NCBI GenBank assembly: GCA_022779305.1
Contig: JALFSW010000042.1
Coordinates: 62,001 to 126,000, forward strand
Length of the DNA: 64,000 nt
Direction: 5' to 3'
Source: Prevotella sp.
Lineage (GTDB): Bacteria > Bacteroidota > Bacteroidia > Bacteroidales > Bacteroidaceae
Positions 1 through 64,000 of this stretch are shown piece after piece. How positions within the stretch are numbered: the first letter of the stretch is position 1; the number at the start of each line of letters is the position of its first letter. The translations under genes were made by a program, and so were the position numbers. The notes under the pieces are model-generated. The model did no database searches and was not told the origin of the DNA. It saw nothing but the letters and a program-made list of their open reading frames with translations.

Positions 1-776
1 TTTCTCGTCCAGGTATCAGTTATATGAATCCATACGTTGATCGTTCAAACGCCACGATGCTTTCGTATGGTAATCCAGATTTGGAAGTGGAAAAAAGTCA
101 TAACTTTGGATTGGTGTTCAACTCATTTTCGCCAAAATTCATGGTGAACTTGACCCTTGATGGTAATATTGCAGGCAACGAAATCAACCAATATTCGTTT
201 ATGAAAGACAATCTGATGCACACCACTTATGGTAACATCGTGCGCAACAAGAACTTAGGATTGTCTACATTTATAAACTATGCCCTCACAACCAAAACTC
301 GCTTGATGCTCAATGGTGATTTGAGTTATGTGGATGTTCGTTCTAAAGAAATCGGTGCTGTGAACCACGGATGGACTTTGAATGCTTTCTTTGGCGTACA
401 ACAGACACTTCCTTATGGTGTGAATTTATCAATCTTCACAGGCGGAAGAACTAAAAGTATCAAGCTCCAAGGCTATGGTCAGAGCTTCAATATGATTACG
501 GCAACGGTAAATAAAAGTTTCTTGAAAGACAAGTTAGACGTAAGTTTGAGCTATTTCATGCCTTTTGGTGGCAAAATGAGAATAAACGACATCACAACTA
601 CACCTGACTTCACTTACAGCATGAAAACCATTGTACCTATAAAATATGTTGGTTTGACGCTGACGTGGAAGTTTGGTAACACAAATAAGAGTTTCAGTCA
701 ACACAAGAGTAAGATTTCTAACGACTTTGAAGAAAAGAAACAAGAATCGAATATGGGTGTTGGCATGGGTATGTAA
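1..776 (+). CDS. Outer-membrane beta-barrel / TonB-dependent receptor-like protein, C-terminal part (gene truncated at window start)
   Basis: Open frame continues upstream of the listed ATG (SRPGISYMNPYVDRSN...). YGNPDLEVEKSHNFGLVF and alternating beta-strands are typical of the OMP beta-barrel family of Bacteroidetes. Confidence 0.8.
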   Translation, partial: SRPGISYMNPYVDRSNATMLSYGNPDLEVEKSHNFGLVFNSFSPKFMVNLTLDGNIAGNEINQYSFMKDNLMHTTYGNIVRNKNLGLSTFINYALTTKTRLMLNGDLSYVDVRSKEIGAVNHGWTLNAFFGVQQTLPYGVNLSIFTGGRTKSIKLQGYGQSFNMITATVNKSFLKDKLDVSLSYFMPFGGKMRINDITTTPDFTYSMKTIVPIKYVGLTLTWKFGNTNKSFSQHKSKISNDFEEKKQESNMGVGMGM

Positions 777-806
777 GATCTTTTTAAATAAAAAAAAGAA
801 TTCATA

Positions 807-859
807 AGAAAAACTGTCATTGCTTGTGAGCTGAGCTTGCAAACAATGACAGTTTTTCT
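807..859 (+). terminator. Rho-independent terminator-like hairpin
   Basis: AGAAAAACTGTCATTG ... CAATGACAGTTTTTCT perfect inverted repeat followed by a T-rich tract, just after the OMP gene. Confidence 0.85.
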
Positions 860-987
860 TTTTTATTGCAGTAGATGAATGGTCGGAGCTAAAAAACTTG
901 ATAACAAATCGTTAAGTACAGAATAAATTTATTATTTTTGCAAATTGAATGAATTTATCGTTGAAATAAAAAATAACAAGATAAAGA

Positions 988-3873
988 ATGGAATACAACT
1001 TTACGGAGATTGAAAAAAAGTGGCAAAAACGATGGGTAGAACAAAAAACATATAAGGTTTCAGAAGATACGAGCAAGCCAAAGTACTATGTGCTCAATAT
1101 GTTTCCTTATCCTTCGGGAGCCGGTCTTCATGTAGGGCATCCGTTGGGCTATATTGCAAGCGACATTTATGCTCGATACAAGCATTTGAAAGGTTTTAAT
1201 GTGCTCAACCCAATGGGCTATGATGCCTATGGATTGCCTGCTGAACAGTATGCCATTCAAACAGGACAGCATCCTGCAATAACCACAGAAAAAAACATTG
1301 CACGCTATCGTGAACAGTTAGACAAAATTGGTTTTTGTTTCGATTGGGACAGAGAAGTGCGCACCTGTAGTCCAGATTATTATAAGTGGACGCAATGGGC
1401 ATTCCAAAAGATGTTCAATTCCTATTACGATCTTACACTCCAGCGTGCAGAACCTATTGAAAAGCTCATCCTTCATTTTGAAGAAGAAGGCACATTGGCA
1501 CTCAATGTGGCGCAAAGTGAGGAAAAAATATTCTCAGCCCGTGATTGGTTGAGCATGAATGAAAGCGAACAACAAGCCGTTTTGATGAACTATCGCATTG
1601 CTTATTTGGGTGAAACGATGGTGAATTGGTGTCCAGAATTGGGCACAGTATTGGCAAATGACGAAGTGGTAAACGGTGTAAGCGAACGAGGTGGGTTCCC
1701 AGTGGTTCAGAAGAAGATGAAACAATGGTGCTTGCGTGTTTCAGCTTATGCACAACGATTGCTCGACGGACTTGAAACCGTGAATTGGTCGGATTCTATC
1801 AAAGAAACGCAACGCAACTGGATAGGGCGTTCTGAAGGGGCAGAAATTAAATTCAAGAGCCTCACCCCAACTCTTTCGTCCGACCATTCAACCACAGAAA
1901 TGCGAGAAGGCGAGTTTACGGTCTTCACCACCAGAGCCGACACAATGTTTGGTGTTACCTTTATGGTCTTGGCACCAGAGTCTGAACTCGTTGAAAAATT
2001 AACGAGTGAAGAACAAAAATCGGCCGTAGAAGATTATTTGGCATATGTCAAGAAGCGCACCGAATTGGAACGTATGAGCGACCGAAAAGTTACGGGTGTC
2101 TTCTCAGGATCGTATGGTGTAAATCCTTTTACAGGTAAACAAATTCCTATTTGGATTTCAGAATATGTGCTTTCAGGCTATGGAACAGGTGTTATCATGG
2201 CTGTTCCAGCTCACGACAGTAGAGATTATGCCTTTGCAAAACACTTTGATTTACCGATAATTCCACTTATCGAGGGAGCTGATGTTTCTCAAGAGAGTTT
2301 CGATTCTAAAGAAGGCATTGTGATAAATAGCCCCGCTGAACCTTCAAAAAATGGTTTTTCGCTCAATGGTATGACGGTGAAAGAAGCCATCGAAGCTACA
2401 AAGAGATACGTAAGTGATAAAGGCATTGGACGTGTGAAGGTAAATTATCGTCTGCGCGATGCTATTTTCTCTCGCCAACGTTATTGGGGAGAACCATTTC
2501 CAGTATATTATAAGAACGGAATGCCTTATATGGTGCCGGAAGCGTGTTTACCAATCATGTTGCCAGAAATTGACAAATATGAACCCACTGAAACAGGCGA
2601 ACCACCTTTAGGACGTGCAAAGGTGTGGGCTTGGGATGAGGAAAACAAGACGATTGTAGATAAATCGCTTATTGATAATAAAACAATTTTCCCATTGGAA
2701 CTCAATACAATGCCGGGGTTTGCAGGTAGTTCGGCTTATTACTTGCGCTATATGGATCCACATAACGACCACGCTTTGCTCGGAAAAGAAGCTGGCGAAT
2801 ACTGGAAGAATGTAGATCTCTATGTTGGCGGTACTGAACATGCAACGGGACACCTCATTTATAGTCGTTTTTGGAACAAATTCTTGTATGACTATGGTTA
2901 TTCTTTTAAAGAAGAACCCTACGAAAAACTCATCAATCAAGGAATGATTCAAGGACGTTCTAATTTTGTTTACAGACTCCAATCAAATAATCATTCTGAT
3001 GCTCCAGTATTTGTGAGCTATGGCAAGAAAGATGCGTATGACGTTACACCTATTCGAGTTGATGTGAACATCGTGAATGCTGATGTACTCGATATAGAAG
3101 CCTTTCGTGCTTGGCGACCTGAATTTGCAAACGCACAATTCATCTTTGAAGACGGCACTACAGCTGATTCGGGCATTTACAAATGTGGATGGGCAGTGGA
3201 AAAGATGTCTAAATCAATGTTTAATGTGGTCAATCCAGATGTGATAGTAGAACAATACGGTGCCGACACATTGCGTTTGTATGAAATGTTCTTAGGACCT
3301 ATCGAGGCAAGCAAGCCTTGGGATACCAATGGTATTGATGGTTGTTTCCGTTTCCTTAAAAAGTTTTGGAAGTTATACCAGCAAGAACTCACCGATGCTG
3401 AACCATCAAAAGAATCGCTTAAGAGTGTGCACAAATTGATAAAGAAAGTTAGTGGTGACATAGAGAATTTTTCTTATAACACAGCTATTTCTGCATTTAT
3501 GATTTGTGTCAATGAACTTGGACAACAGAAATGCAACAATCGTTCGCTCTTGCGCGATATGATCATTCTCATTGCACCTTTCGCACCACACATTGCAGAA
3601 GAACTTTGGCAGCAAATAGGCGAGATAGGATCTGTTTATGATGCACAATGGGTTTCTTGGAATGATGCATATCTGACAGAAAGTGAAATACAAATTGCCA
3701 TTTCGTTTAATGGAAAGGCACGTTTTCAGATGACTTTCCCAGCCGATGCAACAAAAGAAGAAGTTGAAAAGGCTGCACTTGCTGATGAACGAAGTCTTAA
3801 ATACATTGAAGACAAGACGATTGTGAAAGTCATCGTTGTCCCTAAGAAAATTGTCAATATTGTTTTGAAATAG
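988..3873 (+). CDS. leuS: Leucyl-tRNA synthetase
   Basis: [17 protein letters not shown] (HIGH-type motif) and [13 protein letters not shown] (KMSKS motif); 961 aa. Confidence 0.97.
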
Positions 3874-3955
3874 ATTGTTAAGTTAATATTTAAATTTGAG
3901 AGAGTAGGGATAAGTAATCATTCCTGCTCTTTTTTATGTCCATCCATAATAGAAC

Positions 3956-4004
3956 TATCGCAACTGCAGTTTGCCTAAACATCACATAAACCACAGTTGC
4001 GATA
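3956..4004. terminator. Inverted repeat between convergent genes
   Basis: TATCGCAACTG ... CAGTTGCGATA, between leuS and the minus-strand gene at 4035. Confidence 0.55.
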
Positions 4005-4034
4005 CACCCGCATCTATAATGCTTTGAATAAGCC

Positions 4035-5639
4035 TTATTTTTGCAAGACTTTTGACGTCTCTATGCTTCCATTGTCATATTCACGTTTTACAATATATAC
4101 GCCCGATGCTGTCGCTTCTGTTGCTTTTCCGCTTAGCGTATAATAGGTAGTGCGAATTAATTTGCCACTTTTTTCTGTCGATTTTATGTTTGTTGGCGTA
4201 GCCGATTCAAATCCGTTGCCTTTAAGTGGAGAATTTTCTTGCAATGCCCACGAGGTTTCTTTGAGTTCTGAAAGTTTTTCACTATCATCCGTAAAACCAA
4301 TGAATTGAGAAGGATTAACAAAATTTGATGCGTCTACTGCGTCATAAATTGTCTTCTCTGTGTTATTTTCACCCTGCAAACTGTTTACGAACGCTATGTT
4401 GGGATGACTTCCTTCTTTTCTTGAAAGATTATTTTGGAGCGTAGAACTTTGAATAGTTCCACTTTCAAAATAAATGCCTCCACCCTCAAACGAACTATTG
4501 TTATAGACAATACTACCCAAGATTTCACCATCCTTATTATAGATTCCACCTCCTTTTCCGCCATTCTCTGACCCGAAATCCTCTGTGTCGGCATAGCAAT
4601 TGAAAACCACTACCGAAGAAAGTGTGCCACTGATGTTGCTGATGCCACCTCCCAAAAGACCTCTGCAATTTACCACCTTACTGTTCTTCATCATACCACC
4701 ATTAACCACTGCACCGCCATTTGAAGCATAACAATCCTCAAACAGGCAGTTTTCTATTGTTCCATCGATGTTGTAGATAGCACCGCCACCATCCAGCGCA
4801 ACACAATCACGAAACTCGCAATCCTCAATCTTAACCTTGCTTGCATATACTGCCCCGCCATAGCCATTTCCTTGTTTTGAATGACTGTAATTCTTTGCAA
4901 ACAAACAACGTTTGATTGACGCATCACCATTGCCTACAAGATAGACCGCTCCGCCTTTTGTATCGGGCGATTGAGAATCAGCAGTGTAGTAAGCACTGTT
5001 TTCTATGATTTGGCAATCACTTATTTGGACGTTTCCCAATGCATAAATTGCTCCGCCGGCTGCCTTCACATTCCATACCATTGCGTTTCCGCCTTTGAGT
5101 GTCAGTCCATTAATGGTCGTGGGCGAATGAAACTCCGTGTCGGCATAAAGAATGTGGTTGCTGTTGTTTTCTGTTCCGGGGATGATATCTTTATCGGTCA
5201 CTTTCCATCCGTAACGAAATGATGACGCATACATCATTTCACGCACCCATTCGTCTGCAATATCATCATCACCACTGAGAATGGTTGTATGCACAAAGTC
5301 ATAGGACTTTTTGCCTGCAATGGTTTTTCGCTCGTCTTTCGATGATTCTTTACCTTCAAAACCACCATAAAGCGAAACACCGTCTTTGAGCAAGAAAGCT
5401 CTTGAATTTTTCTTACTACTCTTGATAAGTTTAGATGGTTTGTAGGTGCCTTGAGCTATCCAAATTTCATCGCCAGCCGTTGCTTTTTCTATCATTGCGT
5501 CAATGTCGCCAGCTGCCTTTTCCCACGATGTGCCGTCGCCATTGCCACCCTCTTTCACGTAATAAACCCCAGCAAGTGCCATCGACCCACTACTCGAAAG
5601 CCCTAAGAATAGGGCAGAAAGTAAAAATGTTTTTCTCAT
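4035..5639 (-). CDS. Secreted right-handed parallel beta-helix (polymorphic OMP-like) protein with T9SS-like C-terminus
   Basis: Signal peptide; repeated GGAIYN/GGGIYN turns; C-terminal YYTLSGKATEATASGVYIVKREYDNG... resembles Bacteroidetes sorting tails. Confidence 0.7.
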   Translation of the reverse strand: MRKTFLLSALFLGLSSSGSMALAGVYYVKEGGNGDGTSWEKAAGDIDAMIEKATAGDEIWIAQGTYKPSKLIKSSKKNSRAFLLKDGVSLYGGFEGKESSKDERKTIAGKKSYDFVHTTILSGDDDIADEWVREMMYASSFRYGWKVTDKDIIPGTENNSNHILYADTEFHSPTTINGLTLKGGNAMVWNVKAAGGAIYALGNVQISDCQIIENSAYYTADSQSPDTKGGAVYLVGNGDASIKRCLFAKNYSHSKQGNGYGGAVYASKVKIEDCEFRDCVALDGGGAIYNIDGTIENCLFEDCYASNGGAVVNGGMMKNSKVVNCRGLLGGGISNISGTLSSVVVFNCYADTEDFGSENGGKGGGIYNKDGEILGSIVYNNSSFEGGGIYFESGTIQSSTLQNNLSRKEGSHPNIAFVNSLQGENNTEKTIYDAVDASNFVNPSQFIGFTDDSEKLSELKETSWALQENSPLKGNGFESATPTNIKSTEKSGKLIRTTYYTLSGKATEATASGVYIVKREYDNGSIETSKVLQK

Positions 5640-5746
5640 ACACAGTTTTTTATTTATAATTGATTTTTTGATGCGAAATATTTATGATTTTAAAACCTTT
5701 CTTTGCAAAAGTAAAGATAATATTTTAATCCCACAAGTAGAATAAG

Positions 5747-5811
5747 AGCATGTTCTAAAAATTCTCGCTGTGCGAGCGTCTAAAGAGTAAAAATTTATAG
5801 AACCTGCTTAA
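5747..5811. repeat. Repeat family R2, copy a
   Basis: GCATGTTCTAAAAA ... TTTATAGAACCTGCTTAA imperfect terminal inverted repeats, shared with 13864-14063 and 40543-40631. Confidence 0.75.
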
Positions 5812-6006
5812 ACCCAAGTCGGTCATTAGACCGTTAGAGTGTCCTTTTTCTTTTATTTTTAACTTCCCAACAGCTTGCATCTGCTTATCGGCTGCTTCTT
5901 CAGCGTTTTTTCGCAGATGTAGCGGGCTACTTCAAGAAAAAACGCTAAACAATCTGCACAGATAATCAGACGCAATCCCTTTGGTCTCTAATGACCGAGT
6001 TGGGTT
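5811..6006 (+). repeat. Repeat family R1, copy a (central core inverted relative to the other long copies)
   Basis: Ends AACCCAAGTCGGTCATTAGACC ... GGTCTCTAATGACCGAGTTGGGTT; internal AACTTCCCAAC, CGCAGATGTAGCGGGCTACTTCAAG and TCTGCACAG shared with 18083, 22031, 46581 and 51636. Confidence 0.9.
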
Positions 6007-6122
6007 AAAAATTACACACATCAACGATTATTTTCCGAATATCTACTTGGTTTTCAAACAATAGTCGTACTTTTGCAGGCAGGCATTTAAAGCCTTTATT
6101 TAAAGACAATAAAACAGACGTG

Positions 6123-7349
6123 ATGCAACAAATCATTCACCATCTCACCGACAACGATGCCTATACGTTCAGTTGTCAGTATTATGTGCTTCAGACCTAT
6201 CCACGTTCTGAAGTGGAATACACATTTTTCGACCGCAACAAAACGATTTATCCTGCAGGATTTGCCGCTTTGGTAGAAGAACAACTCGCCTATATGACAA
6301 ATGTAGTCATTACCGAAGAAGAAATCGAATTCATGAAAAGCCGGATGTATTATTTGCCAGAATGGTATTTTACTTTTCTTCGTGGCTATCGTTTCAATCC
6401 TAATGAAGTAACGGTTTCACAAGACGAAGAAGGTCATCTTGAAATCTCGGTGCGTGGCAAGTGGTATTCCACGATTATGTGGGAGATGCCCATTCTTAGT
6501 ATTGTTTCTGAATTAATCCACACGCTTCGGGGGGAAATTGCCAGTTATGATGCTCAAAGAGAGGAAGAAAGATGCGAAGAAAAGATGCGCAAAATTCTCT
6601 CAGAAGGACTTCTTTTGAGCGAAATGGGTACGCGGCGCAGACTGTCTTTTGCACATCAAGACATGGTTATCAGAACAATGAAGCGTGTCTATGATAGCGG
6701 AGGATACACTGACAACGAAGGAACACACCATTCTTGGACAGGCTCTTTCACAGGTACAAGCAATGTTTATTTGGCAATGAAGTATGGTTTGAAAGCCATA
6801 GGAACGATGAGTCACCAAATCATTGAGTTTGAAGAAAACGTGAGCGGAATTTTCGAATGTAATTTCAATGTGATGAAGAAATTCAGCGATGTTTATGATG
6901 GCGACAACGGAATCTATCTCTACGATTGTTTTGGCGATAAAGTTTTCTTTGGCAATCTCTCAAAACGCATGGCGATGATGTTCACTGGTTTACGTGTAGA
7001 CAGTGGTATTGAAGAAGAACAAGTTGAAAAAATCATCGACAAATATAACTTGCTCGGCATCGACCCACGCACCAAACACGTGGTTTTCAGTAACGGACTG
7101 AACATCGATCGCGCCATAGAAATTCATAAATACGTCAATGGAAGAATGCAAGACAGCTACGGCATGGGTACGTTTCTGACGTGTGATGTGGAGAATACCC
7201 GTCCGATGAATATTGTCATTAAGCTCACCAAGATGCGCATCACCGAAAAACGTGAATGGCACGACTGTGTGAAACTTTCTTGTGACAAGGGAAAAACATT
7301 GGGCAATCCCGAAAAATGTGCTTATCTTTTAAAGCAAATCGGTCATTAG
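6123..7349 (+). CDS. pncB: Nicotinate phosphoribosyltransferase
   Basis: DNDAYTFSCQYYVL...FDRNKTIYP, SWTGSFTGTSNVYLAMKYGLKAIGTMSHQ, VFSNGLNIDRAIEI. GTG at 6120 precedes ATG at 6123. Confidence 0.95.
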   Translation: MQQIIHHLTDNDAYTFSCQYYVLQTYPRSEVEYTFFDRNKTIYPAGFAALVEEQLAYMTNVVITEEEIEFMKSRMYYLPEWYFTFLRGYRFNPNEVTVSQDEEGHLEISVRGKWYSTIMWEMPILSIVSELIHTLRGEIASYDAQREEERCEEKMRKILSEGLLLSEMGTRRRLSFAHQDMVIRTMKRVYDSGGYTDNEGTHHSWTGSFTGTSNVYLAMKYGLKAIGTMSHQIIEFEENVSGIFECNFNVMKKFSDVYDGDNGIYLYDCFGDKVFFGNLSKRMAMMFTGLRVDSGIEEEQVEKIIDKYNLLGIDPRTKHVVFSNGLNIDRAIEIHKYVNGRMQDSYGMGTFLTCDVENTRPMNIVIKLTKMRITEKREWHDCVKLSCDKGKTLGNPEKCAYLLKQIGH

Positions 7350-7382
7350 AGGTTAAGCTTCGGGAAATTTTAGAACATGCCT
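7336..7382. repeat. Solo R1 end (AAATCGGTCATTAGAG) followed by a solo R2 end (TTTTAGAACATGCC)
   Basis: Exact 16-bp match to the R1f terminus, then the reverse complement of the R2 left end. Confidence 0.75.
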
Positions 7383-7397
7383 ATATATATTTTAGAA

Positions 7398-7486
7398 TTC
7401 CAGTTGAGGCTTACTTGCGAGATAACTAAGCCTTACTTACAACGCAACTGAGGCTCACTTCGGGTGCGAGTGAGCCTCAATTGGAA
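7398..7486. repeat. Repeat family R3, copy a (palindromic AACTGAGGCTYACTT units)
   Basis: TTCCAGTTGAGGCTTACTTGCG ... GCGAGTGAGCCTCAATTGGAA; same units at 26451, 32421 and 51842. Confidence 0.85.
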
Positions 7487-7553
7487 AATAGATGTAAGAT
7501 GTTGATAAAATCGCTGATTATCAATAGTTTGTGAAACTCATTTTCAAAGTGAA

Positions 7554-8741
7554 TTATTTCATCAGTGATTGATAGAAATCAATGTTTTCTTTGGCGATTT
7601 GTTGGGGCGAAAAACGGTCGATGACAGACTGGCGAATGAATGCCGGACGATAGTCTGTAGCGAGAGCTTGGGATAAGCCCGCTTTCAAGGCATCAACCGT
7701 GAAATCGCTACACCTTACTCCGTTTTCTGGCGAAATCAACTCTTCGGTTCCACTGCAGGGAAACGCAATCACGGGCAGTCCGCAAGACATGGCTTCCAAA
7801 GGAGCTTGGGCAAAATATTCCTCAAAGCTCGGCATACAGAAATAATCAGCTGCCGAAAGCATTTCAGACATGCGTTTTTCATCGGATATGCGCCCCACTT
7901 CGATGACATTCCGCCCAAAAACAGTGGAGCGATTTTTGCCAATTGCCAAAATTTTATAGTCGGAATGAAGAGCAGCAAGAGCATCGGAAAGCAACGCCAA
8001 TCCTTTTCGTTCTTCATGAATGTTACAAGCACAGAATGCAAAGATTTTTTCTTCGCTACCAATTCCTAAACGTTGACGAGCAGCATGTTTGTCGTATGGA
8101 CGATAAAGCCTACTATCCACCGAATTATGAATAACGCGTTTATGTGCGTGGACAAGCACAGGATTGTCGCCTTGATTATTAAACGTCATTCTCGACAAAT
8201 AAACCACGCCCATGCGTTGGGCTTTCTGAATAGCGGTTTTCTTCAATATCCAATATTTCTCTTCCAACCAATGACCTGCCAATTGAGGAGATGCGGTGTT
8301 TGAAATGCCATAAAGCAAATTCTGATCGTGCAACGTGCACACGATGGGTTTGGCTTTGAAGGTTTCAAAGAAAGATGGAAAGTCGAGAAAATCACCCACC
8401 CAATGAAGATGAATTACATCGGCATCGTGAATAATTTGTAGCTGTGTGAGGTCGATGGGAGAAACGGGCAGCGCATAAGGACGGTTGTGTTGTCGCGACA
8501 ACGCCCTGCATTCATTCAAATCGTCTGCCATACCCAACGCCTTGTTGAGTTTGTGGCGTATGCTGTTTAGAAAATAGGTAGATGCGCCATATTGCGTAAT
8601 AAAATCGTCTTTGTGTTTTTTCCGCAATACCACCATCCGACTGTCATACCCCAGCTCTCTTTGTGCTTTACACAGACGGTAGGCACAAAGTCCGGCTCCG
8701 TTGAAGTCAGCCATACTGATATGTATAATTTTCATAGCCAT
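7554..8741 (-). CDS. Glycosyltransferase family 4 (group 1)
   Basis: MKIIHISMADFNGAGLCAYRLCKAQ, DVIHLHWVGDFL, PSFEEYFAQAPLEAMSCGLPVIAF. Confidence 0.9.
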   Translation of the reverse strand: MAMKIIHISMADFNGAGLCAYRLCKAQRELGYDSRMVVLRKKHKDDFITQYGASTYFLNSIRHKLNKALGMADDLNECRALSRQHNRPYALPVSPIDLTQLQIIHDADVIHLHWVGDFLDFPSFFETFKAKPIVCTLHDQNLLYGISNTASPQLAGHWLEEKYWILKKTAIQKAQRMGVVYLSRMTFNNQGDNPVLVHAHKRVIHNSVDSRLYRPYDKHAARQRLGIGSEEKIFAFCACNIHEERKGLALLSDALAALHSDYKILAIGKNRSTVFGRNVIEVGRISDEKRMSEMLSAADYFCMPSFEEYFAQAPLEAMSCGLPVIAFPCSGTEELISPENGVRCSDFTVDALKAGLSQALATDYRPAFIRQSVIDRFSPQQIAKENIDFYQSLMK

Positions 8742-8989
8742 CTGATTGTTAGATGATTTTTGTTCTAATATTACAGAGATTCACGATAGGTGCATCAGAT
8801 TTTCCGATGAGCAAACTAATGTTTGGTGTCTTATTTCTCTTTGCGAAGAAGCAGACGCACCGATTGTGTTCCCTATGGTGTAAATGAAACTATATGTACC
8901 TTTTATGTAGTTATATAGATATTTACACTATTTCAACATGTGATTTATTTTTAATTTAAATATTACTATAAATTAATTTATTTTTTAAA

Positions 8990-9760
8990 TCACAAACATG
9001 GAATAAATTTTCTCCAAAAAGCAATTCTTGGTGGTTTATTAAATCCATGACACGCCATTGGCAGCTGATAGTTGTTCAGTTTGTAGGAAAGTTCGGGTTT
9101 CAAATCAAACGAAAAAGTCAGTGCTTCTTCAACTGTAGGCACAGAGAGATTGGGTTCTAAAGCCCAAAAAAGATCTTCGTTGTGCAAGGCATCCGACTGA
9201 CTATTGTAATAGTCTATCACCGCTTTATAATCCACGCAAGCCTGTCTGAACGTAGCCACCTTTCTCAAACAAAGTCCGCCATTGCCAATGCGGTCGAACA
9301 TCTGGCAATGCAAGATTTTGTGTTTCGGCTTCAGCCATAATTTCAGTTGTAAATATTGCCTCAAAGGGAAACGTTTGTAGCGTGGGCGTGTAGGCCATGG
9401 AGCTGCAACGAGGTCATAGTTTTTTGCACACCACGCAGCAAGATCGTTCCGAAAGAGCCACGCATCCACGTGGCAAATGAAGATGTATTTATAATCTGAG
9501 AAAAGTGCATAGAACGTTTCTGACATCATCATTTCGTTATAGCCCTGTATGCCTCGCTTCGTTCCGAGCCAGTCATCGCTGACGTTAATTACTTCCACTT
9601 GCGGATAGTCATTCGTCAGACTACTAAGGTCTGTGTGCTGTGGTTTAACGAAAGCCACAGGAAATCCTTCGAGGAGTTTTAAATTGTTGTTGAGCGCAGC
9701 CCGTTCATATTCTTTCAGTTCAGATTGATAGACGGGGATAACCACTTTGAGCTGTTTCAT
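8990..9760 (-). CDS. DUF5672-type putative glycosyltransferase
   Basis: VVIPVYQSELKEYERAALNNNLKLL, ICHVDAWLF, GNGGLCLRKVATF, NEDLFW. Confidence 0.8.
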   Translation of the reverse strand: MKQLKVVIPVYQSELKEYERAALNNNLKLLEGFPVAFVKPQHTDLSSLTNDYPQVEVINVSDDWLGTKRGIQGYNEMMMSETFYALFSDYKYIFICHVDAWLFRNDLAAWCAKNYDLVAAPWPTRPRYKRFPLRQYLQLKLWLKPKHKILHCQMFDRIGNGGLCLRKVATFRQACVDYKAVIDYYNSQSDALHNEDLFWALEPNLSVPTVEEALTFSFDLKPELSYKLNNYQLPMACHGFNKPPRIAFWRKFIPCL

Positions 9761-10674
9761 TGGCGTTTTCCTAATTTTTCTGCAATTCCGTCATAGTAGG
9801 CACGATGGAGCATCATGAGATCTTTGGATTGCCATGCTTTCAAGAAAGGCATCGTGAGGAGGGCAGGAATGACGTAGCCCATTGCTCCAAGCCAACTGCG
9901 CAAATAACGCACGCCCCAATTTTTGCCATAATGATGATTCATATAAGCCTCGTTGCGCACCTGATAAAAGCGTTTCCATTTCTTTTTTTGGTTGCGTGTG
10001 GTCCATGAATCGTTGGAAAAGAATTTATGTTTGTCCATCAAAGCGTTTGGTACATAGATAAGTCTGAAACCTGCCAGATGAGCACGCAGACAATAGTCCG
10101 TGTCATCGCAGAAGATAAACAAATCTTTGTTTGGGAAACCTATACGTTCCACCACCTGCCGGCTGATGAAAGGTCCTTCAAAATCGCAGCCCACAATGTC
10201 GGTGGCTTCGGTTTCGTTGCCTTTCAACTTTTTTCCGTGCATACTGCCAAAAGGATTGGTGAAGTTGTATTTGCAAAACTCATGTGTGAAGACCTCGCCT
10301 TCCATCAAGCGGCGTGGACTCAAGATACCCAACGTTAGTGCACCATCGGCAGCAACATTGAGTTCAACCTGTTCCAAAAGGTGCTCCAAACAGTCTTCTC
10401 GTGGGAAAACATCATCGTCCATGCACCAAATCCAGTCGGCTTCATCCTCGTAAGCCGCCTTTATACCTGTGTAAAAACCACCCGACCCACCAACGTTTTC
10501 TTGATGGATAACGGATAAATCGGTCTGCGTGTCGAGCCATTCTTTTGTTCCGTCGGTGCTTCCGTTGTTCACCACGATAATTTTTGAAAGTCGTTTTTGT
10601 ACTCTCAAGCAAGCTATTCCTTGCTTGAGCAACGCTAAACGATTGAATGTAACGACAACTCCTATTATTTTCAT
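9757..10674 (-). CDS. Glycosyltransferase family 2 (GlfT2-like)
   Basis: IGVVVTFNRLALLKQGIACL, VNNGSTDGTKEWL, WIWCMDDDVFP. 4-bp overlap with the downstream gene. Confidence 0.9.
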   Translation of the reverse strand: MKIIGVVVTFNRLALLKQGIACLRVQKRLSKIIVVNNGSTDGTKEWLDTQTDLSVIHQENVGGSGGFYTGIKAAYEDEADWIWCMDDDVFPREDCLEHLLEQVELNVAADGALTLGILSPRRLMEGEVFTHEFCKYNFTNPFGSMHGKKLKGNETEATDIVGCDFEGPFISRQVVERIGFPNKDLFIFCDDTDYCLRAHLAGFRLIYVPNALMDKHKFFSNDSWTTRNQKKKWKRFYQVRNEAYMNHHYGKNWGVRYLRSWLGAMGYVIPALLTMPFLKAWQSKDLMMLHRAYYDGIAEKLGKRQ

Positions 10675-10693
10675 ATCTATAAATAAGCTACAT

Positions 10694-11647
10694 TTAAGGT
10701 CTGTTTTTTTCTTTTCTCACCACCTTTCCGCCCACTTCTTCCCAATCTCTGTTGAACTCCTCGCGCGTTCGTTTCCAGCGGTTATGACTCCAAAGCCACA
10801 GTGCTGGTTCACGGAGGATGGTTTGTTCGAGTAAATGAAAATAGGTATCAGTGATTTCAAATTCCTTGGTTGCGGCAGGTTCAAGTTCTATCGGGATAAA
10901 TTCGCACGTATAATAGCCCCGCTTCACACGTCTCAAGTCGCCATAAAAACATGCTTGGTCGGTGCGACGGGCAATGCGTTCAGCACCCGTTAGCACAGGT
11001 GTGTCATGGTGGAGAAAGTCCACCCAATGGTGAATGTTCCACCAGAGTGGCACTTGGTCGGCTATATAGCCAATGATGATAGATTGTTTTTGCTTTTTAA
11101 AAGCAAGAATCTTGCGCAACGATTCCTGCATCGGTACGCAAACTGCATGCTGGCGTTCGCGGACATTTTTAAATAAGCGGTCGAATGCTTCATTTTCTAA
11201 TGGATGATAAAGTTGGCAGCATTGCACATTCTTTGGCACCCAATAGGGCAAAGACGTAATCCATTCCCAGTTGCAATAATGTCCCAAATAGATGGCGCAA
11301 GACTTTTCCTGTCGCAGAAGTTCGATGATTTTTTCGGTGTTTTTAAACTGCATGCGTCGTTGAAGTTGCTCAGGTGTCATTGACATGAGCTTAAGGGTCT
11401 CAACGATGTAATCACAAAACCAATGATAGAAATCTTTTTTTATCTGTTTCAGTTCGCTTTCCGACTTGTCGGGGAAACTTTCTGTGAGGTTTTTCCAAAT
11501 CACACGCTGTCGGTATCTGATGACGTGTGCCAAAAGAAAATAAAAAAAGTCGGAAAGCACATAGAGCACACAGAAAGGCAAGAGCGACACCACATACCAA
11601 AAGCCGTATGCAAGTTTGTAAGTCGCAATGTTAAACCATCGTTTCAT
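10694..11647 (-). CDS. Lysophospholipid / lipid A biosynthesis acyltransferase (LpxL/HtrB family)
   Basis: YLGHYCNWEW (HX4D/E-like block), IADQVPLWWNIHHWVDFLHHDTPVLTGAERIARR. Confidence 0.9.
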   Translation of the reverse strand: MKRWFNIATYKLAYGFWYVVSLLPFCVLYVLSDFFYFLLAHVIRYRQRVIWKNLTESFPDKSESELKQIKKDFYHWFCDYIVETLKLMSMTPEQLQRRMQFKNTEKIIELLRQEKSCAIYLGHYCNWEWITSLPYWVPKNVQCCQLYHPLENEAFDRLFKNVRERQHAVCVPMQESLRKILAFKKQKQSIIIGYIADQVPLWWNIHHWVDFLHHDTPVLTGAERIARRTDQACFYGDLRRVKRGYYTCEFIPIELEPAATKEFEITDTYFHLLEQTILREPALWLWSHNRWKRTREEFNRDWEEVGGKVVRKEKNRP

Positions 11648-11669
11648 CTAAATCGTTTGGTTTTCCGAT

Positions 11670-11704
11670 GTTAGGCTCAATTGCAAAACGCATTGAGCCT
11701 AAAC
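11670..11704. repeat. R3-like short palindrome / terminator
   Basis: GTTAGGCTCAATTGC ... GCATTGAGCCTAAAC. Confidence 0.6.
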
Positions 11705-11769
11705 AAAAAAAGAATATCGTTTATTTTATTTTTTTGTACTTATTAATTGGGCAGCAAAGGTGGGAGAAA

Positions 11770-13833
11770 TCATCCCACCTGACTGCCTGGTTTCACTTCG
11801 CCCATGGTGGTTGTAACTGTGAGCGAACCATCGAAGTTTACAGCCGAGAGTATCATTCCTTGGCTTTCAATGCCCATCATCTTTCGAGGTGGGAAATTGG
11901 CAATGAACAATACGTCTTTCCCGATTAGCTGTTCGGGTTCGTAATAGGCTGCAATACCGCTAAGAATGGTGCGTTCTGTGCCCGAACCATCGTCTATCGT
12001 GAACTGCAACAACTTCTTGCTCTTTTTCACCTTTTCGCAATTGAGCACTCGACCGACACGGATGTCCATCTTTTCAAAGTCCTCAAAACCCACATTTGGC
12101 TTGATGGGTTCGGCTTTGTAGCTCGCAGCCTCATTTTCTTTTTTGGTGTTCTCCAACTTTTGAAGTTGTGCATCGATGGTTTCATCGCTTATTTTTTCAA
12201 AGAGTAGTGCTGCTGGCGATAACTGATGTCCCGCTTTGAGAAGCTCAATTGAGCCGAGTTCGTTCCACTCGCAGCTGTCCATGTTGATCATTTGGCGCAA
12301 TTTTGCACTACTGAAAGGCAAGAATGGTTCAAAGGCTATGCTCAAGTTGGCTACAAGCTGAAGCGAAAGATGCAGAATGGTTGCCACACGTTGTTCGTCT
12401 GTCTTCCAAACCTTCCATGGTTCGCATTCAGCAATGTATTTATTGCCGATACGCGCAAGATTCATCGCCTCTTTCTGTGCCTCACGGAACTTGAAAGCAT
12501 TGAGAAAATATTCCACTTTTGCTTTTACATCTTTAAACTCCTGAATGGTTTGTAGGTCGATTTCTTGCCATTCACCGCAGGCAGGCACAACGCCATTCCA
12601 ATATTTCCACGTGAGTTGCATTGCACGATTAACAAAGTTTCCATAAACGGCTACAAGTTCGTTGTTGTTGCGTTCTTGGAAATCTTTCCACGTAAAGTTA
12701 TTATCCTTGGTTTCTGGTGCATTTGCTGTAAGCACGTAGCGCAGTACGTCTTGCTTTCCTTCAAATTCTCTCAAGTATTCATGGAGCCACACAGCCCAAT
12801 TCCTACTTGTTGAAATCTTATCGTTCTCAAGGTTAAGAAATTCGTTGGATGGCACGTTATCGGGCAGAATATAGTCGCCATGTGCTTTCAACATACTTGG
12901 GAAGATGATGCAATGGAAAACGATGTTATCTTTTCCGATAAAATGCAGGAGACGAGTGTCGGGGTCTTGCCACCATTTTTGCCACGTTCCGAAGCGTTCT
13001 GGATTACTGTCGCAAAGTTCTTTGGTGTTGGAGATGTAGCCAATGGGGGCATCAAACCACACATACAGTACTTTTCCGTCAGCTCCTTCTACTGGAACGG
13101 GAATACCCCAATTGAGGTCACGCGTCATGGCTCGAGGTTGCAAGTCCATATCCAACCAACTTTTGCATTGCCCATAAACATTAGAACGCCATTCTTTATG
13201 TTCTTCAAGAATCCATTTCTGCAACCATGGCTGATAGGTGTTCAGTGGGAGATACCAATTCTTGGTGGTTTTGACAACTGGCTTTGAGCCAGAGATGGTT
13301 GAGTGAGGAGCAATGAGTTCCATCGGACTAAGTGCCGTGCCGCATTTCTCGCATTGATCACCATAGGCATTAGGATTATGGCAATGCGGACATTCGCCCA
13401 TCACGTAGCGATCTGCCAAAAATTGTTTGGCTTCTTCGTCATAGAGTTGTTCTGTTTCTTGTTCTTCGAGTTTTCCTTCATCATACAGTTTACGAAAGAA
13501 ATCGGATGCAAACTTATGATGTATATCACTGGTGGTTCGGCTGTAAATGTCAAACGAAATGCCAAACTCTTCAAAAGAATCTTTTATCATCTTGTGATAA
13601 CGATCACAGATGTCTTGAGGTGTTACGCCTTCTTTCTTTGCACGCAATGTAATCGGCACACCATGTTCATCGCTTCCCCCAATGAAAATCACTTCTTCGT
13701 GTTTCAAACGTAGGTAACGAACATAAATATCCGACGGAACATAGACCCCAGCAAGGTGTCCTATATGTACACCGCCATTGGCATAAGGCAATGCTGCTGT
13801 GACGGTGGTGCGCTTGAAATGTTTATCTTTCAT
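11770..13833 (-). CDS. metG: Methionyl-tRNA synthetase
   Basis: [38 protein letters not shown]-terminal tRNA-binding domain ([15 protein letters not shown]). Start taken at [10 protein letters not shown]; the ORF start at 13869 lies inside repeat R2b. Confidence 0.96.
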
Positions 13834-13863
13834 TCTACTTGTTTTGTAATTATCAAAAAAATC

Positions 13864-14063
13864 AGGCATGTTCTAAAAAAATTCTGCAGCGTGTTTTGCT
13901 TCATTCTATTGCTTTGCTCTTTGTGTCTTTTTGTTTTTATACGTTAGATTTTTCTTTCTCTTTCAGTTGTATAGCTTGTTATGCGCCTTACAAATTAGAA
14001 GAAAAATCTATACGTCTAAAAAGCAAAAATCCTACAAAGAGAATTTATAGAACCTGCCTAAAA
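13864..14063. repeat. Repeat family R2, copy b
   Basis: AGGCATGTTCTAAAAAAATTCTG ... AAAAATCCTACAAAGAGAATTTATAGAACCTGCCTAAA. Confidence 0.75.
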
Positions 14064-14112
14064 TGCAAAGTTACGGTAATTCCTACAAAAGTCAAAGGAA
14101 ACTTCGATGCTT

Positions 14113-14664
14113 TTATTGTACCCTCACCGTCTTTGCACCTTCGTAACAGGCAATGGTTCTTTTCCCGTTTGTATAGATTTCCTCATTGCCTGGCATGTCG
14201 AGAACAAAACCTGCCGCCTTGACTTGTTGCACTAAATTGTCATAGGCAGCTTGATTAAAGACACCTATAATGATGGCACCGTCTTTAAAAGCTACATAGC
14301 TCGACACACCTTTGCGTAGTGGTTTCGGATAATCTTCATATTGGTTGCCTGTGAGGATTTTTGCCAATCGGCAATTTTTGTAATAGAGCTTCGAGAATTT
14401 ATCCAAACGATAGATTTCATAATTGTTTGTTAGCTTGTAGCCATATTTTTTTGCGATGGTGGGTGCATCATCAGAGTTTTCAAAAAGTGAGATGGCTTCT
14501 TTGATGGTGATAAATTCTGGGTTGGCAGTTACAGAGATTTCAGTTGGCGTAGATGCAACGACTGCATTTTTTTCTTTACTCATCGACTTTTCGGTCGTTC
14601 CACAACTGTTCATCAACAATGCTGCCACTATCAGCGATGCTACTATTTTTACGTTTTTCTTCAT
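14113..14664 (-). CDS. Small putative lipoprotein, unknown function
   Basis: N-terminus MKKNVKIVASLIVAALLMNSCGTTE with lipobox-like LMNSC. Confidence 0.6.
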   Translation of the reverse strand: MKKNVKIVASLIVAALLMNSCGTTEKSMSKEKNAVVASTPTEISVTANPEFITIKEAISLFENSDDAPTIAKKYGYKLTNNYEIYRLDKFSKLYYKNCRLAKILTGNQYEDYPKPLRKGVSSYVAFKDGAIIIGVFNQAAYDNLVQQVKAAGFVLDMPGNEEIYTNGKRTIACYEGAKTVRVQ

Positions 14665-14716
14665 ACGTTGTTTTTACGTCATTATTATATATAAAAGGTG
14701 AAAATTGTTTATCTTT

Positions 14717-16954
14717 TCAATGCTTTTGTTTTTGTCTCTTTTTGTCATTGAGTTGGTCTTTTGCCAACGTAAAGTCTAATTGGCGACGTTCCACATTTGC
14801 TCTTGCCACCTGAATGCGTATCGGATCGCCAAGCTGATAGACGTGATGACGACGTCGACCTACCAAACAATAATTCTTTTCATCAAAGTCGTAGTAGTCA
14901 TCATCAAGGTCGCGCATTGGGATCAAGCCTTCACAATGATTTTCATCAATCTCAGCGTAGATGCCATAGCTCTGTATGCCACTGATATGTGCATCATAGC
15001 ATTCGCCCAAATGTCCCTCCATGAATTCCACCATCTTGTATTTTATGGAGTCGCGTTCAGCATTTTGAGCCACTTGTTCCATGTCGGAGCAATGCTCACA
15101 AAGCATCTCATAATATTCTTTATTGCCCGATTTCTCGCCTTGTTGATAACCTGTGATGAGTCGATGCACCATCGTGTCGGGGTAGCGACGTATGGGCGAT
15201 GTGAAATGGGTGTAGAATTCAAATGCAAGTCCAAAATGCCCAATGTTCTGTGTGCTATACTTCGCTTTCATCATTGACCTAAGCGCAATGGTTTGTATAG
15301 CTTTTGCCTCACTTTTGCCCTCCACTTCTTCTATGAGCGCATTCAATGCACGAACGGTTGCACCTTTTGTGGAAGTAGATTTCAGTCTGTAACCAAACTT
15401 TGCAGAGAATTGTCGCAAGTTTTCGAGCTTCTGTGGGTCTGGATCATCGTGTATACGATAGGGTAAAGTCTTTGCTTTCTTACCCTTTTTCACCTTTCCA
15501 ATGCTTTCTGCCACATAACGATTGGCAAGCAACATAAATTCTTCTATGAGTTTATTGGCATCTTTTGAACGCTTGAAATAGCAACGCAAGGGCTTCCCTT
15601 TTTCATCAATATCAAATCGAAGTTCCTCTGAATCGAAGTTCACACTGCCATTCTTAAACCGCTGTTTGCGTATGTATTTTGCCAAGCGATCAAGTGTTAC
15701 AAGCTCATAGGCATTCTCTCCCACATAATCTGTGACTTGGTTTCGTGTGGGTGCAGCTTCTCCAGTTCCGTCTATAACCCCATTGGCTTCCAACACTTCT
15801 TGCGCTTCTTCGTAGGTGTAACGGCGGTTGCTTTTGATGACTGTATGCACGATGCGGTAATCCTTAACGTTTGCTTCTTCGTCTAACAAAAACACCACGC
15901 TAAAAGCAAGTTTCTCTTCATCTGGGCGTAACGAACAAATAACGTTGCAAAGACGTTCGGGCAACATCGGTATGGTTCGATCAACAAGATAGATAGATGT
16001 TGCGCGTCGCTGTGCTTCCTTGTCAATGATACTACCAGGCTTCACATAATGCGAAACATCGGCTATATGAACCCCCACTTCCCACATTCCGTTGTCTAAT
16101 TTTCGTAACGAAAGTGCGTCATCGAAGTCTTTGGCGTCTTTTGGATCAATTGTACATGTCCACACATTGCGAAAATCTTCACGCTCGGCGAGGTCTTGTG
16201 GTGTGATCTCTCCACTGATTTTGTTGGCGACTGCCTCCACATCGGCAGGATATGCGTAGGGCAAACCATATTGAGCAAGGATGGTGTGCATCTCAACATC
16301 GTTCTCGCCAGCTTGCCCCAATACTTCAATGACTTCGCCAACAAGGTTTTTGTGATCGGCGTCGGGCCACTTTGTGATCTTCACAATTACTCTGTCGTTC
16401 GTCTTTCCACCTCCAAGAGCTTTCTTAGGGATAATGATGTCGTGACTGAAAAGGTTTTCTTGTGTCATGAGAAAGGCAATATCGCTCTCCACCTGTAATT
16501 TACCCACAAACGTTTCTTTGCCTCTTTGCAATATTTCGATGACCATTGCCTCCTTAATGTGATTGCGGCGACGTGCCAAAAACTGCACACGTACACGGTC
16601 GCCATTCAATGCTGCCATCGAATTTCTTTCCGAAACAAAAACGGGCGTACCCCCATCATCGGGCTGGAAAGTGTTCTTACCATTCGTTTTCCTTACAAAC
16701 ACACCTTCTTGAACCTGACCTTTCGTATTCAGACGGTATGCCGATTCGCCAACTTTTGCCAAATAGTCGTCCCACGCCATTTCTTCCATCACATCAATAG
16801 CCAGCATTTTCAAGGGATGTGTTGTGAATTTGAGTGCGCGAAATATTTGTTTGAAACTGAGCGTTTCTTCTGGATATGTTTGGAATAAGGTCGTGAGCTT
16901 GTCAGTAACCTGAACTTTATTCAATCGTTTCTTACCTTTCTTTTCCTTGCTCAT
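14717..16954 (-). CDS. rnr: Ribonuclease R (RNB/S1 domains)
   Basis: TIDPKDAKDFDDALS, IADVSHYV, FTSPIRRYPDTMVHR, C-terminal S1 domain. Confidence 0.95.
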   Translation of the reverse strand: MSKEKKGKKRLNKVQVTDKLTTLFQTYPEETLSFKQIFRALKFTTHPLKMLAIDVMEEMAWDDYLAKVGESAYRLNTKGQVQEGVFVRKTNGKNTFQPDDGGTPVFVSERNSMAALNGDRVRVQFLARRRNHIKEAMVIEILQRGKETFVGKLQVESDIAFLMTQENLFSHDIIIPKKALGGGKTNDRVIVKITKWPDADHKNLVGEVIEVLGQAGENDVEMHTILAQYGLPYAYPADVEAVANKISGEITPQDLAEREDFRNVWTCTIDPKDAKDFDDALSLRKLDNGMWEVGVHIADVSHYVKPGSIIDKEAQRRATSIYLVDRTIPMLPERLCNVICSLRPDEEKLAFSVVFLLDEEANVKDYRIVHTVIKSNRRYTYEEAQEVLEANGVIDGTGEAAPTRNQVTDYVGENAYELVTLDRLAKYIRKQRFKNGSVNFDSEELRFDIDEKGKPLRCYFKRSKDANKLIEEFMLLANRYVAESIGKVKKGKKAKTLPYRIHDDPDPQKLENLRQFSAKFGYRLKSTSTKGATVRALNALIEEVEGKSEAKAIQTIALRSMMKAKYSTQNIGHFGLAFEFYTHFTSPIRRYPDTMVHRLITGYQQGEKSGNKEYYEMLCEHCSDMEQVAQNAERDSIKYKMVEFMEGHLGECYDAHISGIQSYGIYAEIDENHCEGLIPMRDLDDDYYDFDEKNYCLVGRRRHHVYQLGDPIRIQVARANVERRQLDFTLAKDQLNDKKRQKQKH

Positions 16955-17030
16955 AACACATTACTATTTTAATAATGTTCACAAAGTAACAAAAAAGTTT
17001 GTATCTTTGCAAGCGTTTCACATTATTTTA

Positions 17031-18026
17031 ATGAAAAAGATACTCATAACAGGCGCATCGGGGTTCATTGGTTCGTTCATTGTTGAAGAAGCATTGCGCA
17101 GAGGATGGGACACATGGGCTGCCGTGCGTCCTACATCTTCACGCCGATATTTACAAGACAAGCGTATCAACTTTATTCAATTAAACTTCGATGACGAACA
17201 AAGCCTTTACGACCAACTTTCACCCCATCGCTTCGATTACATTGTTCATTCTGCAGGTGCAACCAAATGTCTGAACAAAGAAGACTTCTTCCGCAGCAAT
17301 ACAGACGGAACAAAGCATTTGGTGTGTGCCATCAACCGCCTAAAGATGCCACTTGAGAAATTTATTTTTATCTCAAGTTTGAGCATCTATGGGGCTATCC
17401 GAGAACAACAACCCTATACCGACATCAAGGAAAGCGACACACCTTGTCCCAACACAGCCTACGGAGAGAGCAAACGAAGAGCCGAAGTGTTTCTCACGGA
17501 GCATGCAGCTTTTCCTTATATCATTCTCCGACCAACAGGCGTGTATGGACCACGTGAAAAGGATTATTTCATGATGGCGAAAACGATAAAAAATCACATT
17601 GATTTTTCAGTGGGTTTTCAACCGCAAGACCTTACATTCGTTTACGTAAAAGACGTGGTTCAAGCCGTTTTTCGCTCACTTGAAAGCACAAAAACAGCTC
17701 GTTCGTACTTCCTTTCAGATGGAAACGTCTATCGCAGTAGTACGTTTAGCGAATTGTTACGCAACGCATTGGGCAATCCGTGGTGGATTCGCATCAAAGC
17801 TCCAATTTGGCTGTTGCGCATCATCACTTTCTTTGGTGATATTGCAGGGTGCATTTCAAGAAATCCAACGGCGTTAAACAATGACAAGTTTCAAATTCTT
17901 AAACAGCGAAACTGGCGTTGCGACATCACACCTGCCATCGAAGAATTGGGCTACAAACCTGCATACGACCTACAACGAGGCGTTGAAGAAATGTTCAAAT
18001 GGTATAAGGATAACCAATGGATATAA
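17031..18026 (+). CDS. NAD-dependent epimerase/dehydratase (extended SDR)
   Basis: MKKILITGASGFIGSFIVEEALRRG, YGESKRRAE, ILRPTGVYGPRE. Confidence 0.9.
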   Translation: MKKILITGASGFIGSFIVEEALRRGWDTWAAVRPTSSRRYLQDKRINFIQLNFDDEQSLYDQLSPHRFDYIVHSAGATKCLNKEDFFRSNTDGTKHLVCAINRLKMPLEKFIFISSLSIYGAIREQQPYTDIKESDTPCPNTAYGESKRRAEVFLTEHAAFPYIILRPTGVYGPREKDYFMMAKTIKNHIDFSVGFQPQDLTFVYVKDVVQAVFRSLESTKTARSYFLSDGNVYRSSTFSELLRNALGNPWWIRIKAPIWLLRIITFFGDIAGCISRNPTALNNDKFQILKQRNWRCDITPAIEELGYKPAYDLQRGVEEMFKWYKDNQWI

Positions 18027-18082
18027 TCCTCGCAAAAACAAAGCAAGACAATTGTTCATAAAACAGAAAAGAAACACGTTTT

Positions 18083-18278
18083 AATCCAATTCGGTCATTA
18101 AAGACCAAAGGGATTGCATCTGATTGTTTGTGCAGGTTGTTTAGCATTTTACCGCAGATGTAGCAGACTACTTCAAGAGAAAATGCAGAACAAGAAGCCA
18201 ACAAGCAGGTGGAAATAGTTAGGAAGTTAATAAATAAAATAAAAGGAAACCCTAACGGTCTAATGACCAATTTGGGTT
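18083..18278 (-). repeat. Repeat family R1, copy b
   Basis: AATCCAATTCGGTCATTAAAGACCAAAGGGATTGC ... CCCTAACGGTCTAATGACCAATTTGGGTTT; inverted relative to R1a. Confidence 0.88.
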
Positions 18279-18298
18279 TAATCACATCAAAAAACGGA

Positions 18299-19270
18299 AT
18301 GAAAACATTCATAAAAAACTTGTTCAAATTAGAGAAAAAGCCAACAAAAGGATTGCTTCCTGTTGAATGGGCAGCAATGGGCTATTTGGTTTTCACGCTC
18401 ATTCTCATCTTCATTCTCTACACAAAGATAGCCAATCCTGAAATCCTCATCTTCGGACGATTGCGCATCATTGCCATGACGGTAGCACTTTGGTTGGTTT
18501 ATCGCCTCTTACCTTGTCGCCTTACTCGCTTTGCTCGCATTGCCGCACAGTTGGGGTTGCTGGCTTGGTGGTATCCAGACACCTATGAAATCAATCGAGT
18601 TCTACCCAATCTCGACCACATTTTCGCCCAATGGGAACAAGCATGGTTTGGTTGTCAACCCTCGCTCGAATTTTCAAAGCTCCTGCCCCATCCTGTTTTT
18701 AGCGAACTCTTCGACATGGGCTATGCTGCCTATTATCCAATGATAGCCCTCACCGTGCTTTATTACTTTCTTTGGCGCTACAAAGAATTTGAACGCTCGG
18801 CTTTCATTCTTCTTACAGCTTTTTTTGTTTATTATGTGGTCTTCATCCTTGTACCCGTCGTTGGTCCTACGTTTTATTTCAAAGCCATTGGCTTGAAAGC
18901 GGCATCATCGGGCATTTTCCCTGAAGTCTTCGATTATTTCAATCATCATCAGGCGTGTTTACCAAGCCCTGGCTATATGGATGGCATATTCTATCATTTT
19001 GTGGAAAGTGCAAAGGCAGCTGGAGAACGCCCTACTGCGGCATTTCCAAGTTCGCATGTGGGCATCAGTACCATCTGTATGCTCTTGATTTGGCGCACGG
19101 GCAACCGTCCGTTCTTCTACATCCTCACGCCTATTTATTTCTTTCTCTGCTGTGCAACGGTTTATATCCAAGCCCATTATCTCGTAGATGCTTTGGCTGG
19201 AATGGTTACTGCAGTGATTATCTATTTCTGCCTGTTTCACCTCTCTAAACACATGGTGAGCAAGGCGTAA
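18299..19270 (+). CDS. PAP2-family phosphatase / inositolphosphotransferase-like membrane protein
   Basis: AAFPSSHVGISTICMLLIW and AHYLVDALAGM PAP2 motifs; multiple TM segments. Start at MKTFIKNLFK; the longer ORF begins inside R1b. Confidence 0.8.
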   Translation: MKTFIKNLFKLEKKPTKGLLPVEWAAMGYLVFTLILIFILYTKIANPEILIFGRLRIIAMTVALWLVYRLLPCRLTRFARIAAQLGLLAWWYPDTYEINRVLPNLDHIFAQWEQAWFGCQPSLEFSKLLPHPVFSELFDMGYAAYYPMIALTVLYYFLWRYKEFERSAFILLTAFFVYYVVFILVPVVGPTFYFKAIGLKAASSGIFPEVFDYFNHHQACLPSPGYMDGIFYHFVESAKAAGERPTAAFPSSHVGISTICMLLIWRTGNRPFFYILTPIYFFLCCATVYIQAHYLVDALAGMVTAVIIYFCLFHLSKHMVSKA

Positions 19271-19328
19271 TCCCCTTATTTGCTTTCCGAAGAAACCTAC
19301 ACAAATATTTAATAAACAACAAAGACTT

Positions 19329-21779
19329 ATGTTTAAAAAACCTTTTTTATTAACTTTCTTCCTTTGTTTTGCACATTTCGTTGTGGCACAAAACAAGGAA
19401 TTTGAACTCAAAAATTGGAAATTCTCCAGAGACAAAAAACATTGGCAAGAAGTAATCATCCCTCATGATTGGGCTATCGCTGGACCATTTGACAAAAAAT
19501 GGGATTTACAAATGGTGGCTATCAGTCAAAATGGTGAAACGCAGGCGACAGAAAAATCGGGTCGTTCTGGTGCATTACCTTGGATTGGCGAGGGATGGTA
19601 TGAATACGCATTGGAGGTGAAACAGAAAAACTTTGCCCATGCAATACTTTGCTTCGATGGTGCGATGTCGGAGCCCATCGTTTATGTTAATGGCAAAGAG
19701 GCAGGCAGATGGGCTTATGGCTACAATGCTTTCCGATTAGACATTGCCCCATTGCTTCGCCAAGGCGCAAACACATTGCTCGTGCATCTCAATAACCGTG
19801 AAGAAAGTAGCCGTTGGTATCCGGGGGCGGGCATTTATCGTCCTGTGAAGCTCACATTTACACCACAAACCTACATCGATGATTGGTCGGTTTTCGCACG
19901 AACAACGGCTATCCATCAACAAAAAGCAACACTCATGGTCGATTTTTCGGTCGTAGGATTGAGCAAGCGAGCTACGGCAACGGTTGAAATTTTCGATGGA
20001 AAGAAGTTGTGTGCTCAAGACTCGCAAGCCATTGTTGCCCATCAAAAGGATCTCCAATTCACGCTCACTTTGCCAAATGCCCAACTTTGGACACCCGAAA
20101 CACCTCATCTTTACAACATTCGTATTCGCATCAAAGACGGAAAACATATACTTGCTTCTCATCAATTGAAAACGGGCGTGCGCACTATCAACGTAACGAA
20201 AGAAAAAGGATTTCAACTCAACGGACAAATGCGCAAAATTCAAGGTGTTTGCCTGCACCATGACTTAGGTCCGTTGGGTGCAGCTGTGAACAAAGCAGCA
20301 CTCATTCGCCAAATAAAACTGATGAAAGAAATGGGTGCCGATGCCATACGCACTGCCCACAACATGCCATCTCAATTGCAGATGGAACTTTGCGACTCGT
20401 TGGGAATGATGGTTATGGCGGAAAGTTTCGATATGTGGCACTATCCTAAATGTAAGAATGGCTATGCCATCTTCTTTGATGAGTGGGCTGAAAAAGACAT
20501 CGAAAACCTCGTTCGCAATCATCGCAACCACCCAAGTATCATAATGTGGAGCATCGGTAATGAAATTCCGGAGCAATGGAGCGATGAAGGTAGGGAAATT
20601 TCTGAACGCCTTCAGTCGCTCATTCACCAATTCGACCCTACTCGTCCTGTTACACAGGGAAAAGACCGTGCGGAGGAAGCACTCAAATCGGGATTTGCAC
20701 AAGTAATGGATGTGCCTGGTTTTAATTATCGTGTTTATAAATATGGCCGCAACATTGCGCAACTTCCAAAGGGCTTCTTGCTCGGTGCGGAAACAGCCTC
20801 AACAGTTTCAAGTAGAGGTGTGTATAAGTTTCCGCTCAAATGGGGTGTGGTTGAGGCTGACCAAGATGGACAAGTTTCGAGCTACGACCTGAATTGGTGT
20901 TCATGGAGCAATCTTCCAGAAGAAGATTTTATGGCAATGGAGGATGAGCCTTACACGATTGGACAGTTTATTTGGACGGGTATTGACTATTTGGGCGAAC
21001 CTACGCCTTATGATGAATATTGGCCAAGTCGCAGTAGTTACTTCGGTGCGTGCGACCTTGCTGGTTTGCCCAAAGACCGCTATTATCTTTACCGCTCGAT
21101 TTGGAACAAAAAAGCCCATACGCTTCACCTCCTTCCCCACTGGACATGGAACGGACGTGAGGGACAAAACGTGCCTGTTTTCTGTTATACGGATTATCCC
21201 GAAGCCGAACTTTTTGTCAATGGGAAATCGCAAGGGCGCAGAAAGAAAAATAGCAATGTCACTGGCGAAACCAAAACAGGTCACCCCGCCACACCAGAAG
21301 AGGCACAAAAACGTGCCGAACGTTATCGCTTAATGTGGAAGGATGTTGTCTATGAACCTGGAGAAATAAAAGTTGTTGCCTATGATGAAAAGGGGAATAA
21401 GGCGGCAGAGAAAAGCATCAGAACAGCTGGCAGTCCTGCACGCTTGCTACTCGAATCCGACAGAAAAACCATCAGTGCAGATGGCAACGATCTTGCTTAT
21501 ATCACAGTTTCGCTGACAGACGATAAAGGAGAACTCATTCCTTTTGCCAACGAACGTTTACACTTCTTTGTGGAGGGGGCAGGTCGCTTCAAAGCCGTTT
21601 GCAATGGTGATGCAACATCGCTCGAATCTTTCACAGAACCACGTATGCAACTTTTCAATGGTAAACTCGTTGTAACGCTCCAAAGTCTTTCTCAAGCTGG
21701 TGATATTCGCTTGCGAGTTACAAACGAAAAGGGCAACATCAGTGAAACGATCGTAATTAAAAGCGTAAAGAGAAATTAA
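19329..21779 (+). CDS. Glycoside hydrolase family 2 (beta-galactosidase-like), secreted
   Basis: Signal peptide; NREESSRWYPGAGIYRPV, GVCLHHDLGPLGAAVNKAALIRQIKLMKEMGADAIRTAHN, IIMWSIGNEIPEQ. Confidence 0.93.
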   Translation: MFKKPFLLTFFLCFAHFVVAQNKEFELKNWKFSRDKKHWQEVIIPHDWAIAGPFDKKWDLQMVAISQNGETQATEKSGRSGALPWIGEGWYEYALEVKQKNFAHAILCFDGAMSEPIVYVNGKEAGRWAYGYNAFRLDIAPLLRQGANTLLVHLNNREESSRWYPGAGIYRPVKLTFTPQTYIDDWSVFARTTAIHQQKATLMVDFSVVGLSKRATATVEIFDGKKLCAQDSQAIVAHQKDLQFTLTLPNAQLWTPETPHLYNIRIRIKDGKHILASHQLKTGVRTINVTKEKGFQLNGQMRKIQGVCLHHDLGPLGAAVNKAALIRQIKLMKEMGADAIRTAHNMPSQLQMELCDSLGMMVMAESFDMWHYPKCKNGYAIFFDEWAEKDIENLVRNHRNHPSIIMWSIGNEIPEQWSDEGREISERLQSLIHQFDPTRPVTQGKDRAEEALKSGFAQVMDVPGFNYRVYKYGRNIAQLPKGFLLGAETASTVSSRGVYKFPLKWGVVEADQDGQVSSYDLNWCSWSNLPEEDFMAMEDEPYTIGQFIWTGIDYLGEPTPYDEYWPSRSSYFGACDLAGLPKDRYYLYRSIWNKKAHTLHLLPHWTWNGREGQNVPVFCYTDYPEAELFVNGKSQGRRKKNSNVTGETKTGHPATPEEAQKRAERYRLMWKDVVYEPGEIKVVAYDEKGNKAAEKSIRTAGSPARLLLESDRKTISADGNDLAYITVSLTDDKGELIPFANERLHFFVEGAGRFKAVCNGDATSLESFTEPRMQLFNGKLVVTLQSLSQAGDIRLRVTNEKGNISETIVIKSVKRN

Positions 21780-21874
21780 TGCACAATTTAAGGTGAAATC
21801 GGAACATTATAACAGCTAAAAAAGGCTGCGAAGGCAAGAAAATGATTGTTTTTCTTACAAAATACGTTCAAAAT

Positions 21875-21906
21875 TTTGGAGGAACACAAAAAAAGCATTA
21901 CCTTTG
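21875..21906 (+). promoter_or_regulatory. Bacteroidetes-type promoter for tRNA-Gln
   Basis: TTTG, 20 nt, TACCTTTG, 9 nt upstream of the tRNA. Confidence 0.7.
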
Positions 21907-21915
21907 CAGCGCAAT

Positions 21916-21985
21916 TGACCTATGGTGTAATGGTAGCACAACAGGTTTTGGTTCTGTTTGTGGTGGTTCGAATCCGCCTAGGTCA
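21916..21985 (+). tRNA. tRNA-Gln (anticodon TTG)
   Basis: Cloverleaf: acceptor TGACCTA/TAGGTCA, anticodon arm ACAGG-TTTTGGT-TCTGT, T arm GGTGG-TTCGAAT-CCGCC. Confidence 0.93.
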
Positions 21986-21988
21986 ACA

Positions 21989-22025
21989 AAAAAAGGTTCT
22001 TAAGCATTGCTTAGGAACCTTTTTT
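21989..22025 (+). terminator. Terminator of tRNA-Gln
   Basis: AAAAAAGGTTCTTAAGC ATT GCTTAGGAACCTTTTTT. Confidence 0.92.
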
Positions 22026-22030
22026 GGTTT

Positions 22031-22227
22031 ACCCCAATTCGGTTATTAGAGCCCAAACGAATTGCATTTGATTGTCTGTGCAGCTTCTTTAGCATTTTCT
22101 CGCAGATGTAGCGGGCTACTTCAAGAAAAAACGATAGACAAGTTGCCGACAAGCGGATGCAAGCCGTTGGGAAGTGAAGGAATAAAATAAAAAGAAACCC
22201 TCATGGTCTAATGACCGATTTGGGTTT
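22031..22227 (-). repeat. Repeat family R1, copy c
   Basis: ACCCCAATTCGGTTATTAGAGCCCAAACGAATTGC ... CCCTCATGGTCTAATGACCGATTTGGGTTT with the shared core. Confidence 0.88.
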
Positions 22228-22276
22228 AAAATCAATCAAATATTAAGAATTGTGAAGAAAAAGAGGACTTAATGCC

Positions 22277-22903
22277 CTACTTTTTCTTCATATCAAGAAG
22301 TTGTTGAATGCTTGTTTCCACCTTATTTATATCATCAGTGGGTTCAAAACGCTCTACAACTGTGCCTGATTGATCTACCAGAAACTTGGTAAAGTTCCAT
22401 TTTATGCTGGGATTTCGGTCATAGGCTGGGTCTTTTTCACGAAATTTTGCGTCTAAATACTGCCCAATTTTGTTGGTCAAATCGAAACCTTTAAAACCCT
22501 TTTGTGCTTTCAAGTAGGTGTAGAGTGGTGACTCGTTCTTTCCGTTCACATCAATTTTGTTGAACTGTGGAAAGGTTGTTCCATACGTAGTGGTACAGAA
22601 TGCATTGATTTCTCGGTACGTTCCCGGTGCTTGTTCACCAAACTGATTGCAGGGAAAGTCTAAAACAACCAGTCCTTTGTCCTTATAAGCATCGTAGAGC
22701 TTTTGCAATTCGGCATATTGTGGTGTAAATCCGCATTTTGTTGCCGTATTGACTATCAAGAGAATTTTTCCTTTGAATTGTTTCATCTTGACGGTTTTAC
22801 CATCTCCATTTTTCACACTGAATTTGTAAACATTCTTTTGCGCCATCACGGTCATACCTATGAAAGCACAGAAAATCATTGTTAATATTTTTTTCATAAC
22901 CAT
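22277..22903 (-). CDS. Glutathione peroxidase family protein
   Basis: LLIVNTATKCGFTPQYAELQKLYDAYKDKGLVVLDFPCNQFGEQAPG, IKWNFTKFLVD. Confidence 0.93.
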   Translation of the reverse strand: MVMKKILTMIFCAFIGMTVMAQKNVYKFSVKNGDGKTVKMKQFKGKILLIVNTATKCGFTPQYAELQKLYDAYKDKGLVVLDFPCNQFGEQAPGTYREINAFCTTTYGTTFPQFNKIDVNGKNESPLYTYLKAQKGFKGFDLTNKIGQYLDAKFREKDPAYDRNPSIKWNFTKFLVDQSGTVVERFEPTDDINKVETSIQQLLDMKKK

Positions 22904-23601
22904 TTGTTGATCAATTCTGTAATTCCTTCGCTTGCTCCTTTTTGTATGATTTCAATTTCTCGCTTGCTTTTCTTCATCACTTCATTGGGATCGATGAGAA
23001 AGATTTGGGCAGTGTCGGGCACGTATCGGATGAGGCCTGCGGCAGGATAAACGTTCAGCGATGTACCAACGATGACAAAGATATCGGCTTTTTCCACTTC
23101 GGCAGCAGCCTGTTCTATCATGGGTACGCTTTCTCCAAAAAATACAATGAACGGGCGCATGATGCTGCCATCCTTTGCCTTTGCTCCAGGTCGCACCTCG
23201 CAAGTCTCCTCTGTGAGGGTTTCGCGGTAGGTTGGGTCATAGGGTGCAACACTGGAACACACCTTTTTCAGTTCGCCATGCAGGTGAATAACCTCTGAAG
23301 AGCCAGCTCTTTCGTGCAAATCGTCCACGTTTTGTGTAACTACTACCACGCGGTACTGTTTTTCCAATTCGGAAATCAGCCGATGCCCTGTGTTGGGTTC
23401 GGCTTGAAAGAGTTTTTTGCGCAATCGGTTGTAAAAGTTATTGACAAATACGGGGTCGGTTTCTATGGCTTCGTGGGTTGCTACTTTTTCAACAGGCTCG
23501 TTTTCCCATAACCCATTTTGCCCTCGAAAAGTGCTAAATCCGCTTTCAACCGACATCCCTGCACCGGTGAGAAAGACTATTGTTTTCATTTCGCTACACA
23601 T
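22894..23601 (-). CDS. NAD-dependent protein deacylase (Sir2 family)
   Basis: FLTGAGMSVESGFSTFRG, VVTQNVDDLHERAGSSEVIHLHGEL, FVIVGTSLNVYPAA. Confidence 0.94.
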   Translation of the reverse strand: MCSEMKTIVFLTGAGMSVESGFSTFRGQNGLWENEPVEKVATHEAIETDPVFVNNFYNRLRKKLFQAEPNTGHRLISELEKQYRVVVVTQNVDDLHERAGSSEVIHLHGELKKVCSSVAPYDPTYRETLTEETCEVRPGAKAKDGSIMRPFIVFFGESVPMIEQAAAEVEKADIFVIVGTSLNVYPAAGLIRYVPDTAQIFLIDPNEVMKKSKREIEIIQKGASEGITELINKWL

Positions 23602-23725
23602 TCGTTGAGAAACATTTTTATTTTATTATGCCACAAATTTAATTATTTTAATCAGATTATATGATTACTTCTGTATGAAAAATATTATCTTTGCACATAA
23701 AATTATCATAATAAACAAATTTCAA

Positions 23726-24334
23726 ATGGACAAATTAAGCTACGCATTGGGTATCGGCATAGGAACCCAGCTTTCAAATATGGGCGCAAATGCACTCAAT
23801 ATTGATGATTTCGCATTGGCTATTAAGGACGTTATTAGTGGTAACGAACTGAAGGTGAACAACCAAGAGGCACAACAATTGGTGAACAATTTCTTTGCAG
23901 AACAAGAAGCAAAGCAACAGGCTGCAGCCGAAGAGGCGGGTAAAGTGGTAAAGGCTGTGAGCGAAGACTTCCTCGCAGAAAACGCTAAAAAGTCTGGCGT
24001 CATCACATTGCCATCTGGTTTGCAATACGAAATCATTACCGAAGGCAACGGAAAGAAGCATCCCAAGGCTACGGACAAAGTGAAATGTCATTACGAGGGC
24101 ACACTGGTAGACGGCACAAAGTTTGATAGTTCATACGACAGAAACGAACCTGCGGTGTTTGGATTGAACCAAGTTATCGCTGGATGGACGGAAGGTTTGC
24201 AGCTGATGACAGAAGGAGCCAAGTTCCGTTTCTTCATTCCTTACAACCTCGGATATGGTGAACGTGGTGCAGGTGCGTCTATTCCACCTTATGCTGCTCT
24301 TGTGTTCGTTGTAGAACTGATTGAAGTTTTATAA
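23726..24334 (+). CDS. FKBP-type peptidyl-prolyl isomerase (Mip/FklB-like), tandem copy 1
   Basis: KLSYALGIGIGTQL N-domain; VKCHYEGTLVDGTKFDSSYDR...AGWTEGLQLMTEGAKFRFFIPYNLGYGERGAG. Confidence 0.93.
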   Translation: MDKLSYALGIGIGTQLSNMGANALNIDDFALAIKDVISGNELKVNNQEAQQLVNNFFAEQEAKQQAAAEEAGKVVKAVSEDFLAENAKKSGVITLPSGLQYEIITEGNGKKHPKATDKVKCHYEGTLVDGTKFDSSYDRNEPAVFGLNQVIAGWTEGLQLMTEGAKFRFFIPYNLGYGERGAGASIPPYAALVFVVELIEVL

Positions 24335-24441
24335 TCGAAGATAATGCGCTTGCGTCATAAGCGTTATTCCACCGATGATGCAAGGCAGATGAATGAAGAA
24401 GAAAATCAATTAGAAATAATCATAAAAATATTTATAAGAAG

Positions 24442-25344
24442 ATGAAAAAACTTTCTATTGCTGCCGCAATGGCAGTTGCAGCCATAGGTTTCACAGCTTG
24501 TGGCAACTCTACGCCAAAGGAAGAGTTGAAGACAGATGTAGACTCTTTAAGCTATGCTTTTGGTATAGATCAAGGTCAAAGTGTTAAACAATACTTGCAA
24601 CAAATGGACATTGATACGGCTTATGTGGATGAGTTCTTGAAGGGTATGAGTGCAGGTGCAACATCGTTAGACGACAAAAAGAAACAAGCGTATAATGCAG
24701 GTGTTGGTGCTGGTATGCAAATGGCTATGGTCATCAAACAACAGCTCAATAAGAATATTTTCGGTGCCGACTCAACACAAACCATTTCTATCGACAACTT
24801 CCTTGCTGGGTTTGCTGCCAGTGCAAAAAATCAAGGTCAGAAGATGACCCTCGATCAGGCACGTAAAGTGGAACAAACCGTTGCACAAGCTATTCAAGCA
24901 AAGTCGGCAGAAAAGACTTATGCCAAGAATAAAGCTGAAAACGATAAGTTTATGGCAAATGTGGCAAAGAGAGCAGATGTAAAAGCACTCAAAAATGGTG
25001 TCTTCTACAAAGAACTGAAAGCTGGAAGCGGTGCAAAACCAACCAAAAACGACATTGTGAAAGTAAACTACGAAGGAAAAAACATTGCAGGTAAGGTGTT
25101 CGATCAACGCGATGGCGCAACAATGCCATTGGCTGGCGTTGTTCCTGGTTTCACAGAAGCATTGTCTAACATGCCTGTTGGTTCAAAATGGGAAATTTAT
25201 ATTCCTTACAAACAAGGCTATGGTGCACAGGAAACAAGCCCCGAACTACCTCCATTCTCAACACTGGTGTTCACAGTTGAGCTACTCTCAATCGAAAAAG
25301 CACCACAAGCACAAGGTGGAAAAGTAGTACCTCAAGTACAATAA
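24442..25344 (+). CDS. FKBP-type peptidyl-prolyl isomerase, lipoprotein, tandem copy 2
   Basis: Lipobox GFTAC; VKVNYEGKNIAGKVFDQRDG...PGFTEALSNMPVGSKWEIYIPYKQGYG. Confidence 0.92.
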   Translation: MKKLSIAAAMAVAAIGFTACGNSTPKEELKTDVDSLSYAFGIDQGQSVKQYLQQMDIDTAYVDEFLKGMSAGATSLDDKKKQAYNAGVGAGMQMAMVIKQQLNKNIFGADSTQTISIDNFLAGFAASAKNQGQKMTLDQARKVEQTVAQAIQAKSAEKTYAKNKAENDKFMANVAKRADVKALKNGVFYKELKAGSGAKPTKNDIVKVNYEGKNIAGKVFDQRDGATMPLAGVVPGFTEALSNMPVGSKWEIYIPYKQGYGAQETSPELPPFSTLVFTVELLSIEKAPQAQGGKVVPQVQ

Positions 25345-25376
25345 GATTCTTAATAAATCAATTTATAAACCATCCT

Positions 25377-25409
25377 AAAAGGTCGGAGAGGTATAACTCC
25401 GACCTTTTT
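25377..25409 (+). terminator. Terminator-like hairpin between FKBP copies 2 and 3
   Basis: AAAAGGTCGGAG ... CTCCGACCTTTTT. Confidence 0.85.
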
Positions 25410-25427
25410 AAATTACTTTAAATTAGC

Positions 25428-26432
25428 ATGAAAAAGATTTTTCTTTTAGCCACAGTGCTACTTGCCAGTGCAAGCATGCAGCCTTTGCTTGCACAAGAAA
25501 AGAAAAAAAATAAGAAGAATAAGGCAGAAGTAGCCCAAACAGTCGATAAAGTCGAGCTGAAAACAACTTCAGACTCCATCAGCTATGCCGCAGGCATGGC
25601 GCTTACACAAGGATTAGACGAGTATCTGAAGCATCAGTACAAGCTCACGGAGGAACAGATGCCTGAGTTTATACGAGGATTGAAAACGGGTATTGCGCAG
25701 CGAGCAGACAAAAATTTTGCAGCCTATGCGGCAGGATTACAGGTTGCTCAACAGGTGGAAGCTGGTTTGCTTCCTAACGTAGAACAACAGTTTGACGACA
25801 AAAAAACAATTAACCCAGAAATGCTCTATAAAGGTTTTCTTGCCGTAATCGAGAAAGATTCTTCACTCTTTAAAACAGAAACGGCAAAAACTTTCTATGA
25901 CCAAAAACTTGTGGAAGCAAAAGAAGCTAAAAATCGTGCCAACAAATTGGCTGGAGAACAGTTTCTCGCTGCCAACAAGCAACAGCCAGATGTCGTAACT
26001 TTACCTTCGGGGCTGCAGTATAAAATCATCACAAAAGGGACGGGCAACATTCCAAAGCCAACCGACAAGGTAAGAGTGGTTTACGAAGGACGCACGCTCG
26101 ATGGAAAAGTTTTTGATGCAACTGAACGACATGGTAAACCAAACGACACATTCGGTGTTTCAAACCTCATAAAAGGTTGGACAGAAGCCTTGACAATGAT
26201 GCCTGTTGGTTCAAAATGGGAAATCTATATCCCACAAGAACTTGCCTACGGAGAACGTGGTGCGGGAAAGGATATTCCACCATTCTCTGCCCTTATCTTC
26301 ACTTTGGAACTGCAGGGAATTGAAGTCCCCGAAGTGAAGCCCGAAAAGGTAGTGGAAATAGCACCTGAAAAGCCTGCAAAACCTGCCACAAAGCCCAATC
26401 GCCCACGTGCTAAGAAAATAAAGGGTAAATAG
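25428..26432 (+). CDS. FKBP-type peptidyl-prolyl isomerase, tandem copy 3, with Lys/Pro-rich tail
   Basis: VRVVYEGRTLDGKVFDATERHG...KGWTEALTMMPVGSKWEIYIPQELAYGERGAG; tail PEKPAKPATKPNRPRAKKIKGK. Confidence 0.92.
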   Translation: MKKIFLLATVLLASASMQPLLAQEKKKNKKNKAEVAQTVDKVELKTTSDSISYAAGMALTQGLDEYLKHQYKLTEEQMPEFIRGLKTGIAQRADKNFAAYAAGLQVAQQVEAGLLPNVEQQFDDKKTINPEMLYKGFLAVIEKDSSLFKTETAKTFYDQKLVEAKEAKNRANKLAGEQFLAANKQQPDVVTLPSGLQYKIITKGTGNIPKPTDKVRVVYEGRTLDGKVFDATERHGKPNDTFGVSNLIKGWTEALTMMPVGSKWEIYIPQELAYGERGAGKDIPPFSALIFTLELQGIEVPEVKPEKVVEIAPEKPAKPATKPNRPRAKKIKGK

Positions 26433-26450
26433 TGATATTACACCAACAAT

Positions 26451-26492
26451 TCAAGTAAGGCTCAGTTGCACAGCAACTGAGCCTTACTTGGA
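26451..26492. repeat. Repeat family R3, copy b (single hairpin unit)
   Basis: TCAAGTAAGGCTCAGTTGC ACA GCAACTGAGCCTTACTTGGA. Confidence 0.85.
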
Positions 26493-26527
26493 AAAGAACT
26501 ACTTAATCTCCAAGATCAGACGGAAAA

Positions 26528-28354
26528 TCATTGTTTTGCAGATTGGGCAAAAACATCATACGAGAGTATTAAATCGGAGATGTCGTAGGCTTTCTTGAGA
26601 TGGTTGATTTGGGTTTTCGTAATGTTTTTTTGTCCTACTTCTATATCGAAAGAGGAACCCACAGCAGCGTCAATTCGTTTTTTTGAAAAGAGACTCTGTC
26701 CGACACCTTTCCACGGATAATCATCTAATTGCAAGAGATTTAAGAGGGTTGGATAGATGTCTATTTGTCCGATTGGGAGTGTTGTGTGCATTGCCTTTGG
26801 CGAATTGATGACAATGAAAGGAACGAATTGTTTTTCGCTGACCATGCCTTTTCCTTCCTTCGATGCACAAATGGCAGCTCGGTCGCTTGCCAACCCTTCA
26901 TGGTCGCCCACGATTACTACCATTGTTTCCGAATAGTCGGGACGTGTTTTCAGATAGGCAAGCAATTTTCCCAAGGCAAAATCGGTGTAATTCGCCGTTA
27001 TTATATAATCAGCCATCTTCTCGGGATAATTCCCTTTGAGATGAATGCGCTTGAGTTGATCGGGCAGAATGAAGGGTGAATGTCCGGAGTAGGTAACCAT
27101 CTGAAGGAAAACGTGCTCGCCACGTTTCCATATTTCGCCATGCCTCATCTTCTCAATCGCTTGCTCGATGAAAGGAACATCGGCTAAATTCTTCTTTGGT
27201 CCAGTTGTTTGGGTGGCTTTCCAATCTTTTTTGGCATAGATTTTATCAAATCCGAAGAGCCTTGCCACATTTCCTTGGTTCCATATTATAGGACGATCGA
27301 CGGTCAAGAGATAGTTGGTGGTGTGGTTTTGTTGCTTCATCGCCTTTGCCAATGTGAAGAAAGTGTTGTTGGGGTATTTAAAAGCATAACAGCCACATTT
27401 CACAGGCAACAGACCAGCGTTGAGCATCAGTTGTGCGTCTATTGAACGACCGCCTCGTACTTGTGTCAAAACATGAGGTGCGTAGAGCGTTGATGGGTCT
27501 TTGAGGGCTTTGTTGAGATAGGGTGTAATGGGCTTTCCTTCGATGCTTTTACCAATGACCCAACTTTCCAACGATTCGCAAAAAACAATGATCAGGTTTT
27601 TCTTTTGGTGCTTTTCAAGTTGAATGGAGGTGTATTTGGGATGTTTGTGCATCCATTCGTTGATTTCTTGCCGAATCTCTGGCGTATATTGGGCTGTGCT
27701 TCGGATGGCATCGTAGGTTAGGTAGCCTGCAATGGTGTAGATGGGAGTCACACACGTGTAATCATTCTTGTTTTGAAGGCGTTCCACGGCATGGACAATA
27801 CCACCTTTTGCCCATACAATGCCCATGCTGATGGAGAGGAAAAAGAGGGTGAAAGCGGCATAACTCTTGAATATTTTCCACTTTTGCATCCGCTTTTCTT
27901 TCCACAAACAATAGCCTACAAAGAGGGTTTCGAGGGGCAAAAATGTATCATACCACCGCATTTGATCGATAACGCTCGCACTAAAATCGCTCAGATTGCT
28001 TGCTAAGGCATAAGAATCGAGTGGGATAGGGGCATTGTAGGTGCGGTTATACATCAAGTTGGCAATCAAAAGTGCATCTAAAAGCAACATTAACGCCACC
28101 TGAATGTTTTTCTTCTTCAACGCAATCAAGGGGAAAAGCAATAAAAATGTAACGGCTAATGTGTTGATATAGAGTGCTGGTTTAGATAAAGAGGTGAATG
28201 TTGTTTGCACACACCAAAGGAAATCAAACAACAAGAATTTGGCAAACAGGCCATAAAAAGCTGTTCTGACAATGTGGTTGCCAAATAACTGTGCTGCCGC
28301 AGTTTTGATGCAGTTTCTCATGGCGGTTGCCATTTTTAGTTTTTTCACAAGCAA
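26528..28354 (-). CDS. LTA synthase / sulfatase-family phosphoglycerol transferase-like membrane protein
   Basis: N-terminal TM segments; NLIIVFCESLESWVIGKSIEGKPITPYLNKALKD, VRGGRSIDAQLMLNAG, VVIVGDHEGLAS. Confidence 0.88.
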   Translation of the reverse strand: MLVKKLKMATAMRNCIKTAAAQLFGNHIVRTAFYGLFAKFLLFDFLWCVQTTFTSLSKPALYINTLAVTFLLLFPLIALKKKNIQVALMLLLDALLIANLMYNRTYNAPIPLDSYALASNLSDFSASVIDQMRWYDTFLPLETLFVGYCLWKEKRMQKWKIFKSYAAFTLFFLSISMGIVWAKGGIVHAVERLQNKNDYTCVTPIYTIAGYLTYDAIRSTAQYTPEIRQEINEWMHKHPKYTSIQLEKHQKKNLIIVFCESLESWVIGKSIEGKPITPYLNKALKDPSTLYAPHVLTQVRGGRSIDAQLMLNAGLLPVKCGCYAFKYPNNTFFTLAKAMKQQNHTTNYLLTVDRPIIWNQGNVARLFGFDKIYAKKDWKATQTTGPKKNLADVPFIEQAIEKMRHGEIWKRGEHVFLQMVTYSGHSPFILPDQLKRIHLKGNYPEKMADYIITANYTDFALGKLLAYLKTRPDYSETMVVIVGDHEGLASDRAAICASKEGKGMVSEKQFVPFIVINSPKAMHTTLPIGQIDIYPTLLNLLQLDDYPWKGVGQSLFSKKRIDAAVGSSFDIEVGQKNITKTQINHLKKAYDISDLILSYDVFAQSAKQ

Positions 28355-28505
28355 AAACGTTTTATTGGTTGGATGTTAAGGTTGCAAAGGTAAACATTTT
28401 TTAGTAGAAAAGTAAGTTTTTTTCGCAGTTTTATGGTGTAAACACAACCTTAACTGCACGAGGAATGGGGCTTTTATCGCATGGAAACAAGCTTTAATAT
28501 CTTGT

Positions 28506-29006
28506 CTAACGATATTCCTCGGGAAGTCTGTCGCGCCATAATCGGAACGGATTACGGCGCATTTGCGAGTTATAGAAGTAAGGAATGCCTGTTACTTCTT
28601 TTCCGATAAAGGCTGGTTTTTCAAATGTTTCGTCCTCGCTATTGAGTTCTATCTCTGCAAGGACAAGTCCTTCATTTTCGCCATAAAACTCATCAATTTC
28701 ATAGGTGTGCTTTCCGCAAGGCACAAAATAACGCCGCTTGTCGATCATGCCTGGCTCGCAAAGTTTTAAAAGTGAATTTGCTTCGTCCATTGTGATTTCT
28801 TTTTCAAACTCATAGCGCACCAAACCTCCATTGCGAGAAGGTCCTTTAATGGTGAGGAATGCTTTGTCGTCGCAAGTCCGAATGCGCACTGTATTGACCG
28901 CAGCGAAGTAGCCCTGCTGTATGTGTACAGAACGCAGGGCATACTTTTTCCAATCCATTGATTTGTGAACGAGAAACTTTCGTTCTATTTCTTGACCATC
29001 AGCCAT
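28506..29006 (-). CDS. CYTH-domain protein
   Basis: QEIERKFLV (ExExK motif), VRIRTCDDKAFLTIKGPS, YEIDEFYGENEGLVLAEIEL. Confidence 0.93.
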   Translation of the reverse strand: MADGQEIERKFLVHKSMDWKKYALRSVHIQQGYFAAVNTVRIRTCDDKAFLTIKGPSRNGGLVRYEFEKEITMDEANSLLKLCEPGMIDKRRYFVPCGKHTYEIDEFYGENEGLVLAEIELNSEDETFEKPAFIGKEVTGIPYFYNSQMRRNPFRLWRDRLPEEYR

Positions 29007-29009
29007 TTA

Positions 29010-29150
29010 CTAAACCATAGAAATCGACCACCCCATGAGGGCTAACGTTAATATTGCCATAATGACAATGATCCACCGAATGACTGTTTTTGCCTGTTTT
29101 TCTTGATTTTCATTGCGTTTGTTACGCCCTTTTTTCACTTTCTTGCTCAT
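29010..29150 (-). CDS. 46-aa basic single-TM microprotein
   Basis: Manual translation: MSKKVKKGRNKRNENQEKQAKTVIRWIIVIMAILTLALMGWSISMV*. Stop lies 3 bp before the CYTH start, so operon-like. Absent from the supplied ORF list. Confidence 0.65.
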   Translation of the reverse strand: MSKKVKKGRNKRNENQEKQAKTVIRWIIVIMAILTLALMGWSISMV

Positions 29151-29239
29151 AGTTCTTATTATTTAAAGGTGTTTTGGGAATATCCTAAAAGTGTTCCGAA
29201 AATATTTTAAAGTTTTCGCAGAAGTGGTTTTCCTTTATT

Positions 29240-30352
29240 TTATTCTGTTGGAAACTCCATCAGATAGGCTTTGATAAAGTCATCAATCTTGCCATCCATC
29301 ACACCATCTACATCAGATGTTTGATGGTTTGTTCGGTGGTCTTTAACCCTTCTGTCGTCGAAGACGTAGCTCCGAATCTGACTGCCCCATTCTATTTTTT
29401 TCTTCGATGCTTCTACTTTTGCTTGTTCCTCCATGCGCTTTTTCATCGCTCTGTCATAGAGTTGAGACTTCAAAAGTTGCATCGCTTTGGCGCGGTTTTT
29501 GGGCTGATCTCGCGTTTCTGTGTTCTCAATGAGAATTTCTTCTTGCTCGCCCGTGTCGGGATCTTCGTACATATAGCGAAGACGAACACCCGATTCCACT
29601 TTGTTTACATTCTGTCCGCCTGCGCCTCCAGAACGGAAAGTGTCCCAACTCACTCTGGCGGGGTCTACATAGACTTCTATTGTGTCGTCAATGAGTGGCG
29701 AAACAAAGACACTCGCAAAACTGGTCATGCGCTTTCCTTGTGCATTGAAAGGACTCACACGCACCAATCGGTGCACACCGTTTTCACTCTTGAGAAATCC
29801 ATAGGCATATTCGCCCCCTTCAAACTTCATCGTTACGCTCTTGATTCCAGCTTCATCGCCATCTTGAATGTCTGCAATCGTAACATTGTAGCCGTGTGCT
29901 TCGCCATAGCGCATATACATTCGCATGAGCATCGATGCCCAATCTTGACTTTCTGTGCCTCCAGCGCCAGAGTTGATCTTCATCACACACTCCATTGGAT
30001 CTTCTTCTTGGCGGAGCATGTTCATCAATTCTAATGCCTCAATGTGGCTGATGAGCTTTGCATAGGCAGCATCAACTTCTTCTTCTGATACAAGATCATC
30101 TTTGTAGAAATCGAATGCCAATTGCAGCTCTTCGGTCTGCGCACTGATGGTTTCATATCCTTTTAGCCACTTTTCGATGCCCTTCACCTTCTTCATTTGG
30201 GCTTGTGCACGTTCGGCATCGTCCCAAAAATCGGGTGCTTGTGTACGAAGTTGTTCTTCTTCATACTCCATTTTTTTTGCATCTATATTGAGATAGCGGT
30301 GCAGCGCAGCGGTTCTTTCTACGACATCTTTTAGTTGTTCGGCTGTAATCAC
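29240..30352 (-). CDS. prfB: Peptide chain release factor 2
   Basis: GGAGGQNVNKVESGVRLRY, DWASMLMRMYMRYGE. Start taken at GTG (VITAEQLKDVV); the upstream in-frame ATG at 30388 is inside R1d. Confidence 0.94.
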   Translation of the reverse strand: MITAEQLKDVVERTAALHRYLNIDAKKMEYEEEQLRTQAPDFWDDAERAQAQMKKVKGIEKWLKGYETISAQTEELQLAFDFYKDDLVSEEEVDAAYAKLISHIEALELMNMLRQEEDPMECVMKINSGAGGTESQDWASMLMRMYMRYGEAHGYNVTIADIQDGDEAGIKSVTMKFEGGEYAYGFLKSENGVHRLVRVSPFNAQGKRMTSFASVFVSPLIDDTIEVYVDPARVSWDTFRSGGAGGQNVNKVESGVRLRYMYEDPDTGEQEEILIENTETRDQPKNRAKAMQLLKSQLYDRAMKKRMEEQAKVEASKKKIEWGSQIRSYVFDDRRVKDHRTNHQTSDVDGVMDGKIDDFIKAYLMEFPTE

Positions 30353-30372
30353 GTTGTTTTTGTTTTTTGTTA

Positions 30373-30460
30373 AACCCAAATCGGTCATTAGACCGTTAGG
30401 GTTTTCTTTTTTATCGTATTTACTAACTTCCTTTTGGTTTTTAATGACCGATTTGGGTTT
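30373..30460 (+). repeat. Repeat family R1, copy d (internally deleted)
   Basis: AACCCAAATCGGTCATTAGACCGTTAGGG ... AACTTCC-TTTTGGTTTTTAATGACCGATTTGGGTTT; both ends retained, centre missing. Confidence 0.9.
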
Positions 30461-30470
30461 AACTTACGGC

Positions 30471-32279
30471 TTAAACCTCATACATCTTTTCTATTGCGTC
30501 TTTGTAGCGTTTGTAGACCACCAAGCGTTTGATTTTTAGCGTGTTTGTTAGCTCTCCATCTTCCATAGAGAAAGCTTTCTCGAGCAGTGTGAACCGTTTG
30601 ATTTGTTCATAGGGCGTGAGCCGTTGTTGCAGCGTTTCGATGCGTTCGCACATCATTTTCTTCACCTTCTCATTCTTACAAAGTTCTGCCCGCGTGGTGA
30701 ATGGCACATTGTTATCGTTCGCCCATTCCTCCAAGATTCGGAAGTCTGGTACTATCAATGCCGTTACATATGGGCGTTGGTCGGCAACGATAGCCACTTG
30801 TTCGATGAACTTATCTATCAAGAGTAGCCCCTCTATCATCTGTGGTGCGATGTATTTGCCGTTTGAGGTTTTAAAGAGGTCTTTGATGCGTTCTTTCAGG
30901 AATAATTCACCATCCTTGAGGTAGCCCGAATCGCCCGTGTGGAAGAAACCATCGGCATCAAAAGCTGTTTTGTTGATATGGTCACGATGATAGTAACCTG
31001 GTGTGATGGTAGCTCCTCGGAGGAGGATTTCATCGTTCTCACCTATCTTTATTTCTATACCTTCGATGGGACGCCCCACTGATCCCAATGTGAATGCACG
31101 TTCTCTGTGGTCGCAACTCACGGTTGCTAAGCTCTCTGTGAGCCCATAGCCCACGAGCATATCCAATCCGATGCTATGTACAAATTCTTCGACTTCTGGC
31201 GAAACATATGATCCTGCTGTTGGGAAAATGTTGGGCTTGTCGAGCCCCAGTTCTTTGCGAACCAACCCAAGGACTGTTTTATTGAACACAGCATACTCTA
31301 ATTCTAAAGGCAGAGGAACACGTTTTCCACGCCCGATGTATTGAATGTTGCGTTTACGTCCCACCTCCAAAGCATGTTTGAAGACTTTTTGCTTCACAAC
31401 ACTTGCTTTTTCGATTTTTTCTTTTACTGCCACGAACACCTTTTCCCAAAACCGTGGCACGGCAGCCATTGAAGTGGGGCGTGTTTGTCGCATACTCTCT
31501 TGAATTTCTTTGGGATAGGTATTGACGATGAGTTCGGCTCCGTGTGCCAACGCCAAATATGTCCAAGCGCGCTCAAAGACGTGCGCAAAAGGCAGGAAGT
31601 TGATGACTCGGTCGTGCTTTGTTACGGGTACGCATTTGCTATTTGCTACCATTGCAGCGTTATACATGCCATAGGTGAGTACCACGCCTTTACTTTCGCC
31701 CGTTGTTCCGCTTGTATAGAGAATGTTACAGATGTCTTCTTCGTTGGCTTCTGCCCATCGCTGTTCCACTTCCGATTGTCTGGGGAAATCTTCACCCAGT
31801 TTCAGAAAATCGTCAAAACGCATCGTGTGGCTATCGTCTGGATGCAGACGAATGTTGCTATCAAATGTTACGATGCGCTCCAATGTGGGACAAAAGGCAA
31901 AAATGCGATGCACCTTGTCATACTGTTCTTGCTCACCGACGAACACAATGCGTATTTCGGCATCTTGAATGATGTATTTGATTTGTTCTTCCGAGCTTGT
32001 TGCATAGAACGGAACTGTTACAACTCGAACGCCATAAGCTCCAAAATCTGTGTAAAGATAATGCACACAATTTTGTGAAAAGACTCCGATTTTCTCTTGT
32101 TTTTTAAGATTGAGATTGAGCAAAGCGTTCGACACTTGCTTGACGCGCATTGAAAACCGTGTCCAAGAAACATTTTTCCATTCAAGGCTTCCAAAATTGC
32201 GGAAAGTGATGACCTTTTTCGCACCATATTTCTTTGCTTGTTCATGAATGAGAACCGAATAGTGAATAGTTTCTTGCAT
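30471..32279 (-). CDS. Long-chain acyl-CoA synthetase (AMP-binding)
   Basis: ILYTSGTTGESKGVVLTY, GYGLTES, FHTGDSGYLKDGELFLKERIKDLFKTSNGKYIAPQ. Start at MQETIHYSVL. Confidence 0.93.
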   Translation of the reverse strand: MQETIHYSVLIHEQAKKYGAKKVITFRNFGSLEWKNVSWTRFSMRVKQVSNALLNLNLKKQEKIGVFSQNCVHYLYTDFGAYGVRVVTVPFYATSSEEQIKYIIQDAEIRIVFVGEQEQYDKVHRIFAFCPTLERIVTFDSNIRLHPDDSHTMRFDDFLKLGEDFPRQSEVEQRWAEANEEDICNILYTSGTTGESKGVVLTYGMYNAAMVANSKCVPVTKHDRVINFLPFAHVFERAWTYLALAHGAELIVNTYPKEIQESMRQTRPTSMAAVPRFWEKVFVAVKEKIEKASVVKQKVFKHALEVGRKRNIQYIGRGKRVPLPLELEYAVFNKTVLGLVRKELGLDKPNIFPTAGSYVSPEVEEFVHSIGLDMLVGYGLTESLATVSCDHRERAFTLGSVGRPIEGIEIKIGENDEILLRGATITPGYYHRDHINKTAFDADGFFHTGDSGYLKDGELFLKERIKDLFKTSNGKYIAPQMIEGLLLIDKFIEQVAIVADQRPYVTALIVPDFRILEEWANDNNVPFTTRAELCKNEKVKKMMCERIETLQQRLTPYEQIKRFTLLEKAFSMEDGELTNTLKIKRLVVYKRYKDAIEKMYEV

Positions 32280-32420
32280 AGCGTTTATCTTTTTATCAGT
32301 ACTGCAAATATAAGCATTAATATGGAAATCACGAAAAAAAATCGGTAGTAATTCACACAAATCAACGATTAGCTATTTTTCAGTCATTTTTTTTCTATAT
32401 TTTCGCCCCATTTCAGCCAT

Positions 32421-32512
32421 TTTTCAACTGAGCCTTACTTGCTTCGCAACTGAGCCTTACTTACAACGCAACTGAGGCTTACTCTATGTGCAAGTGAGCC
32501 TCAGCTGAAAAA
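32421..32512. repeat. Repeat family R3, copy c (multi-unit)
   Basis: CAACTGAGCCTTACTTGCTTCGCAACTGAGCCTTACTTACAACGCAACTGAGGCTTACT...CAAGTGAGCCTCAGCTG. Confidence 0.88.
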
Positions 32513-32552
32513 TGGGGGTAAAAGGCTGGAAAATAGGTGATAGCATTTGTCG

Positions 32553-33518
32553 TTAGCGAAACTTTCCTACGAGCAATGGTGCATACTTATAAATGCAGAA
32601 GGTGAGGGAAGAAGTGAGAATTGAAACGATGAAGAATGCCAAACAAACGTGGTAATATGTGCCTTCGTAAGGAAAGCCTATCTTCGTGAGGAGGAGCGAT
32701 ACTGTGAGCGGAATGCCACCCGAAAGAAAATAGTAAACAAGGCTGTGGCTGCCCACCCATTCAAGGAAAGGAAGACGGGGAAGTTGTTTGGCTACGCCGA
32801 TGAGGCACAGCGTTGTCACAAGAAAGTCTATGCAGAAAACCGCCCAATGGCTGACGGCGATGGGTTCGATGAGGAGGTTTGCACCGATATTCACTTCATA
32901 TACTTTTATGAATATAATAAATAAGGATAAAAAGAATGTAGATGATAGCTTGTGGATAGGGTGGAAAAACGCTTCATGTTGATGATAAAGATAACCTAAG
33001 TGCAAGACGGGCAACGCCATAAGCACATTTTCTAGTTGCCAATAAAGGTCGGGATAATCTTTGGAAAATACCAAACAACCACCCATCGAAACCAATGAGA
33101 GGCACGCCATTATCCACCGATTTTCTTTGCTTATCCACATTGCGAGCACAAAAAGACTTTCTGCAACCATTAGGGTTGCAATGAACCATGACGCTCGTCC
33201 TTCAAGGATGCGCAGGAAGGTGTCGGTGATGTCGTAACCATGCACCAATGCTTTGGGTAATGCAATGATTGTTGTGAAAAACAAATAAGGAACGAGCATG
33301 GTTCGGAAAATGGTTGTCAATTTTTTGCGCCATGATTGATTTTCTTTCTTGAAACATAGATAGCCCGAAAGAAAGAAAAAGAGCAGAAGAACGTTCATCA
33401 CATAGAAATTATAGGGAACGATGTTGTCGCCCGTGTAATAGATTTCCGTGTGGTCGAAAAGGATGGCAAGCATACAGAAACCACGCAAACGATCGATCCA
33501 TGTTTTTCTTTTCATCAT
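32553..33518 (-). CDS. Acyltransferase family 3 membrane protein
   Basis: RKTWIDRLRGFCMLAILFDHTEIYY plus about 10 TM segments. Confidence 0.85.
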   Translation of the reverse strand: MMKRKTWIDRLRGFCMLAILFDHTEIYYTGDNIVPYNFYVMNVLLLFFFLSGYLCFKKENQSWRKKLTTIFRTMLVPYLFFTTIIALPKALVHGYDITDTFLRILEGRASWFIATLMVAESLFVLAMWISKENRWIMACLSLVSMGGCLVFSKDYPDLYWQLENVLMALPVLHLGYLYHQHEAFFHPIHKLSSTFFLSLFIIFIKVYEVNIGANLLIEPIAVSHWAVFCIDFLVTTLCLIGVAKQLPRLPFLEWVGSHSLVYYFLSGGIPLTVSLLLTKIGFPYEGTYYHVCLAFFIVSILTSSLTFCIYKYAPLLVGKFR

Positions 33519-33689
33519 AGCGCATACAAAGATAGAAAAAAAAGATAAGATCTATCTGAAAAAATTTAGAATATTTTCTTATCTTTGCAAAAGTGTTGTA
33601 AGCTGATAGATGCGCCATTAGCAAGCTGTTTCTGCACATCTTGATGCGTGATTCTATGGTGTCGCAACTTCTGTAAAAGCAAAAGTCCT

Positions 33690-34643
33690 ATGAAAAAATA
33701 TCCTCAGAAATTGGCGCTTGTTGTTCCATGTTACAACGAAGAAGCGGTCTTAAACGTGGCAATTCCCAAGATGAAAGCATTGCTCGGAAGGATGCTTTCA
33801 TTGCAATTGATCAGCGATTATGCCCTTGTTTTGGTTGATGATGGGTCGAAAGACACTACGTGGGCTATCATCGAAGCTGCACACGAGACAGATGTGCGGC
33901 TAAAAGGACTGAAACTGGCAACCAACGTGGGGCACCAAAAAGCACTTTTGGCAGGTTTGGTTCACGCAAAAGAACTTGCCGACATGGTGATTTCGATAGA
34001 CTGTGATCTTCAAGACGACATTGAAGCAATTCCGAAAATGGTAGAGAAATGTTATGAAGGTTTTGATGTTGTTTATGGTGTAAGAAATTCTCGGGAAACC
34101 GACAGCTTTTTTAAGCGCAACACGGCTTTGGCTTTTTATCACTTGATGGACATTTTGGGCGTAAAGATGGTGTATAATCATGCCGATTTTCGTTTGATGA
34201 GCAAGCGTGCTGTGGAACATCTTGCAAGCTTTCGAGAGCAAAATCTCTTTTTGCGAGGATTGGTTCCGTTGGTGGGCTATCAGTCGGCAGAGGTTTATTA
34301 TGATCGCCATGAACGTGCAGCAGGAACGTCGAAATATCCGTTTAGGAAAATGCTTAATTTTGCCATAGACGGCATTACTTCTTTCAGTGTGAAACCCGTG
34401 AGATTGGTTTTCACGCTTGGGTTGGTTTTTATACTCATTGCCATAGCTATTTTAATTTATGCGATAGTCTCGTATCTTTCTGGACGGGTTGTAGAAGGTT
34501 GGACTTCATTGATACTTTCGATTTGGTCTGTAGGTGGTTGTGTCTTGATCGGACTGGGAGTTATCGGCGAGTATATTGGAAAAATCTATATAGAAGTGAA
34601 AGATCGCCCACGGTTTAATGTAGAAAAATTTTTAAACGAATGA
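33690..34643 (+). CDS. Glycosyltransferase family 2 (DPM/GtrB-like, two C-terminal TM segments)
   Basis: LALVVPCYNEEAVL, LVDDGSKDTTW, ISIDCDLQDD, GVRNSRETDSFFKR. Confidence 0.92.
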   Translation: MKKYPQKLALVVPCYNEEAVLNVAIPKMKALLGRMLSLQLISDYALVLVDDGSKDTTWAIIEAAHETDVRLKGLKLATNVGHQKALLAGLVHAKELADMVISIDCDLQDDIEAIPKMVEKCYEGFDVVYGVRNSRETDSFFKRNTALAFYHLMDILGVKMVYNHADFRLMSKRAVEHLASFREQNLFLRGLVPLVGYQSAEVYYDRHERAAGTSKYPFRKMLNFAIDGITSFSVKPVRLVFTLGLVFILIAIAILIYAIVSYLSGRVVEGWTSLILSIWSVGGCVLIGLGVIGEYIGKIYIEVKDRPRFNVEKFLNE

Positions 34644-34653
34644 GGATTTGAGA

Positions 34654-36093
34654 ATGATGTATAGAGATTTTAAAGCATTGGGGTTGCTTACTTTGTTGGC
34701 TTTCTTGTCACAATGGGTGTATGCCTTTTCCACGTCTTTTCTTTATGATACGGTGTTGAACTTTGATCAAGGCATCTTTGAAACCATCGGAAAGTGTTGG
34801 GCAGAAGGTGGTCTGCCCTATGTTGATGCGTGGGACAGCAAAGGACCAATTATTTTCTTTTTCAACATGTTGGGCTATCTTTTAGGAGGAAGAACGGGTG
34901 TGTTTTGGATTGAGGTGGTGAACATGTCGCTTTGTCTTTACGCACTTTATTTCTTCATGGTGAGGCGGAGCAATGTCAAATATGCTTTGGTAACTTGCGT
35001 CTTGACGCTTTGTGCCTACTGCACGATTTCAAGTGGTGGCAATCAGGTAAGCGATTATTCATTGTTGCTGGCATTTGCGTCTTCGTTTGTGTTTTATGAT
35101 TGGGCAAACAGATTGCAAGAGAAGCGTGTTGCTGCCCATCCGTGGGGTTATGGGGTGATTTATGGACTTTATTTTGGTTGCAGTTTGATGTCAAGGCTCA
35201 CGAATGCAGCAGCACTTTGCTTGATGATTATGATTGTTTTCTTTGTGCTCTTGCGCAAGAAAGCATGGCGAAATTTGTTGGCAAACATCGTGGGTTTCCT
35301 TCTTGGAGTGGCGGTTGTGGTGTTGCCTTTTTGGATCTACTTTGCAGCGAAGGGTGCGGCAGATGATATGTGGTATGCCACATTGTTTTACAATATCGAA
35401 TATGCTATCGCATCGGACATTGAACAGACGGTGAGTAGTCCATCGAAAATAGTTTACTTTGTGCTTTATTTTGCACCTATCTTCTCGCTAGTCATCGTTG
35501 CCATTGCCAATATATTATGGAGTAGAGGCAGGAAACAAATCAATCTTTTTTGGTTGATCATATCGTTGGGTGTTTTGGCTTGGCTCTATAAGTCGTATGC
35601 CAATGCCAACTATGGTATTGGTTTTGTGCCTTTTGTGGCTGTGGCTGCATTGGAATTGCGCCATTTGGTGGAAGAAGCGAGATGGATAAGGGGCATTGGA
35701 TGGGGACTTGTGGGGCTCGTGCTCGTTGCTTTTATTAATCAGACACGCGTTTTTCCTTCTCACATCAGAAATGAGAAAGCCACTTATCACACCATACTGA
35801 AAGGCCTCGAGCCATCATTTAAACAGTCTTTTGTGGCTTATAATTATGAACCCGACATTTATTTGAGCCTTGATATTACGCCAGCTTATCGTTTCTTTGT
35901 GTGTCAGGATTGGGCTATCGAGAACGGAGCGTCGCTCCTGCCACTTGTCAGAAAAACCTATAATGAGGGCAATGCAAATTGGATTCTGGTGCAAAATTAT
36001 GAAACTTGCAAGATCAAGGATATTCTTTTGAAACGTTATCGGGTTTATCGCACCGATGAAGCAAACCATCTTGTGCTCTTCAAACGAAAATAG
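34654..36093 (+). CDS. Multi-TM membrane protein, GT39/PMT-like glycosyltransferase candidate
   Basis: FDQGIFETIGKCWAEGGLPYVDAWDSKGPIIFFFNMLGY plus about 10 TM segments; adjacent to a GtrB-like GT2. Confidence 0.65.
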   Translation: MMYRDFKALGLLTLLAFLSQWVYAFSTSFLYDTVLNFDQGIFETIGKCWAEGGLPYVDAWDSKGPIIFFFNMLGYLLGGRTGVFWIEVVNMSLCLYALYFFMVRRSNVKYALVTCVLTLCAYCTISSGGNQVSDYSLLLAFASSFVFYDWANRLQEKRVAAHPWGYGVIYGLYFGCSLMSRLTNAAALCLMIMIVFFVLLRKKAWRNLLANIVGFLLGVAVVVLPFWIYFAAKGAADDMWYATLFYNIEYAIASDIEQTVSSPSKIVYFVLYFAPIFSLVIVAIANILWSRGRKQINLFWLIISLGVLAWLYKSYANANYGIGFVPFVAVAALELRHLVEEARWIRGIGWGLVGLVLVAFINQTRVFPSHIRNEKATYHTILKGLEPSFKQSFVAYNYEPDIYLSLDITPAYRFFVCQDWAIENGASLLPLVRKTYNEGNANWILVQNYETCKIKDILLKRYRVYRTDEANHLVLFKRK

Positions 36094-36214
36094 GTGGGAA
36101 GTATCTCTTGGAGCATTTCCGAACGTATGAAAAAATATGACGTCTCTTTTGGGCAAATATGACGTCATATTTTTTGTTTCTTACAGACATCTTTCAGACA
36201 AACTGCCTAAAAAC

Positions 36215-36247
36215 GAAACACGCTCTTGGGTTACAAGAACGTGTTTC
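36215..36247. terminator. Bidirectional terminator-like hairpin between convergent genes
   Basis: GAAACACGCTCTTG ggtta CAAGAACGTGTTTC; an additional AAAAAATATGACGTC...GACGTCATATTTTTT inverted repeat lies at 36130-36175. Confidence 0.75.
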
Positions 36248-36261
36248 TTATCGTGCAGGGG

Positions 36262-37749
36262 TTATTTATCGAGCTTCCATGTGACGCCATCTTTGGTGTC
36301 TTTCACTTGGAAGCCAGCATCGGCAAGTGCGTTTCTAATCTGATCGCTCACTGCCCAATTCTTTTCAGCTTTGGCTTTTGCGCGCAATTCGAGTACCATA
36401 TCTACCACCTTTCCATAGGCAGCTTCGCGTGCATCGTTATTGTTGCTGCGTTCATTTTTTAATCCGAGTAGGTCGAAAGTGAAGATTCTCATTGTCTCTG
36501 TCAGTTCTTTGAGATCTTCTGTCGAGATGGTAGCTTTATGATCAATGAGGATGTTGATGAAATGACATGCTTCAAAAAGATTTGATATAACGGCTGGGGT
36601 CATCAGATCATCGTTCATCGCATCATAACATTTCTGGCGCAGTGTGGCAACGAATGCTTTTGTTTTCTCGTCTGAAAGTGCTTCGGGTGCAATCCTTTCA
36701 AGGTCTTCTAATCCGTTCATTAAACGTTCATAGCCTTTCTGCGCAGCTTGCAATGCTTCGTTAGAGAAATCAACCGTTCCTCGATAATGTGCTGAAAGGA
36801 TGAAGAAACGAATGGTCATAGGCGAATAAGCCTGTTCCAAGGTCGTGTGATTTCCACTGAAAAATTGTTCGAGCGTAATGAAATTGTTCAGTGATTTACC
36901 CATTTTCTGCCCATTGATGGTTATCATATTGTTGTGCATCCAGTACTTCACCATCGGTTTTCCTTGTGAAGCGACTGCCTGTGCAATCTCACATTCATGG
37001 TGAGGGAACACCAAATCCATCCCGCCGCCGTGTATATCAAACTCCGATCCTAAATACTTGCGTCCCATTGCCGTACATTCACAGTGCCATCCAGGAAAAC
37101 CATCACTCCAAGCAGACCTCCAGCGCATGATATGTTCGGGTGATGCACGCTTCCAAAGTGCAAAATCGGCTTGGTTGCGTTTTTCATTTACGCCGTTGAG
37201 GTTGCGCGAATTGTTGATCATATCGTTCAGATTGCGACCTGAAAGAACGCCATAACGATGGTCTTTGTCATATTTTTCTACGTCAAAATAGATACTTCCA
37301 TTGCTCTCATAGGCATACCCGTTGGCGAGGATTTCTTCAACGAGTTGCTCCTGTTCTATGATGTGCCCCGTTGCGTGGGGTTCTATCGATGGAGGAAGCA
37401 CGTTCAGCAATCTCATTGCCTCATGGTAACGATTGGTGTAATGCTGTGCCACTTCCATTGGTTCTATTTTTTCAAGACGTGCTTTCTTTGCAATCTTGTC
37501 ATCTCCATCATCGGCATCATGCTCCAAATGCCCAACATCGGTGATATTTCTTACGTATCTCACCTTATATCCAATGTGTTGCAAGTAGCGGAAAAGCACA
37601 TCGAAGGTAATAGAAGGGCGTGCATGCCCCAGATGTGGATATCCGTAGACAGTTGGTCCACATACGTACATGCCCACATGTGGTGCGGCTATGGGTTGAA
37701 ATCTTTCTTTTTGTCGATGAAGTGTATTGTAGATAACTAAGTTTTGCAT
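36262..37749 (-). CDS. cysS: Cysteinyl-tRNA synthetase
   Basis: [62 protein letters not shown]. Confidence 0.97.
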
Positions 37750-37839
37750 CGTTCTTATGGTTTATTTTGGCTGCAAAGATAAGATAAAAAGCGGGGAATG
37801 TGTCCATTTTTCTTTCTTTTTTCAGTCAGCTGCATTGAA

Positions 37840-40503
37840 TTATTGGTTGGGGAGTACGATTTTCTTGATGTCGTAGAGTTTATTCAATGCCTGCATCGGT
37901 GTGAGGTTTTCGATGTCAAGCCCTATGATTTCGTCTCGTATTTGCATTAAAACAGGATCATCAAGTTGGAAGAATGAGAGTTGAACTCCCTCTCGACTTT
38001 GTGCTATTTTTTCTCCCGTTGGCTTGCCAATGTTTTCCCCTTGCGCATTGTTGTTTTCTAATTGTTTGAGAATGACATTCGCTCGTTTCACAATCGATTG
38101 TGGCATACCAGCAATGTCGGCCACGTGGATACCGAAGGAATGCTCACTTCCACCACGTTCGAGTTTCCGCACGAAGAGAATTTTACTTTCTACCTCTTTC
38201 ACCGAAACATTGAAATTCTTTATTCGTTTAAAGTTTTTCTCCATTTCGTTCAACTCGTGATAGTGGGTGGCAAACAATGTGCGTGCTTTTGCTTTGGGCT
38301 GTTCATGCAGATATTCCACTATCGCCCATGCAATACTAATGCCATCGTATGTACTCGTGCCTCGCCCGAGTTCGTCGAAAAGCACAAGCGAACGTGTCGT
38401 TACGTTATTGAGGATATTAGAAGCCTCTGTCATTTCAACCATAAAGGTAGATTCGCCCAATGAAATATTGTCTGATGCTCCAACACGGGTGAATATCTTG
38501 TCTACCCATCCCACTTTCGCACTTTCTGCTGGTACGAAGCTACCCATTTGAGCAAGCAACACGATGAGTGCTGTTTGACGCAGAAGTGCCGACTTACCAG
38601 CCATATTTGGACCCGTAATCATCATGATCTGTTGTTGTTCGTTGTCCAAGAGAACATCGTTGGGAACATATTTTTCGCCTGCGGGCAATTGGGTTTCAAT
38701 CACAGGATGGCGTCCTTGCTTGATGTCTATAGTTTCTCCGTCATCGATCAATGGACGAACGTAATTCCTTTCTTCTGCAATTTTGGCAAAAGAAAGCAAG
38801 CAATCAAGGTGAGCAATGAGGTTTGCGTTGATTTGTATTTGAGGAATGAACGCTTGCATGTCTTGTACCAATTCGTTGAAGAGCGCAGTTTCCAATGCAA
38901 GTATTTTCTCGTCGGCACCCAATATTTTGGCTTCATATTCTTTCAGTTCGGGCGTGATGTAGCGTTCAGCTTGCGTCAGCGTTTGTTTTCTTATCCATTC
39001 GGCAGGCACTTTGTCTTTAAATGTGTTGCGAACTTCTAAGTAATAGCCAAAAACGTTATTAAACCCAATTTTGAGCGAGCTGATGCCTGTTTCTTTTGCT
39101 TCCTTTTCTTGAATTTCTAAAAGATACTCCTTACCATTGTTTCTGATGTTCCGAAGTTCGTCCAACTCGCTATTGAACCCATGCGCAATGATGTCGCCCT
39201 TTGCCGCATTCTGTGGTGGATCGGCTTTTATTTCTCGCTCTATTCTTTCTCGAATGGTTTCGCAAAGGTTGAATTGCTCTCCTATGCGTTTGAGTGCATC
39301 GTTTTGCGCATGCAAACAAGCTGATTTGATGGGTTGAATGGCTTTCAATGCGATTTTCAGTTGCACCACTTCACGTGGCGAGACACGTCCGACAGCAACT
39401 TTAGAAATGATGCGTTCCAAGTCGCCTATTCTATAGAACTGTTGGTCGATGAGTTCTCTGAATTTGGGTTCTTTGAAGTAATAGTCCACCACATCTAAAC
39501 GTTCGTTGATGGGTTTGATTTCTTTCAGTGGAAACACTACCCATCTTCTCAGCAAACGACCACCCATTGGCGTTGCCGTTCGGTCGATGACGCCCAACAA
39601 CGATTGTCCATCTTCTTGCATAGGTGCGAGCAATTCTAGCGAACGGATGGTGAATCGGTCAAGACGTACATATTTTTCTTCCTCTATGCGTGCAAGCGAT
39701 GTTATGTGATTGATGTTCGTGTGTTGCGTCACTTCCAAATACTGCATAATTGCACCCGCTGCAATCACACCATTGTGCAAATGATCCACACCGAAACCCT
39801 TGAGGTTTTGCGTCTTAAAATGTTTCAGAAGTTTTTGCTTTGCCGTTTGTTCCGTAAAGACCCAATCGTCTAATTCAAAAGTGCATAAACGTGCACTGAA
39901 TTGCTTTTCAAAGTCATTTCTGCGTGTGCGTTCGTAGAGAATTTCCTTGGGAGAGAAGTTGGCGATGAGCTTTTCAATATGGCTGTACGTTCCTTCTCCT
40001 ACGAGAAACTCACCTGTGGAGATGTCTAAGAAACTGATACCACATGCCCCACGTCCGAAATGCACCGCTGCAAGGAAGTTGTTTTCCTTGTAATTCAGCA
40101 CATTGTCGCCCATTGCCACGCCGGGCGTAACAAGTTCTGTAATGCCTCGTTTCACCATTTTGTCCTCGGCAGACAATCCTCGCTTGCCCTTGAGTTCTTC
40201 CCGCTTTTTCTTCGGATCTTCCAGCTGATCGCAGATCGCCACACGCTTGCCAGCCCGAATAAGTTTTGGAAGAAAAGTGTCGAGTGCATGATGGGGAAAA
40301 CCTGCCATTTCTTCGCTTTCCGACGATCCATTGTTGCGCCGGGTGAGCGTTATCCCCAATATTCGAGAGGCTTCTACGGCATCTTCACAATAGGTTTCAT
40401 AGAAGTCGCCACACCTGAAGAGCATCAATGCGTCGGGATGTTTCGCCTTCATGGAGAAAAACTGGCGCATCATAGGGGTCAGTTTTCTTTCGTCTTTTGC
40501 CAT
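37840..40503 (-). CDS. mutS: DNA mismatch repair protein MutS
   Basis: [59 protein letters not shown]. Confidence 0.97.
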
Positions 40504-40542
40504 AGTTTATTTACCTTTCTTTATATTAAGTTCTTTGAAATG

Positions 40543-40631
40543 AGGCATATTCTAAAAAACAAAAATCCTATAAGGAAAATCCGTTCTCCGAACGCTTGCC
40601 ATAAAGCAAGAATTTTTAGAACCTGCCTAAA
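40543..40631. repeat. Repeat family R2, copy c
   Basis: AGGCATATTCTAAAAAACAAAAATCCTATAAGG ... AATTTTTAGAACCTGCCTAAA. Confidence 0.75.
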
Positions 40632-40760
40632 TAGTTTTCCAACTATGCAAAAATACAAAAATAAAGAGCCTATTGCAAGTCTTTAACAATTTTTTAGCCA
40701 TTAATTTCAAGTCCGATATTTAGGATATTTGCAGCACAAATTATTTCAATTACATTTAGC

Positions 40761-40905
40761 CATTTTCTCGCTTTAGACGAGCGTTCGGAAAACGTATAAC
40801 TTGCTTAGTGAAAGTGTCTAATGACGATTATTCGCCACGGCAATTTAAAAACTTCGTTCCTCGTTTTCCACTAGCTCATCTGGCTTAACAAAAATGTTCA
40901 ACTTT
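40761..40905 (+). repeat. Repeat family R4, copy a
   Basis: CATTTTCTCGCTTTAG ... TAAAAACTTCGTTCCTCGTTTTCCACTAGCTCATCTGGCTTAACAAAAATGTTC; inverted counterpart at 51486-51563. Confidence 0.75.
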
Positions 40906-41023
40906 TATCTAAAAACCAAAAATAATCTGAACAAATGTTTTGTTAATCTAAAAAATATCTTTACCTTTACCGCACGAAAGATATTATCTTAAGTTATAAA
41001 TTAAAACATAAACAGTCTTTATT

Positions 41024-41494
41024 ATGGAAAGAATGGTGAAAAAACTACTTATTGCTGGTATGTTAATTCCTTTTGGAATCGCTCATGCAGATGACACAGA
41101 TTTGGTGGTGCAGACAAAAAGTGGAAAGTCAGAGTTTGCTTTAAGCAATCTTCCTACGATTCACTTGAATGAAACCAGTATTGGCGTTAAAGGCGCAAAA
41201 GGCGAAACTGCAGCGTTCGAATATGCAGACATCGAACAGCTTTATTTCAAAATGGTGGTGAATATGATCGAGGCCAATCTGGCAACAACATTTCAAGTGA
41301 ACCTTGACGAAACGGGAACTACGCTCCATCTTCAGGGCATTGACGATTTCTCGAATGTGAACATCTTCAGTATGAACGGAAAGATTGTCAAGAAACTCGC
41401 CCATTGGAAAGGTAACAAGATAGATATTTCAAGTCTTGTTCCAGGAGTATACATCATTCAGGTAAACAACCAAGCACTTAAATTCAAAAAATAA
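41024..41494 (+). CDS. Secreted protein with T9SS-like C-terminal sorting domain
   Basis: Signal peptide; C-terminus VNIFSMNGKIVKKLAHWKGNKIDISSLVPGVYIIQVNNQALKFKK. Confidence 0.7.
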   Translation: MERMVKKLLIAGMLIPFGIAHADDTDLVVQTKSGKSEFALSNLPTIHLNETSIGVKGAKGETAAFEYADIEQLYFKMVVNMIEANLATTFQVNLDETGTTLHLQGIDDFSNVNIFSMNGKIVKKLAHWKGNKIDISSLVPGVYIIQVNNQALKFKK

Positions 41495-42394
41495 TTGATC
41501 ATGAAGAAAATATTTACGTTCATCGCTGTGGCACTCTTTGCCACTGCATCATTGGCACAAGAAAACTTCAGAATACGCATCCACAAGAATGACGGAACCG
41601 TAAGTGGCTTTATGTTGTCGGATGTGGACAGTCTTACATTTGCGAAAAAACCAGTAATTCCTAAACAAAGTTTTACTATCACGCTTGGGGAAGTGACGCC
41701 CGTGAAGGCCACCTATACCATTACACCATCAAGCAATGATTTCGAGTACTATCATTTCCTTGTCAGTCAGGAAAGTTATGACCTCATCGAAGCACAATAC
41801 GGCTCGTTCTATGACCACGATAGAGCATGGTGGACAGCCATGACGGAATATGGCGGAGGCATGAGCTGGCAGGATTATATGAAACAATTGGTAACGACAG
41901 GAGAAAAGACTTTCGAGTCGTCTTCAATCATTGCCAACTTGAAACCTAATTCGCGTTATTGTATCTATACTTACGCCATCGACACAAAGACTGCAAAGCC
42001 AACTACTGAAATAACAGAATTGTGGTTTGATACGCCTAAAGTGGGTGCATCGGCAAACGAGTTAGACATCGTCAGCGTCACTCCAGAGACGAATGCTTTC
42101 GTTGTGAATGTAACAGCAACAAACAATGATCCTTATGTGGTTACTTTCCAAACGAACGAGTCTTTTAAAGACTTGGTGAGTCGATTGGGATCGGAAGAAG
42201 CGGCTGTGGATAAGATGATCGATACGCAAACCGGTTATGGTGGTTATGGAGCAATGGTGCACCAAGGCAGCAAGGCAGTGCGCCTCGAAAATCTCAAGGC
42301 AGATAAAGAATATGTTGTCTTCGTCTTTGGCTATGAATATGGTGCAAGAACCACTGCCTATAGAAAGTATATCAGCACGACACTTCCAGAATAA
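41495..42394 (+). CDS. Secreted protein, tandem paralog A
   Basis: Signal peptide; FRIRIHKNDGTVSGFMLSDVDSLTF motif; two Ig/FnIII-like repeats. First MKK at 41501. Confidence 0.65.
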   Translation: MIMKKIFTFIAVALFATASLAQENFRIRIHKNDGTVSGFMLSDVDSLTFAKKPVIPKQSFTITLGEVTPVKATYTITPSSNDFEYYHFLVSQESYDLIEAQYGSFYDHDRAWWTAMTEYGGGMSWQDYMKQLVTTGEKTFESSSIIANLKPNSRYCIYTYAIDTKTAKPTTEITELWFDTPKVGASANELDIVSVTPETNAFVVNVTATNNDPYVVTFQTNESFKDLVSRLGSEEAAVDKMIDTQTGYGGYGAMVHQGSKAVRLENLKADKEYVVFVFGYEYGARTTAYRKYISTTLPE

Positions 42395-42442
42395 TTTTAT
42401 AAATTGATAGTCTCATCACTATTTTAAAGAAGCACATTACTT

Positions 42443-43324
42443 ATGAAAAAATATAATTTACTGCTCCTTGTCCTTCTTATAACGACATCGTTGAGCGCAC
42501 AAACAAAAAGCGATTATAACCTTTTGGTACATAAAAAAGGCGGACAACCTGTTACTTTCGATGCAGCAACAGTCGATAGTATTTCGTTTATGAAAATGCC
42601 AGCATTCAATACGGGCGACGACTTCAAAATCGAGCTGAGTGAAGTAAACTCTTCTACGCTCAACGTCACTTTCACACCAAAGGACGAAAAACTCACCTAT
42701 TATGCCAGCCTTGTCGACCAAATGGGCTACGACAAAGCTTGGGACGAATTAGGCTCGCTCTATACCTTAGACAAACAATGGTGGGAGTATCTGGCAAGTG
42801 TTTACGGTAAAAGTTGGCTTGAAATTTTGCCTTCTCAGTTGAGCACTGGCAAATACAAGCTTGTTGGCACAGAAGACTATTCATTCATCCTATGGGATCA
42901 TGTCTACTATGCTTATTGTTATGGTATGGATTCCGATGGAGAAATCAGCACACCTTATTACATACAGCAGTTCAGAACGCCAAAGGCAACACCATCTGCA
43001 AACGTTATCACCGTGGAATCAATCACTCCAGGAGAAGATCAGAAAATAGTGGTGAAGGTTAATGCGTCGAATGGCGACCAATATTATGTAGGAGCGCAGA
43101 AAAAAACGTATGTTGATTATTATGTTCAGACGCTTGGTTCTGTTGACGCAATGTTCAAAAACCTCGCACAATCAATGAGACCTACGCCAGTATTCTTGCA
43201 TAATGGCAACAAAGAAATTGAGTTGTATTGTAATTCTGCAAATACAGACTATGTCCTCATCATCTGTGGATATGACGGTGGTCCTACAACGCCTATCCAA
43301 CTGATAGATTTCAAATCTAAATAG
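42443..43324 (+). CDS. Secreted protein, tandem paralog B
   Basis: YNLLVHKKGGQPVTFDAATVDSISF; same domain layout as the preceding gene (F.I.L.EV ... W/QWW ... TG). Confidence 0.65.
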   Translation: MKKYNLLLLVLLITTSLSAQTKSDYNLLVHKKGGQPVTFDAATVDSISFMKMPAFNTGDDFKIELSEVNSSTLNVTFTPKDEKLTYYASLVDQMGYDKAWDELGSLYTLDKQWWEYLASVYGKSWLEILPSQLSTGKYKLVGTEDYSFILWDHVYYAYCYGMDSDGEISTPYYIQQFRTPKATPSANVITVESITPGEDQKIVVKVNASNGDQYYVGAQKKTYVDYYVQTLGSVDAMFKNLAQSMRPTPVFLHNGNKEIELYCNSANTDYVLIICGYDGGPTTPIQLIDFKSK

Positions 43325-43346
43325 TCTCCCTTAAGAACTATATTTG

Positions 43347-43388
43347 AGCGTGAAGTTTGTAAAATCGAACTTCGCGCTGTTTTTTTTA
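43347..43388 (+). terminator. Terminator after the secreted trio
   Basis: AGCGTGAAGTT ... AACTTCGCGCT followed by TTTTTTTT. Confidence 0.8.
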
Positions 43389-43662
43389 TTAGGCATAGAA
43401 GAATGCTCATCGCTCTTTTTTAGGACACTACCATCTCACGCCAAGGGATGTGTATTTGGGAAACGGAGAGGAGATTAAGAAAATAAGAGAAATCAGAAAA
43501 AAAATCAATCAATAATAGAATTTTAAAGAATAAAATGGGAAACTTTCAAAACAAATAACTACATTTGCAATTGTGCACTTTTGTTTGACAACGTACAACC
43601 TTCTGGAGATTATTCTTTCTACCCACCCTTATAGGGTCAATTATAGGATTAAAAGCATTATC

Positions 43663-44166
43663 ATGACAGAAAAATTTCGCCCAATGAGGCGCAAACGCCA
43701 ACAGCTTTCGGAAGAGGAAAGCATCAGAATACTACAGAAATCCACGGCTGGGACTTTGGCTTTGCTGGGAGACAACGATTATCCGTATGCCGTCCCAATC
43801 AGTTATGTCTATAACAAAGGAAAACTTTATTTCCACAGCGCATTGAGTGGTCACAAGGTCGATGCCATTCGCAGAAGTGATAAGGCTTCGTTCTGTGTCA
43901 TCGAACACGACGATGTGCAACCAGAGAAGTACACCACCTTCTTCCGTAGTGTGATAGCATTTGGCAGAATCCACATCATCGAGGATGAAGCCGAGAAGCA
44001 GGAAACAGCCAGAATGCTTGGCGACAGGTATAATCCCAACCAAGAGGAAGCTTTGCAGAAAGAGTTGGAAAACGGTCTGTCTCGGATGTTGATGATATGT
44101 TTCGACATAGAGCACCTTACGGGCAAGGAGGCAATAGAATTAGTAAGAATGCATCAAAAACAATAG
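43663..44166 (+). CDS. Pyridoxamine 5'-phosphate oxidase / Nim-like flavin-binding protein
   Basis: GTLALLGDNDYPYAVPISYVYNKGKLYFHSALSGHKVDAIRRSDKASFCVI. Confidence 0.88.
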   Translation: MTEKFRPMRRKRQQLSEEESIRILQKSTAGTLALLGDNDYPYAVPISYVYNKGKLYFHSALSGHKVDAIRRSDKASFCVIEHDDVQPEKYTTFFRSVIAFGRIHIIEDEAEKQETARMLGDRYNPNQEEALQKELENGLSRMLMICFDIEHLTGKEAIELVRMHQKQ

Positions 44167-44219
44167 AAACACGTATATGACTATACAGGAAACTAAAAAG
44201 ATAGAGATGTAAACAGACT

Positions 44220-44442
44220 GAGACCTCTGCAAAACTCTCCCAACAATTTGCTCACCTCACAAATCTTTCGTACCTTTATAGCATGAAACAGCAACTCTCT
44301 TCTCCCAGCTTTGCCGACCTGTTAGTCGGTCATCGCAACAATCCTTTGGCTGCATCAATTATCTCAATATATGGGTTGGAACATGCTTCCAAACACAACT
44401 AAATGGAAATTTGTCTATAAATGGAGGTTTTGCAGAGGTTCC
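44220..44442. mobile_element. IS-derived remnant / MITE with terminal inverted repeats
   Basis: GAGACCTCTGCAAAACTCTCC at the left and GGAGGTTTTGCAGAGGTTCC at the right; contains a 39-codon ORF (44283-44402, MKQQLSSPSFADLLVGHRNNPLAASIISIYGL...). Confidence 0.6.
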
Positions 44443-44600
44443 ATTGCAGAATAAAGAAAGGGAAAGAAACTTGCTCGTTTCCAACTCGTATCCCTTTCTT
44501 TCTTTATTCTTTGTTATTTTATTGATTATTTGAACGATAGAAAATTATTGAATCTTTTTCAGGCATCTTTTTAGATGCAGTTCTGGCTTTCTTCCTTGTC

Positions 44601-46520
44601 TTAGGCTTGTTTTTCTTGCGCCCTATCCGACCGAATGAGTGCCAGTAATCGCTCTACGGCTTCTTCTTCGGGAATGTTCTTCTCCACGCAGACTTTCTTG
44701 CGATACAAACTTATCTTTTTTCTGCCTGCACCCACATAACCATAGTCAGCATCTGCCATTTCGCCTGGACCATTAACGATACAGCCCATGATTCCTATTT
44801 TCAGCCCTTTCATTTCTTTTGTAGCCTCTTTGATGCGCGCAATAGTGGTGCGGAGATCGTAGAGTGTGCGCCCACAACCCGGACAAGAGATGTATTCTGT
44901 TTTAACCATCCGCAACCTACCGGCTTGCAGTATGCCGAATGCCGTTTGCTCAATGTCTTCTTGCGAAAGATTTCCATCGTTCATTAGCCATAATCCGTCT
45001 GTCAGTCCGTCGATCATCAATGCCCCCATGTCGGCAGCGGCTTCAAGTTGAAACTGTTCTTTGGCAGTGGGTTCAGAAGGCGAAGTTGGTGTGGCGTTGT
45101 TGTGTTGATACATCTGTGCAAAGACCACAGGATTTTTTAATCCAGCCTCCATCAATTGATGAACGAGCGCACGTTGCTCTGCTAATTTGTTTTGGTGGGT
45201 GCTTACACAAACCACTACCACTTCTGGATGATGCTTCAAGCACGCAAAGAGTTCGTCTTCGGGTGTCCCATATTTGACTACAAGGAATTTTACATCGGCT
45301 TTCACCGTGGCAATGAAAGGCATTGCTGGTGTTGGAAATATAGGATAAACCTCCTCTTGGGGTAGTTTTCCTTCTGTTGCCAAGGCGATGTAGGCATTGT
45401 AATCAAGTATGTATTTCTGTCCCTTTGTGAGTTGTTCGGGGAGTTGATCATTCACATAGAGATAGTCGGGTGAAGGTAGTGATGAGATGATTTCAGCACT
45501 TGGAGGTATCGATGTGCTGTTGCGTGTGGCTATCACCACTGGGACATGCTCGCCACCGATGTTTCCTGCTGGGATAGTGGGACGACGTTCGGGTGCAAGA
45601 TAATTGAAATGGTTGGCAGCTTTTGCAGGAATGAGCAGATGCCCTTGCTTTCTCCGAACATAGCGTGTGAGATGTTTTGCCACAGGAATTTCACATTCTG
45701 GATCTTCGCTGAGCGACACACGGATGGTGTCGCCAATGCCATCATTGAGCAATGCCCCTATGCCCACAGCACTTTTGATGCGTCCGTCTTCACCTTCGCC
45801 AGCTTCGGTAACGCCTAAGTGAAGAGGATAGTGCATATCGTTTTTGTCCATCTCGGCAACCAAACGACGCACTGCAAGCACCATCACCACTGTATTTGAA
45901 GCTTTTATGGAAATAATCACATCATCGAAATCATATTTTTTGAAAATGCGTAAGAACTCCATGCAACTCTCCACAATCCCTTCCGGCGTGTCTCCATAGC
46001 GTGAAAGGATGCGATCTGAAAGGCTTCCATGGTTCACACCAATGCGCACGGCTGTGTGGTTCTCCTTACATATATTGATGAAAGGCAACAGACGTGCTTC
46101 GATGCGCTCCAGTTCTTTTGCGTATGCATCATCGGTGTATTCTAATACTTTGAAGGTGCGACCTGGGTCTACGTAGTTTCCGGGGTTGATACGCACTTTT
46201 TCTGCGTAAAGTGCTGCAACGTCGGCAACATTTGCATTGAAATGAACATCAGCACAAAGGGGGGTGGTGTAGCCCTCATGGCGCAATTGTGCATTGATGT
46301 GCTTCAGATTTTCAGCTTCACGCTTTCCCTGTGTGGTAAGGCGAACGAGTTCGCCACCCATTTCAATGATTTTTTTGGCTTGCGCAACGCTTGCTTCTGT
46401 GTCGTCGGTGGGTGTTGTGGTCATCGACTGCACTCTCACGGGATTGTCGCCACCAATATTTAGCGCACCAACGTGGGTTATGGTGCTTTTACGTCTTTCG
46501 TAATTGAATAAATCTATCAT
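44601..46520 (-). CDS. ispG: 4-hydroxy-3-methylbut-2-enyl diphosphate synthase (large form)
   Basis: MTTTPTDDTEASVAQ, VRINPGNYVDPGR, ISCPGCGRTLYDL, GCIVNGPGEMADADYGYVGAG. Start at MIDLFNYERR. Confidence 0.95.
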   Translation of the reverse strand: MIDLFNYERRKSTITHVGALNIGGDNPVRVQSMTTTPTDDTEASVAQAKKIIEMGGELVRLTTQGKREAENLKHINAQLRHEGYTTPLCADVHFNANVADVAALYAEKVRINPGNYVDPGRTFKVLEYTDDAYAKELERIEARLLPFINICKENHTAVRIGVNHGSLSDRILSRYGDTPEGIVESCMEFLRIFKKYDFDDVIISIKASNTVVMVLAVRRLVAEMDKNDMHYPLHLGVTEAGEGEDGRIKSAVGIGALLNDGIGDTIRVSLSEDPECEIPVAKHLTRYVRRKQGHLLIPAKAANHFNYLAPERRPTIPAGNIGGEHVPVVIATRNSTSIPPSAEIISSLPSPDYLYVNDQLPEQLTKGQKYILDYNAYIALATEGKLPQEEVYPIFPTPAMPFIATVKADVKFLVVKYGTPEDELFACLKHHPEVVVVCVSTHQNKLAEQRALVHQLMEAGLKNPVVFAQMYQHNNATPTSPSEPTAKEQFQLEAAADMGALMIDGLTDGLWLMNDGNLSQEDIEQTAFGILQAGRLRMVKTEYISCPGCGRTLYDLRTTIARIKEATKEMKGLKIGIMGCIVNGPGEMADADYGYVGAGRKKISLYRKKVCVEKNIPEEEAVERLLALIRSDRAQEKQA

Positions 46521-46580
46521 TGATTTTGTGTTATAACCATTCGTGCTGTGGATTGTTAATCGACAGCTTTTGTGTATTAT

Positions 46581-46775
46581 CCCCAATCGGTCATTAGACC
46601 ACTTGGATTTTCTTTTTATTTTATTTATAACTTCCCAACGACTTGCACTCGCTTGTCGGCAGACTGTTCATCGTTTTCTCTTGAAGTAGCCCGCTACATC
46701 TGCGCTAGAAGGTTGAACAATCTGCACAGGCAATCGGCTGCAATCCCTTTGGTCTCTAATGACCGAATTGAGATT
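46581..46775 (+). repeat. Repeat family R1, copy e
   Basis: CCCCAATCGGTCATTAGACC ... AACTTCCCAAC ... CTTGAAGTAGCCCGCTACATCTGCG ... TCTGCACAG ... CAATCCCTTTGGTCTCTAATGACCGAATTG. Confidence 0.88.
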
Positions 46776-46815
46776 ATTTGTCAAACACACACCACATGGG
46801 TGTGTGCTGCCTACA

Positions 46816-47322
46816 TCAGCACTTGAACTTATAATCTTTGATTTCGGCCAATTCTTGGTTGGCTTTTTCAATCTTTTTGCCCAGCGATGACTTCCATTTT
46901 GCCACTTTTTCGGCTATTGTAGGATCGCCAAGTGCCATCATTTCGGCAGCAAGTATGGCTGCGTTTTGTGCGCCGTTTACTCCAACGGTTGCCACGGGAA
47001 TACCTGGTGGCATTTGAACAATCGATAAAAGGGCGTCAAGTCCGTCGAGCATACCTTTGATCGGTACGCCAATGACGGGCAGAGGAGTTGAAGCTGCAAT
47101 CACACCAGGCAATGCAGCCGCCATACCTGCACCTGCGATGATGACCTTTATCCCCCGTTCTTGTGCCGACTTTGCAAAACTTTCGACAGCATCAGGTGTT
47201 CTGTGTGCCGAAAGTGCATTGATTTCAAACGGAATTTCTTGTTCTTCCAGCCACTTGCAAGCCTTTTCCATGATGGGAAGGTCGCTTGTTGATCCCATTA
47301 TAATACTTACGATTGGTTTCAT
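46816..47322 (-). CDS. purE: N5-carboxyaminoimidazole ribonucleotide mutase
   Basis: VSIIMGSTSDLPIMEKA, LSAHRTPD, GAGMAAALPGVIAASTPLPVIGVPI. Confidence 0.96.
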   Translation of the reverse strand: MKPIVSIIMGSTSDLPIMEKACKWLEEQEIPFEINALSAHRTPDAVESFAKSAQERGIKVIIAGAGMAAALPGVIAASTPLPVIGVPIKGMLDGLDALLSIVQMPPGIPVATVGVNGAQNAAILAAEMMALGDPTIAEKVAKWKSSLGKKIEKANQELAEIKDYKFKC

Positions 47323-47431
47323 TTCTTTTATTTTTGATGTTTTATTGCTTGTTTTTTATGTCATTTATCTTGTTTCGTCCCATTGCTTTTCTATCGTTTT
47401 CTCCGTTTTCAATCATCACAGCGAATGGGGA

Positions 47432-48049
47432 TTAAACTAATACGATGGTGACGAAAGCCGTCATAATACCCAAGAAGAAACCTGCGGTTACCTGTGTGAG
47501 TGAATGTTGTCTGAGAATAATTCGACTTGATCCAACTATGCCCGAAACCAAAATGGAAAGGCAAAGCCACCAAAAAGGATTGAAATTGAGCATAAACGAA
47601 AAGGCTATCAAGGCTCCCACAACGCCACCTGTACCTGCAGTGTGGGTTGAAATTTTCCAACCCATGTTGATGATGGCGCACAAAATTTGTATAACCAAAG
47701 ATGCTACGAGTATTGACGTGATAAGATGAGGCAAATGCAGGCGCACCATCAGCGTATAGCAACAGGCATAACAGATAATGGAAATAATATAGGGAACGAT
47801 GCGGCGTTCTTTTCTGCCCAACTGAATGAGCGTCCAACCATGGTGTTTGCGGTAGGCGCGGATGAGCAGTGAGGGAAAAAGAACGGTGAAAAGATAAACC
47901 GTAACGGTGAGAATGACTTGTGCTTGTATTGGAAAATTATTGAGGTAGGAGAACGAAAAAAGAAGACCTACGCCGATGACGGGCAGATAAAAAGGTGTCA
48001 ATAATATGCTTGCAAAGCGTGCAATGACTATGATGTTCTTTTCGCTCAT
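47432..48049 (-). CDS. PAP2-like membrane protein
   Basis: Multi-TM; KISTHTAGTGGVVGAL and SRIILRQHSLTQVTAGFFLG resemble PAP2 motifs. Confidence 0.7.
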   Translation of the reverse strand: MSEKNIIVIARFASILLTPFYLPVIGVGLLFSFSYLNNFPIQAQVILTVTVYLFTVLFPSLLIRAYRKHHGWTLIQLGRKERRIVPYIISIICYACCYTLMVRLHLPHLITSILVASLVIQILCAIINMGWKISTHTAGTGGVVGALIAFSFMLNFNPFWWLCLSILVSGIVGSSRIILRQHSLTQVTAGFFLGIMTAFVTIVLV

Positions 48050-48093
48050 CTGTTCTTTATTTTAGATTGAATGCAAGTCAGCTGTCTTTTGTC

Positions 48094-49608
48094 TCACAGT
48101 TCTTTCCTGAGTCGGGCCACGGGAAGATTTAATTGTTCTCTGTACTTGGCAACCGTGCGTCTTGCTATCGGATAACCTTTGTCTTTCAACACCTTAGCCA
48201 AGGTATCGTCGCTCAGCGGTTTCTTTTTATCCTCTTTTTCTATGATTTCCTTTAGCGTTACTTTTATTTTGCGGGTAGACATTTCTTCACCCTCGTCCGT
48301 CGTATAACTATCAGTGAAAAAGAAGCGAAGCGGGAAAGTTCCCCATCGTGTTTGTGCGTATTTGATGTTGCTCACACGCGATATTGTTGATATGTCGAGC
48401 CCTGTTCGATCGGCAACATCTTTGAGAATCATAGGCTTTAGGTCTGCCTCATCACCTTCTTGGAAGTATTTTAACTGAATGTCGATGATGGCTTTCATCG
48501 TTACATATAGCGTATTTCTGCGCTGGCGTATTGCCTCAATGAAACCTTTAGCCCGTTCTACTTTCTCTTTTGCATAAAGCAAAGCTTCTTTCGTTTGCCT
48601 ACTCATGGATTGTTTGTTCTCCTTGTAGGTCGCAAGCATGTCTTGGAAACTTTGCGAAACATGCAATTCGGGCAGCATACCTTGATTGAGCGAGAACGTA
48701 ACCGTACCATCATCTTCCGTGTCAATGATAAAGTCGGGCGTGATTTGTTGTAGATTTCTACCGATGGTTTCGCCCATCGATGCTCCGGGTTTAGGGTTTA
48801 AGCGGCGTATTTCTCGCTGAATAGTTTCTGTTTGGAGCGTGGAAAGTGAGAGTGCAGACTGGATTTTGTCCCAATGTTTTTTGGTGAAGGCATCAAAATA
48901 GGTTGAAAAAATTTCATACATATATTGATAAAGCGGACTGTCTTGGCTCCATTCGCCATTTTCCACTTTTCTTTCTATCTGTAAAATGAGACATTCCTGC
49001 AACGAACGTGCACCTATTCCAGGAGGATCAAACTCTTGCAAAATATGCAGAACATGTTCTAATTCAGCCTGAGTGTATTCCGTGTCGTTGTAGATTGCCA
49101 ATTCATCGCCTATTGTGTCAAGACTTTTGCGCAACAAACCATCGTCATCCAAACTTCCGATGAGATATTCTAAGGCTTTGAGCTCTTTCTCGTTAAGTTC
49201 TCTTTCGCCCACTTGTTCGTTCAGTTTGTCAATGAATGACGTAGTGTCGCCATACACGATTTCTTCGTATTCAGCATTGTTGCGTTGCTGTCTACCATCA
49301 TAAACTGGCAGATCATCGTCTGATTGCATCCTTTCTAAGGCTGAATCGAGTGCGTCTTGGCGTTCTTCTCGCTCTTTTTGCAATTCAAAATCGTCTTCAC
49401 CACCCTCCATATTGCCGACATTTTCATTTGTCAAACTTTCCTCTTTGCCTGTTTCAAGCGCAGGATTGTCATCTAATTCGGCATTGATGTTTTGTTCCAA
49501 TTCGTTCAATGGCATCTCAAGTAGTTTCACTTGCAATATTTGTTGCTGTGAAAGACGCTGCATTTGGCGTTGCACTTGTTCTTGAGTTTGTATTTGTTTT
49601 TGCGCCAT
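48094..49608 (-). CDS. rpoN: RNA polymerase sigma-54 factor
   Basis: Gln-rich N-terminus QQILQVKLLEMPLNELEQNI; RPN box YPIARRTVAKYREQLNLPVARLRKEL (ARRTVAKYR). Confidence 0.96.
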   Translation of the reverse strand: MAQKQIQTQEQVQRQMQRLSQQQILQVKLLEMPLNELEQNINAELDDNPALETGKEESLTNENVGNMEGGEDDFELQKEREERQDALDSALERMQSDDDLPVYDGRQQRNNAEYEEIVYGDTTSFIDKLNEQVGERELNEKELKALEYLIGSLDDDGLLRKSLDTIGDELAIYNDTEYTQAELEHVLHILQEFDPPGIGARSLQECLILQIERKVENGEWSQDSPLYQYMYEIFSTYFDAFTKKHWDKIQSALSLSTLQTETIQREIRRLNPKPGASMGETIGRNLQQITPDFIIDTEDDGTVTFSLNQGMLPELHVSQSFQDMLATYKENKQSMSRQTKEALLYAKEKVERAKGFIEAIRQRRNTLYVTMKAIIDIQLKYFQEGDEADLKPMILKDVADRTGLDISTISRVSNIKYAQTRWGTFPLRFFFTDSYTTDEGEEMSTRKIKVTLKEIIEKEDKKKPLSDDTLAKVLKDKGYPIARRTVAKYREQLNLPVARLRKEL

Positions 49609-49683
49609 TTTTACCTGAATTTTTCTGCAAATTTACGAATTTTCTTTGTTTTCTCCATCGCTCTTCCTCGGCATTAAGTGAGT

Positions 49684-50733
49684 TTATGTGAGTTTTAAGC
49701 GGCTTATGATTGTTTCGGGCGTGATGCTTTCCATACATGCGAAGTCGCCACGATGGCAGAGCTTGTTTCCGAAAACCGAACAGGGACGACACGTAAGTGT
49801 TTCATTTTGAACCACATCTTCTGTTTTTTGATTCCAACCAAGAAACCCGCAGAATGGGTGTGTCGCTCCCCAAACGCTCACTACACGTGTACCCACGAGT
49901 GATGCGAGGTGCATATTGGCACTGTCCATCGACACCATTGTGTCAAGATGGCTCATGAGGATAAGCTCTTGTTGCATGCCTTTGAGCCACGAAGCCACAC
50001 AAATTGTGCGTTCGTATTTCTCTGCCCATTGCGCAATGATGTCTACTTCCGCCTTTCCTGCTCCAAAGAGAAAGATCCGTGGGTGGGCAGGATGTGTGGA
50101 AAGCTGCCGCACCACTTCTTCCATCTTTTCTTGCGGATACATCTTGCCCTTGTGTGCTGCAAAAGGAGCTATGCCAATCCAAGGTTCGTTTTCTTTTTTC
50201 TCACCTATTATATAAGGTAGTTTTGCCAACGAATTTTCTTTATGTTCAAAAATGGTTGTGAACTTCGGCTGAACATCCCATCCCAATTGCGCTAAAACGT
50301 CTGCATAGTTTTGGAAAGAGGTGGGTTGTTGGCGCAATACCTTATTCGTTTTGCGGCACAGCTGGCGTTTTCCACTTTTATGTTTGTTGATAACAGCCGT
50401 TCGATGTCCTGCAAGTGCAAAGCGAAACCGCAAGTATTTTGTGCGCAATACATTGTGGAAATCGGCTATATAAGCCTTTCCATCTGTCTTTTCTTTTAAC
50501 AGTGCATATAACCTATTGAGCCCTGAAAGTCCTTTGAAATCTTTCTTGGGATCAATACCAAGAAAGTCGACATTCTCTGCAAGTCCCTCAAAAAAAGCCT
50601 TGGCAAACGGGCGCGATACCACCGTTATGCGCAATGTTGGGTGTTCTTTTGCAAGCGCATAGACAACAGGTACGGTCATTGCCACATCGCCCATCGCCGA
50701 GAACCTAAAGATAAGGATATGTTGCGTTTCCAA
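49684..50733 (-). CDS. Glycosyltransferase family 9 (heptosyltransferase-like)
   Basis: ILIFRFSAMGDVAMTVPVVYAL, FGAGKAEVDIIAQWA, DSANMHLASLVGTRVVSVWGATHPFCGFLGW. Confidence 0.9.
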   Translation of the reverse strand: METQHILIFRFSAMGDVAMTVPVVYALAKEHPTLRITVVSRPFAKAFFEGLAENVDFLGIDPKKDFKGLSGLNRLYALLKEKTDGKAYIADFHNVLRTKYLRFRFALAGHRTAVINKHKSGKRQLCRKTNKVLRQQPTSFQNYADVLAQLGWDVQPKFTTIFEHKENSLAKLPYIIGEKKENEPWIGIAPFAAHKGKMYPQEKMEEVVRQLSTHPAHPRIFLFGAGKAEVDIIAQWAEKYERTICVASWLKGMQQELILMSHLDTMVSMDSANMHLASLVGTRVVSVWGATHPFCGFLGWNQKTEDVVQNETLTCRPCSVFGNKLCHRGDFACMESITPETIISRLKLT

Positions 50734-51336
50734 TTACTTTTTGTAGAGAATAGGGTTGGTAGAAGGGTCGTTATACATCTTCATCTGTCGATAGACCTTC
50801 ATATATTTTCTGCCGTTTTGTATGTCGTCTAAAAGCTGATCAATAGCCGTTCCCAAGTCAATTTGTTGTTCCAACAACACAGCCAATTTCGATTTACATT
50901 TCTCAATGTGTTCAGCCGAGGCATCGGTGCGTTCCGTCTGTTCCTTCATGTGATAAATTTTCAATGCAAGAATTGAAAGACGGTCTATAGCCCATGCTGG
51001 ACTTTCCGTGTTGATTGTTGCGCCTTCTTGGGGAGTAACGTCTGAATAAAGCTGGCGGAAGTAAGAATCAATTTGTTCCACCAAGTCTGTGCGGTCTTGA
51101 TTAGAATGATCAATACGACGTTTCAAGCTCATTCCCTCTTCGGGAGCAATATGTGGATCACGAATAAGATCCTCATAGTGCCACTGCACGGTGTCTATCC
51201 AGCACTTCAAATAAAGGCGGTTTTCAATCGAGTCGCGGTCATAAGGATTGTTTATAGGCGTGTCCACATTGTCCGTGATGTGGTAATCACGAATGGCTTG
51301 TTTGAAAATCTCGTTAGATTGTTCTGTGAATGACAT
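50734..51336 (-). CDS. DUF4254-type protein
   Basis: WHYEDLIRDPHIAPEEGMSLKRRIDHSNQDRTDLVEQID, SPAWAIDRLSILALKIYHM. Confidence 0.82.
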   Translation of the reverse strand: MSFTEQSNEIFKQAIRDYHITDNVDTPINNPYDRDSIENRLYLKCWIDTVQWHYEDLIRDPHIAPEEGMSLKRRIDHSNQDRTDLVEQIDSYFRQLYSDVTPQEGATINTESPAWAIDRLSILALKIYHMKEQTERTDASAEHIEKCKSKLAVLLEQQIDLGTAIDQLLDDIQNGRKYMKVYRQMKMYNDPSTNPILYKK

Positions 51337-51485
51337 ATTATTTTTTTGTTTTATGTTTCATGCTTGTTGCTCTTCGATGGGCAGTTTGTCTTGAGCAACC
51401 ACATCACCCATGTACTGCCCACTTTGCCATCGAATACATTTTCTTTGCAAATATAGTTGAAATTAATAACATCTACAAAGAAAAA

Positions 51486-51563
51486 AGAACATTTTTATTA
51501 AGCCAGATGAGCTGGTGGAAAGATGAGGAACGAAGTTTTTACATTGCTAAAGCGAGAAATGAC
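51486..51563 (-). repeat. Repeat family R4, copy b
   Basis: Reverse complement reads GTCATTTCTCGCTTTAGCAATGTAAAAACTTCGTTCCTCATCTTTCCACCAGCTCATCTGGCTTAATAAAAATGTTC. Confidence 0.75.
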
Positions 51564-51635
51564 TAAACGAAGTTGAACCTTGTTTTGATGTCTTATGAGA
51601 TATGGTGGATTTTTCTAATTTTTCCAGTGTTTTTA

Positions 51636-51830
51636 ACCCAAATCGGTCATTAGAGACCAAAGGGATTGCGCCTGATTATCTGTGCAGATTGTTTAGCGTT
51701 TTTTCGCAGATGTAGCGGGCTACTTCAAGAGAAAACGCTAAACAAGCAGCCGATAAGCAGATGCAAGCCGTTGGGAAGTTAAAAATAAAAGAAAAGGACA
51801 CCCTAACGGTCTAATGACCGATTTGGGTTT
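51636..51830 (-). repeat. Repeat family R1, copy f
   Basis: AACCCAAATCGGTCATTAGAGACCAAAGGGATTGCG ... CCCTAACGGTCTAATGACCGATTTGGGTTT; full-length. Confidence 0.92.
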
Positions 51831-51841
51831 AATCCGCTTTT

Positions 51842-51927
51842 TAACTGAGGCTCACTTGCCGATTAACCAAGCCTCACTTACCTTGCAACTGAGGCTCAGT
51901 TGGAATGCAAGTAAGCCTCAGTTGGAA
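51842..51927. repeat. Repeat family R3, copy d (multi-unit)
   Basis: TAACTGAGGCTCACTTGCCGATTAACCAAGCCTCACTTACCTTGCAACTGAGGCTCAGTTGGAATGCAAGTAAGCCTCAGTTGG. Confidence 0.88.
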
Positions 51928-52215
51928 ATTGCCATAAACATGGTGTTATTGTATATGTAGAATGGAAATGACATAAATCTTGAATTTTGGCGAGAAAACT
52001 ATCTATTTGTCATTGTGCAGTTTTTTTGTCTTTTGGTGTTTAGTTATGAATGGAAAAAGGCAAAAAAGGGGCAATATATTGCACATTGATGGTGTGTTTG
52101 TGCAAATTTAAGCACATTTTTGCTTCAAAAATTTGCATACGTGAAAAAAAAGCGTTTTCTTTGCAGCCGATTTTAGGATTGAAAATAATATTAAACAAAT
52201 TAAACATTACACATT

Positions 52216-52452
52216 ATGTCAAATTTTGAATCAAAAGTAAAAGCTATTATTGTAGACAAACTTGGTGTTGATGAAGCTGAAGTAAAGCCAGAAGCAAGCT
52301 TCACAAATGATCTCGGTGCAGATTCATTGGATACAGTAGAGCTTATTATGGAGTTCGAAAAAGAATTCGGAATTTCTATCCCAGATGACAAGGCAGAAAA
52401 GATCGCTACTGTAGGCGATGCTATTGCTTACATCGAAGAGAACGCAAAGTAA
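52216..52452 (+). CDS. acpP: Acyl carrier protein
   Basis: [42 protein letters not shown]. Confidence 0.97.
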
Positions 52453-52569
52453 TATTAGAGCAATATAATTTATAAAGACAGAGGTGGAATCCTTCCATAA
52501 ATTTGTTCTTTTAATTTTACAATTATATCTTACTACATCTTTGCAATATAAGAAAGAATAAGAAAGAAA

Positions 52570-52675
52570 GGAATTAAGGACTTAAGCCAGTTGTTCTACG
52601 TGCTTTGAGATGAAGCCAACATAAGAAACAGAACCACTTGCTTAACTCCTTAATTTTGTTTTGCTCAAAGCACGT
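52570..52675 (+). promoter_or_regulatory. Two interleaved inverted repeats between acpP and fabF
   Basis: IR1 52570-52587 with 52640-52657; IR2 52598-52609 (ACGTGCTTTGAG) with 52664-52675 (CTCAAAGCACGT, perfect). Confidence 0.55.
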
Positions 52676-52712
52676 CTGTTCTGTCCATTGCAGGATGCAA
52701 AATCATAGATAA

Positions 52713-53975
52713 ATGGAATTAAAAAGAGTTGTAGTAACCGGTCTTGGTGCGGTTACACCATTGGGAAACTCTCCAGAGGAAACTTGGGAAAATATGTTGG
52801 CGGGTAAAAGCGGTGCAGCCCCCATTACACACTTCGACACCACAAACTTCAAAACAAAATTTGCGTGTGAGGTGAAAAACCTAAACGTGAATGATTACAT
52901 TGACCGTAAAGAAGCGCGCAAGCTCGACCGCTACACACAATTGGCACTCATCAGTGCTATTCAGGCTGTGAACGATAGCGGAATGGATCTTGAAAAAATC
53001 AATAAAGATCGCGTCGGCGTGGTTTATGGTGTGGGAATAGGTGGTATAAAAACCTTTGAAGACGAGGTGGTATATTATGGTCAGCACCTTGGTGAAGAAC
53101 CCAAGTTCAACCCCTTCTTCATTCCCAAAATGATTTCCGACATTGCTGCTGGGCACATCAGCATTCGTTATGGTTTCCACGGACCTAACTTTGCAACAAC
53201 TTCAGCTTGCGCATCATCAACCAACGCAATTGCAACAGCTTTCAACTTGCTCCGTTTGGGCAAAGCCGATGTCATTGTGAGTGGTGGAGCAGAAGCTGCG
53301 ATATGCGGCTGTGGCGTAGGCGGATTTAACGCAATGCACGCCTTGTCTACAAGAAACGATGACCCAGAACGTGCATCACGTCCTTTCTCTGCCAGCCGTG
53401 ATGGTTTTGTGATGGGAGAAGGTGCAGGTTGCATTATCCTTGAAGAATTGGAACATGCCAAAGCACGTGGTGCAAAGATCTATGCAGAACTTGTTGGCGA
53501 AGGAGAATCGGCAGATGCACACCACATCACAGCCTCGCATCCAGAAGGATTGGGTGCAAACCTTGTGATGAAAGCGGCTTTGGAGGATGCTGGTTTGCGT
53601 CCAGAAGACATTGATTACATCAATGTTCACGGAACATCTACACCTGTTGGCGATGTTTCTGAAGCAAAAGCCATCGTTGATTTGTTTGGAGAAGCAGCCT
53701 ATAAGCTCAACATTTCTTCAACAAAGAGCATGACAGGACACTTGCTCGGAGCTGCGGGGGCAGTGGAAGCAATGGCTTGTATTCTCGCTGTGAAGAACGA
53801 CATCATTCCTCCAACAATCAATCACGAGGATGACGACAAAGATCCTGCATTGGATTACAATTTGAATTTTACGTTCAACAAGGCGCAAAAACGTGAAGTG
53901 CGTGCTGCACTAAGTAACACGTTTGGCTTCGGTGGCCATAATGCGTGCGTGATTTTCAAGAAATATGCTGAATAA
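52713..53975 (+). CDS. fabF: Beta-ketoacyl-ACP synthase II
   Basis: RRVVVTGLG-type start, TTSACASSTNAIATAFNLLR, INVHGTSTPVGD, NTFGFGGHNACVIF. Confidence 0.97.
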   Translation: MELKRVVVTGLGAVTPLGNSPEETWENMLAGKSGAAPITHFDTTNFKTKFACEVKNLNVNDYIDRKEARKLDRYTQLALISAIQAVNDSGMDLEKINKDRVGVVYGVGIGGIKTFEDEVVYYGQHLGEEPKFNPFFIPKMISDIAAGHISIRYGFHGPNFATTSACASSTNAIATAFNLLRLGKADVIVSGGAEAAICGCGVGGFNAMHALSTRNDDPERASRPFSASRDGFVMGEGAGCIILEELEHAKARGAKIYAELVGEGESADAHHITASHPEGLGANLVMKAALEDAGLRPEDIDYINVHGTSTPVGDVSEAKAIVDLFGEAAYKLNISSTKSMTGHLLGAAGAVEAMACILAVKNDIIPPTINHEDDDKDPALDYNLNFTFNKAQKREVRAALSNTFGFGGHNACVIFKKYAE

Positions 53976-55017
53976 AATCATTGATAGAATAAGGCTCCCT
54001 TTCCGAAAGGAAAAGGAGCTTTATTTGTCTTTATACCAAATCATTGGCATCATTCCGCACAACATAGACTACTATAAGACTGCACTCATGCACAAAAGTG
54101 TTGCGCGCCGCAATGTGAAAGGTAAACCAACACACAACGAACGTTTGGAGTTTCTCGGTGATGCAATCTTAGATGCTATCGTTGCCGAAATTGTTTATGA
54201 GCATTTCCCCGGCAAACGTGAGGGATTTCTCACCAATACACGCTCTAAAATCGTTCAACGAGAAACCCTTAACCGATTGGCAAAGGAGTTGGGAATCAAT
54301 CGTTTAATCCTTTCAAGTGGGCAGTCGATGTCACACAACAGCTATGTGGGCGGAAATGCTTTTGAAGCATTGGTGGGCGCACTCTACTTGGATCATGGCT
54401 ATGATGCTTGTATGTGTTTCATGAAAAAGCAGATTTTGGGTAGGCTTATCAATATAGATAAGGTTGCTTATAAGGAAGTGAATTTCAAATCAAAGCTCAT
54501 CGAGTGGAGTCAGAAGAACAAAATGAAGCTTGAATTCAAGCTTTTGAAAGATTATAAAGATGAAGACGGCAACCCTGTTTTCCACATGCAAGTTTTCATT
54601 GAGGATGTGGCGTGTGGCGAGGGAAAAGGCTATTCAAAGAAAGAAAGCCAGCAAGAAGCTGCCAACAACACCCTTCAGCGTTTGCGCAGAGAACAGCAAT
54701 TCCTCAAACGTGTTTTTGCAGCAAAGAGTGAACGCACGAAGATGGAGGAAGAACCTATCGTAGGCGTACCTAAAACCACGCCTGAAACAGCTTTCATGCC
54801 ATCGTCTTCCGAGGTTGCAGAAAAACACGAGTCGCCTTTCATTGCCGAGGTTTTTAAAGATGAAAAGGTTGCCCAAGGTGTGCATGATGACGATGTAAAA
54901 AATAGTTCTGACCAAAAAACAAGCGGTCAGCAAGCGAAAGACAAAAATTATGTGAAACGCACACAATCTGACCGTGAAGCCATCATCGCAGCGGCAGAAG
55001 AAGAAGCGTTTCAATAA
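53965..55017 (+). CDS. rnc: Ribonuclease III with long C-terminal extension
   Basis: HNERLEFLGDAILDAIVAE, dsRBD GEGKGYSKKESQQEAANNTLQRL, then about 90 aa of low-complexity tail. Overlaps fabF by 11 bp. Confidence 0.95.
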   Translation: MLNKIIDRIRLPFRKEKELYLSLYQIIGIIPHNIDYYKTALMHKSVARRNVKGKPTHNERLEFLGDAILDAIVAEIVYEHFPGKREGFLTNTRSKIVQRETLNRLAKELGINRLILSSGQSMSHNSYVGGNAFEALVGALYLDHGYDACMCFMKKQILGRLINIDKVAYKEVNFKSKLIEWSQKNKMKLEFKLLKDYKDEDGNPVFHMQVFIEDVACGEGKGYSKKESQQEAANNTLQRLRREQQFLKRVFAAKSERTKMEEEPIVGVPKTTPETAFMPSSSEVAEKHESPFIAEVFKDEKVAQGVHDDDVKNSSDQKTSGQQAKDKNYVKRTQSDREAIIAAAEEEAFQ

Positions 55018-55157
55018 ACTCTATACAGAACCTACTCATAGGAAAAGTGAACTTTCCAAATCGGAGTACAAAAATCTGCTGTGTTTTTCAAGGTAGAACC
55101 ATGAAAAACACAGCAGGTTTATCTTGTGTGGCTGAGGCTCTTATGGATCGTGCGTTA

Positions 55158-55991
55158 TCAATGTCTTTTCATCCTCATTGCCAATTGGAATATGGAAGGA
55201 ATGAGGATACAAAGCGAGAAGAAAAGTCCGCCATACATCATTTTTTCACTACCATGGAAGAGGGTGATGAGTTCGCCATTGTCAGTGGTTTGGGGTAGAA
55301 GATTGTAAAGTGCGTAGGCAATGCTGTTGTTTACCCAATGCAAAACAATGCCAGGAAGAATGCTGCCTGTGCGATAATACATCCACCCCAATGCAATACC
55401 CAGCAACAAAGCATGAACACATTGAGCTACATTTCCATGAATGACACCGAAAAGAAGTGCAGAAAGGAAGATGGCTATCCACGTAAATTTCTTGTCAAAC
55501 ATACCAAGGAGGGTGCGCAAAATAGCTCCACGGAAGATGATTTCTTCTCCCACGGGGGCGATAATTCCAACGGCAGCATAGCCCCATGGTTCTTTCATCA
55601 AACCTTCAAAAATATTTTGTGTGGTTTCAGAAAGGGCTATTTCCATTTGTTCGTAGATAAATTGTGCGGGCAGAATACTTCCAATGCCAAGCATTGCAGC
55701 CCAAAACAAGGTGCCCCATGGACGTGATTGAAGATAATTTCGAGAAACGGGAGACCACTTCATTTTTACGAATAGTACGATGGTGATCATTCCGCTCAAC
55801 ACCGTGCTAATGGCAAGCGTTTGACTATAAAATCCTTTGGTAACACCTCGAAGCACAACGATGTAGTCAATGTCTTTCAAAAAGGCATAAATACCAATGG
55901 CAAGAAATTGAACGATGCTTTGAATGAGAATGTAGAGTGCTATATAGAGTATCAAGTGAAAGATACTGTTGAGTGTTTTCTTTTGTTCCAT
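55158..55991 (-). CDS. CPBP-family intramembrane metalloprotease
   Basis: APVGEEIIFRGAILRTL, LFGVIHGNVAQCVHALLLGIALGWMYYRTGSI. Confidence 0.9.
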   Translation of the reverse strand: MEQKKTLNSIFHLILYIALYILIQSIVQFLAIGIYAFLKDIDYIVVLRGVTKGFYSQTLAISTVLSGMITIVLFVKMKWSPVSRNYLQSRPWGTLFWAAMLGIGSILPAQFIYEQMEIALSETTQNIFEGLMKEPWGYAAVGIIAPVGEEIIFRGAILRTLLGMFDKKFTWIAIFLSALLFGVIHGNVAQCVHALLLGIALGWMYYRTGSILPGIVLHWVNNSIAYALYNLLPQTTDNGELITLFHGSEKMMYGGLFFSLCILIPSIFQLAMRMKRH

Positions 55992-55997
55992 TGTTTT

Positions 55998-56948
55998 CTA
56001 TTTTTTATGCTTGTTAGGTTGAAAAAAATCGATTATCTGTTTTTTGTCGTAGCGTAGCTGGGCTGCCAAATCGTCGTGCGAAGCAAATTTTTTTTCATCT
56101 CGGATACGATTGAAGAAGATGATTTCAATGACCTTACCATAAAGGTCACCTTCAAAATCAAAGATATGCACCTCAATGCTTTCTTCTTGTCCGTTGAAAG
56201 TGGGTCGCATTCCGATGTTGAGCATTCCGTTGAGAGGAAGACTATTCGTTTCAAGTCTCACATTGACGGCATACACCCCTGCAGGAGGTAGGATTTTATG
56301 CATATTAAGCGGTTTTATATTTGCCGTCGGAAAACCCAATTTATGCCCATTTTGATAGCCTGCGACCACGGTTCCGTGTAGCGAGTAGGGACGATTAAGA
56401 CAAAAATTAGCTTGTGCCAAATCACCTTTTTCAATGTAAGCTCTTATCACAGAAGAACTCACCTTTATATTTTTGATTTCAAAGGCATTGTTCTGGATAA
56501 CCTCAATGTCGGCTTTTTTGCCTGTTTCGACATAATCTTCGAGTCGGTCCAAGCGATCTTTCCCAAAACGATTGTCGTATCCGATGATGAGTTTTTCAAT
56601 GTGTAATTGTGCTTTCAAGATGGTGGTCATGAAGTCTTGAGCAGTGAGTGCTGCCAATGCTTTATTGAAAGGCAAGACCACCACATTTTTTACACCCATC
56701 TGAGAAAGTCGTTCGATTTTTTCGTTTAATGTGAAGAGTAGGCGAGGGCAGCGTTCTGGGCAGATCACTTCCAATGGATGGCGGTCGAACGTTACGATAG
56801 TAGTATCTAATTGCGCTTTAGATGCCTCAGCAATGACCTTTCGAATGAGATACTGATGCCCCAAATGTAGACCATCAAAGAAACCAATAGTGCCCACCGA
56901 TGGCGCAATATCGAATTGTTCTTTCTCTTCCAATCTTATGATTTTCAT
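55998..56948 (-). CDS. ribF: Bifunctional riboflavin kinase / FMN adenylyltransferase
   Basis: GTIGFFDGLHLGHQYLI, YSLHGTVVAGYQNGHKLGFPTANI. Confidence 0.96.
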   Translation of the reverse strand: MKIIRLEEKEQFDIAPSVGTIGFFDGLHLGHQYLIRKVIAEASKAQLDTTIVTFDRHPLEVICPERCPRLLFTLNEKIERLSQMGVKNVVVLPFNKALAALTAQDFMTTILKAQLHIEKLIIGYDNRFGKDRLDRLEDYVETGKKADIEVIQNNAFEIKNIKVSSSVIRAYIEKGDLAQANFCLNRPYSLHGTVVAGYQNGHKLGFPTANIKPLNMHKILPPAGVYAVNVRLETNSLPLNGMLNIGMRPTFNGQEESIEVHIFDFEGDLYGKVIEIIFFNRIRDEKKFASHDDLAAQLRYDKKQIIDFFQPNKHKK

Positions 56949-57114
56949 CTTTTTTGTCTTTAATATTTTGGTTGAAAGTTTTGCAAAGATACATCAAAAA
57001 GGATGGTAGACAGTACAGATGGCAGAAAAAATGTGTTAAAACAAAAAAAATATTTGGCATCTTTTCTCTTATTTCCATTAATTTGTTTATCTTTGCACAC
57101 GAATTTAAAATTCA

Positions 57115-57188
57115 GGACTTGTAGCTCAGTTGGTTAGAGCAACAGACTCATAATCTGGAGGTCCCTGGTTCAAGCCCAGGCTGGTCCA
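57115..57188 (+). tRNA. tRNA with CAT anticodon (tRNA-Met, or tRNA-Ile2 if lysidine-modified)
   Basis: GGACTTGTAGCTCAGTTGGTTAGAGCAACAGACTCATAATCTGGAGGTCCCTGGTTCAAGCCCAGGCTGGTCCA; anticodon loop CTCATAA. Confidence 0.92.
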
Positions 57189-57246
57189 CAAATAGGTTTC
57201 AAGAGAACGTCAGACAATACGTCACTTTAGCCTTCAAAACAAGGAT

Positions 57247-57285
57247 AATCGCTGTAAAATCAAGGTTTTACAGCGATTTTTTTGT
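57247..57285 (+). terminator. Strong hairpin terminator downstream of tRNA
   Basis: AATCGCTGTAAAA tcaagg TTTTACAGCGATT then T-tract. Confidence 0.88.
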
Positions 57286-57338
57286 TTTTATCCACATTCG
57301 CTTGACTGCTAAACCATACCTTTTGATAGTCATCATTC

Positions 57339-57483
57339 GGTCATTTTCTGCTACAGAAACCGCTACACAAAAGCAGGCAGTAAAAAAAATGTAGCAGTGA
57401 ATGGAAAATGACTACCAAATTGACGGCATGCAAATATCTTGTTTTCAATAATTTATGTAGAACTTTGTAGCCGAAAAGCTACA
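57339..57483. promoter_or_regulatory. Cluster of inverted GCTACA/TGTAGC motifs upstream of integrase
   Basis: GGTCATTTTCTGCTACA, CGCTACAC, TGTAGCAGTGAATGGAAAATGAC, and TGTAGCcgaaaaGCTACA. Confidence 0.5.
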
Positions 57484-57498
57484 CTAAAATGATGCGTT

Positions 57499-58725
57499 AT
57501 GAAAACAACTTTCAAGGTGTCCTATTACCTACGTTCCAACTATGAGAACAAAGAAGGAAAATCGCCTGTAATGCTCCGGATGTATCTCGGAGGCGAAATG
57601 GCAAATTTGGGATCCACTAAAATTTTCGTGGATAAATCTAAATGGAGTAACAAAACTAGCAGAATGATTGGTAGAACGGCAGAAGCACTCTCCGTCAATG
57701 CTTCAATAGATGCACTGACAACAACGCTGATGCAGATTTACAGGAAATACGAGACCTCCGAGGAACTTTCCTTAGACCTTATCAGGTCAGTGTTTCTTGG
57801 AACAGATAAGGAGTTTACAACTTTCCTTCCAGTCTTTGACAAATACATAGACTCCATCACGCAACAAGTTGGCAAGACGCTGACAAAGGGTACTTTTTAT
57901 AAGTATAAGGTAGTGAGGCAGAACTTTCAGGATTTTCTGCAAGCAAAATATCATCGTAAGGATATTGGATTGACAGAACTTACAAGTGCCGTTATTCAGG
58001 ACTTTGAATTGTATCTGACATCCGTTGTAGGTGGTGTACATAACACAACCACCAAGAAATTGAGAAACTTGAAGACAGTCGTGAACTATGCGAGAAACAG
58101 AGGACTTATCATGCATGATCCGTTTGCAAACCACAAGTTGCACTATGAATTGGTAGACCGGGGCTACCTCACAGAAGAAGAGGTACTCCGAATCATGAAG
58201 AAGCACTTTGAGATAGAAAGGCTGGAGCTGGTACGAAACATATTCATCTTTTCCTGCTTCACAGGGTTGGCTTATATTGATGTTTACAATCTTACTTACG
58301 ATAAGATTGTGACTGTTGAGGACCGGCAATGGCTCATCACCAAGAGATACAAGACAAGTATTGACGAAAATGTCATGTTGCTGGACATTCCACTTGCCAT
58401 TATTAGGAAATATTACGATATTGACAGAAAGGGAGGAAAGGTTTTTCCGATGATGAGCAATCAGCGTATCAACTCGTATTTGAAAGAAATTGCCGACCTT
58501 TGTGGCATAAAAAAGAATCTTACCTTTCATATGGCAAGACATACTTTTGCAACTATGTCTATATCCAAGGGTGTTCCTATGGAATCGGTGTCTAAGATGC
58601 TTGGACATACAAATATCAGAATAACCCAGATTTATGCACGAATAACGAACAAGAAAGTAGAGCATGACATGGAGCAGCTCGCCGATAAGCTCGGCAAGTT
58701 CAATAAGGCAATGGGAATCCGATAA
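57499..58725 (+). CDS. Tyrosine recombinase / integrase (Bacteroidetes CTn type)
   Basis: SAM-like core binding domain; FHMARHTFATMSISKGVPMESVSKMLGHTNIRITQIYARI (HxxR...LGH...Y). Confidence 0.95.
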   Translation: MKTTFKVSYYLRSNYENKEGKSPVMLRMYLGGEMANLGSTKIFVDKSKWSNKTSRMIGRTAEALSVNASIDALTTTLMQIYRKYETSEELSLDLIRSVFLGTDKEFTTFLPVFDKYIDSITQQVGKTLTKGTFYKYKVVRQNFQDFLQAKYHRKDIGLTELTSAVIQDFELYLTSVVGGVHNTTTKKLRNLKTVVNYARNRGLIMHDPFANHKLHYELVDRGYLTEEEVLRIMKKHFEIERLELVRNIFIFSCFTGLAYIDVYNLTYDKIVTVEDRQWLITKRYKTSIDENVMLLDIPLAIIRKYYDIDRKGGKVFPMMSNQRINSYLKEIADLCGIKKNLTFHMARHTFATMSISKGVPMESVSKMLGHTNIRITQIYARITNKKVEHDMEQLADKLGKFNKAMGIR

Positions 58726-58759
58726 TATGATAATGTATAACCTAAAAATAACATGAATT

Positions 58760-59227
58760 ATGGAAACGACAAAGAAAGAACTTTCCTACTTCCGTCTGAA
58801 GTTGGAGAACTACCTCAGTGAGTATTTCCCCGAAATGCAGAATGACAAGCCGTTCATAACGGCAAGAGCCGATGAAGCACTTACCACTTACTGTGATGCC
58901 GTGGCGCAAGGATTCTCGCATCCCGAAGCAGAGAGTATGGCAAGCGAAGTGTTGTATCGAGGACTGCATTTCTCAAAGTATGATACGCTTGTGTCTGTCT
59001 TGGAGAATGAGTTTGAGAAAGAACTGCCCTCTCCACTCCCCGAAAGACTCTCACCGATACTTCTGAAGAATAAGGCAGTGCAAAGCGTTTTCGACAAGTA
59101 TGAGCTGTCAGATGACTTCGGCGCAAGTACTGAGTATGAGAAACTTTACACCGAACTGACAGGAACAATCGTTCTGCTCATCGAGGTCAATGGTCTGCCA
59201 ACAGTCGATAGTGAGAACCTGGCTTGA
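58760..59227 (+). CDS. DUF1896-family protein
   Basis: SYFRLKLENYLSEYFPEM, ARADEALTTYCDAVAQGFSHPEAESMASEVLYRGLHFSKYDTL. Confidence 0.85.
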   Translation: METTKKELSYFRLKLENYLSEYFPEMQNDKPFITARADEALTTYCDAVAQGFSHPEAESMASEVLYRGLHFSKYDTLVSVLENEFEKELPSPLPERLSPILLKNKAVQSVFDKYELSDDFGASTEYEKLYTELTGTIVLLIEVNGLPTVDSENLA

Positions 59228-59239
59228 TGTAGCACCACA

Positions 59240-59363
59240 CGGAGCTTTTGTAGTGTCAAGAGCCAAGATAACCATTCTTCCCCACACACCAAGAGTTTGG
59301 GCAAACACTTGGCTTTGTGTGGCAGAATATCTTGTTATTGCTCTTGAACTATTAAAAGCTCCG
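59240..59363. repeat. 124-bp quasi-palindrome
   Basis: CGGAGCTTTT...TAGT.TCAAGAGC...ATAAC...CCACACA..CCAAG..TTTGggCAAA..CTTGG...TGTGTGG...GTTAT.GCTCTTGA.CTATTAAAAGCTCCG. Confidence 0.7.
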
Positions 59364-59366
59364 ATT

Positions 59367-59702
59367 ATGAATACAATCATCATGAATCAAGACGTTCATA
59401 CACCTGCCTTCATCAAGGCAGACGCATCGAACAAAACCGATAATGACAAGCATCAGCCGACTTCTCCCACGCAAGTCCGCCGCTTCGGTTGGACACGCTT
59501 CATCGAACTCGCCATCCTGCTTTCCATCGTTATCGGTGTCGTTTGGCTTATCTCAAAGATAGTAACGCCACAAGTCGTTACCGCCGTATCAGTCATTGCA
59601 GGTTTTCTGATACTGCGCTTTATTGTCAGAGTCATTCTCCAAGTTACATTTACACTGCTAAGATACATCTTCTGGATTGCCATCCTGCTTTGCGTGCTTT
59701 GA
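59367..59702 (+). CDS. Small membrane protein, unknown function
   Basis: Start at MNTIIMNQDV; hydrophobic segments ELAILLSIVIGVVWLISKIV and VISVIAGFLILRFIVRVILQV-like region. Confidence 0.55.
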   Translation: MNTIIMNQDVHTPAFIKADASNKTDNDKHQPTSPTQVRRFGWTRFIELAILLSIVIGVVWLISKIVTPQVVTAVSVIAGFLILRFIVRVILQVTFTLLRYIFWIAILLCVL

Positions 59703-59874
59703 GAAGCACGGCTCTGTAAAACCTTTCATTTATCATTCATCAGGTGGTTATCTCACATTTCGAGATAGCCACCTTTTCTGTTTTCCACTATAGGCGTTGC
59801 ACTTTCGCTTCCTTTCCAATGCTCCACAATATGCGAAACGAAGAAGACGGATGCTGTTCCCTTTTTATCCGCAA

Positions 59875-59994
59875 AGGTAGTACGGGGCTTTTGGCTTTCC
59901 CAAGGTCTGTGCCTAAAGGTTTGTCCGGAAAATCTCCACACCTGCGGGTAGTATTTTCCGCCAAAACCTTGTGCAAGCCCCCGCCCCGCTACCT
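59875..59994. ncRNA. Structured non-coding block in ICE (candidate RNA or DNA transfer/regulatory site)
   Basis: Outer arms AGGTAG/CTACCT and CGGGGC/GCCCCG; inner stem AAGGTTTGTCCGGAAAAT/ATTTTCCGCCAAAACCTT. Confidence 0.45.
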
Positions 59995-60057
59995 TGATTT
60001 TGCTACAAAAAGGAATCAGCATACTCCGATCTTTGGACGCATAAAAAAAATGTCGCT

Positions 60058-60489
60058 ATGGATAAGCAGAAAGTAAACATAACATCTTCGATGAAGAAAA
60101 AAGGATATAGCTCCTCCTCTCATTACCGCATTAAATCTGTGGTTGGACAAAGTGAGCAAGTGGTGGCTACGAAGTTTGTGCAGTGGGACGTACCCTCTTT
60201 GGAGAACCTCCGAGAGAGCAAAGTATATCTCCTGCGTGTGAAACTCAATCGTGGCGAGCGTATGAGCCGTGAGGAAAAGAACTGGCTATGTGAAGCAGTG
60301 AACTCAAACACCTACTTCCGCACAGCCGTTCCCCTGCAAGGTTGGAGATTTGACTTCTTCGATGTGCTGAAGAAATACCTTGTCAATCAATACGGACATT
60401 GGGCAGAGTATTACGCACCCGACCGCACCAGCCTAAGAGCATACCTATATGGGGGCATCAACCAAATAGTAGAAATCCCCAAGTATTAA
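60058..60489 (+). CDS. Conserved ICE hypothetical protein
   Basis: 143 aa with good coding character; position between DUF1896 and PcfK genes. Confidence 0.7.
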   Translation: MDKQKVNITSSMKKKGYSSSSHYRIKSVVGQSEQVVATKFVQWDVPSLENLRESKVYLLRVKLNRGERMSREEKNWLCEAVNSNTYFRTAVPLQGWRFDFFDVLKKYLVNQYGHWAEYYAPDRTSLRAYLYGGINQIVEIPKY

Positions 60490-60511
60490 CGACATCAATA
60501 CAAGTACGACT

Positions 60512-60931
60512 ATGAAAGGAACAGAACATTTCACACGGACAATAGCCGAATATCTCAATCAGCGTGCTATGACAGACCCCTTGTTTGCCCCTAACCTGCA
60601 AAAGCCCAACAAGAGCATAGAAGAGTGTATAACCTATATTCTGAGCGAGGTGCAGAAAAGCGGTTGCAACGGATTTGACGATGATGAAATCTACTCAATG
60701 GCAGTCCACTACTATGACGAGGACGATATAGAGGTGGGAAAGGCTACCGACTGCCGAGTAATGGTCAATCACGTTGTAGAACTCACGGAGGAGGAGAAAG
60801 CCGAAGCACGCAAGCAAGCCATTGTACAATATCAGCGTGAGGAACTTGCCAAGATACAGAAGCGGAACGACCGACCCAAGAAGACCGAGAGTGCCGACAC
60901 CCAACCACAACGTTCATTATTCGATTTTTAA
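60512..60931 (+). CDS. PcfK-like protein
   Basis: MKGTEHFTRTIAEYLNQRAMTDPLFA...SIEECITYILSEVQKSGCNGFDDDEIYSMAVHYYDEDDI. Confidence 0.85.
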   Translation: MKGTEHFTRTIAEYLNQRAMTDPLFAPNLQKPNKSIEECITYILSEVQKSGCNGFDDDEIYSMAVHYYDEDDIEVGKATDCRVMVNHVVELTEEEKAEARKQAIVQYQREELAKIQKRNDRPKKTESADTQPQRSLFDF

Positions 60932-60935
60932 GCCT

Positions 60936-61319
60936 ATGAAACCGAGAAATAAGTTCGAGAAAGCAGTACTTGCCGAGAGCAAGAACTTATGCTCAATAAC
61001 TAAGACACAGAGCAAATGGGCATTTTTCGCTCTCGCTCAACAACTCGTCCGTGAATGTATAGACCACTTCGCTTACCGCTTGCCCCAAGGACGTGCCACG
61101 TGTATGGATTGTGGGCATAGTTGGACAATGGAGAAGACAACAGGCACTTGTTCCTGCCCTCATTGCAGGGCAAGGTTGCAGGTCAAGGAAACCTTTGAAC
61201 GTAAGATAAGACAGAAGCAATACTTTACGATACTTACCACTTGTGGAGAATACCAAGTACTTAGAATGTTTCTTCTTTTGCACTTTTCAATACTCTCCTT
61301 GTCTGGTTACATTAGATAA
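60936..61319 (+). pseudogene. PcfJ-like protein, N-terminal fragment (truncated)
   Basis: MKPRNKFEKAVLAESKNL...CMDCGHSW...CSCPHCRARLQVKETFERKIRQKQYFTILTTCGEYQVLRMFLLL, then unrelated LHFSILSLSGYIR and stop. Confidence 0.75.
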
Positions 61320-62077
61320 AATATACTGTAAATCATTCCCAGATTAAATGCTGAATGGCAGATTATTGCTCCTAAAAGTGAGCCGGAATGTTTTTTGAAA
61401 GTGAAAAACAATATACTCATTAAGAACATACTTAATACCCAAATTATAGTTGGAATGGTGAAAAAGCCCCAGTTATTATTGATGAATACCAAGCCAAAAT
61501 GTGAAATGTGAGTTATTGCAAACGCAGAACTATCAACTATTGATGCTTTTTTCTCTCCGATTGATTTTGCAAAGCTTGAATGAACAATTCCCCTGAAAAA
61601 TAGTTCTTCGCCGATTGGACTAAATGTCATTCCGGTAATTGCCATAATAACAAATAATATTTTTTTATCATTTGGGCTTATACTCGTCGGAATCTTATAA
61701 GACTTTCCGATATATTCGTACCAATTTTCATAAGAGTTTCCATATAAGATTTGTCCTAAGAAATAAAGAAAAAGGCTCGCAATCAGTCCACAAACAAAAG
61801 CAATCAAAAGCCAATTACTTTTTTGAGGTTTTGTTATTCCTATTTCTTTTTGTCCATATTTACTCAGAAAAAAGAATGGCACGATTGCAGAAAGCGTCAT
61901 TATCAGTCCAATAGCTCCATAACTCCCAGAAGCATTCGCATTTAGCACCAATATAAACCGTGGGATGCAAACTATAAGAATCAAAAAAAGTCCAAACTTC
62001 CAATTAAAACTGAAAATCCTATTCCAAAAAGGTCTGAGTTCAGTATTTTTTATACTATTAACAGCCAAATTGTTCAT
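61307..62077 (-). CDS. CPBP-family intramembrane metalloprotease (ICE cargo)
   Basis: SPIGEELFFRGIVHSSFA, ITHISHFGLVFINNNWGFF; multi-TM. Confidence 0.85.
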   Translation of the reverse strand: MNNLAVNSIKNTELRPFWNRIFSFNWKFGLFLILIVCIPRFILVLNANASGSYGAIGLIMTLSAIVPFFFLSKYGQKEIGITKPQKSNWLLIAFVCGLIASLFLYFLGQILYGNSYENWYEYIGKSYKIPTSISPNDKKILFVIMAITGMTFSPIGEELFFRGIVHSSFAKSIGEKKASIVDSSAFAITHISHFGLVFINNNWGFFTIPTIIWVLSMFLMSILFFTFKKHSGSLLGAIICHSAFNLGMIYSIFYLM

Positions 62078-62228
62078 AAAATTTTAATTTCACACTAAAA
62101 ATATTGTCAAAATAATAACATAAGAACAACAACAATATGCTACATAATAAGAAAATATTCTATCTTCAAAAACATTTGTAATGCTAATAATTCATAGTTC
62201 TCCGAGTCATAACTATGTAGCTAATAAA

Positions 62229-62259
62229 TCGCTGCGACAGGCTTGCCCCGTCGCAGCGA
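62229..62259 (-). terminator. GC-rich terminator downstream of HU-like gene
   Basis: TCGCTGCGAC aggcttgcccc GTCGCAGCGA. Confidence 0.8.
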
Positions 62260-62274
62260 AAACAAAAACTCACA

Positions 62275-62724
62275 TTACGGATTTTCCTCGCCTCCGCCGG
62301 TGTTCGGCTTCGTGCCTTTCTTAGCTTTGGGCTCCGTCTGCTCGTAGCTCACGTCGGTGAGCGTGAAGTACTTCTTCGACGGGCTGAGCAGCACCATGGG
62401 CTTCTCAATGTGTTCCTGCGCGCGGAAAGGTTTGCCAGCCTCCACCGCCTTGCTCTTGAACGAGGGTTTGAGCGTGCCCAAGTCTCCGAACTCCACGATG
62501 TCGCCGTTCGCCACGATGTCGCGAGCAATCTCGGTGGCATAGTTCAACACGGCTTCCACTTCCTGACGATTAAACGTGGTGGACTTCGCCACACGCTCGC
62601 AGAAACTGCGGAAGTCCACACGGTGCCTGCCCGTAGGCTGGGCAATCTGGACGGTCTTTCCTGCCTGAGGACCGACATTCATCTTACGTTCCACAAGAAC
62701 GAATTGTAACGGTTTGTTTGCCAT
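62275..62724 (-). CDS. HU-like DNA-binding protein
   Basis: RVDFRSFCERVAKSTTFNRQEVEAVLNYATEIARDIVANGDIVEFGDLGTLKPSFKSKAV; Gly/Glu-rich tail. Confidence 0.85.
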   Translation of the reverse strand: MANKPLQFVLVERKMNVGPQAGKTVQIAQPTGRHRVDFRSFCERVAKSTTFNRQEVEAVLNYATEIARDIVANGDIVEFGDLGTLKPSFKSKAVEAGKPFRAQEHIEKPMVLLSPSKKYFTLTDVSYEQTEPKAKKGTKPNTGGGEENP

Positions 62725-62830
62725 AACTCAATCCTTTTTCCTCCTTTTATATCCTTTGCCACAGTCGGAGGTGTTGGCTGTCGGCAAAGCCCTTTTTATG
62801 AGAATAACGCAAAGATGCTTCTTTTATTGC

Positions 62831-62893
62831 AAAAGCTCATAAGCTTTTCGCGGAAAGCTTATGAGTAATCGAACAAAAGCTTATGAGCTTTTT
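62831..62893 (-). promoter_or_regulatory. Three AAAGCTTATGAGC operator-like repeats upstream of HU-like gene
   Basis: AAAAGCTCATAAGCTTTT, AAAGCTTATGAG, AAAAGCTTATGAGCTTTTT; just upstream of a CATCTTTGC promoter-like motif on the minus strand. Confidence 0.6.
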
Positions 62894-63004
62894 AGTGGTT
62901 GCTCGGCATCTTTTGGGCGACCACTCTCGGCAGACCCTTTCCGTATGGCTGCCAAACGGCAGGAAAACGCCCCTTGGAAATGCTTTAGTATGTAATGTGG
63001 CATG

Positions 63005-63274
63005 TTAGTCTTTCCAAAACCACCAGTTCAGTTTTTCTTTTTCCCGATGCTCCGGCGGTGTCTGTGCAAAATAAACCGCACATCTGAAAGCATATAGCAC
63101 ACAACGGTCTTGCACCACTCCGGCATAGTCGTTGGACAAGGCAAAAAGTACTTCGGGGTCTTTCCCTTTCAAGTCGTCAATGGAGGTTATCCCTATATTC
63201 CATAAGTCGGTTGCAAGCGATTTCCCTATTCCGGGTATTATCGTCAGTTCCTTAATGGTCTGCTCTTTGGTCAT
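63005..63274 (-). CDS. Cdd1-like helix-hairpin-helix protein
   Basis: MTKEQTIKELTIIPGIGKSLATDLWNIGITSIDDLKGKDPEVLF. Confidence 0.75.
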   Translation of the reverse strand: MTKEQTIKELTIIPGIGKSLATDLWNIGITSIDDLKGKDPEVLFALSNDYAGVVQDRCVLYAFRCAVYFAQTPPEHREKEKLNWWFWKD

Positions 63275-63287
63275 TGCGTCTGACGAA

Positions 63288-63707
63288 TCACATGATGAGG
63301 TTGCCCTCGTTGTCAATCTTCCAAAAAGGATTGTAGGCTACCTCGAACACATAGCCGTCCAAATCCTTGAAATAGCCGCTGTAACCGCCCCAAAACACTT
63401 TCTGTGCAGGCTTCACAACGGTTGCCCCGAGCCGTTCGGCTTCGTGCATAACGGCATCGACTTCTTCCTCCGATGTGGCGTTATAGCTGATTGTCATGCC
63501 AGAAAAGGATGCCTGCTGATAATTCAGCGTTGTGTCTTTTTCCAATTCTTGCAGTGGGTATAATCCTAAAACTATCCCACCCAAAGGAAACAATGCGTAG
63601 GCTTCCTGACTCTGTTCTGATTTCTTCCATCCCAAGCCCTCGTAGAAAGCCAATGCCTTTTGAAAGTCTTTTACTCCCAATGTGATTAAAGTGAGTTTCT
63701 GTCTCAT
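63288..63707 (-). CDS. VOC-family (glyoxalase-like) protein
   Basis: LITLGVKDFQKALAFYEGLGWK, SEEEVDAVMHEAERLGATVVKPAQKVFWGGYSGYFKDLDGYVFEVAYNP. Confidence 0.9.
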   Translation of the reverse strand: MRQKLTLITLGVKDFQKALAFYEGLGWKKSEQSQEAYALFPLGGIVLGLYPLQELEKDTTLNYQQASFSGMTISYNATSEEEVDAVMHEAERLGATVVKPAQKVFWGGYSGYFKDLDGYVFEVAYNPFWKIDNEGNLIM

Positions 63708-63826
63708 AAGTTGTACATTATAGAATCCGCCACAAAGTTACTCATTCATAGCGAGGAAGACGAATAAAACGGCAATAAAACGCCCCTTGCAAGTTTTATC
63801 AGCTTGCAAGAGACGTCGTATAAATT

Positions 63827-64000
63827 CTACTTCTTCTCTTTTTCCTCGTTCCTTTGGCTGTTGAACTCAAACGAGAGTTTTGCCATCTGCCCGAAACTGT
63901 CCTCCACATACACGTCAATCGTCTGGCGATCAGTAGAGAGTGAGGTATAGTACAGGCGGAACACATCTTTCGTGAGCGGATAGCGGTCGTTGGGCTTGAA
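63827..64000 (-). CDS. DUF3872 / conjugative-transposon TraQ-like protein, C-terminal part
   Basis: Manual translation of the open frame to window end: FKPNDRYPLTKDVFRLYYTSLSTDRQTIDVYVEDSFGQMAKLSFEFNSQRNEEKEKK*. Confidence 0.75.
   Translation of the reverse strand, partial: FKPNDRYPLTKDVFRLYYTSLSTDRQTIDVYVEDSFGQMAKLSFEFNSQRNEEKEKK

Follow-up and report, generated by a model that had tools for sequence, protein, structure and literature searches.

The element R1a is very probably a normal copy of a high-copy miniature transposable element (MITE) with an imperfect central hairpin, altered by one polymerase template switch. R1a lies in a window of 64,000 nucleotides, the whole stretch of Prevotella sp. 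DNA that was analysed, where its parts are placed as follows:

5808..5812, plus strand: left 5-bp target-site duplication TTAAA of R1a
5813..6004, plus strand: R1a, 192-bp MITE with terminal inverted repeats (TIRs) CCCAAGTCGGTCATTAGA / TCTAATGACCGAGTTGGG
5902..5912, plus strand: left hairpin arm AGCGTTTTTTC, exactly reverse-complementary to the right arm; TTTTCTC in normal siblings
5903..5935, plus strand: smallest tract (33 nt) that a single template switch accounts for as a reverse-complement copy (positions 81-113 of the alignment starting at 5823)
5913..5935, plus strand: inverted core of 23 nt, GCAGATGTAGCGGGCTACTTCAA; the normal orientation is the reverse complement of GCAGATGTAGCGGGCTACTTCAA
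5936..5946, plus strand: right hairpin arm GAAAAAACGCT, native
6005..6009, plus strand: right 5-bp target-site duplication TTAAA of R1a

The TTAAA target duplication is intact on both flanks, and the TIRs are 18 bp long and of the CCCAAATCGGTCATTAGA type. The element is flanked by a minus-strand gene whose 534-aa product gave no Pfam match and by a plus-strand gene for nicotinate phosphoribosyltransferase; as the two are on opposite strands, R1a sits between divergent genes. With an Rfam search over the R1a region nothing was matched.

Judged by its sequence features (18-bp TIRs, fixed 5-bp target duplication, short length, many copies), R1a is a MITE. This assignment is supported by the 5-bp direct repeat WTNAW at the ends, which is identical in 61% of the 79 copies with both ends preserved, compared with 19% expected (z=9.4). 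The 18-bp terminal inverted repeats occur in R1a's own genome as well as in relatives, and the element, with a length of about 196 bp and about 100 core-bearing copies, is non-coding; ORFs of ≥150 aa were not found inside it. At ≤3 mismatches about 103 copies of the core were counted in the own genome, a draft MAG of 2.23 Mb in 90 contigs that is about 90% complete. Further members of the family are located in the window:

18085..18276, minus strand: sibling MITE, normal core
22033..22224, minus strand: sibling MITE, normal core
30375..30457, plus strand: short coreless TIR element of the same family
46581..46772, plus strand: sibling MITE R1e, normal core
51637..51827, minus strand: sibling MITE, normal core, about 91% identity to R1a
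5919-5930, 22108-22119, 46686-46697 and 51712-51723: palindromic heart GTAGCNNGCTAC in the window MITEs

Of 200 genus genomes, about two dozen carry the same TIRs, in many cases around differing interiors. Different or far shorter interiors (66-326 bp) between these TIRs were seen in the own genome and in the genus (30375-30457; L058, L061, L063-L066). Shared TIRs around different interiors suggest that one transposase may move several MITE families. As candidates for a parent insertion sequence, two pairs of TIRs with about 2 kb between them were inspected and rejected; the proteins they enclose, recognised by eye from the translations, are a phosphoglycerate-mutase-like protein and a C1-type peptidase, i.e. 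ordinary cellular genes and no transposase, and an autonomous partner with the same ends was not found. A literature search with the TIR sequence CCCAAATCGGTCATTAGA returned nothing relevant and, among the papers covered, no description of this MITE; the family is apparently undescribed. Head-to-tail copies with a common TTAAA junction were also observed (L012, G000:C55:3190-3585; L044), with one copy inserted at the target duplication of its neighbour. Numerous contigs of the own assembly terminate within the MITE (L076, L083, L085, L097, L107, L108, L115), which indicates that the element limits the assembly of this genome.

According to the initial annotation, the central hairpin core of R1a is inverted relative to the other long copies. 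This is borne out by the complete set of copies in the own genome: when these were oriented by their arms and the core orientation was tabulated, R1a was the sole flipped copy among 96 distinct core-bearing copies. The arms of R1a and R1e lie in the same orientation, as can be read directly from the sequence; R1e has the outer arms of R1a but CTTGAAGTAGCCCGCTACATCTGCG in the middle. The arm-reversed copies at 18085, 22033 and 51637 agree with R1e once turned and disagree with R1a. The position given at the outset for the inverted segment, 5896-5945, was right within a few bases, as the 11-bp arms together with the loop span 5902-5946. The core 24-mer occurs five times in the window, with 0 occurrences expected, and GTAGCSSGCTAC was found at ≤1 mismatch only inside these MITEs within the window.

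For the orientation call, each of the 96 distinct core copies was scored in both orientations against the left- and right-arm consensus, with orientation set independently of the core. R1a scored 135+158 with the flipped model and 33+34 with the normal model, and all other copies fit the normal model. A mis-orientation of the arms was also checked, and the arms of R1a proved to be correctly oriented. Column conservation in the own genome amounts to 97% in the core, compared with 86% in the left and 88% in the right flank, and the orientation call is thus not marginal. Orientation is otherwise fixed across the family, and nothing points to a switch. The 12-bp heart GTAGCNNGCTAC is conserved among species of the genus, with a divergent stem around it (relatives L133-L174). 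Covariation in the hairpin is modest in the own genome, with 13 compensatory cells compared with 3.6 in shuffles, and would fit either selection on structure or homogenisation of the arms.

To search for flipped copies elsewhere, we made use of the off-centre position of the core in the element, whereby its distance from the TIRs reports its orientation. As the search patterns demand exact letters in the inner TIR and in the core, the absolute counts are lower bounds. Among 398 genus genomes, normal geometry was found in 157 copies from 27 genomes and flipped geometry in two, R1a and a copy at G065:C9:67488; the latter flip is independent and belongs to another species than that of R1a. In 85,462 species genomes, the own genome left out, four loci with flipped geometry were detected, namely L175 (the G065 copy), L176, L177 and L178. 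Beyond R1a and G065, this wide scan adds one clear flip (L178) together with a complex and an ambiguous case. Normal siblings number 50 in the L178 genome and 35 in the L176 genome. L177 comes from a Porphyromonadaceae MAG; its main difference is GG/CC in the middle of a perfect palindrome, and it was left as ambiguous. At L176 (G398, 2098-2260) a near-perfect palindrome is present in which the right arm was rewritten from the left, the centre turned and about 12 nt lost. A single template-switch event fits L176 poorly.

In the three clear cases, R1a, G065 and L178, the left arm has been replaced by a reverse-complement copy of the right arm, whose own outer part is still native. This one-sided overwrite is not what reciprocal or site-specific inversion produces. 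R1a combines TTTTTTC on the left with GAAAAAAC on the right, a pair that occurs in no other copy; elsewhere, T-type left arms are paired with GAGAAAA or GCTAAAA. In G065, the left arm reads CAGATTGCTAATCGTTTCG in place of the sibling's CATCTCGCTAATCGTTCCG and matches the reverse complement of the right arm exactly; the right arm itself is native outward from a CG next to the core that is common to both templates. The copied stretch in L178 measures about 62 nt, with a length change of one and the switch-back at a shared GACAA. In each of the three, the sequence between two switch points is a reverse-complement copy of a nearby stretch and can be attributed to one event, by which an imperfect inverted repeat was made more perfect. 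Predicted folding as DNA gives perfect stems of 11 bp and 19 bp for the flipped copies (−12.1 and −25.4 kcal/mol), compared with imperfect hairpins in the matched siblings (−4.2 and −11.7 kcal/mol). Arms homogenised without a flip, the other expected product of template switching, were observed in L140, L192, L195 and L221. Since an automatic template-switch survey of all copies was confounded by single-base indels, only cases checked by eye or fitted individually were used.

With siblings standing in for the true ancestors, one four-point template switch reduces the mismatches from 23 to 2 for R1a (sibling L010), from 41 to 16 for G065 (sibling L158) and from 41 to 7 for L178 (sibling L227), in the last case with the length change of +1 nt included. 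Under random mutation of the same siblings (200 simulations), the gain was at most 4 for R1a and at most 6 for G065 and for L178.

The following course of events would account for R1a. A polymerase at work on the left arm would have changed over to the complementary strand within the right arm and from there copied at least 33 nt in reverse, through the right arm, the core and the inner part of the left arm. It would then have returned to the native right arm beside the core, at a GA of 2 nt common to both templates. The core would thereby be turned round and the left arm made exactly reverse-complementary to the right. Replication as the setting, the strand involved and the location of the template, in the same copy or in another, are parts of this scheme that we infer.

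That the same process acted in trans, with a MITE copy in opposite orientation as the template for the polymerase or for a conversion tract, we regard as unlikely. About 100 copies carry the same sequence and the tract copied into R1a is identical to the family consensus, but a second copy is unnecessary, as R1a's own right arm supplies the same sequence. Reciprocal core inversion between the arms of 8-11 bp, whether through recombination or through cruciform resolution, and followed by point mutation, accounts for most of the difference in R1a, where the mismatches fall from 23 to 4; in G065, the other case of equal length, it leaves 20. The T/A arm combination of R1a would require a further substitution, G065 about four more changes, all of them toward perfect pairing, and the altered length of L178 is at odds with it, so that this course appears quite improbable. 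For R1a by itself the margin of the template switch over reciprocal inversion is 1-2 substitutions, varying with the sibling used, and the template-switch model has one free breakpoint more. Stronger discrimination comes from G065 and L178, and the case therefore rests on the three flips together.

Two mechanisms had been proposed for the inverted core in the initial annotation, site-specific inversion and hairpin-mediated template switching, of which only the latter is supported. It is favoured by the one-sided flips, the left arm as an exact or near-exact reverse complement of the right, the switch-back at short homology and the additional occurrence of arm-only homogenisation. A site-specific invertase that uses the arms as recombination sites of a phase-variable switch would agree with the precise flip and with the inverted arms flanking a conserved core. 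No common recombination site was found, however: the arm sequences differ between flipped copies of different species, and the products are non-reciprocal, in contrast to the conserved sites and reciprocal products of such a system. Flips are rare, about one in 80-100 copies (1/96 here, 2/159 over the 398 genomes), orientation is otherwise fixed, and the four scanned neighbours of R1a gave no invertase match. We consider this explanation barely credible. An artefact of assembly or library preparation might be suspected in a draft of this quality, in which several contigs end within copies of the MITE, but R1a lies inside a 131-kb contig. Further, the 11-bp inverted repeat is below the usual assembly k-mer size, and flips that leave the same one-sided footprint occur independently in separately assembled genomes, which makes an assembly error highly improbable.

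A further reading, which we offer only tentatively and think rather doubtful, is that selection or the transposition machinery maintains the orientation of the core. The MITE core would then be functional and directional, the flipped copies its natural mutants, and the hairpin a recurrent hotspot of template switching that keeps regenerating perfect stems. The reading draws on the ratio of 157 normal to 2 flipped copies, the normal orientation in 27 species and the higher identity of the core relative to the arms in the own genome (97% compared with 86-88%).

MITEs with imperfect hairpins and high copy number offer dozens of siblings per genome, which provide a well-known starting point for reading each template switch. 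The three clean cases of arm overwrite coupled to core inversion, from Prevotella and related MAGs, represent a rare diagnostic mutation class. The family could serve to measure the rate, tract length and strand bias of template switching in bacteria that are hard to grow. They also call for caution, since paired changes in repeat hairpins need not reflect selection for RNA structure.

As a MITE, R1a is similar to other bacterial MITEs (PMC10969869), including that of Porphyromonas gingivalis (PMC4596501), in being short, non-coding and of high copy number, with TIRs and a target duplication; it differs from them by the TIR CCCAAATCGGTCATTAGA with a 5-bp WTNAW duplication. In coding genes of yeast, template switching between short inverted repeats was reported to give arm homogenisation and spacer inversion, the inversions only at arms of more than 9 bp and in one case with simultaneous arm conversion (PMC8604942). 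Similar to this quasipalindrome mutation, the arm of R1a was perfected and the spacer turned in one non-reciprocal event at arms longer than 9 bp. In contrast to yeast, R1a belongs to a bacterial MITE family with many reference siblings, and its spacer measures about 23 nt, whereas the spacers inverted in yeast gave substitutions of 2-5 bp. For RNA genes, loop inversion together with arm correction was described as the strongest support for template switching and as rare; in rRNA data, loop inversion coupled to stem correction was found only six times (PMC8794818). The source and target of the switch in the two stem halves and the coupling itself are common to these RNA hairpins and the present case, whereas here the coupling occurs in three elements and in MITE hairpins instead of RNA genes. 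The R1a event is thus a member of the published template-switch class; its mechanism is ordinary, and its record is unusually clean.
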